In this document: one piece after another, positions 1 through 38,663 of the stretch
Layout of the letters: each line of letters opens with the position of its first letter
How positions within the stretch are numbered: the stretch's first letter is position 1
Position numbers and translations under genes: made by a program
Virus record (IMG/VR): IMGVR_UViG_3300009169_000042
Location: 1-38,663 of that record
DNA length: 38,663 bases
Origin: a virus
Strand: one strand, 5' to 3'
Notes under the pieces: generated by a model
Databases searched by the model: none
The model's input: the letters and a program-made list of their open reading frames with translations, nothing else
Told to the model about the DNA's origin: nothing

Positions 1-47
1 AGTTCCCGGCACTGGAGGAGAAGCCGTAGAAGCCGAACCACTCCTGC
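1..47. repeat. 47-bp direct repeat, first copy (circular closure)
   Basis: Bases 1-47 are identical to 38617-38663. The repeat lies inside one gene whose frame continues across the join. That fits an assembler overlap on a circular or circularly permuted genome, not a functional terminal repeat. Confidence 0.9.
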
Positions 48-553
48 CCGGTGTTGTTGCGACGTGACTTGAAGTAGAGGCGGCCACCATCAGGAATGTT
101 CCATGGCCGACCGCCACCGACGAAGCGCACGAACGACAGCGGGTCAGGGTTGCCCCCGGTATCCACGGCCTCGAAGATGAACTCCACGCCCGGATCGTTG
201 TTGCCGCCGATGAAGGCGATGCTGCCGCCGACGCCGTTCTGCCAACCGTATTTGTTGTAGCTCAACTCCTGCCCGAGGTACGCGACACCGATAGTCCAGA
301 TCGCGTTGTAGTTCACGATCACGGTGCCGTTCTTTGCGAACCAATCACGCAAGTCGCGGCCGTCCCAAGCAACGAATCCGGTGTTGTAGCCAATATCTAC
401 TCCGCTCGACCGGGGCGCAAAGATGCGGCCGAGGTCGTTGCCGCGCAGGTCTGAAAAGAAGCCGGTGCTCTGGCCTGTGTCGCCGGGGGCGAAGACATTC
501 TCAAGGTCTTGCGAACCCTGCCCGCCGTACTCCGTGATGAATCCGGTTGCCAT
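1..553 (-). CDS. Virion or tail-associated protein, N-terminal part of a 210-aa gene cut by the window start
   Basis: The frame opens with ATG at 551-553, two bases after the tail-fibre stop, and runs off position 1. The 47-base repeat lets it continue at 38616 and end with TAA at 38537-38539, giving 210 aa. The protein is rich in Gly, Asn and aromatic residues (for example FVGGGRPWNIPDGG), with no signal peptide, membrane segment or known motif. Its place directly after the fibre gene suggests a fibre-tip, receptor-binding or fibre-associated role, but that is inference from position. The start has only a weak ribosome site and is probably coupled to the fibre gene. Confidence 0.8.
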   Translation of the reverse strand, partial: MATGFITEYGGQGSQDLENVFAPGDTGQSTGFFSDLRGNDLGRIFAPRSSGVDIGYNTGFVAWDGRDLRDWFAKNGTVIVNYNAIWTIGVAYLGQELSYNKYGWQNGVGGSIAFIGGNNDPGVEFIFEAVDTGGNPDPLSFVRFVGGGRPWNIPDGGRLYFKSRRNNTGQEWFGFYGFSSSAGN

Positions 554-555
554 GA

Positions 556-1800
556 TTAAGAAGGATTTGGGGTTGCGACGAAAGACTTGCCGCGAATACT
601 CCCCGGCGCGGGAAGGTTAAGATTTCCCGTGGACCGATCGTATATCCAGATCGTGCCAACGGGGTCCCAATAGAGTCCGACGAAAACGGCGTTACCAGAG
701 AAGAAGAGGTACGGTCCCGCAATTCCCTGATTGCCAGAGAAGCCGATGTACTTTTCTAGGCCGCTGCCCTCCATCCCTGAGAACAGGGCGTTTGCGTAAA
801 GAGTGCCGCCGAACGTCCCATTGTTGTTGTCGGGATTGAAGGCGAAGGCATCCAGCCCTGCGACCAAGTTGTAGAGCACGAAGCGATTGTCGGTGCCGCC
901 GCCCTTGCCGAGAAGCCAACGGTCAGCGCCGTTGGAGTCGATCATCCGCATCGCAGTGTTGTTCGGGTACTTCGTCGTGCCGCCGAAGGTGAGTTGATTG
1001 TCGGTGGTATTGATAAGCAGCGCCCAATTCGCCGCGACGACGTTGTAGATGCCGAAGTCGCCATCACCAGAGAACAGTCCCCCTGCCAACTTCCACTGCT
1101 CCGTCGTCCCGTCGGGCTGATAAAAGCTGACGCCACTACCGCCGGGGAATTGAAGATCGCCCGAGGGAAGTCGAGCGTTTTTCCCGAAGGTAATGTCGCC
1201 GCTCGTTGGATCAACGCTGATCGACTCGATGCCGCTGATCGCATTGAAGAGTGTGAAGCGGTTGCCCGCTGCTTTGCCAAGATACCACATGACCGCATCA
1301 GTATCGGCGGTGTACGAAATGGTAGACGACTTGCCGATGTTCAGCTCACCAAACATCGTACCCCCGGCCATCTTCAGGTAGATGAGATCGGTGGCGTCGA
1401 ATGCCGCGTCCACATAGTCCTTGCGAACGGCCGATGCGTCATTGGCCGGAATGCCCGTCAGCAGCTGAAGATCGATGCCGTTGGGTACAGTCATTAACGT
1501 CGGGGCCAGCTGAAGTACGGACACGCCCCCGGCCACCAGAGTCCAGTTGTCCGTGCCGATGCGGTGCAGACCGTTATTCGGGTCGGTGGTGAATCTCAGC
1601 CCCGGAGCGGCTAGAGTACCGTCCACCACGCCGAACGGACCAGTCATGCCTCCGCGCCCTGACCTGTCCAGGGAGTTGGTGATTTCAGTTGCGATGTCAG
1701 ACAGCGTGGGGTTCGCCCAGTTGTCCGACTCAATCAGGGTGTTCGGAACTACAGGGTTCCCTGCTGGGAGCGTGTAGACTCCGGCGCTGTTACGGGGCAT
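556..1800 (-). CDS. Tail fibre / tail spike protein
   Basis: This 414-aa protein starts at the ATG at 1798-1800, preceded by a GGAGG site. An upstream in-frame ATG would add 23 basic residues and is disfavoured. The N-terminus (MPRNSAGVYTLPAGNPVV, then an NPTLSDIATEITNSLDRSG stretch) is the usual virion-anchoring opening of phage fibres and spikes. The body holds two imperfect copies of a W-LGK-NRF-L-N-G-FG pattern, around residues 170-215 and 290-330, as expected for repetitive beta-structured trimers. No C-terminal chaperone or enzymatic domain is recognisable. It overlaps the preceding lytic transglycosylase gene by 11 bp. It probably binds the host receptor. Confidence 0.85.
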   Translation of the reverse strand: MPRNSAGVYTLPAGNPVVPNTLIESDNWANPTLSDIATEITNSLDRSGRGGMTGPFGVVDGTLAAPGLRFTTDPNNGLHRIGTDNWTLVAGGVSVLQLAPTLMTVPNGIDLQLLTGIPANDASAVRKDYVDAAFDATDLIYLKMAGGTMFGELNIGKSSTISYTADTDAVMWYLGKAAGNRFTLFNAISGIESISVDPTSGDITFGKNARLPSGDLQFPGGSGVSFYQPDGTTEQWKLAGGLFSGDGDFGIYNVVAANWALLINTTDNQLTFGGTTKYPNNTAMRMIDSNGADRWLLGKGGGTDNRFVLYNLVAGLDAFAFNPDNNNGTFGGTLYANALFSGMEGSGLEKYIGFSGNQGIAGPYLFFSGNAVFVGLYWDPVGTIWIYDRSTGNLNLPAPGSIRGKSFVATPNPS

Positions 1801-4237
1801 TCTCTTCCTCCAGTTGACTACGGATGGTCTGGGCAAGACCCTGACCCGCCGCCTGAGTACCGAATCCAAACATCCTACGAGCTGCTGGGGAGAGGTTTGC
1901 CTTCCCGCTTGTCATCAACAGATTACGACCTGCCTTCGTGTTGAGCGCCGCCGCACCTCCGGCCAGCGCGAGGGGCACTCCAACCAGAGTACCGAGTCTG
2001 TTCTCTTCATCAGTTACCGCTCCCAGGCCAGCGGCGAGGGCCGTGCCGCCCGCCAACTGACGCGCCATGCGGGAGGTGGAAGCACCCATGTTCTTACCGG
2101 GCGTCTCGCCGAGGTTGATGCGGCGGATAAGCTCACGGAGGGTATCAATCTCTTTGAGCTCCGCTTGCGTGAACACCTGACGACCAGCCTTGCCGAAGTC
2201 CAGACGCCGTGCGGCCTTCGCTGGATCGGTGGTAAAGTCGCTGAGCGCTCGTTGGATGAGCAACTGCTTCGCTGCCTGTTGACCTTCAGGATCCAGCGCC
2301 TTGATAAGATTGGCAGCCTTCGCACCGTGTTCTGGCAACAGGCTGGACGACACCACCCGGTCTGCATCAAAGTCGGGGCGCAGCATCTTCCGGACGTTAC
2401 CGGGCTGCTTGAAGACCTCGAAGTACTCGGTCTTGTACTGATCACGGGCCTTATCCCACAGCCCCTTGACCAGCTTATTCTTATCACCCCATTTGTCTAG
2501 GTCTTGCTCAAGCCCCTTAAATAGCAGCTTCAGCGCCCCCACTTCCTTTTCCGTAGCTCCGCCGGTAAAAGATGCTTTCTCAGCAGCTTTAATCGCAGAG
2601 CCAATGTCTTCACGCAGAGCGCGGGCATCGTCAAAGGACAACGCGACTTTGTGCATGATGGGCTGGCCCTGAGCATTGAGGATAGCCCCGGCTTGAGGCC
2701 GTGTCCCTTCGATGACTTGGTCAACTCGTCCGCGCAGTTTGGACAATCCGAACTTATCGAACACGTCCTGCAGTTCAGACTTGACATTGAGGGCCGAATT
2801 CCTAAGACCGTCAATCTCAACCGATGTCGTGCCGGTCTTCTTAGCGGCATCGGCCACCTTGTCGAACGAGGCGCTGACGTTCTTCTTGGCAGCGTCAGCC
2901 GCCCCCGCTACAGAGTCAAGCACCACCCGCTCCGCGCCCTCTTGTTGGATGCGAGGCGTTGAGAACTTCTGCGCCGTGCGCTCCACGAAGTTAGCGAGTT
3001 CACCCGCCTGCTCCTGTTCAGCCCGCTGGAGGATACCTCCTGCGACCGGGGTGTACCTCTGGCCCTTCTCCACCAGCCCTGCGACTTTACTACCCTGTTG
3101 CGAGGGGCGTAGGGACACGCCTGCTGCGGTGGCCCGGTCAAACAACTCACGCTCGGCGGGGTCAGTCCACCGGCCACGAGCGATATTCGCAATCTTGGCT
3201 GGAGCCCATTCCACGGCCCGCTCAATGGGCCTAGCGAGGGCACCGCCAGCGGCTCCAGCACCGGCCCCGATAGCCGCGTTCTGCAGGCGACTCTCACCAG
3301 TCCCAACTCCGGTCACGCCACCTTGAACGCCGCCTCCCAGGGCTCCGAGGCCCACGCGTCCAGCTGTCGTGGCAGCACCAGCCGGAAGAGCAAGAGAAGT
3401 GGCAACATCAGTAAGCACAGAACCAGCCTTCCCCGCACCTGTAGCCATGAGCGGGGCATCAAGTCTGCGTTTCTCATCCACGTCCTCCGGCTTCGCGTTG
3501 CCTGTGAGCTGCTTCATGCCCTGCCAGTAGTCCATGAAGCGCCCACCAGCTCCGGCTAGAACCTTCTGGGTGGTGCTCATGCCCTTCGTTGGGTCGTGAG
3601 CTGCCTTGTCCTTCATGAAGTTCGTGTAGGCGTCGCCACCAGCCGACTGCAGAACCTGCTGAGGCGTGGCACCAGCCTTCAGCGCACCTTGAACGTTGGC
3701 TCCCCACTTCGGGTGGCTGGCGAGGCTCTTAACGATGTCTTCCTCGGCAATCCCCTGGGACAGCGCACCCACGATGCCCATGCGAAGCTGCCTTGATTCA
3801 TCCTTCATAGGTGATTCCCTAGACTGGTTGCCGGGTGGGGTACTGCCCTGCGCCCCTTGCGTTTGAGCGCCCTGTGGAATCACAATGGACACATACTTCC
3901 GGGTTTCGTCGTACGTCGGCTCTTTACCCTCAGCTACGAGCTTACCCTGCGAAGTTCCACCGTTATAGTGGGCGACCGCAGCCCTCGTGTTCCCCTTATA
4001 CTGCTTGATAAGGTCGGCCATGTACCGCGCCCCGGCATCAACATTCTGGACCGGGTCCGTCATGTCAGTCACGCCGTAGTGCTTCGCCGTGGCGGGCATC
4101 AGCTGAAGCAACCCAGTCGCGCCTTTCGGCGATACAGCCTTCGGGTTGCCTCCGCTTTCCTGCTTCATCATCCTCGCAAGAAGGTCGGCTGGAACGCCGT
4201 ACTTCTCAGATGCCGCTAGGATGAGGTCTTGGCTCAT
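1790..4237 (-). CDS. Internal virion protein with N-terminal lytic transglycosylase domain
   Basis: This 815-aa protein has a soluble lytic transglycosylase (SLT) domain in about residues 1-110. Glu27 in MMKQESGG is the expected catalytic acid, and the family motifs ATGLLQLMPATA and AVAHYNGG follow. The rest is Ala/Gly-rich and largely helical, with a hydrophobic Gly/Ala stretch near 290-330. Podoviruses such as T7 (gp16) carry this domain on an ejection protein that opens peptidoglycan as DNA enters. That role is inferred from domain and position. Its ATG overlaps the previous gene's TGA by 4 bp. It is also the only muralytic domain I recognise in the genome. Confidence 0.87.
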   Translation of the reverse strand: MSQDLILAASEKYGVPADLLARMMKQESGGNPKAVSPKGATGLLQLMPATAKHYGVTDMTDPVQNVDAGARYMADLIKQYKGNTRAAVAHYNGGTSQGKLVAEGKEPTYDETRKYVSIVIPQGAQTQGAQGSTPPGNQSRESPMKDESRQLRMGIVGALSQGIAEEDIVKSLASHPKWGANVQGALKAGATPQQVLQSAGGDAYTNFMKDKAAHDPTKGMSTTQKVLAGAGGRFMDYWQGMKQLTGNAKPEDVDEKRRLDAPLMATGAGKAGSVLTDVATSLALPAGAATTAGRVGLGALGGGVQGGVTGVGTGESRLQNAAIGAGAGAAGGALARPIERAVEWAPAKIANIARGRWTDPAERELFDRATAAGVSLRPSQQGSKVAGLVEKGQRYTPVAGGILQRAEQEQAGELANFVERTAQKFSTPRIQQEGAERVVLDSVAGAADAAKKNVSASFDKVADAAKKTGTTSVEIDGLRNSALNVKSELQDVFDKFGLSKLRGRVDQVIEGTRPQAGAILNAQGQPIMHKVALSFDDARALREDIGSAIKAAEKASFTGGATEKEVGALKLLFKGLEQDLDKWGDKNKLVKGLWDKARDQYKTEYFEVFKQPGNVRKMLRPDFDADRVVSSSLLPEHGAKAANLIKALDPEGQQAAKQLLIQRALSDFTTDPAKAARRLDFGKAGRQVFTQAELKEIDTLRELIRRINLGETPGKNMGASTSRMARQLAGGTALAAGLGAVTDEENRLGTLVGVPLALAGGAAALNTKAGRNLLMTSGKANLSPAARRMFGFGTQAAGQGLAQTIRSQLEEENAP

Positions 4238-5781
4238 TTTGGAAAGAACGCGTCAGCGGGGTTGCCTTGAGGGGCAGCTTGAGTCTCGGCAGGCGCTCCT
4301 CCAAAGATGGCTGGACGAGGTACCGAGAACGAGTTCTTGGGATTACGCCTAGAGTACTCCGCTATAACATCAGGGTGGTAGCCTCCAACAAAGCCCTTCA
4401 GCCGCCCCTCAACCTCACTAAGCACCCGCTCCCAACCCGTAAGAATGTCCTGATCAGACATGAACTTACCTTGCTGAAGCTGCTGAACGAAGCGTTTATT
4501 CTCTTGGTCGGTGACCGCTAAGCCTGACTGAGCCTGTAAGAGCTTGTTAGTCACGGCCCTAACCGCCGACCTAAGGTCCTTGCCTTCCTGACTCAGCAGC
4601 GGCGTGGGGACCAGTCCCGCAGCAGTTCCGAACCCAGGAACGTCTCCCTCTAAATTTCCTCGGGCACTCCTCTTCAAGCCAGCCTTGTCAATAAGGCGAT
4701 TTACCTCCTTGATTCCCTCAAGAGTTGCAGGAACCATTTTGGTCTCCAGCTCCTTACCGAGCTTCTCCGTATCGTTACTCAGGCGCTCGGCAGGCTTCGA
4801 CCCTGGAGTTAGAACCGTTATTCCAGGCGCGGATGGCTGAGGCCTATACGGGCTCACAGGCGCTCCAGCGCCCGGTTGGGGTACGGGTACAGGCCCGCCC
4901 GCTTGAGGGGCGCTAGAGGGCTGTAGAGGGGCCGCAGGGGCTCCCGTAGGCGGCGCAGCCCCCGCACCCGGCGGAGTGGCTTGAGGGAACGCTCCCTTCT
5001 TGTTGACAAGAGTGGTGGACCCATCGGCGTTCGTACCAAGAACGAGATACCCGTATGCGATCCCCTCGGCTATATCATGGGGCATCCCCATGTTGATCAA
5101 TTCCCTCATTTTGCGGTTGGCGTCAGTGGCCTCTGGCTGCTTCGTACCGCCGAACTGCTGAGACGGCCCAGTCGGCCCAAGGTTCGCGTCAACCCACACT
5201 TTCTCGGGACGACCAGTCTGCTCGTTGTACCGTTCCACGAGCTCCCACTTCGGCACCCTGTTCTGCTGCTGAAGTATGCCCTCCAGACCCTTCATGCTGA
5301 CAGCCGCCGCAGGCCCACCGAGAGTCGTGCCCTTCATGTAGTGACCCAACAACTCAGGTCGGGTAAGAGGTCGCTGCCGCTGAGTGGACAGACCCTGGGA
5401 AGCCTGCGCCGCGTCGGCCTCATCGATGCCTGGAGCCTGAAACGGCTTGACCTCAGTCTTGCCCTCCACCAGCGGCTTCATCCACTCTTCAATAGCGCTC
5501 TGCTGACGCTTGCGAAGGTCGCCGATACCCTGGGAGGCCTGCTTGCCGAGCTGCTGTCCGGCGTAGGCCGAAAAGCCCCGCTGGATGCCCTCAGCCATAC
5601 TCGGGCGAATCCAGCGATTCCCGACCATCTTGCCTTGGTCACGGTCTTCGCCAAAGACGCCCCGATTGAGCATGGCGTCTGCGAGTGCCCGCTTGCGGGC
5701 TAGATCAGCAGCCTCCTCTTCGTAGTCAGCGTACTGCGGCTGACCCGGATTGGGGTTGAACATCTTTGGAAAGAAGGCCAT
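4234..5781 (-). CDS. Internal virion / ejection-type structural protein
   Basis: This 515-aa protein has an acidic helical N-terminus, a central Pro/Ala/Gly linker (about residues 255-320) and a helical C-terminal half containing the motif GLAVTDQE, which I associate with phage internal virion proteins. It begins MAFFPK and ends AFFPK, so the same pentapeptide caps both ends. It has no membrane segment. It sits between the 426-aa virion protein and the transglycosylase protein with one- to four-base overlaps (TAATG, ATGA), so the three are probably translated together and act in DNA ejection. Confidence 0.65.
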   Translation of the reverse strand: MAFFPKMFNPNPGQPQYADYEEEAADLARKRALADAMLNRGVFGEDRDQGKMVGNRWIRPSMAEGIQRGFSAYAGQQLGKQASQGIGDLRKRQQSAIEEWMKPLVEGKTEVKPFQAPGIDEADAAQASQGLSTQRQRPLTRPELLGHYMKGTTLGGPAAAVSMKGLEGILQQQNRVPKWELVERYNEQTGRPEKVWVDANLGPTGPSQQFGGTKQPEATDANRKMRELINMGMPHDIAEGIAYGYLVLGTNADGSTTLVNKKGAFPQATPPGAGAAPPTGAPAAPLQPSSAPQAGGPVPVPQPGAGAPVSPYRPQPSAPGITVLTPGSKPAERLSNDTEKLGKELETKMVPATLEGIKEVNRLIDKAGLKRSARGNLEGDVPGFGTAAGLVPTPLLSQEGKDLRSAVRAVTNKLLQAQSGLAVTDQENKRFVQQLQQGKFMSDQDILTGWERVLSEVEGRLKGFVGGYHPDVIAEYSRRNPKNSFSVPRPAIFGGAPAETQAAPQGNPADAFFPK

Positions 5782-7061
5782 TAGAAGAATCCTTTCCCGA
5801 CGCTACCACCGATGCTGGAGCCAATGGACGCCCCGAGCGGCCCGCCAAACATCGCGCCACCGACACCGCCAATCAATGAGCCGATGCCGCCGCCGAAAGA
5901 GGACGACTGGGCCTGCTGACCATTGTAGGCGTCCATCGCAGCCCCGTATTGATCCTTGGAGGCTCCGTAGTAGTTGACGCCCTGCTGATTGCTGGCAGGC
6001 ATGAACGACGGCATTGTGGGCATCCCAACCTGTTGGCCGGTCAGCAGCGCGTTCATTTCATTGAGGCTCATGCCCCGCTTCATGGCCTCTTCAGCGATGG
6101 CCTGCTGGCGGAGCTGATTGGCGTAGTTCGCGCCCTGCATTCCCTGATTGAAGTTCTGGCCGCTCGCCGCGAGCTGTTGACGGAACTGCTGCTCCTGCGC
6201 AGAATTGCCAAACTGACCACTCTGAAGCATTTGCTGGAACATCTGCTGCTGAGCTTGGTTCCCGAACTGTCCGCTGGCGAGCATCTGCTGGAACGCTTGC
6301 TGCTGAGCTTGGTTCCCGAACTGGCCCTGATTAATGTCCATGCCCTGCAACCGCTGAGCTTCTTGTCCACCGCTGATGATAGAACCAAGATTCGCTTGGT
6401 CGTAGGCATCGGTCTTGCTACGGTTGAAGTTCGCCATCTCCCGAGCGAAGGCCGAGCTCCCTCTAGTGATGCCCCGGTTTGCGAGCTGGGTTTCTAGCTG
6501 CTGTTGCTTCTGGTTCCACTGAGGATCAAGGCGGGAGGCCTGCTTTCCGTACAGAGCGTTTTCAGCCCTGGACAGGTAGTCGCCAGACCCACCCACTCCG
6601 CGCTGGATGTTGCCAGCGTTGCCGAGTCCAGACTGGATTCCCTGGCCCGCGCCCTGAACTCCGCTCTGGATGCCCTGCCCGCCCGTGACACGCTCATTGG
6701 TCGGAGCCTGTCCATACCCCGGCATCTTGCTCCAGTCGAACGGCTTGCCGTACTCGTCCTTCACACGATTCATGAAGGAGCCAGCCAGCTCAGAGCGCTG
6801 GTTCTGCAGACCCTGCTGCTGGTCAAGCGCCTTCTGGGTGTCCGGAGTAAGGTTCGTGTTCTGAACCCACCGGGTAGTGGTCAGGCCGGTGGCGGGGTCA
6901 ATGTCCTGCTTCGCCTGCCAGCTCTGGGATCCCCACGGCGTATTGATGTCTGGGCGATTGGCCCATGTGTTCCTGGTCGCGGCTTCGTTGGAAGACTGGG
7001 CGGTCTTCTCAGCGGCAGCGGTGTAATCAGGCGGCGGTGGTGGATCTGACTTCTTTCCCAT
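5781..7061 (-). CDS. Gln-rich virion protein with tandem repeats and glycine-zipper C-terminus
   Basis: This 426-aa protein begins MGKKSDPPPPPDYTAAAEKT, a start common in conserved podovirus virion proteins of unknown role. Residues about 235-300 hold an 18-aa tandem repeat of the form QFGNQAQQQxFQQMLxSG, in about three copies. The last 40 residues are a Gly-rich hydrophobic tail (GGGIGSLIGGVGG and GASIGSSIGGSVG) resembling glycine-zipper membrane-inserting segments. With its neighbours this suggests an ejection or membrane-channel protein, which is inference. Its start lies inside the acetyltransferase gene (35-bp overlap). Its stop shares a base with the next start. Confidence 0.65.
   Translation of the reverse strand: MGKKSDPPPPPDYTAAAEKTAQSSNEAATRNTWANRPDINTPWGSQSWQAKQDIDPATGLTTTRWVQNTNLTPDTQKALDQQQGLQNQRSELAGSFMNRVKDEYGKPFDWSKMPGYGQAPTNERVTGGQGIQSGVQGAGQGIQSGLGNAGNIQRGVGGSGDYLSRAENALYGKQASRLDPQWNQKQQQLETQLANRGITRGSSAFAREMANFNRSKTDAYDQANLGSIISGGQEAQRLQGMDINQGQFGNQAQQQAFQQMLASGQFGNQAQQQMFQQMLQSGQFGNSAQEQQFRQQLAASGQNFNQGMQGANYANQLRQQAIAEEAMKRGMSLNEMNALLTGQQVGMPTMPSFMPASNQQGVNYYGASKDQYGAAMDAYNGQQAQSSSFGGGIGSLIGGVGGAMFGGPLGASIGSSIGGSVGKGFF
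6178..6330 (-). repeat. 54-bp in-frame tandem repeat inside the Gln-rich virion gene
   Basis: The segment gagcttggttcccgaact recurs exactly 54 bp apart (6251 and 6305), with a more diverged copy upstream near 6195. It encodes about three copies of the QFGNQAQQQ 18-residue unit. Confidence 0.75.
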
Positions 7062-7464
7062 ATCGGGCCTCCAGCCAGCGGCAATCCTCTCGCCGCATGG
7101 TCATTAGTAACAGCGCTCCATCTGGATGCGCCCCAATCAGCTCATTTTCAACTTTGAACCCAAGTCGCGTGTTAAAGCGAATTGCGTCCGTGTTACCACT
7201 CGGCACGAGGCCAATGACCATATTGCACTTCAAAACTCTGAACGGGTAGTCAAACGCCGCGAACAGCATCGACTTGGTGACCCATCCAGGCTCACCTGCG
7301 ACGTGCATATGAACGCTGGCCCGGTTGAACCCGTCGTAACCTATAACCCCAACGATCTGACCATTTACGATGTTGCCGATGCACTTAATGGCCGGGGTTG
7401 GAATGTAGTCAATCTTCTTGCAGAGCCAAGAAGCCAGTACGTCTTGATTGGCGGTATGGATCAC
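7027..7464 (-). CDS. GNAT-like acetyltransferase
   Basis: This 145-aa protein starts with GTG at 7462-7464, behind a GGGAGG site, and its start overlaps the tail gene's TGA. The region IGYDGFNRASVHMHV, then a helix, then IGLVPSGNTDAIRFNTRLGF fits the GNAT fold, with the N-A-I-R-F-N-T-R-L-G-F end being typical. The acetyl-CoA-binding loop is not canonical. Such proteins are common next to podovirus tail genes, but their substrate is unknown. The placement suggests modification of a virion or host-surface protein. Confidence 0.6.
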   Translation of the reverse strand: MIHTANQDVLASWLCKKIDYIPTPAIKCIGNIVNGQIVGVIGYDGFNRASVHMHVAGEPGWVTKSMLFAAFDYPFRVLKCNMVIGLVPSGNTDAIRFNTRLGFKVENELIGAHPDGALLLMTMRREDCRWLEARYGKEVRSTTAA

Positions 7465-9104
7465 AGGATACCTCCCTGCTCCACAACGATGACGTAGTTC
7501 GTGAAGACGGTTCCGGGACGGCCCCTGATACTCAGCCGGAGGCTAGAAAAGTGACCAAGTCCGTTCGTCCCGGCCCATGCCTTGTATGAATTAGCCGCAC
7601 CAGCCCAGACAGCTTGGTCCCACACCGCCTCGTCCCACCGAGCCAGAGCGTCAGTGACGTATCCCGGGGATCCCGATACCGAATTGAACGACCAGTCCGT
7701 ATTCACCTGCACCTTGATGGAAGGTGCGGTGGATGAAATGAAGTACGGCTGAACCATGATGTACCGCTTCAGCATTGAGGGGTCGCCGCATGGAACCCAT
7801 GCCGTCTGAACCTGACCCTCTAGCGTAAGGCCGGGAGTGCCGTCAATCGCCTCGCCGTCGGTATCTCCAACGAACCCCTCCGCCACCACGCCCAGTTCAT
7901 CACCAAAGTAAAGCTGATTGTTGAAGAACTGACAAGTGTGCATGACCATGCCCTTCAGCCATGCAAATCCGTTGCTGTTAATCTCGTAGACAAGCTGCTG
8001 ATCCGGAATGCCGCCCTGATTCGGAGCATTGATGAATATCAGTTGCTCCGAAAGCAGATACCGAACTTCCCAGTACGGCGCAGTCAGCGTGGCCGTGACC
8101 CTAGATGCGAGGAACTGGTTGATCTTGCCAGCGGCCTGAGCGAAGTCCCGGAACTTGCCGGCGAACTGCAACAGCTCAGACAGAAACACCAGACCTCGAG
8201 TAGTCACGATTACGATGTCGCCACCGTACTCGCTGAAGAACCTGCGACCAACCGGGGGCCGACCATAGAACCACCGACCCACCATCGTGAACTGCTCAGC
8301 CACGTCCGGGTCGGTGCCTTCGTAGATTAGGAGGTCGCCGCCAGAAGCAAGAACGACCAGCTTGTCGTCGATGCCGTTGCCGCCGTCCATCGTCCAGGTA
8401 GACAGCGCCTCCAGACGCCCGCCATTGGGGAACAGCGCCCCGAAGTCGAACATTCCCAACGTACCAGAGAACTGTCCAGGCGGAAGGTAGTAGGCGACCG
8501 TGGAATCATTCTTGATGAACCACAGACGACCCTTCCAGACCGTTATAAAGTCAAAGTCCTCTGGAGCCGTGGTGTCCAGGTCAGGAAACTCAATCTGGTT
8601 GGCCCCTGCTCCTATGGTAATCTGAGTCCACACGCCAGCAGAATACGTCCAGTAGCCTGAACCATGCGACACGACGCAAAGATAGGTTCCACCGTCCGTG
8701 GAGAAGTTTACGAACGACACCCGCCCAGAAACTGTCTGTCCACTGAACGTCGTGGACAGCGTGGGTGCGCCCTTGACCGTAACGTCCCAAATCTCGTCAT
8801 TGGCGAGGGCCGCGAACAGCTTGGCGTCAGCCGGACCTGTCTGGGGCGTGTAGTCCATCAGCGTCTCTACCGTGAACGGCGGTAGGGCGTCTTGATGAAC
8901 GCGCCAGCCCTTACGAAGCTCCACCCCATACGGGCGCGGGATGAGGTTCGTAAGCGACACCGCATCCTTCGGATCCTGCTCCGTGATAGGATTGCGGTAA
9001 TTCAGCCCTGCTACGGGGGCGGGAAAGTTGAACGACTGGTTGAACCTAGTCGTCGCAACCCTGCGACCGTACCTCGTACGAGGGACTACTTTCTGAAGAC
9101 CCAT
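7461..9104 (-). CDS. Tail tube / tail hub protein (tubular B-like)
   Basis: This 547-aa beta-rich protein begins MGLQKVVPRTRYGRR, contains the stretch FNFPAPVAGLNYRNPITEQD and has many Trp/Tyr-rich strands, as in propeller-like podovirus tail hub proteins. No catalytic motif is visible. It starts immediately after the stop of the 261-aa tail gene, and its TGA overlaps the acetyltransferase GTG. It most likely forms the tail tube or nozzle below the portal, judged from gene order and composition. Confidence 0.65.
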   Translation of the reverse strand: MGLQKVVPRTRYGRRVATTRFNQSFNFPAPVAGLNYRNPITEQDPKDAVSLTNLIPRPYGVELRKGWRVHQDALPPFTVETLMDYTPQTGPADAKLFAALANDEIWDVTVKGAPTLSTTFSGQTVSGRVSFVNFSTDGGTYLCVVSHGSGYWTYSAGVWTQITIGAGANQIEFPDLDTTAPEDFDFITVWKGRLWFIKNDSTVAYYLPPGQFSGTLGMFDFGALFPNGGRLEALSTWTMDGGNGIDDKLVVLASGGDLLIYEGTDPDVAEQFTMVGRWFYGRPPVGRRFFSEYGGDIVIVTTRGLVFLSELLQFAGKFRDFAQAAGKINQFLASRVTATLTAPYWEVRYLLSEQLIFINAPNQGGIPDQQLVYEINSNGFAWLKGMVMHTCQFFNNQLYFGDELGVVAEGFVGDTDGEAIDGTPGLTLEGQVQTAWVPCGDPSMLKRYIMVQPYFISSTAPSIKVQVNTDWSFNSVSGSPGYVTDALARWDEAVWDQAVWAGAANSYKAWAGTNGLGHFSSLRLSIRGRPGTVFTNYVIVVEQGGIL

Positions 9105-9890
9105 TTACATCGGCCCGCGACCATACCCAGTATCTGGCAGGTTCGCGAGACCGATGTACGGGAAGCCAACATCCCGAGCAAGGGTCAAGACCGGAGCCGC
9201 CGTAGACTGGTCGATCACCTGCTCGATCCTTCGCTGGTAGTCCAGCTCGGCGGCGGCAGTATCAAACCCCTTCGCGGCCAAGAACTTGACGCGGCCGAGA
9301 AGTAGGATGGCAAGGCCGTCAAGAATGAAGGTGTCGCCATTCTTGGAGGCAGTATTCTTGTAGACGCTCGGGTTGTCGCCATCAATGATGGTTGCGCCCG
9401 ATACGTACATGAACGAGAACTTCGGGTACGTCGCGGGGTCGGTTAGATAAGGCGGGTTCAGCACCCAGAGCTTCCCGCCCCTCAGCTGCCAGAAGAACGT
9501 CAGCTGGGGAACCCAGTTACGGACTTGGTACATCCGCCACGACTGGTCAGACACCGGCCCCATCGCTGGAAGCTGAGTGCTGTTGTTCCACTGCGTCTGG
9601 TCAACGAAGTACTGGAAGTCAACCGGAAAGTCGAACGCCTTCTCTTTCTGGCCCGGCGAGTCTCCGAAGATTGGAATCTCACCTTCCACGACCAGCGGAC
9701 GCCACTTATAATCGCCAAAGATTTCTTGGTTGGCGTCGTTAACGTGGGCGATGATCTGGGCGTAGATTGGGTCGGTAGAGCCTGCCGGATCGTTTGACTC
9801 CGGCAGGTTCGTACGCTTGCAGATGCCGTTCACCACATCGGCCAGATCAATCTGGTTGAAGAAGTTCGAGAATGTGGTGACGACGGGCAT
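9105..9890 (-). CDS. Tail tubular A-like / head-tail connector protein
   Basis: This 261-aa protein is preceded by a good AAGGAG site. The N-terminal half is helical (NQIDLADVVNGICKRTNLPE), followed by an aromatic-rich middle and a C-terminal helix (AELDYQRRIEQVID). This matches the layout of podovirus gatekeeper or tail-adaptor proteins next to a large tail-hub gene. Assignment rests mainly on size, composition and position between head and tail genes. Confidence 0.6.
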   Translation of the reverse strand: MPVVTTFSNFFNQIDLADVVNGICKRTNLPESNDPAGSTDPIYAQIIAHVNDANQEIFGDYKWRPLVVEGEIPIFGDSPGQKEKAFDFPVDFQYFVDQTQWNNSTQLPAMGPVSDQSWRMYQVRNWVPQLTFFWQLRGGKLWVLNPPYLTDPATYPKFSFMYVSGATIIDGDNPSVYKNTASKNGDTFILDGLAILLLGRVKFLAAKGFDTAAAELDYQRRIEQVIDQSTAAPVLTLARDVGFPYIGLANLPDTGYGRGPM

Positions 9891-9899
9891 CTTGGCTCC

Positions 9900-10517
9900 T
9901 TACTTCTTGACTGCGACCGCAGGCCTCGGCTCAGGTTGCGGCTTGTCCTCGGCGCGGGCCGCAAGCTGAGCTTCCAGCTCTTGAATGCGCCGAAGTAGGG
10001 TTTCGCCGCTGGTCGCCGTATCCAGCCACGCTTTCGCTTTGGCCTTCAACTCGTGAGCGCCCATGAAGCGGCCCGAAATGCCGTCGTTGAGGTTGGCGAG
10101 CTGCTCCACCGTCTTGACGTTGAAGAACCCGAACTCTTCGACCTGAGCCGGCGTGAGGAACGGCACGACGCCGAGCGGGGTGCCAATGACTTGATCCTGG
10201 CCCGCCTTGAACTTGTTGTAGAGCTCGCCGAAGCGCACAATGTCCTGCTCCCAGACCGGGCGCTGGATGATGTTGTGCTTGTCACCGGGGATCATGATTT
10301 CGACGTACTCGGTGTCCTCGTAGATGGCCCTGTTCGCTTCTGCCGACCTGTCGGGGTTCAGCCGAGGCTTCATGTAGAACCGAACGTGCAGGTTCTTGTC
10401 CATCGCAAAGCGATTGGAGTCCCAGTTGCTCATGTTCTGCAACTGCTGATCAAACTTGTTCCAGTCGGTGGGTGTTGAGTTCTGCAGGTTTTCGACCTGC
10501 TGAGCATTGAGGGCCAT
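9900..10517 (-). CDS. Conserved phage virion-region protein of unknown function
   Basis: The start is the ATG at 10515-10517 (MALNAQQVENLQ), behind an AAAGGA site, giving 205 aa. The ORF extends 13 codons upstream without a ribosome site. The protein contains NLHVRFYMKPRLN, VEIMIPGDKHNII and a segment EFGFFNVKTVEQLANLND typical of a small phage family found near head and tail genes. The C-terminus is a short coiled coil with a Pro-rich tail. No enzyme motif is seen. It may be a head-completion or assembly factor. Confidence 0.6.
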   Translation of the reverse strand: MALNAQQVENLQNSTPTDWNKFDQQLQNMSNWDSNRFAMDKNLHVRFYMKPRLNPDRSAEANRAIYEDTEYVEIMIPGDKHNIIQRPVWEQDIVRFGELYNKFKAGQDQVIGTPLGVVPFLTPAQVEEFGFFNVKTVEQLANLNDGISGRFMGAHELKAKAKAWLDTATSGETLLRRIQELEAQLAARAEDKPQPEPRPAVAVKK

Positions 10518-10557
10518 ATTAATTATCCTTTTGAGGTTACGACGGTGGTAGAGCACA

Positions 10558-10770
10558 TCACTTCTTGGGGGCGGGAACCGCCTCCTTCAAAATCGGCACC
10601 AGCGCGAGCCAGCTACCGTCTTTGCACTGATCGGGCGCCTTAACGTCATAGGTGCCCTTCATGGCCGCGCACAGCTCAGGCTTCGTCTGCGCGATGGTGG
10701 CGGCGGGAAGGATAACGGGGCCGAGCAGCAGAGCAGCGATGCCTTCGGCGATAAGCAAAAGCGGGTTCAT
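10558..10770 (-). CDS. Small membrane or exported protein with two cysteines
   Basis: This 70-aa protein has a hydrophobic N-terminus, from about residue 3 to 27 (LLLIAEGIAALLLGPVILPA), that could be a membrane anchor or signal segment. A C-terminal region follows with two cysteines. Its ATG overlaps the preceding gene's TGA by 4 bp, so it is probably coupled. The function is unknown. A holin-like or envelope role is possible but unsupported. Confidence 0.55.
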   Translation of the reverse strand: MNPLLLIAEGIAALLLGPVILPAATIAQTKPELCAAMKGTYDVKAPDQCKDGSWLALVPILKEAVPAPKK

Positions 10771-11336
10771 ACAAAACTCCTGACAGGGTTGGTTTGGGCG
10801 ATTAGAACGATTTCGTCAAACGTGATGGTGGCAGTTCCGGCCGGTACGCTTGCGCGCAAGTCGTACGTGGCGTCAACGTCGGTGTAGTCGAAGGCCGCGA
10901 GGTTGAAGGCCGTCGTGTTCGCTGCTCCACTTGAACTGGCGCCCACGACGAATGAAGTAGGCGCTCCGTTCTTAAAGAGGCGGATGATCGTGTCGGCGTT
11001 GTTCGGGCCAGACAGGAAGCCGCTGACTGCGAACAGCAAGGTGGATCCCGCCACCCCACCGAGGGCGCGAGTCACGCTGCCTGCGCTAAGGTTCGCGGTA
11101 AAGAATCCAGGCGTCGCTGTGACGATAGCGTCAAAGGGCGCGATGACCTGAGGCGTCGTGGTCAGGTTAAGGACGACAGGCGTCGTAACCTGGATCGCTC
11201 CATACCCCGGCGTGACGCTGTCCACAAAGTCCTTGATAATTTGGCGCACGTCGCCGGCGCTGATCTCCTGCGTCGTGTTGTCGGGTAGCGTTGCGTCCGC
11301 CTGCGCGAGCAGCTCCAGCATCGACTTAATGGTCAT
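10767..11336 (-). CDS. Putative head fibre or decoration protein
   Basis: This 189-aa protein's N-terminus contains LPDNTTQEISAGDVRQIIKD, a short helical motif found at the start of many phage fibre and decoration proteins. A Thr/Ala/Gly-rich beta region follows (residues about 45-189) without enzymatic motifs. It has a GGGAGG ribosome site. The preceding 45-aa gene carries the same motif as a stand-alone unit. The location between capsid and tail genes supports a virion-surface role. Confidence 0.6.
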   Translation of the reverse strand: MTIKSMLELLAQADATLPDNTTQEISAGDVRQIIKDFVDSVTPGYGAIQVTTPVVLNLTTTPQVIAPFDAIVTATPGFFTANLSAGSVTRALGGVAGSTLLFAVSGFLSGPNNADTIIRLFKNGAPTSFVVGASSSGAANTTAFNLAAFDYTDVDATYDLRASVPAGTATITFDEIVLIAQTNPVRSFV

Positions 11337-11470
11337 GGCTCGAAGCCTCCCTCGTCGATGGCCTGCGCGATCAATAGAAGAATTGCCCGCAGCTTCGCAG
11401 GCGTGATTTCCTGCACCGTGTTGTCGGGCAGCAGCGCGTTGATCTGGTTACGGACTTCGTCAAGGGTCAT
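11333..11470 (-). CDS. 45-aa protein consisting of a stand-alone LPDNT motif domain
   Basis: The 45-aa reading frame starts with ATG at 11468-11470 (overlapping the preceding TGA) and stops with TGA at 11333-11335 (overlapping the next ATG). It is MTLDEVRNQINALL followed by LPDNTVQEITPAKLRAILLL. It aligns with the N-terminus of the next gene (LPDNTTQEISAGDVRQIIKD). The four-base overlaps at both ends and this homology make it a credible gene despite its size. A virion attachment module is the likeliest role. Confidence 0.7.
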   Translation of the reverse strand: MTLDEVRNQINALLPDNTVQEITPAKLRAILLLIAQAIDEGGFEP

Positions 11471-11868
11471 GAGAATGCGTCCTGATCAAAGCCGTTGTTG
11501 AAGGCGTGGACATCAACCGGATCTGTTACAGCGAGGCAGAGCTTGCCGATGACACTAAGCGGGAGGCCACCCGGCGCCCATGAAATAGCGTCGCCCGCGT
11601 CAACTGCGACACCGTTAGCCGTCATCGGGATGCCTGCGACGTGATGCGCAATCGAACCAAAGAAGTCAACTACGAGGGCGCCACTGAACGTATACGGCAG
11701 ACCGCCGACCCACGCCTCTGCCGTGTAGCCCGAGGCGAAAGCACCGACAACAAGCGAGCCTAGCTCGCCTGTCGGGGTGCCGCCGTTGAACTTCGGCAAC
11801 GGGAAGTCCGCGACGCTGAGCGCCTTGATTCTTCCCGTGCCGTCAAAGGCGAGAACGCCTGAGTTCAT
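11467..11868 (-). CDS. Hypothetical virion-region protein
   Basis: This 133-aa Gly/Ala/Phe-rich protein (MNSGVLAFDGTGRIKALSVA, with a GLPYTFSGALVVDFFG stretch) is probably beta-structured, with no known motif. It lies between the 200-aa protein (TAATG overlap) and the 45-aa protein (ATGA overlap), so it belongs to the same translationally linked string downstream of the capsid gene. A decoration or fibre component is plausible. Confidence 0.6.
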   Translation of the reverse strand: MNSGVLAFDGTGRIKALSVADFPLPKFNGGTPTGELGSLVVGAFASGYTAEAWVGGLPYTFSGALVVDFFGSIAHHVAGIPMTANGVAVDAGDAISWAPGGLPLSVIGKLCLAVTDPVDVHAFNNGFDQDAFS

Positions 11869-12470
11869 TAGACCGGCGCTGCGTTCGCTGCCGTCGCCGA
11901 GCCAAACACGGACTGACCAGTCGTGATTGACACGCCGCTGCGGTTGACAAAGCCCGTCTCGACTGCCGCGCCGTTTGCGACTGTACCCGTTGCCGTCACA
12001 GTCTTCACGGGGAAGCCTGTGAATGCGGGGCCAGCGCCCGCGTCACGCGAACCACCGTTGCCCGCCATCGCGAGCCCGACTGCAAGCTCGTCGTACGGGT
12101 TCGGCAGACCGTTTACGTCACTGCGCCCGCCGCCGATGTAGACCAGCGTCGAGTCAGTGGCCGCGACGAGCCCCGGCTTCGTAACACCGGGAACATAGTC
12201 ATCGCTGAAGCCCGCCGCTTGAATCGAGGCGGGGGCCGTCGGGCCAATGATTGGCGGGGAACCAAAGCCGATGCCGGTTTGAAGGGCTCCGGTGCTGAGA
12301 TTCGTCGGGTCGGCCGTGTACTCCGGATGACCGTCAACGTCGAAGGCAAGGGTGCGTCCACCAAACGGCGAACCCTTCGGCCCCGACAACGGGTCCATCA
12401 TCACTGCACGACCTTGAGACGGGTTCGCAGCGTTCTGAACTGCGCTTGCGCCTGGAAGGGATGCTGCCAT
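11868..12470 (-). CDS. Hypothetical virion-region protein
   Basis: This 200-aa Gly/Ala/Thr-rich protein of low complexity (MAASLPGASAVQNAANPSQG, then many short Gly-Thr strands) has no recognised domain. It has a good AGGAG site 7 nt upstream and is the first gene after the structured RNA that follows the capsid gene. The composition suggests a capsid-surface or decoration protein, but that is inferred only from composition and place. Confidence 0.6.
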   Translation of the reverse strand: MAASLPGASAVQNAANPSQGRAVMMDPLSGPKGSPFGGRTLAFDVDGHPEYTADPTNLSTGALQTGIGFGSPPIIGPTAPASIQAAGFSDDYVPGVTKPGLVAATDSTLVYIGGGRSDVNGLPNPYDELAVGLAMAGNGGSRDAGAGPAFTGFPVKTVTATGTVANGAAVETGFVNRSGVSITTGQSVFGSATAANAAPV

Positions 12471-12485
12471 GTACTTCTCCTGATG

Positions 12486-12534
12486 AAAAAGGGCCGTAGA
12501 AGGGGTCTTGGACCACTACTACGGCCAAGACCCC
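12486..12534 (-). terminator. Terminator or pseudoknot downstream of the capsid gene
   Basis: Read on the minus strand, GGGGTCTTGG pairs perfectly with CCAAGACCCC (12534-12525 with 12511-12502). The CCGTAG in its loop can also pair with CTACGG just downstream, so the two helices interlock as an H-type pseudoknot or compete. The alternative helix GGCCGTAG/CTACGGCC (12526-12519 with 12499-12492) is followed directly by CTTTTT, a classic intrinsic terminator layout. This probably lowers expression of genes after the capsid gene. Confidence 0.7.
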
Positions 12535-12543
12535 ACCACAGGG

Positions 12544-13509
12544 TTACGCGGACTCCAGACGCCCTTGGAACTGGGCTCCCGAAGTTGTCAGGTTGCCAGC
12601 CCACGCCAGGATCTGCACCTCGGCGTCCTGGTTGATTGCGTAGCGACGGTTCGGCGAAAGCGGAACCATGTTACGCGCCGAGTGCGGACGCAGGAAGATG
12701 TACTTCGTGTTCAGCATGAACAGCGTCTTGGCCGGGCAGAACCCGCCGATACCGCCGTCCAGGACCACGTCCGCGGTCATGTACTTCAGCGTCGGGAAGC
12801 CGAGCTGGCCCACCGTCGGCTCCGTGAAACGCTGCTGAGCTTGCAGCGACGCGACGTACAGACCCCACATGATGCTGTCCATGGGGATGAGGTCCGGCCG
12901 GTCGTTGCCGCGAACCAGTTGCGCCCACAGCGCGTTCATCGCGCCTTGGATCGTCGAGCTGGTCAGGGCCGGCGACGGCTTGCTGTACTTCGACGCCCAG
13001 AAGGTCCAGGTCGCGCGGTCGATGCCGCCGTAGGTTCCCGTGGACGGGTCCACCGGCACCGCAGCGTTCAGGCCCGTGAGCTCCTTGCCGCCCGAACCCG
13101 AGCCGTCGGCGTAGACGCCAGCGGCCAAGAGGTTCGCCATCGTGCTTTCCGCGACGCCAATGCGACCTTCCATCAGGTCAATCATTTGCTCACGGCCAGC
13201 GTTCTGGAGCTGCTCCAGGCCGGACATGATGACCGGCACGGCGAGCTGCTTGATCTGGTACTCGGCGGCGCTGATGACGTCAGCAGCGGCGACGGGCAAC
13301 AGGTCGTAGCCCGAGTACCATCCGCCGTTGGCGTTCTGCGCGAACGACAGCTCTTGGTAAATCACGTTTCCGCCGGAGAACGGCTTCTGGTTGCCGTTGA
13401 GCTCCAGCTTCTTCAGCAGGGCGTTGTTCTTGGTCACGTTGTCCGCGATTTCGCGGGTACGCGACTGGATCGTCGTGGCGACGATGTCAGATACGTTGGG
13501 GAATGCCAT
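12544..13509 (-). CDS. Major capsid protein
   Basis: This 321-aa protein begins MAFPNVSDIVATTIQSRTRE, a characteristic opening of HK97-fold major capsid proteins in this type of phage. The central part contains YQIKQLAVPVIMSGLEQLQN, and the C-terminal part SPNRRYAINQDAEVQ. Size, position right after the scaffold and the strong RNA structure downstream all agree. The start has a GGAG site. It forms the icosahedral shell. Confidence 0.88.
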   Translation of the reverse strand: MAFPNVSDIVATTIQSRTREIADNVTKNNALLKKLELNGNQKPFSGGNVIYQELSFAQNANGGWYSGYDLLPVAAADVISAAEYQIKQLAVPVIMSGLEQLQNAGREQMIDLMEGRIGVAESTMANLLAAGVYADGSGSGGKELTGLNAAVPVDPSTGTYGGIDRATWTFWASKYSKPSPALTSSTIQGAMNALWAQLVRGNDRPDLIPMDSIMWGLYVASLQAQQRFTEPTVGQLGFPTLKYMTADVVLDGGIGGFCPAKTLFMLNTKYIFLRPHSARNMVPLSPNRRYAINQDAEVQILAWAGNLTTSGAQFQGRLESA

Positions 13510-13556
13510 TTAAGACTCCAAAGTTGGGTTGAGTTTCGTGCTTCTCTCGACCGTTC

Positions 13557-14591
13557 TCAGAGACGATCCCCAGCGGTATCGAACGCCGACGCGATAACAG
13601 AGCGAAGATTTGAGGGATCCACCTGATGGGTGACCGGCTCGCCGGATCCATTGATGGAAGAACTCGCTTCACGTGCTGCCGCTGCCTTCTTCGAAACGCT
13701 CTTGGAGAGTTCCACTGCCTGTCGGTCCAACAAGACCTGTCTCGTTTCCGGGTTGGCCCAGACCGCCTTATCGTAGGCGTCCTGAAGGTCCTTGGCCCTT
13801 CCCGCTTCGAGTAGCGTCGCCATGTCAAGGCGGACGTCTCGATAAAACTCATTCTTCGGGTCGCTGGCGAACGTTTCCAGCTCCGTTCTCAAATCTGCTA
13901 CAAACTTCTCCTGCTGGTTCTGGTTGCCCGACTCCAGCGCCGCTAGACGCTGTTGTAGAGCTTGAACCTGCGGGTCGACCGGCTGTTGAGCGGGCTGCTC
14001 ACCCATGATCAAGGCGCCGAGGGCTTGAACGTCCACTCCGTAGTACGAGAGGATTTCATAGGCCCGCTGAGCCTTGTCAATCGGTGTGCCGTAGCGGAGG
14101 ACAGCATCTGTCTCCAGCAGCTTACTCACGGCAGTCTTCGCGTCCGTACCGGCAGCACGGAAGGTGTGCTGATACGGGGCCACGATTTCGTTGATTTCCC
14201 GGCCGAACGATGCGTCCTTGGTGGACTGGTTCAGGCCACGAGAAATCTCAGCTTCACGACGGTAGATCTCCGCACGAATCGTGGGGTCAACCGACGCCCA
14301 CTTCTCACGAGCGGCAGGCTTCCAGCTTCCTGGAGCCTTCTCCAGCTTCTGATCCGCCATGCCATCGGTGGGCGGGGGCGGCTCTTTCGGGGTGCCGCCC
14401 TCTTGAGGGGCCAGCGATTTGTCGGCCGGAGATTCGACTGGAGGCGGCGACTCGTCGCCCTTCGATTCGGGCTCCGTAGATACGGCTGGCGGCTCAGAGG
14501 GCGGCGAAGCCTCTGCTACTTTCTGTTCGAGTTCCGGCTTCTCTTCTTCAGAAACCGAAAAGGCGCTTTCAAGTGCGTCGCGGATACCCAT
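13557..14591 (-). CDS. Scaffolding protein
   Basis: This 344-aa protein has an acidic, Pro/Glu/Ser-rich disordered N-terminus (residues about 15-90), then SWKPAAREKWASVDPTIRAE, a helical region and a coiled coil near 205-240. Charged helical proteins with this layout directly upstream of the capsid gene are podovirus scaffolding proteins that guide procapsid assembly and then leave. The C-terminal basic-helical region would contact the capsid. The start shares a TAATG junction with the next gene upstream. Confidence 0.82.
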   Translation of the reverse strand: MGIRDALESAFSVSEEEKPELEQKVAEASPPSEPPAVSTEPESKGDESPPPVESPADKSLAPQEGGTPKEPPPPTDGMADQKLEKAPGSWKPAAREKWASVDPTIRAEIYRREAEISRGLNQSTKDASFGREINEIVAPYQHTFRAAGTDAKTAVSKLLETDAVLRYGTPIDKAQRAYEILSYYGVDVQALGALIMGEQPAQQPVDPQVQALQQRLAALESGNQNQQEKFVADLRTELETFASDPKNEFYRDVRLDMATLLEAGRAKDLQDAYDKAVWANPETRQVLLDRQAVELSKSVSKKAAAAREASSSINGSGEPVTHQVDPSNLRSVIASAFDTAGDRL

Positions 14592-14935
14592 TATCTCTTC
14601 CGTGTGGTGAGTTCGTGAATGGCACGTTCAATGTGCTCTCTCTTGATCGCAGAGCCCTTACCTTGAGTAAAGTACTCCGCCCTTTGCTTCGCGGACTTGT
14701 CCCACGTGGACTGAAAGTCGTCCATTGTGGTCAGCCCGGTTTGCTTCATGAACTCACGGTGCTTCGTACGGCTGGACAGGTCCTCGCCGTTCGGCCCACG
14801 AGTATTCGTGTAATGCCGGTCATTCCACAGTACGCCATCAGCCGTATGAGCGTTGCGGGCAGGCGCCTCGTACTCAGGCGTCACTTCCACAAGCTCTTGG
14901 CGAGCGCTGTCGTAGATGTACCGGCGACGAGCCAC
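14591..14935 (-). CDS. Hypothetical protein of the head operon
   Basis: This 114-aa protein starts with GTG at 14933-14935, overlapping the previous TAG. It is charged and basic (RRRYIYDSARQELVEV at the start, ITTRKR-like end) with no membrane segment. Small proteins with a YIYD-LVEV start occur between portal and scaffold in related phages, where their role is unknown. The minus-strand operon is tightly packed here. Confidence 0.62.
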   Translation of the reverse strand: MARRRYIYDSARQELVEVTPEYEAPARNAHTADGVLWNDRHYTNTRGPNGEDLSSRTKHREFMKQTGLTTMDDFQSTWDKSAKQRAEYFTQGKGSAIKREHIERAIHELTTRKR

Positions 14936-15105
14936 TACTTCTTCTCCAGCTTGACGTGCTTCTCGAGCGTGGTCTGCTCGACCTTTTCGTCATGGGTCAG
15001 GTGAGGCTTCTTCGCTGGAACGAGTGCAGCTACCGCCGCATCGTAATCAGCGCGGGTCATGCCGCCGGTTGAGAATCTCCGATCCAACTCAGCCTTGGTG
15101 GTCAT
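14935..15105 (-). CDS. 56-aa hypothetical protein
   Basis: The 56-aa frame runs from ATG at 15103-15105 to TAG at 14935-14937: MTTKAELDRRFSTGGMTRAD, ending in a Lys-rich tail. Its start overlaps the stop of the 68-aa gene (ATGA), and its stop overlaps the next GTG (TAGTG). It is charged and helical with no known motif. The unbroken chain of overlaps supports it as a real gene. Confidence 0.65.
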   Translation of the reverse strand: MTTKAELDRRFSTGGMTRADYDAAVAALVPAKKPHLTHDEKVEQTTLEKHVKLEKK

Positions 15106-15308
15106 CGAATACCTCTTGATTGAAGCAGGGTCTCTGCCTGTTGACGGCAGTTGTCTTCGTAGGCTCCAGCGTACACGAGATTACCTTGTGGATCCTTGCA
15201 GCGCCATGAAGTACGTGTGAACGAAATGGTGTACGGCCAGTCGGGGGCAGCAAGAGTCGTGATTGTTTCTGTGTACGGCTCTACTACATATCCGGCTGGT
15301 AGTCCCAT
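15102..15308 (-). CDS. 68-aa hypothetical protein, probably translated from a leaderless mRNA
   Basis: This 68-aa protein (MGLPAGYVVEPYTETITTLA, WPYTISFTRTSWRC) is compact and beta-rich with two cysteines. There is no Shine-Dalgarno sequence. Instead a sigma70-like promoter ends 6 nt before the ATG, so transcription would begin at or next to the start codon. It heads a string of overlapping genes leading to scaffold and capsid. Function unknown. Confidence 0.6.
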   Translation of the reverse strand: MGLPAGYVVEPYTETITTLAAPDWPYTISFTRTSWRCKDPQGNLVYAGAYEDNCRQQAETLLQSRGIR

Positions 15309-15314
15309 TTACTC

Positions 15315-15343
15315 AGTATAGCACTTTACGCATCATATTGCAA
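15315..15343 (-). promoter_or_regulatory. Sigma70-like promoter for the head genes
   Basis: On the minus strand TTGCAA (15343-15338), a 17-bp spacer and TATACT (15320-15315) form a promoter. Only GAGTAA separates the -10 box from the ATG at 15308. It lies in the short gap between portal and the 68-aa gene and would boost scaffold and capsid expression. Confidence 0.7.
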
Positions 15344-15346
15344 GAG

Positions 15347-17500
15347 CTACTTCTTATCGTCACTCTCTTTTTGCTGCACCGCAGCAAACTCGAGCTGTTG
15401 CTGATGCTGCTCCTCGCTGTGGGCCATGTCCTGCTGATGTTCCATGGCATTCGTCGCCATCTTGGTCTGGGCGTTAATCACGTCACCCTCAGCTTTGACG
15501 GCGTACTTCTCGCGCAGCGCCGCCATCTCAAGCTGATGCTTCTCCCGAGCAAATTCCATCTCTTGCTGAAGCATCTCCACCTTCGCGCTGTTCATGGCGT
15601 TCGAAGCCGCAAGATCAGCTTGGATTTTCGCCATGTCCTGCTGGTGCTTCTGATCGGCCTGCTGAGTCTTCATCTGGTGAATTTGCTCAGACTGCTGCAT
15701 CTCAGCCTGAACCTTCTGCGCCTCAGGATCTGGCTGCGGGGGCTGAGCCTGCTTCTTCTGAAGCGCCGCCATCGCCGCTGCCGCACCCTGATCGATGATG
15801 CCTTCCACGTCACGGGACGCCCTGAAGCCAGCCACCGCGAATTTCAGCAGCCCGAACATCATGGGCGCTGTCTCAGGCGCCTTCTCAGCGGCCATCGCAG
15901 CTTTCTCAATGAACTGCGACGCGCCGGTAAGGAACTCCATCCGCTCTTCCTTCTCCCGCTGCCAGTCCACGTCGGTGAACGTGTCGGCGGTGACCAGGAT
16001 GCGGAACTTCGCGTTGAACTCGTCCTTCAGCAGCTTGATCGCAGGCTCCAGAAGCTGCTGGTCCTCCTGCGGGAACGTTCCGGCCTGACGCAGTAAACGC
16101 TCGGGCTGGTAGAACGTGCACATCAGGTAGGCTTTGATGCAGAACACCCGCGAGAAGAAGTACGCCACCTCGTCCTGATGAGCCGTAAGCCGAACAGAGG
16201 CATACTGAGCCTTGATCTTCTGCGCCGCTGCGGTTTCACTCGCCGCACTCGCACCTCGGATAATGTCTGCGAGGCCGGTAAGCTCGTAAATCTGCTGTTT
16301 GATCGTGTCACGGGCCTGATTCAGCTGCTGAATCACGGACGCAACGTGGTCAACGGGAAGCCAGTCCACGACGCCCTTTAGACCGCCTTTTTCGCTGAAA
16401 GCGGCCCATTGGTCCACGGGAATCAGCTGATTCTCCGACGCCTGCTGGAGCATTCGCTGAACGCCGTCGGCTTTCTTGTCGTAAACGCCGACTACCTTAC
16501 ACGCCTGGATCAAATAGCTGATGCGTGTGTTGATAACGTCCAGTTCCTCGTACTGATCCTGACAAAGCAGGTAGTCAGCGTTGGGAATCATGTTCGTTGT
16601 CGTCGTTGAGGCGAACAACGGCTTCGGCATCGGGAAAAACTCGGGCAGCTTGAGGAAGTCATTCTTCTCGTCAAGCGGCTTCTTCAGCCCTTTTGCGAGC
16701 CAAATGACCTTTTTACTCTTGCGGTCCCAGATTTCGTAGACGCAGCCCTTCTTAAGGACCTGATTCTTCGGGCCAAGCGGATTTCCAGCCGACGAACGGG
16801 CGTCCATGTTCCGCGCACCGATCTTGTCAAGGGGAACTTCCTTGAATTCATCGCCAAAACGACGAACCCCCTCGTCACGGCTGAGGTATACCTTCCGTGC
16901 GACCCACCAAACCTCCTTCCAAACCCGAGCCGGCGACCACAGGATATCTTCCCAGTAGACGTAGTCCAGCGGGGTGCCTTCGCTCTCGATGGTTTCGACG
17001 GTCGTAACCTGACTTCCGGCCTGTACTTCGGCCACGCCAGTCACCGCCTCGTACCGTTGCCAGACCGTGCCCATGCCGGGGATCAGCCTGTCAAGGATTA
17101 CGGCCTTGAACACCTCGTCGTACGAGTCGCTTTCCTGGAGTTCATACTCCAAGTTCCGCTCAAGGATCTTGGCCGCGACGCGGGCAACATCATCATCGGG
17201 GTCCTTGAAGCGGCGCACCACCTCAGGCTTCGGCAGCTTGGAGTAGAGCGCCGCCTTCATGATGTTGACGTTGCTATGGAAGAGATTGAAGCGTCGGCTG
17301 GACTCCGAGACACGCCCGACGTCCGTAACGCCTCGCTCGTCCAAGTACCGCCCAACGATCTGGTTCCCCCGCTTGTGGAACCGCTGCATCTCCTTCTCAG
17401 CGGCGATCAGCTGGGTTTGCCAGAATTGCTGACGTTCTACTGGGGTCCTCGTGCTGCCCGAGTAGGAGTCAACTGAGGTGGACGGCTGTGTGGTGCTCAT
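15347..17500 (-). CDS. Portal protein
   Basis: This 717-aa protein has the size and pattern of podovirus portals: a helical N-terminus, the stretch FNLFHSNVNIMKAALYSKLP, a LDYVYWEDILWSPAR core and QQIYELTGLADIIRGASAAS. The long C-terminal part (residues about 590-715) is Gln/Met-rich coiled coil, fitting the barrel that extends into the capsid. It would form the dodecameric DNA-entry vertex and dock the terminase. Its ATG overlaps the upstream gene's stop by 4 bp. Confidence 0.88.
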   Translation of the reverse strand: MSTTQPSTSVDSYSGSTRTPVERQQFWQTQLIAAEKEMQRFHKRGNQIVGRYLDERGVTDVGRVSESSRRFNLFHSNVNIMKAALYSKLPKPEVVRRFKDPDDDVARVAAKILERNLEYELQESDSYDEVFKAVILDRLIPGMGTVWQRYEAVTGVAEVQAGSQVTTVETIESEGTPLDYVYWEDILWSPARVWKEVWWVARKVYLSRDEGVRRFGDEFKEVPLDKIGARNMDARSSAGNPLGPKNQVLKKGCVYEIWDRKSKKVIWLAKGLKKPLDEKNDFLKLPEFFPMPKPLFASTTTTNMIPNADYLLCQDQYEELDVINTRISYLIQACKVVGVYDKKADGVQRMLQQASENQLIPVDQWAAFSEKGGLKGVVDWLPVDHVASVIQQLNQARDTIKQQIYELTGLADIIRGASAASETAAAQKIKAQYASVRLTAHQDEVAYFFSRVFCIKAYLMCTFYQPERLLRQAGTFPQEDQQLLEPAIKLLKDEFNAKFRILVTADTFTDVDWQREKEERMEFLTGASQFIEKAAMAAEKAPETAPMMFGLLKFAVAGFRASRDVEGIIDQGAAAAMAALQKKQAQPPQPDPEAQKVQAEMQQSEQIHQMKTQQADQKHQQDMAKIQADLAASNAMNSAKVEMLQQEMEFAREKHQLEMAALREKYAVKAEGDVINAQTKMATNAMEHQQDMAHSEEQHQQQLEFAAVQQKESDDKK

Positions 17501-17769
17501 TCTCCGGTCGCCTCGTCAATGGCTTTCTCAATCTGCCCACGGCGACCACGATACGACCGAGCCGCGTTCCCCGCCCCACCTGTTCCGAGCATTCCGGGCT
17601 TCGGCTTTTCAGCCGCCTCCTCCCGAGCCCACTTCCTGCCGGTAGAGCCTCCGTGCTCCTTGCGCTCTTCCTTCGACCACTCAGCCGACGGCGGGGAAGC
17701 CTTATGACCCTCTGACTCCTCCTTGTCAAGCCAGCGCATGAGGCTCGCCAAAAGACCGGGCTTATCCAT
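17497..17769 (-). CDS. Small charged protein upstream of portal
   Basis: This 90-aa protein is hydrophilic and rich in Glu, Lys, Arg and Gly. It begins MDKPGLLASLMRWLDKEESE, and the rest is probably disordered (GTGGAGNAARSYRGRRGQ). No motif is known. TAATG and ATGA junctions tie it to the genes on both sides. It may assist packaging or head assembly, judged only from position. Confidence 0.6.
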   Translation of the reverse strand: MDKPGLLASLMRWLDKEESEGHKASPPSAEWSKEERKEHGGSTGRKWAREEAAEKPKPGMLGTGGAGNAARSYRGRRGQIEKAIDEATGE

Positions 17770-18107
17770 TACTTTCTCCGATTCTTACGTTCGTACATCT
17801 GATAATGGGGAATGTCCCCCATCCACTTTTTCTGCTCTTGCTCAATTTCTAGATTTGATGCGCGTCCCTTGGCCCGAATTAGGCCTCCCATGATGGCCAA
17901 TTGAGCATCGTTAATCGCGCCGGGAGAAGGCGCCGCTCCACCCGTTACAGCTTCGTAAAGTCCTCTGGTAGCGTTCCCACGACCTACCGGGTAGTAGAGA
18001 TGCTCATCGAACTTGTTCGCGTAAGGTCCAGATCTATCTAGTGACTTCTGCCTCAACGCTTCAATCATGGCCGCAGTCTTAGCGTCAGGGACGTACTCAC
18101 CAGCCAT
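17769..18107 (-). CDS. Hypothetical protein between terminase and portal
   Basis: The start is the ATG at 18105-18107 (MAGEYVPDAKTAAMIEALRQ), which shares its first base with the terminase TAA, giving 112 aa. An upstream start inside the terminase gene is unlikely. The protein contains LYYPVGRGNATRGLYEAVTGG and a Lys/Arg-rich end. No domain is recognised. Confidence 0.6.
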   Translation of the reverse strand: MAGEYVPDAKTAAMIEALRQKSLDRSGPYANKFDEHLYYPVGRGNATRGLYEAVTGGAAPSPGAINDAQLAIMGGLIRAKGRASNLEIEQEQKKWMGDIPHYQMYERKNRRK

Positions 18108-19456
18108 TACTGTATCCTTCCAATGAACTGACGTGAGTGCTGCTCGTGGTCCTGCCATAGCGCCTCGAGCGTGTACGCGGGCGGAGGCAGGGAAATGATG
18201 CGTGACGGCTCTTTCGGGGCGGCGAGCACGGCGGGCTCAATCGCCAGAGCCATCTGCCGTATCGCGTCGGCATAGTCCGAAGCCCAGTTGTGAAGGGGCT
18301 TGTCCATGTACCGCTTGTTCTCTTCGTCGTACTTCTTCTGGTAGACCTTGAGGGCCTCAATTCCTAGATAGCACTTCTCAGCGTCGAAGTGGCAGCGCCT
18401 CAGCATCTTCCGGGTGGCCTGGATCCCGTCCTGCAGGTCCAGGCGCGGTACGATGTCGCACTTCAGCTGGTGGTCATACGCGAGCTGCTCAATAACCGAG
18501 CGCTTCGTGGCGAGTGTCTTGGCCTTCGCGTCGTGGGGCAGGAAGTGAGTGTCGTAGTCGTAACCGAACTCCTCCTGCTTGAGCCGCAGCACGTCCACGA
18601 AGTGATCCACGTCCTTGCCATTCGCCGCGTAGACGTCCAGTACCCGGATCTCCTTCGCCACCTCCTGGCCGAACCAGATCACGGTGTTGTCGGAACGTCC
18701 AATGTCCCAGTAGGTGTTGACCTTGAACGAGGGCTCCAGCGGCACGGAACCAATCCGCCCCTCGTTGGAGGCGACCTTCATCTCAGAGCCGTAGTACGCC
18801 CCGACAATCGCAGCCTCAAAGTCGCATTCGTACTCCTGATTGTACTGGTCCTCCGTCATGCTCTTGCGAGCGTCGGCCAGCTCCTCGGGGTCGATGATGC
18901 CTGTGTTCGACGCCTTCAGCTCCATATAGAGCCAGTCGGCGTCGTTCTTCGCCTGCTCCCGGACGTCGTAGAAGGCGTTGTGTCCCTTCGGGGTGCCAAT
19001 GAACGTGGCCCACCCCCGTCGGTCACTCAGCAGCGGGCGGATAACGCTCCCCCAGATCCCAGGGTTCATGTCTGCGAACTCGTCCAGGATGCACCCGTCC
19101 AAGTAGATGCCCCGCAGAGAGTCAATGTTGTCCGCTCCAAAGAGCCGGATCAGGCTCCCATTGGCGAGCGTCACACTGAGCTCGGACTCCAGAACTTTCG
19201 TCTGTACGCCCGCCGTCCCCTTCTTCAGGTAGTCCCACGCGATCATCTTCGCCTGACCGTAGAACGGCGCGATGTACGCATACCGCGCATCGGCCTTTCT
19301 AGTATAGAGCGCCCTCGTGACCGTGTCGTTGACGACCGCTACCGTCTTCCCCGCTCGGCGGTGGGCGACGATGCAGCTCCACCTCCGCCCTCGCTCGTGG
19401 TACGGCAGGAACTGAACCCTCGGCTCGTAGTCCTGCCGGGAAAGGAAGTCACTCAT
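18107..19456 (-). CDS. terL: Terminase large subunit
   Basis: This 449-aa protein has an ATPase domain with Walker A AHRRAGKTVA (31-40), Walker B CILDEFAD (D125, E126) and the coupling motif FIGTPKGHN (152-160). The nuclease domain opens with YWDIG (D251) and has further acidic residues near HDAKAKT and ASDYADA. It pumps genomic DNA through the portal and cuts the concatemer. It overlaps the small-subunit gene by 8 bp. The packaging type (headful or site-specific) cannot be read from this sequence alone. Confidence 0.93.
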   Translation of the reverse strand: MSDFLSRQDYEPRVQFLPYHERGRRWSCIVAHRRAGKTVAVVNDTVTRALYTRKADARYAYIAPFYGQAKMIAWDYLKKGTAGVQTKVLESELSVTLANGSLIRLFGADNIDSLRGIYLDGCILDEFADMNPGIWGSVIRPLLSDRRGWATFIGTPKGHNAFYDVREQAKNDADWLYMELKASNTGIIDPEELADARKSMTEDQYNQEYECDFEAAIVGAYYGSEMKVASNEGRIGSVPLEPSFKVNTYWDIGRSDNTVIWFGQEVAKEIRVLDVYAANGKDVDHFVDVLRLKQEEFGYDYDTHFLPHDAKAKTLATKRSVIEQLAYDHQLKCDIVPRLDLQDGIQATRKMLRRCHFDAEKCYLGIEALKVYQKKYDEENKRYMDKPLHNWASDYADAIRQMALAIEPAVLAAPKEPSRIISLPPPAYTLEALWQDHEQHSRQFIGRIQ

Positions 19457-19781
19457 CCAGCGCCGTCCGGGGTAGCACTAGCTGAAGAGCGCCCTGGACA
19501 TTGGAGTCCACCTGTTGGGGAAGCATACGGGCGTGAAGCTTGTAGAACTCGGTGGGGTTCTGATCCGCCCAGAGTGCGAAGCGGGGAACCCCTCCAATCA
19601 ACTCGAAGGCCGTGTGGAAGGCCCGCTCGACGTTCTTACGGCCGACGCTGCGTGGAACTGGGTACGGACGGGTCCGCTGCGCCAGAGCCTGGAACGTTTG
19701 ATCCATTTCCTGCTCAGCTAGAGCTTCATACTCCTGCTGTGTCAGGACTTGGACTTCTTGCTTCATTGGAGCTGTCGCCAT
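19449..19781 (-). CDS. Probable terminase small subunit
   Basis: The start chosen is the ATG at 19779-19781 (MATAPMKQEVQVLTQQEYEA), giving 110 aa. The open frame extends further upstream into repeats, but a promoter ends 6 nt before this ATG. The protein is helical and charged, with a basic stretch RSVGRKNVERAFHTAFELIG and a hydrophobic C-terminus. Position directly before the large subunit is the main evidence. No clear HTH is seen. It lacks a Shine-Dalgarno site and may be read from a leaderless transcript. Confidence 0.65.
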   Translation of the reverse strand: MATAPMKQEVQVLTQQEYEALAEQEMDQTFQALAQRTRPYPVPRSVGRKNVERAFHTAFELIGGVPRFALWADQNPTEFYKLHARMLPQQVDSNVQGALQLVLPRTALDE

Positions 19782-19787
19782 ACGCGC

Positions 19788-19817
19788 ATAGTACCATAGG
19801 AGGGGATCGGAATGCAA
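19788..19817 (-). promoter_or_regulatory. Sigma70-like promoter for the terminase/morphogenesis arm
   Basis: On the minus strand TTGCAT (19817-19812), an 18-bp spacer and TACTAT (19793-19788) are followed by GCGCGT and then the ATG at 19781. The geometry is the same as at the 15.3-kb promoter, again predicting a transcript that starts at the AUG. Confidence 0.65.
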
Positions 19818-19862
19818 GAGGTGGACTCCATGTAGATGGTGCGGTGCAGCAAAGGCTCGGTA

Positions 19863-19904
19863 CTCAGCACCCACACCTCAGCACCCACACCTCAGCACTC
19901 CGTG
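19863..19904. repeat. 14-bp tandem repeat, two exact and one partial copy
   Basis: CTCAGCACCCACAC occurs at 19863-19876 and 19877-19890. A third copy starting CTCAGCAC at 19891 then diverges. It lies just upstream of the terminase promoter in the divergent control region. Confidence 0.8.
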
Positions 19905-19985
19905 CGGATTTTGCTCAATCCATTGGCTGCCGGATGAGTGTTATTATTTGCCCCCTCCCCTGCCCGCGTCGTCCCCTCCCCGATC

Positions 19986-20050
19986 GCCCAGACTGGGCAT
20001 CGTCGGCGTCCGCCCAGAATGGGCATCATCGGTCATCGCCCAGAATGGGC
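19986..20050. repeat. Three 13-bp palindromes at 26-bp spacing
   Basis: GCCCAGACTGGGC (19986-19998), GCCCAGAATGGGC (20012-20024) and GCCCAGAATGGGC (20038-20050) are near-perfect dyads. Each starts exactly 26 bp after the last, with related linkers (ATCGTCGG, ATCATCGG). The pattern fits a cooperative homodimeric DNA-binding protein. Confidence 0.85.
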
Positions 20051-20051
20051 G

Positions 20052-20112
20052 GCACCACGATGGGGCGCACCAAGACCGAGCAGCACCATGATGGTGCGCA
20101 CCGCGATGGTGC
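20052..20112. repeat. GCACC-GGTGC palindrome cluster
   Basis: GCACCACGATGGGGC (20052-20066), GCACCATGATGGTGC (20083-20097, a perfect dyad) and GCACCGCGATGGTGC (20098-20112) form a second family of inverted repeats. They follow directly after the GCCCAG family and differ from it in sequence. Confidence 0.8.
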
Positions 20113-20124
20113 CGTGTGCAATCA

Positions 20125-20259
20125 CTTACACTGATACCCCTCCGCGCTCCGGGGTTATCAGTGTGGTCGCTTACACTGATACCCTAGTGCGACGTGGGGC
20201 TATCGAAGTGGTCGCTTACCCTCAATACCCTACTGCGACGGAGGGGTATCGGCGACGCT
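20125..20259. repeat. Three 45-bp iteron-like repeats with internal dyads
   Basis: Repeats begin CTTAC at 20125, 20170 and 20215, exactly 45 bp apart. Each has GATACCC or AATACCC on the left arm and a matching GGGGTTATC, GGGGCTATC or GGGGTATC on the right. The first copy is a strong hairpin (ACACTGATACCCC with GGGGTTATCAGTGT). Iterons of this form bind replication initiators or repressors. Confidence 0.82.
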
Positions 20260-20337
20260 GGCACGGTCCTTTCCAATAGGCTTGACCTATCGCTGAGGGC
20301 GGCGCGATAGCCGTCGGCGTCTGGCACGGTCCTTGCC
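20259..20337 (+). promoter_or_regulatory. Two sigma54-like boxes (CTGGCACGGTCCTT repeat)
   Basis: CTGGCACGGTCCTTGCC (from 20321) matches the sigma54 -24/-12 pattern TGGCACR-N4-TTGC with the required 10 bp between GG and GC. A second copy from 20258 reads CTGGCACGGTCCTTTCC and lacks the -12 GC. They point towards the 128-aa gene. Function is inferred from sequence match only. Confidence 0.45.
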
Positions 20338-20369
20338 CTAGCAATCTTCGTGCCAGCTACCGATCTAGA

Positions 20370-20389
20370 ATTAGTGGTCCCCCACTAAT
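20370..20389. promoter_or_regulatory. Perfect inverted repeat, operator or attenuator
   Basis: ATTAGTGG-TCCC-CCACTAAT is an 8-bp perfect stem with a 4-base loop, followed by ATATATTTCGG. It lies between the sigma54-like box and the sigma70-like promoter. It could be a weak terminator or a dimer-binding operator. Confidence 0.5.
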
Positions 20390-20406
20390 ATATTTCGGCC
20401 AGATTC

Positions 20407-20435
20407 TGGCACGCGACCCCGTTTGACCTTACACT
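20407..20435 (+). promoter_or_regulatory. Promoter upstream of the first rightward gene
   Basis: TGGCAC (20407-20412), a 17-bp spacer and TACACT (20430-20435). The spacer has GACCCCGTTTGA, identical to the spacer of the 26.4-kb promoter, supporting a shared early-promoter design. The -35 is poor by sigma70 rules. Confidence 0.5.
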
Positions 20436-20492
20436 ACGCTTGTTGCGTGGTTCGGGGGCAGTCGCCTACCGGCGCAGCGTCTAGGGTACATC

Positions 20493-20879
20493 ATGGCTAA
20501 GGCCAAATCTGCAGTCACCGCTCCGGCAGCCGCCGAGCGTATCACGGTCGGCGTTGCGCGCGCGACCAACTTCGCGAAGACGGCTAACCCGTCCGCGCTG
20601 GAGCCCGCCGGCGTCATCAAGACGGCGAAGGGCGAAAACGTCAAGCGCGTCCGCGTTTACGGCTACGACAACGGAGCGCAGGGCGGCCGGGTCAACAAGG
20701 CCGCCGTCGTCCACGTGGTCCCCGGCACGACCGGCCTGCCGAAAGGCGTTACCGCCGGACAGTGGGACAAGCTGGTCGCCCAGTCGCCCGCCACGGTGGA
20801 GAGCCTCTACGCTAACGAGGTCACCGCGCGTACCGTGCGTCGCGCGTACCGCGCGGGCTTCATCCGCTTCGTAGCCTAA
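20493..20879 (+). CDS. Basic hypothetical protein, first gene of the rightward arm
   Basis: This 128-aa protein is strongly basic and Ala/Val-rich (MAKAKSAVTAPAAAERITVG, then KTAKGENVKRVRVYGYDN and a C-terminal helix TARTVRRAYRAGFIRFVA). It has no known domain. Charge and position next to the repeat-rich control region fit a DNA-binding or early host-takeover protein, which is inference. The ribosome site is weak (CTAGGGTACATC before ATG). A GC-rich hairpin follows the stop. Confidence 0.65.
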   Translation: MAKAKSAVTAPAAAERITVGVARATNFAKTANPSALEPAGVIKTAKGENVKRVRVYGYDNGAQGGRVNKAAVVHVVPGTTGLPKGVTAGQWDKLVAQSPATVESLYANEVTARTVRRAYRAGFIRFVA

Positions 20880-20880
20880 C

Positions 20881-20909
20881 GCGGAGGGGGAGGGGAAACC
20901 CTCCCCCGC
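20881..20909 (+). terminator. Strong GC hairpin after the 128-aa gene
   Basis: GGGGGAGGG pairs with CCCTCCCCC around a GAAA loop directly after the stop codon. There is no T-run, so it may stabilise the mRNA end or pause polymerase instead of terminating it. Confidence 0.45.
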
Positions 20910-20913
20910 TGAC

Positions 20914-20973
20914 ATGTCGCTCATCCTCTTCATCGCCCTCTGGGTCTTCCTCCTCATCCTCACCACCGACTAG
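20914..20973 (+). CDS. Possible 19-aa membrane peptide
   Basis: The 19-aa frame is ATG to TAG: MSLILFIALWVFLLILTTD, almost entirely one hydrophobic helix. It lies between two hairpins after the 128-aa gene. It has no clear Shine-Dalgarno site, so expression is uncertain. Tiny single-span peptides elsewhere in this genome make it worth recording. Confidence 0.35.
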   Translation: MSLILFIALWVFLLILTTD

Positions 20974-20977
20974 GTCA

Positions 20978-21001
20978 GCGTCCCGCTCCGGCGGGACTTT
21001 G
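20978..21001 (+). terminator. Intrinsic terminator-like hairpin
   Basis: GTCCCGC-TCCG-GCGGGAC is a perfect 7-bp stem followed by TTTGATT. The T-run is short, so termination is probably partial. It would end transcription of the 128-aa gene. Confidence 0.5.
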
Positions 21002-21056
21002 ATTGACCTGGACTGATGACCTCAGACCTGAGCACGGAGGTCATGGTTCCGCGCGA

Positions 21057-21085
21057 CCTATAAGGATCCGGCTCACCTATAAGGA
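21057..21085 (+). repeat. CCTATAAGGA direct repeat
   Basis: CCTATAAGGA occurs at 21057-21066 and 21076-21085, 19 bp apart, in the non-coding stretch 20974-21385. TATAAG could act as a -10 element, but no matching -35 is visible for either copy. Confidence 0.5.
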
Positions 21086-21186
21086 ACGGAGTGGGAAGGG
21101 CTCTCTGCTCCGTGCGCCTCCGCCTGGATTTGGGCACTATTTGCGTCGCACTCCGCCCGGTTTGCCGGAGTATGGAGGTGATATCT

Positions 21187-21300
21187 GTGCGAAGCGTCCC
21201 TACCCCCCACCCCCCCCCACCCCATGCCAGCCTGTCGGCCCCAATATTATTCAAGTTTCTTTATACTCTATTAGGGAGTTTATGGGGTGTAGGGGTGTAG
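21187..21300 (+). CDS. Possible 37-aa peptide behind a near-perfect ribosome site
   Basis: GTG at 21187 follows GGAGGTGAT (21174-21182) at ideal spacing, one of the best Shine-Dalgarno matches in the window. An ATG at 21172 is in the same frame. The peptide is Pro/His-rich at first (VPTPHPPPPH), then hydrophobic (APILFKFLYTLLGSLWGVGV), suggesting a membrane segment. The poly-C tract at 21200-21224 could hide a sequencing length error. The gene is uncertain. Confidence 0.35.
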   Translation: MRSVPTPHPPPPHASLSAPILFKFLYTLLGSLWGVGV

Positions 21301-21380
21301 GGGAGGAAATTCCCCTGTAAAAACAAGCACTTAGACAACCCCCCATATGGGGTGTATCAAGGGGTGTAGCATGGGGTGTA
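21284..21380. repeat. Five GGGGTGTA repeats and a CCCCATATGGGG palindrome
   Basis: GGGGTGTA lies at 21284, 21292, 21349, 21361 and 21373. CCCCATATGGGG (21341-21352) is a perfect 12-bp dyad. The block ends just beyond the stop of the leftward primase-helicase gene, so it could be its terminator region or a protein-binding or G-rich structured site. Confidence 0.65.
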
Positions 21381-21385
21381 TCCTC

Positions 21386-23479
21386 TCAGAACTTGGGCCG
21401 GTCGGCATGCTCATGGAACTCCCACTGCGAAGCTGGAATGACGTAAGGCTTGACTAGCCCTGCGGTGACACGATCTGCCTTTCGCCACCCGAGTGCGTAG
21501 AGCTTGGCCTTGATGGGCTTAGTGACGGTGTTGTTCCCTATGTCCCGGTCGCTGTATCCGGCCTGCCGCATGACATCAGCGAATTTGAACGCATAGAACT
21601 CGCCGTCGTTGTTCTTGCTGGTGTGTATCAGCTGTGACCGAGTGCGGAGCAGTTCGATAACAGCATCGTGCATGTCGTTGCTGATGGCGTACTGGTTCAC
21701 ACCTGAGTCGAACACGGCCATCACCTGGGACACATCCGTACCGCCGATACCGTACAGATGCATCGCCTCAGCCCAGAGCTGCTCGCGATCCTCCTCAAGC
21801 TTCTTGAACTGAACCTGCCGCATTTCCGCCACGACGTAGCGTCTGTACCCCGTTGGATCCTCCGGCAGGAAGTGTGGTGAGTTCGTACTCCCGTAGAGGA
21901 CGCACCGCCGCTTGAAGATCTGCTCTGTACGCCCGTAGGGTGGACGGAAGATGTCGCTAGGCGAACTGATGATTGCCTTCAGCCCCTCGATGTCCCGCTT
22001 ACCCATAACCTCAAGCTCTTCGAAGTTCACACACCATCCCTTGTGGAACAGCGCCTTGAAGTCCTTGCCATCGTCGGTGTGCATCACAGGTACGACGTCG
22101 TCAAGCCCGAAGAGTATGCGCGGGAGGCTGGACTTGCCGACGCCCTGCGGCCCATGGAGGATAAGCATCCAATCCATGAGGCACCCCGGCTCGATCTGGC
22201 GCTTGACCGCCCCGACCAGGAACTTAGTGCCAGCTTCGCGCACCAGAGGCGTGTCGTCGGCACCGATGTAGTCTATCAGCCACGTTGCGAGGCGGGGCTT
22301 CTTGTCCCACTTGAGCTTCCGCAGCCACTCTACGCGCGGAGACCTTGCGTCCCGGTTGGCAATCTGGCTGATGGCCTCGCGAACATCGTTACGGGACGCC
22401 TTGGGAATGCTGAGGTTGCGCTGGATGAAGTTGAGTACTTCGTTGGCATCGCTCTCATGCATCGGGTTATCCCCGTTCATGATGCTGATGTTGTCGATGT
22501 TGTACCAGAACTGACCAGTGAACGCGGGGTGCTGAGCTATCAGGGTGTGGACGTTGGTGGAGTTGGGGATGATCTCCTGGCGCTGTTCCCCACGAGCGGC
22601 GTTGCCCCGAGTAACGGTGACGAGGCCGTACTGTTCAATGAGGCGAGGCGGTGGCTCAACGACATTAGGCCGACCGTTGGCATCCATCGGCTCCGGTAGC
22701 AGAGCCTCAAACTGATCGGCGGACTCCCACTCGACTATAAGGTCGTCGATCTTCTTGTTACGAGGTGGTACGCGAACCTCCACCCGCAGGCCCATGTCCA
22801 GGATGAGGCTAAGCATCCCGCCGTAAGCCGTCTGGATGTGGAACTTACGATAGTCGCCATCCGGCACGACTATAAGAACCTCGGGCTTCTTGCGCTCTAA
22901 AGCACTGACGATGTACGGGTGAAGGTTGTTGTCCCCAGCAGCGGCTCGCCAGTTCTGACACCCACCGATGGCGATGGCAGGGATCTTGAGGTGCGCCATG
23001 ATAGCCGCAGCCTTCTTCTCGCCCTCGGTAATGATGAGCCTGTCGCTCTCCAGCGCCCAGACGTCTGGATGGATGTACGGAATGTTCGCTAGGTTGCCGA
23101 TCTGTGCGTGACCCGGCTGCTTGTATTTGTCCTTCTTGTCGCGAGGGTCTGCCGTTTCTGGGAGGAACCGCTTGCGCCGGAACATGACCGGGAAGCCGTT
23201 GGCATCCAGTATGAGCTTTCCCTGAAGGTCGTAGTACGGGATGGTGTACGACACCTCACCAGTACGGTCCCCGTACGGAGCTTGAGCAGCGTTGGGGATG
23301 GCCTTGATGTACTCAGCATTGATGCCGCTGGCTGCGAGGTCCCTGACCATCGCTGCTTCGCTTTGCTGAAAGATTGACTCGGCTGTTACGCCGATGAATG
23401 TTACACGACCGCCCTTGTCCTCTGCTGGCCGATGCCAGTTGTACCAGTCATAAGCTGGCTTCGTATTGCCTAGCCTCAT
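21386..23479 (-). CDS. Primase-helicase-like protein (DUF3854 Toprim + VirE P-loop ATPase)
   Basis: This 697-aa protein has a Toprim-like region in about residues 145-245, with LIITEGEKKAAAI and VLIVVPDGD supplying acidic residues as in DUF3854 primase-type domains. The C-terminal half is a VirE-family P-loop ATPase with Walker A GPQGVGKSSLPRIL, the acidic strand CVNFEELEV and LPEDPTGYRRYVVAEM with an arginine finger-like motif. It probably primes and unwinds DNA at the phage fork. It is the only replication gene on the minus strand and is coupled by ATGA to a 48-aa gene. Confidence 0.82.
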   Translation of the reverse strand: MRLGNTKPAYDWYNWHRPAEDKGGRVTFIGVTAESIFQQSEAAMVRDLAASGINAEYIKAIPNAAQAPYGDRTGEVSYTIPYYDLQGKLILDANGFPVMFRRKRFLPETADPRDKKDKYKQPGHAQIGNLANIPYIHPDVWALESDRLIITEGEKKAAAIMAHLKIPAIAIGGCQNWRAAAGDNNLHPYIVSALERKKPEVLIVVPDGDYRKFHIQTAYGGMLSLILDMGLRVEVRVPPRNKKIDDLIVEWESADQFEALLPEPMDANGRPNVVEPPPRLIEQYGLVTVTRGNAARGEQRQEIIPNSTNVHTLIAQHPAFTGQFWYNIDNISIMNGDNPMHESDANEVLNFIQRNLSIPKASRNDVREAISQIANRDARSPRVEWLRKLKWDKKPRLATWLIDYIGADDTPLVREAGTKFLVGAVKRQIEPGCLMDWMLILHGPQGVGKSSLPRILFGLDDVVPVMHTDDGKDFKALFHKGWCVNFEELEVMGKRDIEGLKAIISSPSDIFRPPYGRTEQIFKRRCVLYGSTNSPHFLPEDPTGYRRYVVAEMRQVQFKKLEEDREQLWAEAMHLYGIGGTDVSQVMAVFDSGVNQYAISNDMHDAVIELLRTRSQLIHTSKNNDGEFYAFKFADVMRQAGYSDRDIGNNTVTKPIKAKLYALGWRKADRVTAGLVKPYVIPASQWEFHEHADRPKF

Positions 23480-23622
23480 TCCGCCCCCGTTTGGAATCTG
23501 TATGTGACATCAATCCACTTATTGTTCTTGCTGTCCATCTTCCAAACACGAAGCTTTGAATCTAAAGCGTAGATGTACTTCTTACTTGAGAGTATCTTGA
23601 GTGGAGCCGTTGGCCTCGCCAT
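23476..23622 (-). CDS. 48-aa basic protein upstream of primase-helicase
   Basis: The 48-aa frame runs from ATG at 23620-23622 to TGA at 23476-23478 (MARPTAPLKILSSKKYIYAL, then SKLRVWKMDSKNNKWIDV). The TGA overlaps the helicase ATG by 4 bp, so the two are translationally coupled. It is basic and beta-rich. The ribosome site (CAGGGTG) is weak. It could be a small DNA-binding partner of the primase. Confidence 0.62.
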   Translation of the reverse strand: MARPTAPLKILSSKKYIYALDSKLRVWKMDSKNNKWIDVTYRFQTGAE

Positions 23623-23645
23623 GAACACACCCTGATGGTTGACGC

Positions 23646-23674
23646 TTTACATTGAGGTTTAGGTGTGGTACTAT
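23646..23674 (+). promoter_or_regulatory. Sigma70-like promoter upstream of a short structured transcript
   Basis: TTTACA (23646-23651), a 17-bp spacer and TACTAT (23669-23674). It is rightward and sits upstream of the leftward 48-aa gene. The expected start is near 23682. Confidence 0.62.
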
Positions 23675-23681
23675 GCTTGAA

Positions 23682-23748
23682 CACACCCGGTCCCCTCTAC
23701 TGGGACCACCAGGGAGTCCAAGCTGACCACTTGGGCTCCCAATTTTTC
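23682..23748 (+). ncRNA. Putative short structured RNA or attenuated leader
   Basis: From the predicted start to the T-run is about 65 nt with no open frame of note. It folds into two hairpins: GGTCCC/GGGACC (23689-23694 with 23702-23707), then an 11-bp stem of 23712-23722 with 23730-23740 (one T-G wobble, 7-base loop), followed by AATTTTT. Promoter, compact folds and terminator together define a possible small RNA. It could instead be an attenuator for the genes from 23980. Confidence 0.5.
23712..23747 (+). terminator. Intrinsic terminator of the short transcript
   Basis: GGGAGTCCAAG pairs with CTTGGGCTCCC (one T-G wobble) around CTGACCA, and AATTTTT follows. It is among the clearest terminators in the window, placed only about 40 nt after a predicted transcription start. 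Confidence 0.7.
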
Positions 23749-23913
23749 CGATACCTCGATTACGGGGGCAAGTAAGTAGTTTACGCCTGCGGCAAGTCAA
23801 ATGCAAGCGGACAACAATCCCCGGAATCTACAGCCTCTACGAGAGGGTGCGGAGCGGTTCGGCTATATTAGCCCACACCCGGCCTCACAACTCGCCTTGA
23901 GCCCCGTAGACAC

Positions 23914-23942
23914 TTGCGCTGACCAGCGCGTGAGGGTATACT
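23914..23942 (+). promoter_or_regulatory. Promoter for the zinc-finger protein operon
   Basis: TTGCGC (23914-23919), a 17-bp spacer and TATACT (23937-23942). The spacer contains TGACCAGCGCG, matching the design of the 25.0- and 26.4-kb promoters. It lies 38 nt upstream of the ATG at 23980. Confidence 0.7.
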
Positions 23943-23979
23943 GCCTGTGTACCGCGTGGTACATCACCAGGAGACCAGT

Positions 23980-24228
23980 ATGTCCCAGAAAGACCCCACC
24001 ATCGTGGCAGCCCTCGACGGCTTCAGCATCGCCATGTTCGGCCGTGCGCGTAGCATCTGTCTGGCGAACCACGAATGCGTCACGTGCGGAGGCCCGGCCA
24101 TGGAGTTCAAGGACGAGGTCAGCAAGCGCGAGTACCAGATCAGCGGAACCTGCCAGTCGTGCCAGGACAAGCTGTTCAGCGCCCCCGAGGGCGACGCCGA
24201 CGGCAGCTACGTCAACCAGGACCGCTGA
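23980..24228 (+). CDS. Small four-cysteine zinc-finger phage protein
   Basis: This 82-aa protein starts at the ATG at 23980 behind an AGGAG site. An 11-codon upstream extension crosses the promoter leader and is rejected. CVTCGG and CQSCQD form a four-Cys zinc site around residues 34-62, and AMFGRARSICLAN precedes it. Near-identical layouts occur in small conserved phage proteins of unknown function. It may bind nucleic acid or a host protein. Confidence 0.75.
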   Translation: MSQKDPTIVAALDGFSIAMFGRARSICLANHECVTCGGPAMEFKDEVSKREYQISGTCQSCQDKLFSAPEGDADGSYVNQDR

Positions 24229-24229
24229 C

Positions 24230-24484
24230 ATGGCACTAGCAAGACCATACCGGGTAGAGTACTACCGCAACCGTCGCGGCAGGGCCGAGGTTGTGAAAGT
24301 CGGCCACGCGGCAACGATCACCGGAGCGCTGAGGGCTGCGGTGAAGACCATACAGGGCGAGCAGCAGGCCCGGTGGTGTCAGGTGCTCAACGACAAGGGC
24401 ATCGTCAAGGCGTACATGGAAAGCCGGCTCATGCACCCGAGGGGCCGGAGCAACTGCTACCTCTTCAAGATCGAGACATTCTGA
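24230..24484 (+). CDS. 84-aa hypothetical protein
   Basis: This 84-aa protein starts at the ATG at 24230, two bases after the zinc-finger stop. It is basic (ALARPYRVEYYRNRRGRAEV, then a helix and HPRGRSNCYLFKIETF). A longer open frame from 23801 exists only as out-of-frame reading of the zinc-finger gene. TGATG links it to the next gene. No family recognised. Confidence 0.65.
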   Translation: MALARPYRVEYYRNRRGRAEVVKVGHAATITGALRAAVKTIQGEQQARWCQVLNDKGIVKAYMESRLMHPRGRSNCYLFKIETF

Positions 24485-24990
24485 TGCAAACCTTCCTGCC
24501 ATACGCGAGCTACGCACGAAGTGCTCAGGTCTTGGACAGGAAGCGTCTGGGCAAGCAACGGGTAGAAGTGAAGCAGCTTCTCATAGCTATGGGATACCGG
24601 GTGGGTGACTCGCCCGGTAATTCCGCCTCCTCGTGGAGGAATCACCCCGCTTGCAAGATGTGGATGAGTTGGCCTTCTTCGCTCGCTGTGTACGGACTGG
24701 CCTGTTGCGTGGAGTGGAAGCGTCGGGGCTATGCCGACACGCTCACCGAGCAGTTCGTAGAGCTGCACAAGCGGCTGAAGACGCCCGTCAACCATCCTGA
24801 CTGGTTGGGCTGGGACGCCTTCCACATCAGCCATCAGTCGAACCTTCTTCGTAAGGACCCGGCGTGGTACGGCCCGCTCTTCATGGACGTACCGCCCGAC
24901 CTGCCCTACATCTGGCCGACGCCTGAGCTCTACGCGAAGCTCCAGATGGGCTATACGACTGGAATGGCGCAGATCAACACGAGCCACTAG
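24484..24990 (+). CDS. Pyrimidine-dimer DNA glycosylase / endonuclease V-like protein
   Basis: This 168-aa protein starts at the ATG at 24484 (MQTFLPYASYARSAQVLDRK) via a TGATG overlap. DRKRLGKQRVEVKQLL, SWRNHPACKMW and the stretch FHISHQSNLLRKDPAWYG match the Pyr_excise (T4 DenV-like) family, where the N-terminal residue attacks the glycosidic bond and an early Glu helps. Long annotated relatives share the PYIWP end. It could repair UV damage or, given the base-modification cassette, act on altered pyrimidines. The second idea is speculative. Confidence 0.75.
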   Translation: MQTFLPYASYARSAQVLDRKRLGKQRVEVKQLLIAMGYRVGDSPGNSASSWRNHPACKMWMSWPSSLAVYGLACCVEWKRRGYADTLTEQFVELHKRLKTPVNHPDWLGWDAFHISHQSNLLRKDPAWYGPLFMDVPPDLPYIWPTPELYAKLQMGYTTGMAQINTSH

Positions 24991-24994
24991 ACGC

Positions 24995-25023
24995 TTGCAT
25001 TGACCACCGCACGACGGTATACT
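24995..25023 (+). promoter_or_regulatory. Promoter upstream of the DUF932 gene
   Basis: TTGCAT (24995-25000), a 17-bp spacer and TATACT (25018-25023), with TGACCACCGC in the spacer. The leader carries GTTGCTGTACCCCACCA, which recurs almost exactly after the 26.4-kb promoter. Confidence 0.72.
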
Positions 25024-25061
25024 GTAGTTGCTGTACCCCACCAATCACATAGGAGCCTTAC

Positions 25062-25847
25062 ATGAGATTCAATCACCCCGCTACGATGCACGAAGTGAAC
25101 GTCGCGGCCCCTGCAGTCTTCAGCCGTGAGCAGCACCCGAACCTGCTTCCGGGCTATGAGTTCGTGCCCACGCACAAGGTCGTCACGGCCTTCCTGGACA
25201 ACGGCTACGGCATCAGCCGCGCGCAGCAAGTCCAGAGCAAGGACCGCTACGGCGCTCACACCGGCAAGCACATCATCTGCTTCCGCCCGGTGGACAGCTT
25301 CACGGACCTGGAAGTCGGCGAGTACATCCCCGAGGTCGTATACACGGCGAGCCACGACGGCTCAAGCGCGATGCACCTCTACGGCGGGCTGTTCCGCGTC
25401 ATCTGCACCAACGGCATGATCACCGGCGAAAAGTGGGTGAGCCACCGCATCACGCACAAGAAGGGTGCCGAGAGCATGGCGCTGGCCTCCGCCGACGCTA
25501 TCATGGCGCAAATGCCCAACCTCGCGGCCCGCATCCAAGACATGAAGAAGCGGGAGCTGTCACCGGCCGAGCAAGTGGAGTTCGCCCGCCGCGCGATGGC
25601 CCTTCGCTGGGAAGACAGCCAGCCGTTCGCCCATGATCAGCTGCTGGCTATCCGTCGCATGGACGATGCCGGGGCGAACCTCTGGCGGGTGCTGAACCGC
25701 ATCCAGGAGAACATCATGAAGGGCGGCATCAGCTACACCGGCCCGAAGGGTCGCGCCACGGCAACGAAGCCGCTGGAGCGCATCACGGCCGACGTCAGCA
25801 TCAATCGCGGCCTGTGGGACATGGCCGAAGAGCTGCTCACGGCATGA
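25062..25847 (+). CDS. DUF932-family protein
   Basis: This 261-aa protein starts at an ATG behind AGGAG. Features of the DUF932 family are VVTAFLDNGYGISRAQQVQ, the stretch HIICFRPVD and a LYGGLFRVICTNGMITG core with the Asn-Gly pair. These proteins are frequent in phages and plasmids. Their biochemical role is not settled, though a link to DNA replication or anti-defence is often proposed. It has its own promoter and heads a chain of overlapping tiny membrane genes. Confidence 0.75.
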   Translation: MRFNHPATMHEVNVAAPAVFSREQHPNLLPGYEFVPTHKVVTAFLDNGYGISRAQQVQSKDRYGAHTGKHIICFRPVDSFTDLEVGEYIPEVVYTASHDGSSAMHLYGGLFRVICTNGMITGEKWVSHRITHKKGAESMALASADAIMAQMPNLAARIQDMKKRELSPAEQVEFARRAMALRWEDSQPFAHDQLLAIRRMDDAGANLWRVLNRIQENIMKGGISYTGPKGRATATKPLERITADVSINRGLWDMAEELLTA

Positions 25848-25954
25848 TTCTCCGATTCCTACTGGGCATACTCATCGTGTGCGCGATCCTGTATATGCTC
25901 CCATGGATCATGTTCGGGGTGGGTATGCTCTTCTTCCTGATCTCACAACTATGA
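25844..25954 (+). CDS. 36-aa single-span membrane peptide
   Basis: The 36-aa frame starts at ATG 25844, overlapping the DUF932 stop (ATGA), and ends TGA 25952-25954. MILRFLLGILIVCAILYMLP and the following WIMFGVGMLFFLISQL are almost wholly hydrophobic, enough for one long or two short membrane helices. Its stop overlaps the next start in the same way. Translational coupling supports expression. A holin-like or host membrane-targeting role is possible. Confidence 0.6.
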   Translation: MILRFLLGILIVCAILYMLPWIMFGVGMLFFLISQL

Positions 25955-26037
25955 AACCACGTGACGATTCGTGGATTGACGGAGCACTTGCCGCTATATT
26001 CATGGTGGCGGTGCTCGTAGCCGTGGCTCTTCTATGA
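25951..26037 (+). CDS. 28-aa single-span membrane peptide
   Basis: The 28-aa frame runs from ATG 25951 to TGA 26035-26037: MKPRDDSWIDGALAAIFMVA then VLVAVALL. It has a charged N-terminus and one hydrophobic helix. ATGA overlaps tie it to the 36-aa peptide before and the CxxCxxCC gene after, so it is unlikely to be chance. Function unknown. Confidence 0.55.
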   Translation: MKPRDDSWIDGALAAIFMVAVLVAVALL

Positions 26038-26450
26038 GCTGTGGTTCTTGCACGATGTGCTGTACGCTCATGGGGGTGGAAGAGCTCCAGAAGCCCCCAT
26101 GCGCGAAGTGCAAGTACGAGGAAGGGAGGTGCGGCATCTACGTCTCCCGACCACCCTCCTGCCGCGAGTTCAAGTGCCTCTGGCTTGACCTCGTCGGCAC
26201 GGAGTACGAGCTTCCCAAGGCGATGCGTCCCGACAAGTGCGGGGTCATCTTCGCGGTGGAGTCCAACAACGAATTCATTACGATGAACGTTGACCCGGCC
26301 CGCCCGAACTCTGTGAACAACGCTGGCGTGAAGAAGCTTGCATCAAGGCTCGCCGAGGTACACCCGGTCTACTGTAAGATCGGCCTCAAGATGTTCAAAG
26401 CTCGCCTACAGACTGAGCCGAAAAAGCCCTTGCCCCCTGACCCCGTTTGA
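26034..26450 (+). CDS. YkgJ-like CxxCxxCC metal-binding protein
   Basis: This 138-aa protein begins MSCGSCTMCC, the CxxCxxCC signature of the YkgJ family (putative zinc or iron chelating), followed by CAKCKYEEGRCGIY and RPPSCREFKC with further cysteines. Ten cysteines fall in the first 60 residues. Relatives are widespread, and their reaction is unknown. It starts inside the 28-aa peptide stop (ATGA). The metal site might serve a redox or demetallating role. Confidence 0.75.
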   Translation: MSCGSCTMCCTLMGVEELQKPPCAKCKYEEGRCGIYVSRPPSCREFKCLWLDLVGTEYELPKAMRPDKCGVIFAVESNNEFITMNVDPARPNSVNNAGVKKLASRLAEVHPVYCKIGLKMFKARLQTEPKKPLPPDPV

Positions 26451-26459
26451 GGGTACAAT
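26430..26459 (+). promoter_or_regulatory. Promoter upstream of the 124-aa gene and ssDNA-binding protein
   Basis: TTGCCC (26430-26435), an 18-bp spacer and TACAAT (26454-26459). The spacer has TGACCCCGTTTGAGGG. It overlaps the end of the CxxCxxCC gene. The leader repeats GTTGCTGTACCCACCA. Confidence 0.65.
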
Positions 26460-26497
26460 GGGGGTTGCTGTACCCACCACACATCGGAACATTCACC

Positions 26498-26872
26498 ATG
26501 AACCTTGCAGAACTCGCAGCGGTGGCTGACCAATATGCCGCCGTGCGCGATGCTCGCCTTGAGGCGCAGCGCCAAGTTGATGCCATGAAGGAGGATGAGT
26601 CAGCCCTCAAGGCGATGCTCCTCCAGAACCTCAAAGAGTCCGGGGCTGGCGGCGTCGCCGGCAAGAAGTACCGGGTCACCCTGAAGTCCAAGAACGTCCC
26701 GCAAGTCGCTGACTGGCAGGCGCTCTATGAGTACATCAAGGCCAACGACGCATTCGAGCTGCTTCAGAAGCGACTGAGCCCACCGGCAGTCGTGGAGCGC
26801 TGGGAGGCCGCCCAGAACGTGGACGGTGTCATCAGCGTACAGGTGGACGAGCTTTCACTCAACAAACTCTAG
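26498..26872 (+). CDS. Coiled-coil hypothetical protein
   Basis: The ATG at 26498 is chosen because the longer frame starts inside the -10 region. This gives 124 aa: a helical N-terminus (MNLAELAAVADQYAAVRDAR, about residues 1-45) and a mixed domain with AGGVAGKKYRVTLKSKNVPQ and a C-terminal strand. It lies just before the putative ssDNA-binding and polymerase genes, so a replication or recombination accessory role is plausible. Confidence 0.62.
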   Translation: MNLAELAAVADQYAAVRDARLEAQRQVDAMKEDESALKAMLLQNLKESGAGGVAGKKYRVTLKSKNVPQVADWQALYEYIKANDAFELLQKRLSPPAVVERWEAAQNVDGVISVQVDELSLNKL

Positions 26873-26885
26873 GACATCATACATC

Positions 26886-27638
26886 ATGGCAGAAGAGAAG
26901 AAGCCGGGAACGGCTGTCGTCAATTGGGCCGACGAAATGGCGAAGTACGCCGTGGCAGTCGCCAAGCAGGAAGCGCCGAGCTCGTCGTACATCAGCCTGC
27001 GCTCCGGAGTGCTGAGCTATCAGGGCCAGCCCGTACCGAACAACAAGCTCAACGTGGTCATCCTGGATTACGCCATGGAGAACACGTTCTACGAGGGCAA
27101 GTACGACCCGAACAACGTGCGGAGCCCGGTGTGCTTCGCTCTGGGTATGCCCGACGAGCAGGACCTCGCACCGCACGAGCTGTCCGAGAAGCCGCAGGCC
27201 TCCACCTGCGCCGACTGCCCGAACATGAAGTGGGGCAGCGACCCCAACGGTGGTCGGGGCAAGGCGTGTCAGGAGCGTCGCCGCTTGATCATGATCCCCG
27301 CCACCGCAGCGGAAAGCGCAGACGGCATTCTGTCGGCGGAAGTGGCAATCATGAAGCTGCCAGTCACCAGCGTGAAGGGGTGGGCGGGCTACGTCAACAC
27401 CATCGCCACGCTCAACCGTCGGCCGCCGTTTGCGCTCATCACACAGATCGGTACGGTTCCCAACGCCAAGTCGCAGTTCAACGTGACGTTCGCAGCGCAG
27501 GCCGCGCTCCCGGATGGCGTGATGTCGGCCATTATGCAGAAGCGCGAGGCCGTGCGCTCCACGTTGCTGAAGGGCTACGACCCGTCCAGCGACGAGGCCC
27601 CCGCGCCTGCTGACAACGGCAAGGGCAAGAAGTACTGA
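26886..27638 (+). CDS. Putative single-stranded DNA-binding protein
   Basis: This 250-aa protein starts at the ATG at 26886 (MAEEKKPGTAVVNWADEMAK). It contains a zinc-like cysteine pair CADCPNMKW with a third cysteine in ACQERR, a beta-rich LPVTSVKGWAGYVNTIATL segment and an acidic disordered tail ending in Lys, typical of phage SSB-like proteins. It is directly followed by DNA polymerase (TGATG overlap). The function is inferred from the tail, composition and neighbour, not from a clear OB-fold signature. Confidence 0.55.
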   Translation: MAEEKKPGTAVVNWADEMAKYAVAVAKQEAPSSSYISLRSGVLSYQGQPVPNNKLNVVILDYAMENTFYEGKYDPNNVRSPVCFALGMPDEQDLAPHELSEKPQASTCADCPNMKWGSDPNGGRGKACQERRRLIMIPATAAESADGILSAEVAIMKLPVTSVKGWAGYVNTIATLNRRPPFALITQIGTVPNAKSQFNVTFAAQAALPDGVMSAIMQKREAVRSTLLKGYDPSSDEAPAPADNGKGKKY

Positions 27639-29425
27639 TGTATACCCTCGACTTCGAAACCGAGGGGATCAAGCCGTGGCCGGACTACCCACCGAAGCCG
27701 GTGGGTTTGTCCGTGCGGCATCCGGATGGCCGAACTGAGTACCTAGCGTTCGGTCACCCCACCGGAAACAACTGCGGCGAGGAGACGGTAGAAACCTTCC
27801 TCAAGATGGTGTGGGACGAGCCGATGCTCTTCCACAACTCGTCGTTCGACATTGAAGTGGCGATGAAACGCTACGGACTCCCATACCCGAAGAACGTTCA
27901 CGACACTATGTTCATGATCTTTCTGTACGACCCTCACGCTGACACCCTCAGCCTGAAGCCGTCGGCCCTGAGGATCCTAGGCATCAGTCCCGAAGAGCAG
28001 ATTGACCTGGAGAAGTACATCCGGGGCCACATCCGCAACGCGAAGGACTGGGGCGCGTACATCGCACAGGCTCCGGCGCAGATTGTCGGGCCGTATGCGA
28101 TTGGCGACGTGGTGCGGACCTATGCGCTGTTCGAGCACCTCAAGCCCATCCTGGAGAAGGAAGGGATGTGGGGCGCGTACGAGCGTGAGCTCAAGCTTCA
28201 GCCTATCGTGATGGAGGCTACCCGCCGAGGCATCCGTGTGGATACGGAGCGGTTGGCTCGTGATGTGGAGAAGTACGAAACTGCCCTCATCATGTGCGAC
28301 CGGCTGCTGCGTACGAGCCTTAACGCCCCGAACCTTAATCTGGACAGTAACGCGGAGCTGGCAGATGCCCTAGATCGGGCTGGCCTTGCCTCCGACTGGC
28401 CGCTAACCCCTACGGGTAAGCGCAGCACGTCCAAGGAGGCTCTAAAGGCCGCGTTGAAGTGCCAGACTACCCTCGGGCTGCTAGGCTACCGCAACACCAT
28501 CGGGACGTGCCTGAGCACCTTTGCGAAGCCGTGGCTCGTGCAGTCTGGTAAGACCGGGCGCTGCCACCCCTCGTGGAATCAGGTGCGGGGCGACAACTAC
28601 GGTACTCGCACAGGTCGCCTGAGCTCCAACGGCCCGAACTTCCAGAACGTGCCCAACGACTTTGAAGGGCTGGTGATTCCCGAGGGCTACCCGCCCATGA
28701 TTCAGCTGCGGAACTATCTGCTGCCGGAGGTGGGTCACGTCTGGGTGAAGCGCGACTACAGTCAGCAGGAGCTGCGAGTCCTTGGTCACTTTGAAGATGG
28801 GGGTCTCTACGACGCCTATAAGAATAACCCTCGCATGGACGTGCATCAGTACGCCCAAGAGCTAATCCTGAAGTACACCGGCCATGAGTTCAAGCGAAAG
28901 CAAACCAAGATTGTGTCGTTCACGCTGGTCTACGGGGGAGGGATACCTGCATTGTCGGCTAAGCTGGAGAGCTCGCCCAACGAGGCGGCGTTCCTGAAGG
29001 AGACGTACCTGTCTACCTTCCCCGACGTCAGGGCGCTCATGAACGCCGTCAAGTCGAGGGGCCGGGCGAAGCTACCTGTAAGGACTACGGGCGGCAGGCT
29101 CATCTATGCCGAGAAGTCCAAGGATGGCCGGGACCAGTCGTACAAGCTCCTAAATCACCTGATACAAGGCAGCTCCGCCGACATCACCAAGCAGAGCATC
29201 ATCAACTGGTACGAGCACCCCGACCGTAACGGCGACCTGTTTCTGGCGACCGTTCACGACGAAAACGACATCAGCGTTCCTGCGGAGGACTGGGAACGTG
29301 GGCTTCGCGTGTTGGGCGAGGCGATGTATGCCGTTCCCCTTGATATCCCTCTGCTGAGCGAAGGCTTCGTTGGCCGGACGTGGGGCGAGGTCGCAGCAGT
29401 AGAAGAATCAGGAGAGTACGTATGA
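27638..29425 (+). CDS. Family A DNA polymerase with 3'-5' exonuclease
   Basis: This 595-aa protein has exonuclease motifs LDFETEG (D5, E7), HNSSFD (D71) and YAIGD (Y153, D157). The polymerase has TGRLSSNGPNFQNVP (325-339), motif A RDYSQQELR (D373), motif B KIVSFTLVYG (K424, F428) and motif C VHDE (D541). It lacks a 5'-3' nuclease domain, as usual in phages. Phe at the position equivalent to E. coli F762 is common in viral PolA of lytic phages. It probably replicates the genome and would have to accept hydroxymethyl-dUTP if the modification model is right. Confidence 0.93.
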   Translation: MYTLDFETEGIKPWPDYPPKPVGLSVRHPDGRTEYLAFGHPTGNNCGEETVETFLKMVWDEPMLFHNSSFDIEVAMKRYGLPYPKNVHDTMFMIFLYDPHADTLSLKPSALRILGISPEEQIDLEKYIRGHIRNAKDWGAYIAQAPAQIVGPYAIGDVVRTYALFEHLKPILEKEGMWGAYERELKLQPIVMEATRRGIRVDTERLARDVEKYETALIMCDRLLRTSLNAPNLNLDSNAELADALDRAGLASDWPLTPTGKRSTSKEALKAALKCQTTLGLLGYRNTIGTCLSTFAKPWLVQSGKTGRCHPSWNQVRGDNYGTRTGRLSSNGPNFQNVPNDFEGLVIPEGYPPMIQLRNYLLPEVGHVWVKRDYSQQELRVLGHFEDGGLYDAYKNNPRMDVHQYAQELILKYTGHEFKRKQTKIVSFTLVYGGGIPALSAKLESSPNEAAFLKETYLSTFPDVRALMNAVKSRGRAKLPVRTTGGRLIYAEKSKDGRDQSYKLLNHLIQGSSADITKQSIINWYEHPDRNGDLFLATVHDENDISVPAEDWERGLRVLGEAMYAVPLDIPLLSEGFVGRTWGEVAAVEESGEYV

Positions 29426-30090
29426 GCTTCGTAACCCCCAAGATCGTGGCGTGGTCGTACTCACGCCTGAGTGCCTGGGAGGAGTGTCCGGCTAAGGCGA
29501 AGTACAAGTTTCTGCTGAAGCTGCCGGAGCCTGCCAGCCCGTATGCCGCTCGTGGTACGGACCTCCACTCCATGGCCGAGGACTACATCAAAGGCAAAAT
29601 CATTGATGTGCCGAAGCAGCTGGAAGACGTGCAGGACTACCTGGACGACCTCAAACACGCCGACACCCAGACGGAGCTGCAACTCGCCTTCACCGACGAG
29701 TGGAAGCCAACCGAGTGGTTCGCCATGAATGTCTACTGCCGCGTGATCTTCGATGCGGTGCGGGTCACTCCCGAGAAGACCATCGTGGTGGATCACAAGA
29801 CGGGCAAGAAGCGCGAAGAGGAGCACACTGACCAGCTACGGCTCTACGCGCTGGCTACGTTCATGCAATGGCCGGAGACGCCTGTAGTGGACGCTCAGGT
29901 CATCTACATCGACCAAGCCGAGCGCCTGCGTATGGAGTTCCACCGGGATAAGATCCCCGAGCTCCGGGCCTACTGGGACGAGCGGGCGGGTAAGATGCGG
30001 GCCGATGACATGTTCTCCCCACGGCCGAATCCGAAGTGCAAGTGGTGTCACTATCGGAAGTCCAATGGCGGGCCTTGTCAGTTCTCTTGA
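29422..30090 (+). CDS. Cas4/RecB-like PD-(D/E)XK exonuclease with iron-sulfur cysteines
   Basis: This 222-aa protein starts at the ATG at 29422, overlapping the polymerase stop. ARGTDLHSMAEDY (H49, E53), IFDAV (D111), VVDHKTGK (D124, K126) and QLRLYA (Q138, Y142) are the RecB/Cas4 nuclease motifs. One N-terminal Cys (C22) and three C-terminal ones (C206, C209, C219) match the four-cysteine iron-sulfur site of Cas4 and AddB. Phage versions serve in recombination or DNA-end processing. There is no CRISPR array here. Confidence 0.85.
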   Translation: MSFVTPKIVAWSYSRLSAWEECPAKAKYKFLLKLPEPASPYAARGTDLHSMAEDYIKGKIIDVPKQLEDVQDYLDDLKHADTQTELQLAFTDEWKPTEWFAMNVYCRVIFDAVRVTPEKTIVVDHKTGKKREEEHTDQLRLYALATFMQWPETPVVDAQVIYIDQAERLRMEFHRDKIPELRAYWDERAGKMRADDMFSPRPNPKCKWCHYRKSNGGPCQFS

Positions 30091-30400
30091 GAAGGACGTA
30101 GAGGCACGAGTCTGCAAATGGGCGCGCGAACGAGGGTGGCTGGCGTGGAAGCTATGGGGTTTCTCCCAAGTCGGCCTACCCGATCGCGTGTTCATCCACC
30201 ACTTCCCGGTTATCGTCTTCGTAGAGTTCAAGCGGGAAGGCAAGAAGCCGCGCATCATCCAAGAGCGAATAGGAAAAGAGCTTGCACGGAGGGGTTTTCC
30301 GTGGTACAGTATTGATAACCATGCTACAGCCATATCAATCCTCCAAAGAGAACTGGATTCCAGGCGACCACCAGAAAAAGGCGGTCAAGTGGCTCCTTGA
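30065..30400 (+). CDS. VRR-NUC domain nuclease
   Basis: The start is the ATG at 30065 (MAGLVSSLEKDVEARVCKWA), inside the previous gene by 26 bp. The longer upstream start is poorer. This gives 111 aa, the size of stand-alone VRR-NUC proteins. Active-site residues are visible: E10/E13 in the first helix, D40 in GLPDRV, E54 and K56 in VEFK, and Q66. These nucleases cut branched DNA such as Holliday junctions. It sits between the Cas4-like nuclease and the SNF2 helicase. Confidence 0.85.
   Translation: MAGLVSSLEKDVEARVCKWARERGWLAWKLWGFSQVGLPDRVFIHHFPVIVFVEFKREGKKPRIIQERIGKELARRGFPWYSIDNHATAISILQRELDSRRPPEKGGQVAP
30282..30310 (+). promoter_or_regulatory. Internal promoter before the SNF2 helicase
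   Basis: TTGCAC (30282-30287), a 17-bp spacer and TACAGT (30305-30310), inside the VRR-NUC gene and 10 nt before the helicase ATG. The ATG has no close Shine-Dalgarno site. The leader would be only a few bases. Confidence 0.55.
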
Positions 30401-31718
30401 GCGCGGAGGTGCGGGGCTCTTTCTTGACCCCGGCCTCGGCAAGACCAGCGTCGCGCTGGCCGCGTTCAAAGTCCTGCGTGACAAGGGCATGGCGAAGCGG
30501 ATGCTTGTTATCGCGCCCCGCCGCCCGATGTACGAAGTCTGGCCCCAAGAGATCATGAAGTGGTCGGAGTTCGACGACATCACCTATGCCGTGCTCCATG
30601 GGGACGATAAGGACGACGCGCTGCGGCTGGACGCGCAGGTGTTCGTCGTCAACCCCGAGGGCCTGCCGTGGCTGATGCAGCCCCAGAACTACGCCCGCCT
30701 CAAGGCCGACATTCTGGTGGTGGACGAGCTGTCCAAGTTCAAGCACACGAACACCAAACGCTTCAAGCTGATCAAGCCTCACCTGCCGAAGTTCCAGAGG
30801 CGATGGGGATTGACCGGCACTCCGGCGGCGAACGGCCTCATGGACCTCTTCGGTGAATGCTATATGCTTGACACCGGGGCAGCGCTCGGAAGGTTCATCA
30901 CCCACTACCGGAACAATTACTTCATCCCGTCGGGGTTCGGCGGGTACGACTGGAAGCCGCGTCCCAATGCGTACGAAGAGGTCCTGGAGCGAATCAAGCC
31001 GCTTGCGCTCTATATGCAGGCAGAAGACTACCTCAAGCTCCCAGAGCTTGTACATCAGACCATCTCCGTTGTTCTACCCGCAAGTGCGCGGTCAGCGTAT
31101 GCTCAAATGGAGAATGAGTTTTATACGCTACTCGGTGCTGATGAGGTCACTGCTGTATCCGCAAGCGCCGTTGGCATCAAGTGCAGACAAATCGCGAACG
31201 GTGCGGTCTACAACGTCGACGGGGCCGTATCGGAGGTCCATGACGAAAAGCTGGACGCGCTTTCGGGCCTGATGGAGGAGCTCAATGGCTCGCCCGCGCT
31301 CGTACTGTATGAGTTCAACCATGATCGTGAACGCATCCTGGAGAGGTTTCCGGGCACTCCGTATATTGGAGGCGGGCAGAGCGACAAGAAGGTATCGGCG
31401 TACATCATGGAGTTTAACGCCGGTCGGCTACCCATGCTCTTGGCCCACCCTGCGTCGGCGGGTCACGGACTTAACCTCCAGAAAGTGTCTAATCACGTGG
31501 TCTGGTTCGGCCTTCCGTGGGACCTCGAGCTGTACGATCAGGCATTCCGCCGTGTTTATAGACAGGGCAACCCGAACACGCACGTTTTCATCCATCACAT
31601 CGTGGCTAAAGACACGCTTGATGAAAAGGTCTTAAAGGTGTTGAAAAGTAAGGATCGCGTACAGCGCGGACTACTTCACGCCTTGAAGGAAGATCGTCGC
31701 AATGTCGCGACGGTCTAA
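30321..31718 (+). CDS. SNF2-family DEAD/DEAH helicase or DNA translocase
   Basis: The ATG at 30321 gives 465 aa. Motifs are Walker A DPGLGKTS (36-43), motif II VVDELSKF (D135, E136), motif III LTGTPAANG (164-172), motif V SAGHGLNLQ and motif VI YRQGNPNTHVFIHHIV with the Arg and Gln of SNF2 proteins. It overlaps the VRR-NUC gene by 80 bp. It probably remodels DNA during replication or recombination with the adjacent nucleases. Confidence 0.88.
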   Translation: MLQPYQSSKENWIPGDHQKKAVKWLLERGGAGLFLDPGLGKTSVALAAFKVLRDKGMAKRMLVIAPRRPMYEVWPQEIMKWSEFDDITYAVLHGDDKDDALRLDAQVFVVNPEGLPWLMQPQNYARLKADILVVDELSKFKHTNTKRFKLIKPHLPKFQRRWGLTGTPAANGLMDLFGECYMLDTGAALGRFITHYRNNYFIPSGFGGYDWKPRPNAYEEVLERIKPLALYMQAEDYLKLPELVHQTISVVLPASARSAYAQMENEFYTLLGADEVTAVSASAVGIKCRQIANGAVYNVDGAVSEVHDEKLDALSGLMEELNGSPALVLYEFNHDRERILERFPGTPYIGGGQSDKKVSAYIMEFNAGRLPMLLAHPASAGHGLNLQKVSNHVVWFGLPWDLELYDQAFRRVYRQGNPNTHVFIHHIVAKDTLDEKVLKVLKSKDRVQRGLLHALKEDRRNVATV

Positions 31719-31745
31719 TGTAGTGTCCATTTAGGAGCTAGGAAA

Positions 31746-32168
31746 ATGGAAAGCAACGTCCAGACGGACAAGAAGTCCAAGAAGGCCAAGAAGTTCGAGG
31801 CCGATGCCGCCACCACGGAAGTCCAGGCGAATGCGGAAACCCCGACCGGCGACAACGCCGCCGAGGGCGAAGGCAAAGCGACGGGCGCACCGCGTCCCCG
31901 CAAGTGGGACTACGGCATCATCCCCGAGGCCAAGATCGTGCCGCAGGCGGAAACCGCCAGCGTCAAGAAGGAAGTCGCGGAAGCGTGGGCGCTGGTCGAC
32001 GACAGCCCGACGGTGGAGGAGTACACGAAGCGTGGCGGTGACCGTCACGGCCTGCGTGTCCTGTCCCGCCGTGGTCTGATCAAGATCATCCACGCCGACG
32101 GCAACGAGTTCCCGAAGGCGTACGTCGCGCCGGTCAAGGAAGAAGCCGCCGAAGAGCCGGCTCAGTAG
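31746..32168 (+). CDS. Hypothetical protein with disordered N-terminus
   Basis: This 140-aa protein starts behind AGGAG. Residues 1-50 are Lys/Glu/Ala-rich and disordered (KKSKKAKKFEADAATTEVQA). Residues 55-130 are compact, with a WDYGIIPEAKIV start and a likely winged-helix-like RGGDRHGLRVLSRRGLIKII segment. No family is recognised. It lies just ahead of the modification cassette but is separated by a strong hairpin, so membership is uncertain. Confidence 0.62.
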   Translation: MESNVQTDKKSKKAKKFEADAATTEVQANAETPTGDNAAEGEGKATGAPRPRKWDYGIIPEAKIVPQAETASVKKEVAEAWALVDDSPTVEEYTKRGGDRHGLRVLSRRGLIKIIHADGNEFPKAYVAPVKEEAAEEPAQ

Positions 32169-32172
32169 TGAC

Positions 32173-32234
32173 TCCATAGCGGGTTTGCGGGTGGGCTGGT
32201 ATCCACGGCCCACCCGCAGTTTGCTTCCTATGGA
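32173..32234 (+). terminator. Large hairpin between the 140-aa gene and the kinase
   Basis: TGCGGGTGGGC (32186-32196) pairs perfectly with GCCCACCCGCA (32208-32218). TCCATAG (32173-32179) can pair with CTATGGA (32228-32234) outside it. GTTTGCTTCC follows the inner stem with a weak T-content. It is a terminator or processing site. Confidence 0.6.
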
Positions 32235-32253
32235 ATCATACTAGAGGATTTAC

Positions 32254-32877
32254 ATGACCCCCACCGCAGCATTCAATCCACGAGGCACTTCCGGCTCAGG
32301 TAAGACGACAATTGTCCGAGCCATTCTCGATGTTAGCCGAGCTGCCCCGTACCGGCACCAAAGCAGCAAAGTCAGGATGTACAAGGGTCGTATGCTGGAC
32401 TGCGACCTGTTCATTTTGGGCGACTATAGGGGCGTCTGCGGAGGCTGCGATACGATCCAGCCATTCGCCGACATCCTGCCCATGATTACAGAGGTGATGT
32501 CCAGGACCACCCCGACCCTGCTGGTCTACGAGGGCCTGCTGATCAGCCATAGCATCGGCAGCATTGGCGAGCTCGTAAAGCCCTACGGGGACCGGCACGT
32601 CATGGGATTTCTGGACACTCCGCTGGAAGTCTGCTTGGATAGGGTCAAGCACCGCAGGCTGGAGCGCGGACAGCTCGCCCCTCTCAACCCCGAAAACACC
32701 ACGAAGGACCACGCCAGCGTCGCTCGGTGCCATGCCCGAGCCTCCCAGCAGGGATTCAACACGGTGTCCATCAACCACGAAAACGCCATTTCACAATCGC
32801 TAGGGATTCTTCATGGACTTTCCGAAGTTGTCCACGCTTCTGTTTTGGATTCAAGAGCGGGAATCGATACGCCTTAA
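32254..32877 (+). CDS. P-loop kinase of the 5-hydroxymethyl-dU DNA kinase type
   Basis: This 207-aa protein starts at an ATG behind AGAGGA. Walker A is RGTSGSGKTT (10-19). The signature VCGGCDTI (62-68) and the lid-region LDTPLEVCLDRVKHRR (120-135) are features I associate with 5-HMUDK-type phage kinases that phosphorylate 5-hydroxymethyluracil in DNA. A dNMP-kinase role is an alternative. It overlaps the helical-domain gene by 65 bp, so the two are probably made together. Confidence 0.72.
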   Translation: MTPTAAFNPRGTSGSGKTTIVRAILDVSRAAPYRHQSSKVRMYKGRMLDCDLFILGDYRGVCGGCDTIQPFADILPMITEVMSRTTPTLLVYEGLLISHSIGSIGELVKPYGDRHVMGFLDTPLEVCLDRVKHRRLERGQLAPLNPENTTKDHASVARCHARASQQGFNTVSINHENAISQSLGILHGLSEVVHASVLDSRAGIDTP

Positions 32878-33652
32878 GAAGGAAGCCGGGGAGCGCCGCC
32901 CCTGGACTGACGACGTAATACTCCAGAACTTCCGCTTCTGTAACGTCCGCCGTCAAGACGACTACGTTACCTCTTGGCTTCGGTATAACTGGTATCCCCT
33001 GCACGAGGCCGACAACTTTGTCGGAGCCATCACCCTCGCCCGGCTGGTAAACGAACCGGGCACTCTGGCCTTCGTCGGGTTCCCCGAAGTGGAGCGGTGG
33101 GGCGATACTCTGTTGGCCCTCAAGGAGTGGCGTGAGACTGGCAACCGCGTTTTCAATCCAGCTTACATCGTCACCACTTGCGGCGTCAAGATGGACAAGC
33201 TGGACTATGTGGTACGGGTCGCCAAGGATGCTGACATGGCGTGGGCGCGGCGCAGCATCAAGCCTCGTAGCCTCACCGACGCCTTTAAGGTTCTTTCATC
33301 AGTGGATGGCCTGAAGGGTACGGGGTTCCTAGCCGCTCAGGTAATTGCTGACCTGAAGTACACCCCGGTACTCGCCGAGGCGTATGACTGGTTCACATGG
33401 TGCTCTCTTGGGCCTGGGAGTATGCGCGGCATGAACCGCCTCGTAGGTCATCCCAAAGACCACAAGTGGAACGCCGACGTGTTCAGGCGGGTGATCAACC
33501 AGCTCCGTGACGTAGTGTCTGATGAAATCGCCGTAGACCTCTGCGCTCAGGACCTGCAGAACTGCCTGTGCGAGTTTGACAAGTACGTTCGTGCCCAAGA
33601 GGGCGGAAAGCCGAAGCAGAACTACGATGGATATGGAAGACCTACGCGATAA
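32813..33652 (+). CDS. 5-hmdU DNA kinase helical-domain protein (HMUDK_hel family)
   Basis: This 279-aa protein has FWIQERESIRLKKEAG (11-26), PWTDDVIL (30-37) and RFCNVRRQDDYVTSW (41-55), which closely match the helical family found fused or next to 5-hydroxymethyluracil DNA kinases. In hypermodifying phages it forms part of the machinery that activates hmdU in DNA. Here it is separate from the P-loop kinase. It begins inside that gene and has an AGGGA site. No other domain is seen. Confidence 0.78.
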   Translation: MDFPKLSTLLFWIQERESIRLKKEAGERRPWTDDVILQNFRFCNVRRQDDYVTSWLRYNWYPLHEADNFVGAITLARLVNEPGTLAFVGFPEVERWGDTLLALKEWRETGNRVFNPAYIVTTCGVKMDKLDYVVRVAKDADMAWARRSIKPRSLTDAFKVLSSVDGLKGTGFLAAQVIADLKYTPVLAEAYDWFTWCSLGPGSMRGMNRLVGHPKDHKWNADVFRRVINQLRDVVSDEIAVDLCAQDLQNCLCEFDKYVRAQEGGKPKQNYDGYGRPTR

Positions 33653-33863
33653 GCTGACCGTCACGCGGCGGTTCCCCAACGGAGCGGTGACTGCTCTGAT
33701 CGCATACCGTGCGTCAGGCATCATCGAATGGACGATTGTGGTCTTCCCCGACATGGATACGGCTGAGGCCTTCGCCATCGCAGCGGGCATGGACTACGCC
33801 GTACAGCCCGAAGTCCAACTGCAATTGAGGGCTCTACAGGACGCTCTAAACGGGGGTGGGTAG
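33627..33863 (+). CDS. 78-aa hypothetical protein in the modification cassette
   Basis: The start chosen is the ATG at 33627 (MDMEDLRDKLTVTRRFPNGA). A second ATG two codons later is equally possible. It has beta strands, including ALIAYRASGIIEWTIVVFPD, and a helical C-terminus. It starts inside the helical-domain gene (26-bp overlap). No family is recognised, but its place between the kinase pair and the synthase makes it a candidate cassette member. Confidence 0.6.
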   Translation: MDMEDLRDKLTVTRRFPNGAVTALIAYRASGIIEWTIVVFPDMDTAEAFAIAAGMDYAVQPEVQLQLRALQDALNGGG

Positions 33864-33963
33864 CCCCGTACCGGCCTGCCCCGTTGAGCGTCTCTACGGC
33901 CTCAATAGAGCCCTCAAAACGTCTCTTTTACAGCCCACCCTAACCCCACCCCGCAGGAGGTTT

Positions 33964-34944
33964 ATGACTTATTTAATCAACGCCCGCAACGTGAACGATG
34001 CCCTATTCATGGGCCTCCGACACCTGCGGAACCACGGCATTGTGGCGGAGTCACGTAATGGGAAGGTGCGTGTCGCCCCCGGCCCTGTACTCACCGAATA
34101 CGCTCGGCCAATGGAGCGAGTGCTGAGTTGGGGCAAGCGCGACGCCAACCCGTTCTTCCACCTCATGGAGGCCCTGTGGATGCTGGCGGGCCGCAACGAC
34201 GTGGACTTCGTGGCTGAGTTCGCAAAGCAGATGCGCGAGTACAGCGACGATGGGCAGCGACTCAACGGAGCCTACGGGTTCCGGTGGCGTCGGCACTTCG
34301 GGTTCGACCAACTGGAGCACCTCGTTCATATGCTTCGGAAAGAGCCTACGACGCGGCGGGCCGTGCTACAGATCTACGACCCACACAGCGACTCTGAGTT
34401 CAGCAAGGACATACCCTGCAACACCGTCGTGTACTTCGACATCGTCAACGACGAGCTGAACATGACGGTGTGCAACCGGAGCAACGACATCGTATGGGGA
34501 TGCTACGGGGCGAATGCCGTTCACTTCTCCATGCTGCAGGAGTTCATGGCCGCGCACATCGGAGTGGATGTTGGTCGCTACCGCCAGTTCAGCAATAACT
34601 TCCACATCTACGAACCTCACTGGCACCTGATGGAAGAGAACTGGAAGGTGCCGGAGGCGTACGAGTTCAGGGTGACGCCGCTGCTGCGGGATGCCCTGCC
34701 GTACGAGCATCACGTGCGGGATATTGACCTGTTTCTTCGGGACCCCATCAACTTCATACCTCAAACCGAGTTCTTGCGTAATGTCGCCCAGCCGATGGCG
34801 CGGGCCTTCCTGTACCGCAAGATGGGACACGGTAGCGGGATGCACTTCCTCCACGGCGCCGACCCCTCAAACGACTGGATTCAAGCAGGTATTCAATGGC
34901 TAGGAAGGAGGGGCGATGTTGGACCGGATCAGCAAGCTGCGTGA
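33964..34944 (+). CDS. Thymidylate-synthase homologue, probable pyrimidine hydroxymethylase
   Basis: The ATG at 33964, three bases after an AGGAGG, gives 326 aa. TS-fold residues are present: E69, W72, Y104, the nucleophile C152 in IPCNT, R172-S173-D175, N184 and H214/Y216. Differences from thymidylate synthase are CN in place of the usual CH, NRS in place of QRS, and WGCYGANAVHFS in place of LGLPFNIAS. The GANAVH form is shared with nucleotide hydroxymethylases such as MilA. The likely product is 5-hydroxymethyl-dUMP, but TS activity is not excluded. Confidence 0.78.
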   Translation: MTYLINARNVNDALFMGLRHLRNHGIVAESRNGKVRVAPGPVLTEYARPMERVLSWGKRDANPFFHLMEALWMLAGRNDVDFVAEFAKQMREYSDDGQRLNGAYGFRWRRHFGFDQLEHLVHMLRKEPTTRRAVLQIYDPHSDSEFSKDIPCNTVVYFDIVNDELNMTVCNRSNDIVWGCYGANAVHFSMLQEFMAAHIGVDVGRYRQFSNNFHIYEPHWHLMEENWKVPEAYEFRVTPLLRDALPYEHHVRDIDLFLRDPINFIPQTEFLRNVAQPMARAFLYRKMGHGSGMHFLHGADPSNDWIQAGIQWLGRRGDVGPDQQAA

Positions 34945-35416
34945 CGGCGGGGCCGTAGTCCGCTACCACACGCTCAGAACCAACCGGAAGCAAAGCGTCG
35001 CAGAGCACAGCCACGGCGTCGCCATGCTGGTGCTTCACGTCTACCCCGAGGCCGAGGTTGGAGTGCTGAAGGCGGCGCTCTACCACGACCTGTCCGAGGT
35101 GGTAACGGGGGACATACCGGCAACGTCCAAGTGGCTGAGTCCTGTACTCGCTCACGAGGAGAACCTGCTGGCCGACGTCTTCCGTGACAAGTACGGCCTC
35201 CGCCTTGACCTCACCGCCTTTGAGAAGCACCTACTGAAGTGGTGTGACATGATGGAGCTAGTGCTCTGGACCATGGAGGAATACGCGATGGGAAACCAGT
35301 TCGCAGGTGAAGTCTGCCAGCGCGGGCTGACGTTTCTAGGGCAGAAAGACCCTCCCACTCGGGAAGCCAAGGAGCTGCTGGCCGAGGTCATCCACGCATT
35401 CAAGGTGATGCAATGA
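34916..35416 (+). CDS. HD-domain 5'-deoxynucleotidase (YfbR-like)
   Basis: This 166-aa protein starts at an ATG behind GGAGG, within the synthase gene. SVAEHSHGVA (E30, H31, H33), AALYHDLSEVVTGDIP (H57, D58, E61, D66) and a late CDMMEL Asp form the metal site of YfbR-like deoxynucleoside 5'-monophosphatases. Coupled to the synthase, it could remove dTMP so that hydroxymethyl-dUMP wins, as dTMPases do in hmU phages. This is inference. Confidence 0.8.
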   Translation: MLDRISKLRDGGAVVRYHTLRTNRKQSVAEHSHGVAMLVLHVYPEAEVGVLKAALYHDLSEVVTGDIPATSKWLSPVLAHEENLLADVFRDKYGLRLDLTAFEKHLLKWCDMMELVLWTMEEYAMGNQFAGEVCQRGLTFLGQKDPPTREAKELLAEVIHAFKVMQ

Positions 35417-35841
35417 GCGCAAACGACAAGCAGATAGGTGGGGATCACTACAAGAAGGGCGGCGAGGAGCATTGGGACCGCCAGTGGAGGCTCTACGGCC
35501 GAGGCTACTTCATCGGCTGTATCACGAAGTACGTGGAGCGATACCCCGAGAAGAACGGCGTCCAGGATCTGCAGAAGGCCATCCACTTCATCGAGAAGTT
35601 GATTGAACTTGAGCAGAACTCGGTCCAATCGGCAGTTCAGCCGGAATCACCGGTCAGCCCTGTTCACCCCGAAGCCTATAAGGATTCGCTCAGCGGAGGG
35701 TGGTTAGTCGAGGGCTTCTACGGGGACATGACTCAGAACTACAAGTGCCCGGTCTGCCGTCAGGAGGTACGAGCAACTTCATTTGGACACGCTCTGGAGC
35801 AACATGGAGCTTGCTCCGGAAGCAAATTGAGTGTACCCTAG
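35413..35841 (+). CDS. DUF3310 protein with C-terminal zinc-finger-like end
   Basis: This 142-aa protein overlaps the previous stop by 4 bp. Residues 1-70 are the DUF3310 pattern: DKQIGGDHYKK, the stretch HWDRQWRLYGRGYFIGCITKY and QDLQKAIHFIEKLIELE. The C-terminus adds CPVCRQEVRATSFGHALEQHGAC with a C-C-H-H spacing. DUF3310 proteins are often near nucleotide-metabolism genes, and their role is unsettled. Confidence 0.75.
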   Translation: MSANDKQIGGDHYKKGGEEHWDRQWRLYGRGYFIGCITKYVERYPEKNGVQDLQKAIHFIEKLIELEQNSVQSAVQPESPVSPVHPEAYKDSLSGGWLVEGFYGDMTQNYKCPVCRQEVRATSFGHALEQHGACSGSKLSVP

Positions 35842-35965
35842 CGGGTAAGCCTGCCAGCCGTTCAAAAGACCCATAGCAGATGGGGAACGGGGGCGGTGAT
35901 GTACCCTAGTCGCGCCGGGGCGTCTACAAATCTGCTACCCGGCACTCAACCTCACGGAGGATTTG

Positions 35966-36835
35966 ATGTTTAGACCTATGCTGGCTGCGAAGATGGACGG
36001 TTCCGTCAGCAGCTTGCGCTTCCCGCTACTGGCGTCGCCCAAGTTGGACGGCATTCGCGCCATGATCATTGATGGCCGCGTCTACAGCCGGAGTATGAAG
36101 CTCATCCCCAATGCCTACGTTCAGGCCATGTTCGGAAACAGCGTGTTCAACGGCCTGGACGGAGAATTGATCATTGGGGACCCCCGCAGTCCTACGGCCT
36201 TTCGGGATACCACCTCGGCGGTCATGAGCCACGAGGGCAAGCCCGACGTACAGTTTCACGTGTTCGATGTATGGAACCAGCCACTCACACCGTTCCACTC
36301 ACGGCTTATGACGGCGAAGGCCATGATTCACGGCAGCATCGTGCCGGTGGACCACGTTCACGTTTACACCGAGAACGACATCCTGGCCCTTGAGGAGCAG
36401 CACTTGGCCGACGGCTACGAGGGCATCATGCTTCGTGACCCCCGAGGCCACTACAAGCAGGGTCGGTCAACGCTGCGGGAGGGCGGGCTGATCAAGCTCA
36501 AGCGGTTCCACGACGGTGAGGCGGTAGTCATCAACGTGGTTGAGCTCATGCACAACGATAACGAGGCCAAGCCCGACGAACGTGGGTTCATGAAGCGCAG
36601 CTCGCACCAAGAGAACAAGCGTCCCGCTGGCAAGATGGGAGCGCTCAGCGTTCAGGACCTCAAGACCGGGGTTCAGTTCGAGATCGGCACCGGCTTCACC
36701 GACGCAGACCGTGTAGCCCTGTGGGAGGCGCGGCCAATCGGCGGGCTGGTGAAGTACAGGTACTTCCCCACCGGCATCAAAGACAAACCGCGGTTCCCCA
36801 CGTTCGTAGGGTTCCGCTCTAAGGAGGATATGTGA
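35966..36835 (+). CDS. ATP-dependent DNA ligase
   Basis: The start is the ATG at 35966, behind a GGAGG site, with a TTG just before it. This gives 289 aa. Nucleotidyltransferase motif I is SPKLDGIRA (K26 is the adenylated Lys), with RSMKL nearby, NGLDGELIIG motif III, EGIMLRDP motif IV and LIKLKRF motif V. The C-terminal OB fold includes DLKTGVQFEIG. It seals nicks during replication or repair. The minimal size fits phage ligases. Confidence 0.9.
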   Translation: MFRPMLAAKMDGSVSSLRFPLLASPKLDGIRAMIIDGRVYSRSMKLIPNAYVQAMFGNSVFNGLDGELIIGDPRSPTAFRDTTSAVMSHEGKPDVQFHVFDVWNQPLTPFHSRLMTAKAMIHGSIVPVDHVHVYTENDILALEEQHLADGYEGIMLRDPRGHYKQGRSTLREGGLIKLKRFHDGEAVVINVVELMHNDNEAKPDERGFMKRSSHQENKRPAGKMGALSVQDLKTGVQFEIGTGFTDADRVALWEARPIGGLVKYRYFPTGIKDKPRFPTFVGFRSKEDM

Positions 36836-37164
36836 GCTACACCCAGATCGCGGCGCAGGGTATGGTCGGCGCCAAGGACTACGAAGGATTGCGTAATGCG
36901 AATGCCCCCATAACTGAGCGCGACACGCTCGGCCGCAGGCTCGACGCGCTGGAACAGTCGATCAGCGGGCTGGCCTGCCTCATGGACCAGCTGGAGGTCA
37001 CACTCGGGCCGGTCATGATGCCGCCCTTCCCCGAAACAGACGGCAAGCCCACCGAGGCGCGGGGCAGCGTCAGCCCGGCGATGGAAATGATTGACAACCA
37101 GATCGGGCGAGTGGATTACATGAGCCGCCGCCTCGGCACCTTTCTTAGGAGGCTGGCCGTATGA
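36832..37164 (+). CDS. Hypothetical helical protein
   Basis: This 110-aa protein starts with GTG at 36832, overlapping the ligase TGA. A coiled-coil centre (LGRRLDALEQSISGLACLMD) is followed by a Pro-rich linker and a second helix. No membrane segment or motif is seen. The next ATG overlaps its TGA, so it is in the operon leading to the membrane proteins. Confidence 0.6.
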   Translation: MSYTQIAAQGMVGAKDYEGLRNANAPITERDTLGRRLDALEQSISGLACLMDQLEVTLGPVMMPPFPETDGKPTEARGSVSPAMEMIDNQIGRVDYMSRRLGTFLRRLAV

Positions 37165-37352
37165 CTCACCGAGACTGGGAAGCGAACCAATCGCTCATCC
37201 ACCGCCATAGCAATCGTAAGTTCATGAGATTGACACCCCGCACCACACGGGAGTCGCCAGTGATAGAGGTCTTCGCCAAGAAGGACCGCCCCGTAGACGT
37301 TCTGCTGATCATCGCAGTCGTCTGCATCCTTGTTGTAGTCTTCAACCTTTAG
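37161..37352 (+). CDS. Tail-anchored membrane protein
   Basis: This 63-aa protein starts at an ATG overlapping the previous stop. A basic N-terminus (THRDWEANQSLIHRHSNRKF) precedes a single C-terminal hydrophobic helix (VDVLLIIAVVCILVVVFNL). This tail-anchored arrangement suggests an inner-membrane protein facing the cytoplasm. It could be a holin-like or accessory lysis protein, but no family is recognised. Confidence 0.6.
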   Translation: MTHRDWEANQSLIHRHSNRKFMRLTPRTTRESPVIEVFAKKDRPVDVLLIIAVVCILVVVFNL

Positions 37353-37361
37353 GAGCAAGTT

Positions 37362-38111
37362 GTGAAGAAGTTAGCCTATGCAGTACTCATGGCCTGCGCG
37401 AGCATGGCCGCTCAAGCCGACGAGTGCCGGGGGAACTGCGCCCCGAACAACCCGCCGGGAGTCACCCCCACGACCATCAACCCGGTGATTACCCCGAATA
37501 TCAGCCCGGTGATTTCGCCGGACATTCGGAACACCAACACGAACCTGAACAGCAACTCCAATAGCCAAGGTCAGCTGCAAGGCCAAGCTCAGGGGCAGCT
37601 TCAGGGCCAGACGGCTACGGGCGGCAACGCTCTGTCCGGAGCGGTGGCCGGGTCGATCTCCAACGCTGCGGGTGGAGCGGGAGGTGCGGGCGGTTCGGCT
37701 ACGTCGAGCGCTACGGGCGGGTCGTCCAACGCCAGCGGAGGCACGGCCCAGTCGGTGTCCAACGCCATCAATCATGGCGTGAATACCACCGTGAACAACG
37801 TCAGCACCGCGCCCAGCGACATGACCGTTCGCACCACCGGAGCAGCCCCGGACATTCTTACCACGCCGACGGCTCCTTGCCGTATCGCAGTGGGCGTGAG
37901 CGGTGGCTGGATCGGCGGAGCGCTCGGCTTTGGGACCTCCGTGGAAGATGAAGGCTGTACCCTGCGTGAAAACGCACGGCTCCTTCACAACTTCGGGGAG
38001 AAGGCCGCTGCTCTGAAGCTGATGTGCAACGACGCTAAGGTCGCTGCCGTGCTTGAGATCTGCCCGAAGCCTGCGGTCACCCCGCAAGCCGAGGTGCAGG
38101 TCGGTTCATGA
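37362..38111 (+). CDS. Secreted low-complexity protein with a C-terminal cysteine domain
   Basis: This 249-aa protein starts with GTG at 37362, behind AGGAG. MKKLAYAVLMACASMAAQADE is a classical signal peptide, probably cut after AQA. The centre (residues 30-155) is Asn/Gln/Gly/Ser-rich with a QGQLQGQAQGQLQGQ run and Gly-Ala-Ser stretches. The end has CRIAVGVSGGWIGG, the stretch EGCTLRENARLL and two further Cys, like a disulphide-stabilised module. A periplasmic role is expected. The function is unknown. Confidence 0.7.
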   Translation: MKKLAYAVLMACASMAAQADECRGNCAPNNPPGVTPTTINPVITPNISPVISPDIRNTNTNLNSNSNSQGQLQGQAQGQLQGQTATGGNALSGAVAGSISNAAGGAGGAGGSATSSATGGSSNASGGTAQSVSNAINHGVNTTVNNVSTAPSDMTVRTTGAAPDILTTPTAPCRIAVGVSGGWIGGALGFGTSVEDEGCTLRENARLLHNFGEKAAALKLMCNDAKVAAVLEICPKPAVTPQAEVQVGS

Positions 38112-38247
38112 CTTTCGTGACGAGCACAACCAGGATGAGCCTGAGCGCTCACCACTATGGGCTCACTGGCTGATCTTAATCAGCGTCCTTCTTTGGAGCG
38201 CCATCTTTCTGGGGATCGCTGAAGTCCTCAGTGCTCTTGGTGTTTGA
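38053..38247 (+). CDS. Small membrane protein with TTG start, overlapping the secreted gene
   Basis: This 64-aa frame opens with TTG inside the end of the secreted gene. A short ATG frame at 38108 reads in another frame and ends after 21 codons. The C-terminal half holds a clear membrane span (HWLILISVLLWSAIFLGIAE). The start is doubtful, but the span and its closeness to the terminator support a membrane gene. It might instead extend the upstream protein by frameshift. Confidence 0.45.
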   Translation: MRSARSLRSPRKPRCRSVHDFRDEHNQDEPERSPLWAHWLILISVLLWSAIFLGIAEVLSALGV

Positions 38248-38406
38248 ACGGCCCGGTTTCTCCGGGCCGTTTTTCTTCCCAGTAACATCCCCAATCTCTA
38301 TCTTACCTTCGACCCTCGGGGAAACCTTGACGCTGGCCGACCCACCGAAGGCGACGGCGCAGCTATTGAGGATTGGAAGGAGTAGGGGCAGGAGCCACTT
38401 GCTCAC
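38176..38406 (-). CDS. Putative outer-membrane lipoprotein (spanin-like candidate)
   Basis: The GTG at 38404-38406 gives 76 aa: VSKWLLPLLLPILNSC, a short signal with an LNSC lipobox, then a hydrophilic Lys/Pro/Ser-rich chain. It starts inside the 50-aa gene in another frame, like Rz1 inside Rz, though the 50-aa protein has no membrane segment. Outer-membrane spanins look like this, but no partner is certain. It overlaps the rightward membrane gene by 72 bp on the opposite strand. Confidence 0.5.
   Translation of the reverse strand: MSKWLLPLLLPILNSCAVAFGGSASVKVSPRVEGKIEIGDVTGKKNGPEKPGRSNTKSTEDFSDPQKDGAPKKDAD
38247..38277 (+). terminator. Strong intrinsic terminator at the convergence of the two arms
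   Basis: AACGGCCCGG pairs with CCGGGCCGTT around TTTCT (38247-38256 with 38262-38271), followed by a T-rich run TTTTTCTT. It ends the rightward operon and lies inside the leftward lipoprotein gene. Confidence 0.85.
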
Positions 38407-38515
38407 GGGCCTGCTGCGCGAGCTTGGGAACGAGTTGGGCCACTTCACGATACGGGCGCTCCACGAGTGCGCGGAACACGAGGTCCGCTTCAGCATCAGT
38501 TAGGGTAAGGGTCAT
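38363..38515 (-). CDS. 50-aa hypothetical protein downstream of the fibre region
   Basis: The 50-aa frame runs from ATG at 38513-38515, behind AGGAG, to TAG at 38363-38365. MTLTLTDAEADLVFRALVER and a helix ending EQVAPAPTPSNPQ make a charged amphipathic helix with a Pro tail. It starts 21 nt after the 210-aa gene's stop. The function is unknown, and the lipoprotein starts within it. Confidence 0.65.
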   Translation of the reverse strand: MTLTLTDAEADLVFRALVERPYREVAQLVPKLAQQAREQVAPAPTPSNPQ

Positions 38516-38536
38516 GGTGTTTCTCCTGTGGTGAGG

Positions 38537-38663
38537 TTAGAACGGATAACTGCGAAGCTCGAAGGTGAAGGCTTCACCGACGCCCTGCGAGAATCCGCAG
38601 TCGTCGATAGTCTGCCAGTTCCCGGCACTGGAGGAGAAGCCGTAGAAGCCGAACCACTCCTGC
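38537..38663 (-). CDS. C-terminal end of the 210-aa tail-associated protein begun at 553
   Basis: This is the same gene as the one entering at position 1. Bases 38617-38663 duplicate 1-47, and the reading frame is identical on both sides. After the shared residues ending SSSAGN it adds about 26 residues ending ELRSYPF and stops with TAA. The next gene on this strand starts 21 nt downstream. Confidence 0.8.
   Translation of the reverse strand, partial: QEWFGFYGFSSSAGNWQTIDDCGFSQGVGEAFTFELRSYPF
38617..38663. repeat. 47-bp direct repeat, second copy (circular closure)
   Basis: Exact second copy of 1-47. Removing one copy gives a closed unit of about 38,616 bp with an uninterrupted gene over the join. 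Confidence 0.9.

Follow-up and report, generated by a model that had tools for sequence, protein, structure and literature searches.

The window, by which we mean the whole 38,663-bp stretch of viral DNA that was analysed, ends in an exact 47-bp repeat (positions 1–47 and 38617–38663). When the two ends are joined, a 210-aa open reading frame spans the junction (minus strand, 553 to 38537). The window is thus probably a whole circular phage genome of 38,616 bp. A row of five genes, already listed in a preliminary description of this DNA, lies on the plus strand. They are predicted to encode a P-loop homolog of 5-hmdU DNA kinases (207 aa; 32254–32877), an all-helical partner protein of the HMUDK_hel type (279 aa; 32813–33652), an accessory protein of 78 aa (33627–33863), a dUMP hydroxymethylase-type enzyme of the ThyA superfamily (326 aa; 33964–34944) and a YfbR-like HD-domain 5'-deoxynucleotidase (166 aa; 34916–35416). 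Most junctions are overlaps, as had been described (e.g., the kinase and HMUDK_hel genes share 65 bp), but the synthase gene probably begins 100 bp past the 78-aa gene. Its most likely start is the ATG at 33964, which is preceded by AGGAGG at 33955–33960, and a GTG at 33856 offers a longer alternative. Upstream of the kinase are a SNF2-type helicase gene and, directly adjacent on the plus strand, the gene for a protein termed p140 (31746–32168). The downstream boundary first drawn at 35416 has to be given up, given that a plus-strand gene for a DUF3310 protein (35413–35841; PF11753, 3e-7) overlaps the HD gene and is a conserved neighbour in most relatives (present in 77 of the compared loci).

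The order kinase, HMUDK_hel, synthase and HD nucleotidase recurs in the phages M6, PaMx11, Ab18, Bordetella CN1 and Pam3 and in dozens of viral contigs, so the cassette is not a chance arrangement. Comparison with relatives that are 59–89% identical gave dN/dS values of 0.11–0.29 across these genes (kinase 0.14–0.24, HMUDK_hel 0.16–0.29, synthase 0.11, HD nucleotidase 0.15); the cassette genes are under purifying selection.

The synthase matches PF00303 (3e-24) and phrog_5131 (3e-109) and is 44% identical to M6 gp058. Its best match in the PDB is a CMP 5-hydroxymethylase (2e-24), not a thymidylate synthase. In the alignment with thymidylate synthase, Cys152 falls on the catalytic Cys of the PCH motif and Asn184 on the uracil-selecting Asn of the PFN motif, and a uracil substrate is thus expected. 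The enzyme appears to be of the dUMP hydroxymethylase type, an assignment in which sequence alone cannot separate methyl from hydroxymethyl transfer. The HD protein (PF12917, 7e-13) is 34% identical to M6 gp059 and aligns with the YfbR structures 2paq and 2par, HD motif included.

The kinase carries the Walker A motif GTSGSGKT (32284–32307) and a GGCDTI motif (32440–32457), and has CGGCDTI in common with the PaMx11 kinase. Across 28 homologs, G11, G14, G16, K17, G56, Y58, G64, D66, E93 and R134 are invariant. The protein matches phrog_800 (3e-17), and BLASTP aligns nearly its full length with PaMx11 gp49 (31%, E=5e-23) and M6 gp054 (29%, E=4e-14). Against PF18748 it scores 20 bits (E=5e-4), below the cut-off of 27, whereas M6 gp054 scores 65 bits. 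This cut-off is a detection threshold and not a functional criterion; since it was missed, the protein is labelled, on its similarity to gp054 and gp49, a divergent homolog of the 5-hmdU DNA kinase family and not a model-confirmed member. The earlier assignment to a P-loop kinase of the HMUDK kind is kept in this form. A kinase search matched 91 named phage records, mostly of M6- and PaMx11-like phages, and a scan of genome contigs matched only two distant metagenome bins and gave no host inference. The structure predicted from the single kinase sequence was unusable (pLDDT 38.6). In vitro, 5-HMUDK adds phosphate to 5-hydroxymethyluracil (hmU) that is part of DNA (PMC6457204).

HMUDK_hel, annotated elsewhere as aGPT-Pplase1, matches PF18723 with 119 bits (E=4e-34; cut-off 25), and its residues 7–262 align to positions 5–275 of the 281 in the profile. 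Searches with the HMUDK profiles had been named beforehand as the test by which the pathway might be refuted; they place HMUDK_hel well above its cut-off and the kinase as a divergent homolog, and the proposal withstood them. Twenty-five columns are invariant across 47 homologs of HMUDK_hel, most of QNCLCEFDK among them. The AlphaFold2 model (pLDDT 95.4) found no significant match in the PDB; the weak matches include OGG1-type DNA glycosylases (TM ~0.35), a resemblance of fold that is only suggestive.

All four enzymes match those of M6 and PaMx11 in the same order, in keeping with the earlier claim that the sequence supports the pathway as far as the activated base. The companion claim, that no last-step enzyme is recognisable, also holds in this probably complete genome. 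The amino acid:DNA transferase ADDT (PF18724) is carried by all 11 named phages with the kinase plus HMUDK_hel that were tested for it, including M6, PaMx11, PhiW-14 and ViI. PF18724 alone proved too insensitive (it missed the ADDTs of loci L066 and L073), and a more sensitive home-made profile, A3, was therefore built from 14 members. Neither PF18724, nor A3, nor profile-profile comparison of 41 window genes with hhalign found an ADDT in the window. HMUDK_hel and ADDT themselves both end in Q-D/E-...-L-C, yet their hhalign probability is 3.5% and a sequence relationship is not claimed. The window genes scanned gave no match to tailoring enzymes of the PLP, radical SAM or FAD kinds. A GNAT-like gene at 7027–7464 was considered as an acetyltransferase of the PaMx11 type and rejected, since it lies among tail and lysis genes, has no Pfam match and is accompanied by no ADDT or FAD enzyme.

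This arrangement is shared by other genomes. The p140-bearing relatives G059 (126-bp terminal repeat) and G060 (127-bp terminal repeat) contain the kinase and HMUDK_hel, and ADDT was not found in either. Conservation of p140 in the window and in loci L002–L005, L037, L119–L125, L127 and L129 makes it a marker of an ADDT-less kinase clade, in which no ADDT was found throughout the stretches covered. On the kinase tree, presence and absence of ADDT interleave, and related kinase lineages have the gene. Kinase loci without ADDT are not always minimal, however: G089 has two genes of 240–261 aa without known function beside the kinase.

The nearest characterised systems include Pseudomonas phage M6, which has the kinase, HMUDK_hel, hydroxymethylase and HD protein (gp054, gp055, gp058 and gp059, respectively) in the same order and near DNA polymerase I; however, gp051 to gp053 of M6 (ADDT, a PLP enzyme and a radical SAM enzyme, in this order) and gp056 (Nmad5) are all absent from the window. 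The modified base of M6 (and SN1) is 5-(2-aminoethyl)-dU. PaMx11 and Ab18 have contiguous kinase, HMUDK_hel, synthase and HD genes, and their kinase and HMUDK_hel are among the closest named ones, but directly upstream of the kinase they carry ADDT, an FAD oxidoreductase and an acetyltransferase where the window has p140 and the helicase. PaMx11 contains hypermodified thymine. The kinase and HMUDK_hel are both present in Delftia phage PhiW-14, the wild type of which has ADDT and makes alpha-putrescinylthymine. Its mutant am37 has HmPPUra in its DNA; a phage carrying pyrophosphorylated hmU in its DNA is thus a chemical possibility (PMC5977210). Without ADDT, the window would share the first half of the thymidine hypermodification pathway and is not a full member of it.

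We propose that the ThyA-type enzyme would convert dUMP to 5-hydroxymethyl-dUMP, and that the HD nucleotidase would drain competing thymidine nucleotides, leaving hmU to be incorporated into DNA by the phage polymerase. After replication, the kinase would phosphorylate some of the hmU to 5-phospho- or 5-pyrophospho-methyl-dU, with HMUDK_hel handling the DNA side. The first step is argued from homology and the third from homology and gene pairing, and we hold the three steps to be very probable. The fourth step, in which ADDT would swap the phosphate for an amino acid or amine, is absent, and as no known last-step enzyme takes its place the finished DNA may retain a base that bears phosphate. 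The mature base would then most likely be phosphorylated or pyrophosphorylated hmU mixed with hmU, the predicted end state being the HmPPUra of am37 or its monophosphate, although in PhiW-14 HmPPUra is a mutant intermediate. That the phosphate is the end product we judge to be evenly balanced. The complete account, in which hmU is made, phosphorylated and kept as a phosphate-bearing mature base, is our best explanation of the locus and is held with middling confidence.

To our knowledge, hmU bearing a phosphate is documented until now solely as an intermediate; as an end product it would be a mature DNA base of a new kind. Phosphorylated hmU, being bulky and negatively charged, may protect the DNA from host restriction. 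With the phosphate as end product, the path leading from thymine to a charged base that blocks restriction would be very short (synthase, nucleotidase, kinase and HMUDK_hel), and ADDT would be an optional decoration that the pathway does not need for its completion. Phosphorylating every hmU would carry a cost, since transcription by E. coli RNA polymerase on phosphorylated hmU templates falls to 37% of that on normal DNA (PMC6457204), and the window has no recognisable gene for a phage RNA polymerase.

The pathway could also continue beyond the phosphate, if the host or the phage itself supplies an enzyme that displaces it to give a known or unknown hypermodified thymine; on the phage side, p140, the 78-aa protein or an orphan ORF might be such an enzyme that escaped recognition. 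We consider this possible but on the doubtful side. A further transferase is present in all four of the named phages compared here whose hypermodified thymine is known (M6, PaMx11, PhiW-14 and ViI), ADDT diverges fast enough for A3 to find members that Pfam missed, and several window ORFs, including p140 and the 78-aa protein, belong to no family. However, profile-profile comparison finds no window gene resembling ADDT, radical SAM enzymes or glycosyltransferases, Pfam finds no PLP or FAD enzyme, and p140 and the 78-aa protein are the only extra conserved genes between the helicase and the HD gene in close relatives. Both proteins are small. The 78-aa protein, for which neither Pfam nor PHROG gave a convincing family, is kept between HMUDK_hel and the synthase in 22 loci, and its homologs accompany glycosyltransferases as well as kinases. 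With p140 there is no Pfam or convincing PHROG family either; it has a Lys/Glu/Ala-rich N-terminus and a conserved C-terminal motif, and its C-terminal 41 aa weakly match family c1 (hhalign 73%), which occupies the position of p140 in glycosyltransferase-type loci. It was rejected as a hidden enzyme because it is small and of low complexity and because its motif resembles c1, which is also present with glycosyltransferases.

It is improbable that the locus serves nucleotide metabolism only, with an ordinary thymidylate synthase, a dTMP kinase-like kinase acting on free nucleotide and plain thymine DNA. The sub-threshold HMUDK score of the kinase, its weak match to phrog_761 ('thymidylate kinase') and the retained ThyA catalytic residues of the synthase would fit such a role, but the similarity of the synthase to M6 gp058 and to a hydroxymethylase structure argues against it. 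Furthermore, no role of HMUDK_hel is known in nucleotide metabolism, and a kinase-seeded scan found this gene close to the kinase at 68 of 76 loci. Descent from an ADDT-bearing ancestor that lost its last gene and left a non-functional cassette would agree with the interleaved kinase tree and the ADDT of related lineages, but is largely refuted by the dN/dS values; every frame is open, all invariant kinase residues are retained and a diverse clade has kept the arrangement without ADDT, which leaves decay very improbable. Least credible is a sugar ending, i.e. glycosylation of hmU by a glycosyltransferase encoded elsewhere in the genome, as predicted for the glycosyltransferase-type relatives, given that TAGT (PF20691) and home-made TAGT and GT-B profiles match nothing in the window and that, frequent as glycosyltransferases are beside HMUDK_hel, kinase and glycosyltransferase never occur together at 69 HMUDK_hel loci or 76 kinase loci.

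Of these HMUDK_hel loci, 24 have a kinase neighbour and 38 a glycosyltransferase or putative one, and partners have switched repeatedly on the HMUDK_hel tree. A kinase locus and a near neighbour with a glycosyltransferase can have sister HMUDK_hel proteins, as loci L076 and L027 do. This pattern suggests that the 'kinase helical domain' is a DNA-side partner that can be interchanged. Given that it accompanies glycosyltransferases in most relatives, PF18723 alone is insufficient to prove a kinase pathway. A more far-reaching combined reading, which we hold to be somewhat less likely than not, is that the mature DNA has phospho- or pyrophospho-hmU as its final base and that HMUDK_hel, rather than being a kinase domain, is an exchangeable DNA-side adaptor, handing hmU either to a kinase (phosphate and amino acid branch) or to a glycosyltransferase (sugar branch). 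If the adaptor reading is correct, one exchangeable slot sets the chemistry of the phage genome. The switching pattern would also give a concrete role to a protein whose function has been a matter of guesswork, first as aGPT-Pplase1 and then as kinase helical domain.

Two groups of phage illustrate the other branch. HTVC023P-type pelagiphage podoviruses have small genomes with thymidylate synthase and aGPT-PPlase1 (i.e. HMUDK_hel) near PolA, and some have a 5'-deoxynucleotidase; unlike the window, they have no kinase reported in the part of the source available to us, which describes a beta-glucosyl-HMC-alpha-glucosyltransferase in the region in some genomes, resembling the glycosyltransferase type (PMC9599517). 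In Brevibacterium phage LuckyBarnes, HMUDK_hel (E=5e-68) lies near a ThyA-type enzyme and DNA polymerase, as in the window, but two TAGT glycosyltransferases replace the kinase, and neither kinase nor ADDT was found in the record. LuckyBarnes is cultured, which makes the sugar branch testable. The switching of HMUDK_hel partners may also point to a substrate for many 'solitary' TAGT glycosyltransferases; in a 2026 study, 288 of 753 phage genomes had TAGT without an alpha- or beta-glucosyltransferase (PMC13216743).

The cassette lies on the + strand of the window, downstream of a SNF2 helicase gene. Its genes encode p140, a small protein with a Lys/Glu/Ala-rich N-terminus (31746-32168), a kinase (32254-32877), the helical protein HMUDK_hel (32813-33652; hereafter hel, also known as aGPT-Pplase1), a 78-aa protein (33627-33863), a synthase (33964-34944), an HD nucleotidase with matches to YfbR and M6 gp059 (34916-35416) and a DUF3310 protein (35413-35841), after which the ligase gene follows. 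At the sequence level, the match of hel to PF18723 (E=4e-34) is decisive for its identity. The kinase scores below the Pfam cut-off for HMUDK_HMUD1 and is homologous almost end to end to the kinases of two hypermodifying phages, PaMx11 gp49 (31%, E=5e-23) and M6 gp054 (29%, E=4e-14). Ten of its residues are invariant across 28 homologs; besides the glycines and the lysine of Walker A, they include Asp66 (GGCD) and Glu93 (YEG). PHROG 800 and several phage records label this hmdU DNA kinase (window 32254-32877; M6 gp054; PaMx11 gp49) "terminase small subunit", apparently wrongly. The synthase shares 44% identity with M6 gp058, and among solved structures a CMP hydroxymethylase comes closest to it (E=2e-24). 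The synthase retains the asparagine aligned with the selectivity position of thymidylate synthase, where this residue selects uracil. The order kinase-hel-synthase-HD is common to M6, PaMx11, Ab18, Bordetella CN1 and Pam3.

The window, 38,663 bases long, is probably a complete genome that closes into a circle of 38,616 bp, because its ends carry an exact 47-base terminal repeat (1-47 and 38617-38663) and, when joined, are crossed by a minus-strand ORF encoding a 210-aa protein. Pfam and PHROG scans identified genes for DNA polymerase I, a PD-(D/E)XK nuclease, a SNF2-type helicase, an ATP-dependent ligase and a DnaB-like helicase, as well as podovirus-type genes for the portal, capsid, terminase and internal virion proteins, and recognised no phage RNA polymerase among the window genes. 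A GNAT-like acyltransferase (phrog_4470; 7027-7464, - strand) lies among the tail and lysis genes.

The first half of the M6, PaMx11 and PhiW-14 pathway is common to this cassette, but the transferase that defines this pathway is not in the window; the cassette is therefore counted as a variant rather than a full pathway member. Directly upstream of the kinase, M6 encodes an amino acid:DNA transferase (ADDT) with PLP and radical SAM enzymes, and PaMx11 an ADDT with FAD and acetyltransferase enzymes, whereas the window lacks both sets. None of these last-step enzymes turned up in the window, whether in Pfam and PHROG scans, in permissive searches covering every ORF of the circularised sequence, or when 41 genes were compared profile against profile. 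ADDT was likewise not found there by PF18724 or by a profile built from 14 members, which does recover divergent ones. As a positive control, ADDT was present in 11/11 named phages with hel and kinase (M6, PaMx11, CN1, RHph_TM26, Pam3, nACB2, Sonora, PhiW-14, ViI, Simon and Epa5).

The window kinase forms a supported clade (98/95) with the kinases of four loci (L002-L005). A second scan, seeded with these clade kinases, covered 76 loci, a few being wider stretches of first-set contigs. Within the stretch seen, none of the loci that have p140 close to the kinase (L119-L125, L127 and L129) contained ADDT. Two p140 loci belong to contigs that themselves end in terminal repeats (126 bp in G059, 127 bp in G060), and ADDT was not found in these full records either.

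The sequences themselves show gene content and order, homology, conserved residues and selection. In the proposed mechanism, the synthase would convert dUMP to hmdUMP, the HD enzyme would remove thymidine nucleotides, 5-hydroxymethyluracil (hmU) would be incorporated into DNA, and kinase and hel would phosphorylate part of it. During PhiW-14 infection dTTP vanishes and HmdUTP appears, and in a mutant stopped before putrescine is added, pyrophosphorylated hmU builds up in the phage DNA (PMC5977210). The 5-HMUDK enzyme phosphorylates hmU in DNA but not hmC (PMC6457204). Since the genome holds no transferase, phosphorylated hmU as the final base is the simplest outcome. Counting against phosphate as the final base, E. 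coli RNA polymerase transcribes a phosphorylated template poorly (PMC6457204); modification that is only partial, or comes late, would escape this cost. The main rival, a hidden or host-supplied last step, is considered possible but less likely. That the cassette is a remnant is very unlikely, given dN/dS values of 0.11-0.29 between window and relatives for kinase, hel, synthase and HD; these proteins are therefore maintained.

The partners of hel were surveyed in 69 non-redundant loci. A kinase was near hel in 24 (nine with ADDT), a TAGT-type glycosyltransferase (PF20691 or home-made profiles of it) in 29, and a GT-B-like protein in 8, the last a weaker assignment (family c15, Pfam E=0.007-0.015; c10 via similarity to c15). 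Both glycosyltransferase kinds occurred in one locus, family c9 in five and none of these partners in two. Kinase and glycosyltransferase never occurred together (0/69; Fisher p=1e-12, uncorrected for relatedness among loci), and in agreement the kinase-seeded set held no glycosyltransferase (0/76). Well-supported branches of the hel tree, whose bootstrap is not fully settled, force at least 5-6 changes between the kinase and glycosyltransferase labels; for instance, L027 (kinase and ADDT) has the GT-B-like loci L038 and L076 as neighbours, and the TAGT locus L053 neighbours L064 (kinase). The operon stretch from hel to HD is constant and the slot upstream of hel is swapped. The either-or pairing with a kinase or a (putative) glycosyltransferase, with several switches (L038, L076, L053, L079 and L055 against L027, L064, L080 and L020), suggests that hel is a shared DNA-side adaptor, the simplest explanation being that hel takes care of the DNA side of the reaction with either type of catalytic partner. 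The combination of TS, aGPT-PPlase1 and nucleotidase is not new, since one report describes it for small pelagiphage podoviruses (PMC9599517). No description of the ADDT-less kinase clade or the kinase-or-glycosyltransferase switch was found in literature outside the primary pathway papers.

The glycosyltransferase arrangement also occurs in an isolated phage, Brevibacterium phage LuckyBarnes (NC_047851; locus L288, 5994-10009), in which hel (E=5e-68) is accompanied by two TAGTs and a ThyA-type enzyme; neither kinase nor ADDT was found in its record. Its DNA is predicted to carry glycosyl-hmU. Record MW202897 combines a glucosyltransferase with a hydroxymethylase, and its annotation shows no hel-sized gene between helicase and HD, so glycosylation may not always require hel. 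Many "solitary" TAGTs are listed as unexplained in a 2026 paper (PMC13216743), and TAGT-type hel loci (e.g., L009, L026/L029 and L041) may furnish the substrate, hmU in DNA, for many of them.

Several further loci were observed. Family c9 (~310-380 aa), without Pfam or PHROG match, fills the kinase/glycosyltransferase slot in L030, L052, L061, L070 and L071. An ADDT-less kinase locus (L161, 8476-9992; record G089, 61 kb, terminal repeat) has 261- and 240-aa genes between helicase and kinase, which are candidate new last-step enzymes. A 34-kb contig (L158, record G087) without ADDT carries two hel genes on opposite strands and only one kinase. Tandem HMUDK-type kinase genes lie beside a single hel in L191 (record G090) and L167 (record G091), and could split mono- and pyrophosphorylation. 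Radical SAM/SPASM proteins adjoin hel in glycosyltransferase- or c9-type loci (L031, L045, L046, L053, L055, L071 and L079), hinting at further tailoring.
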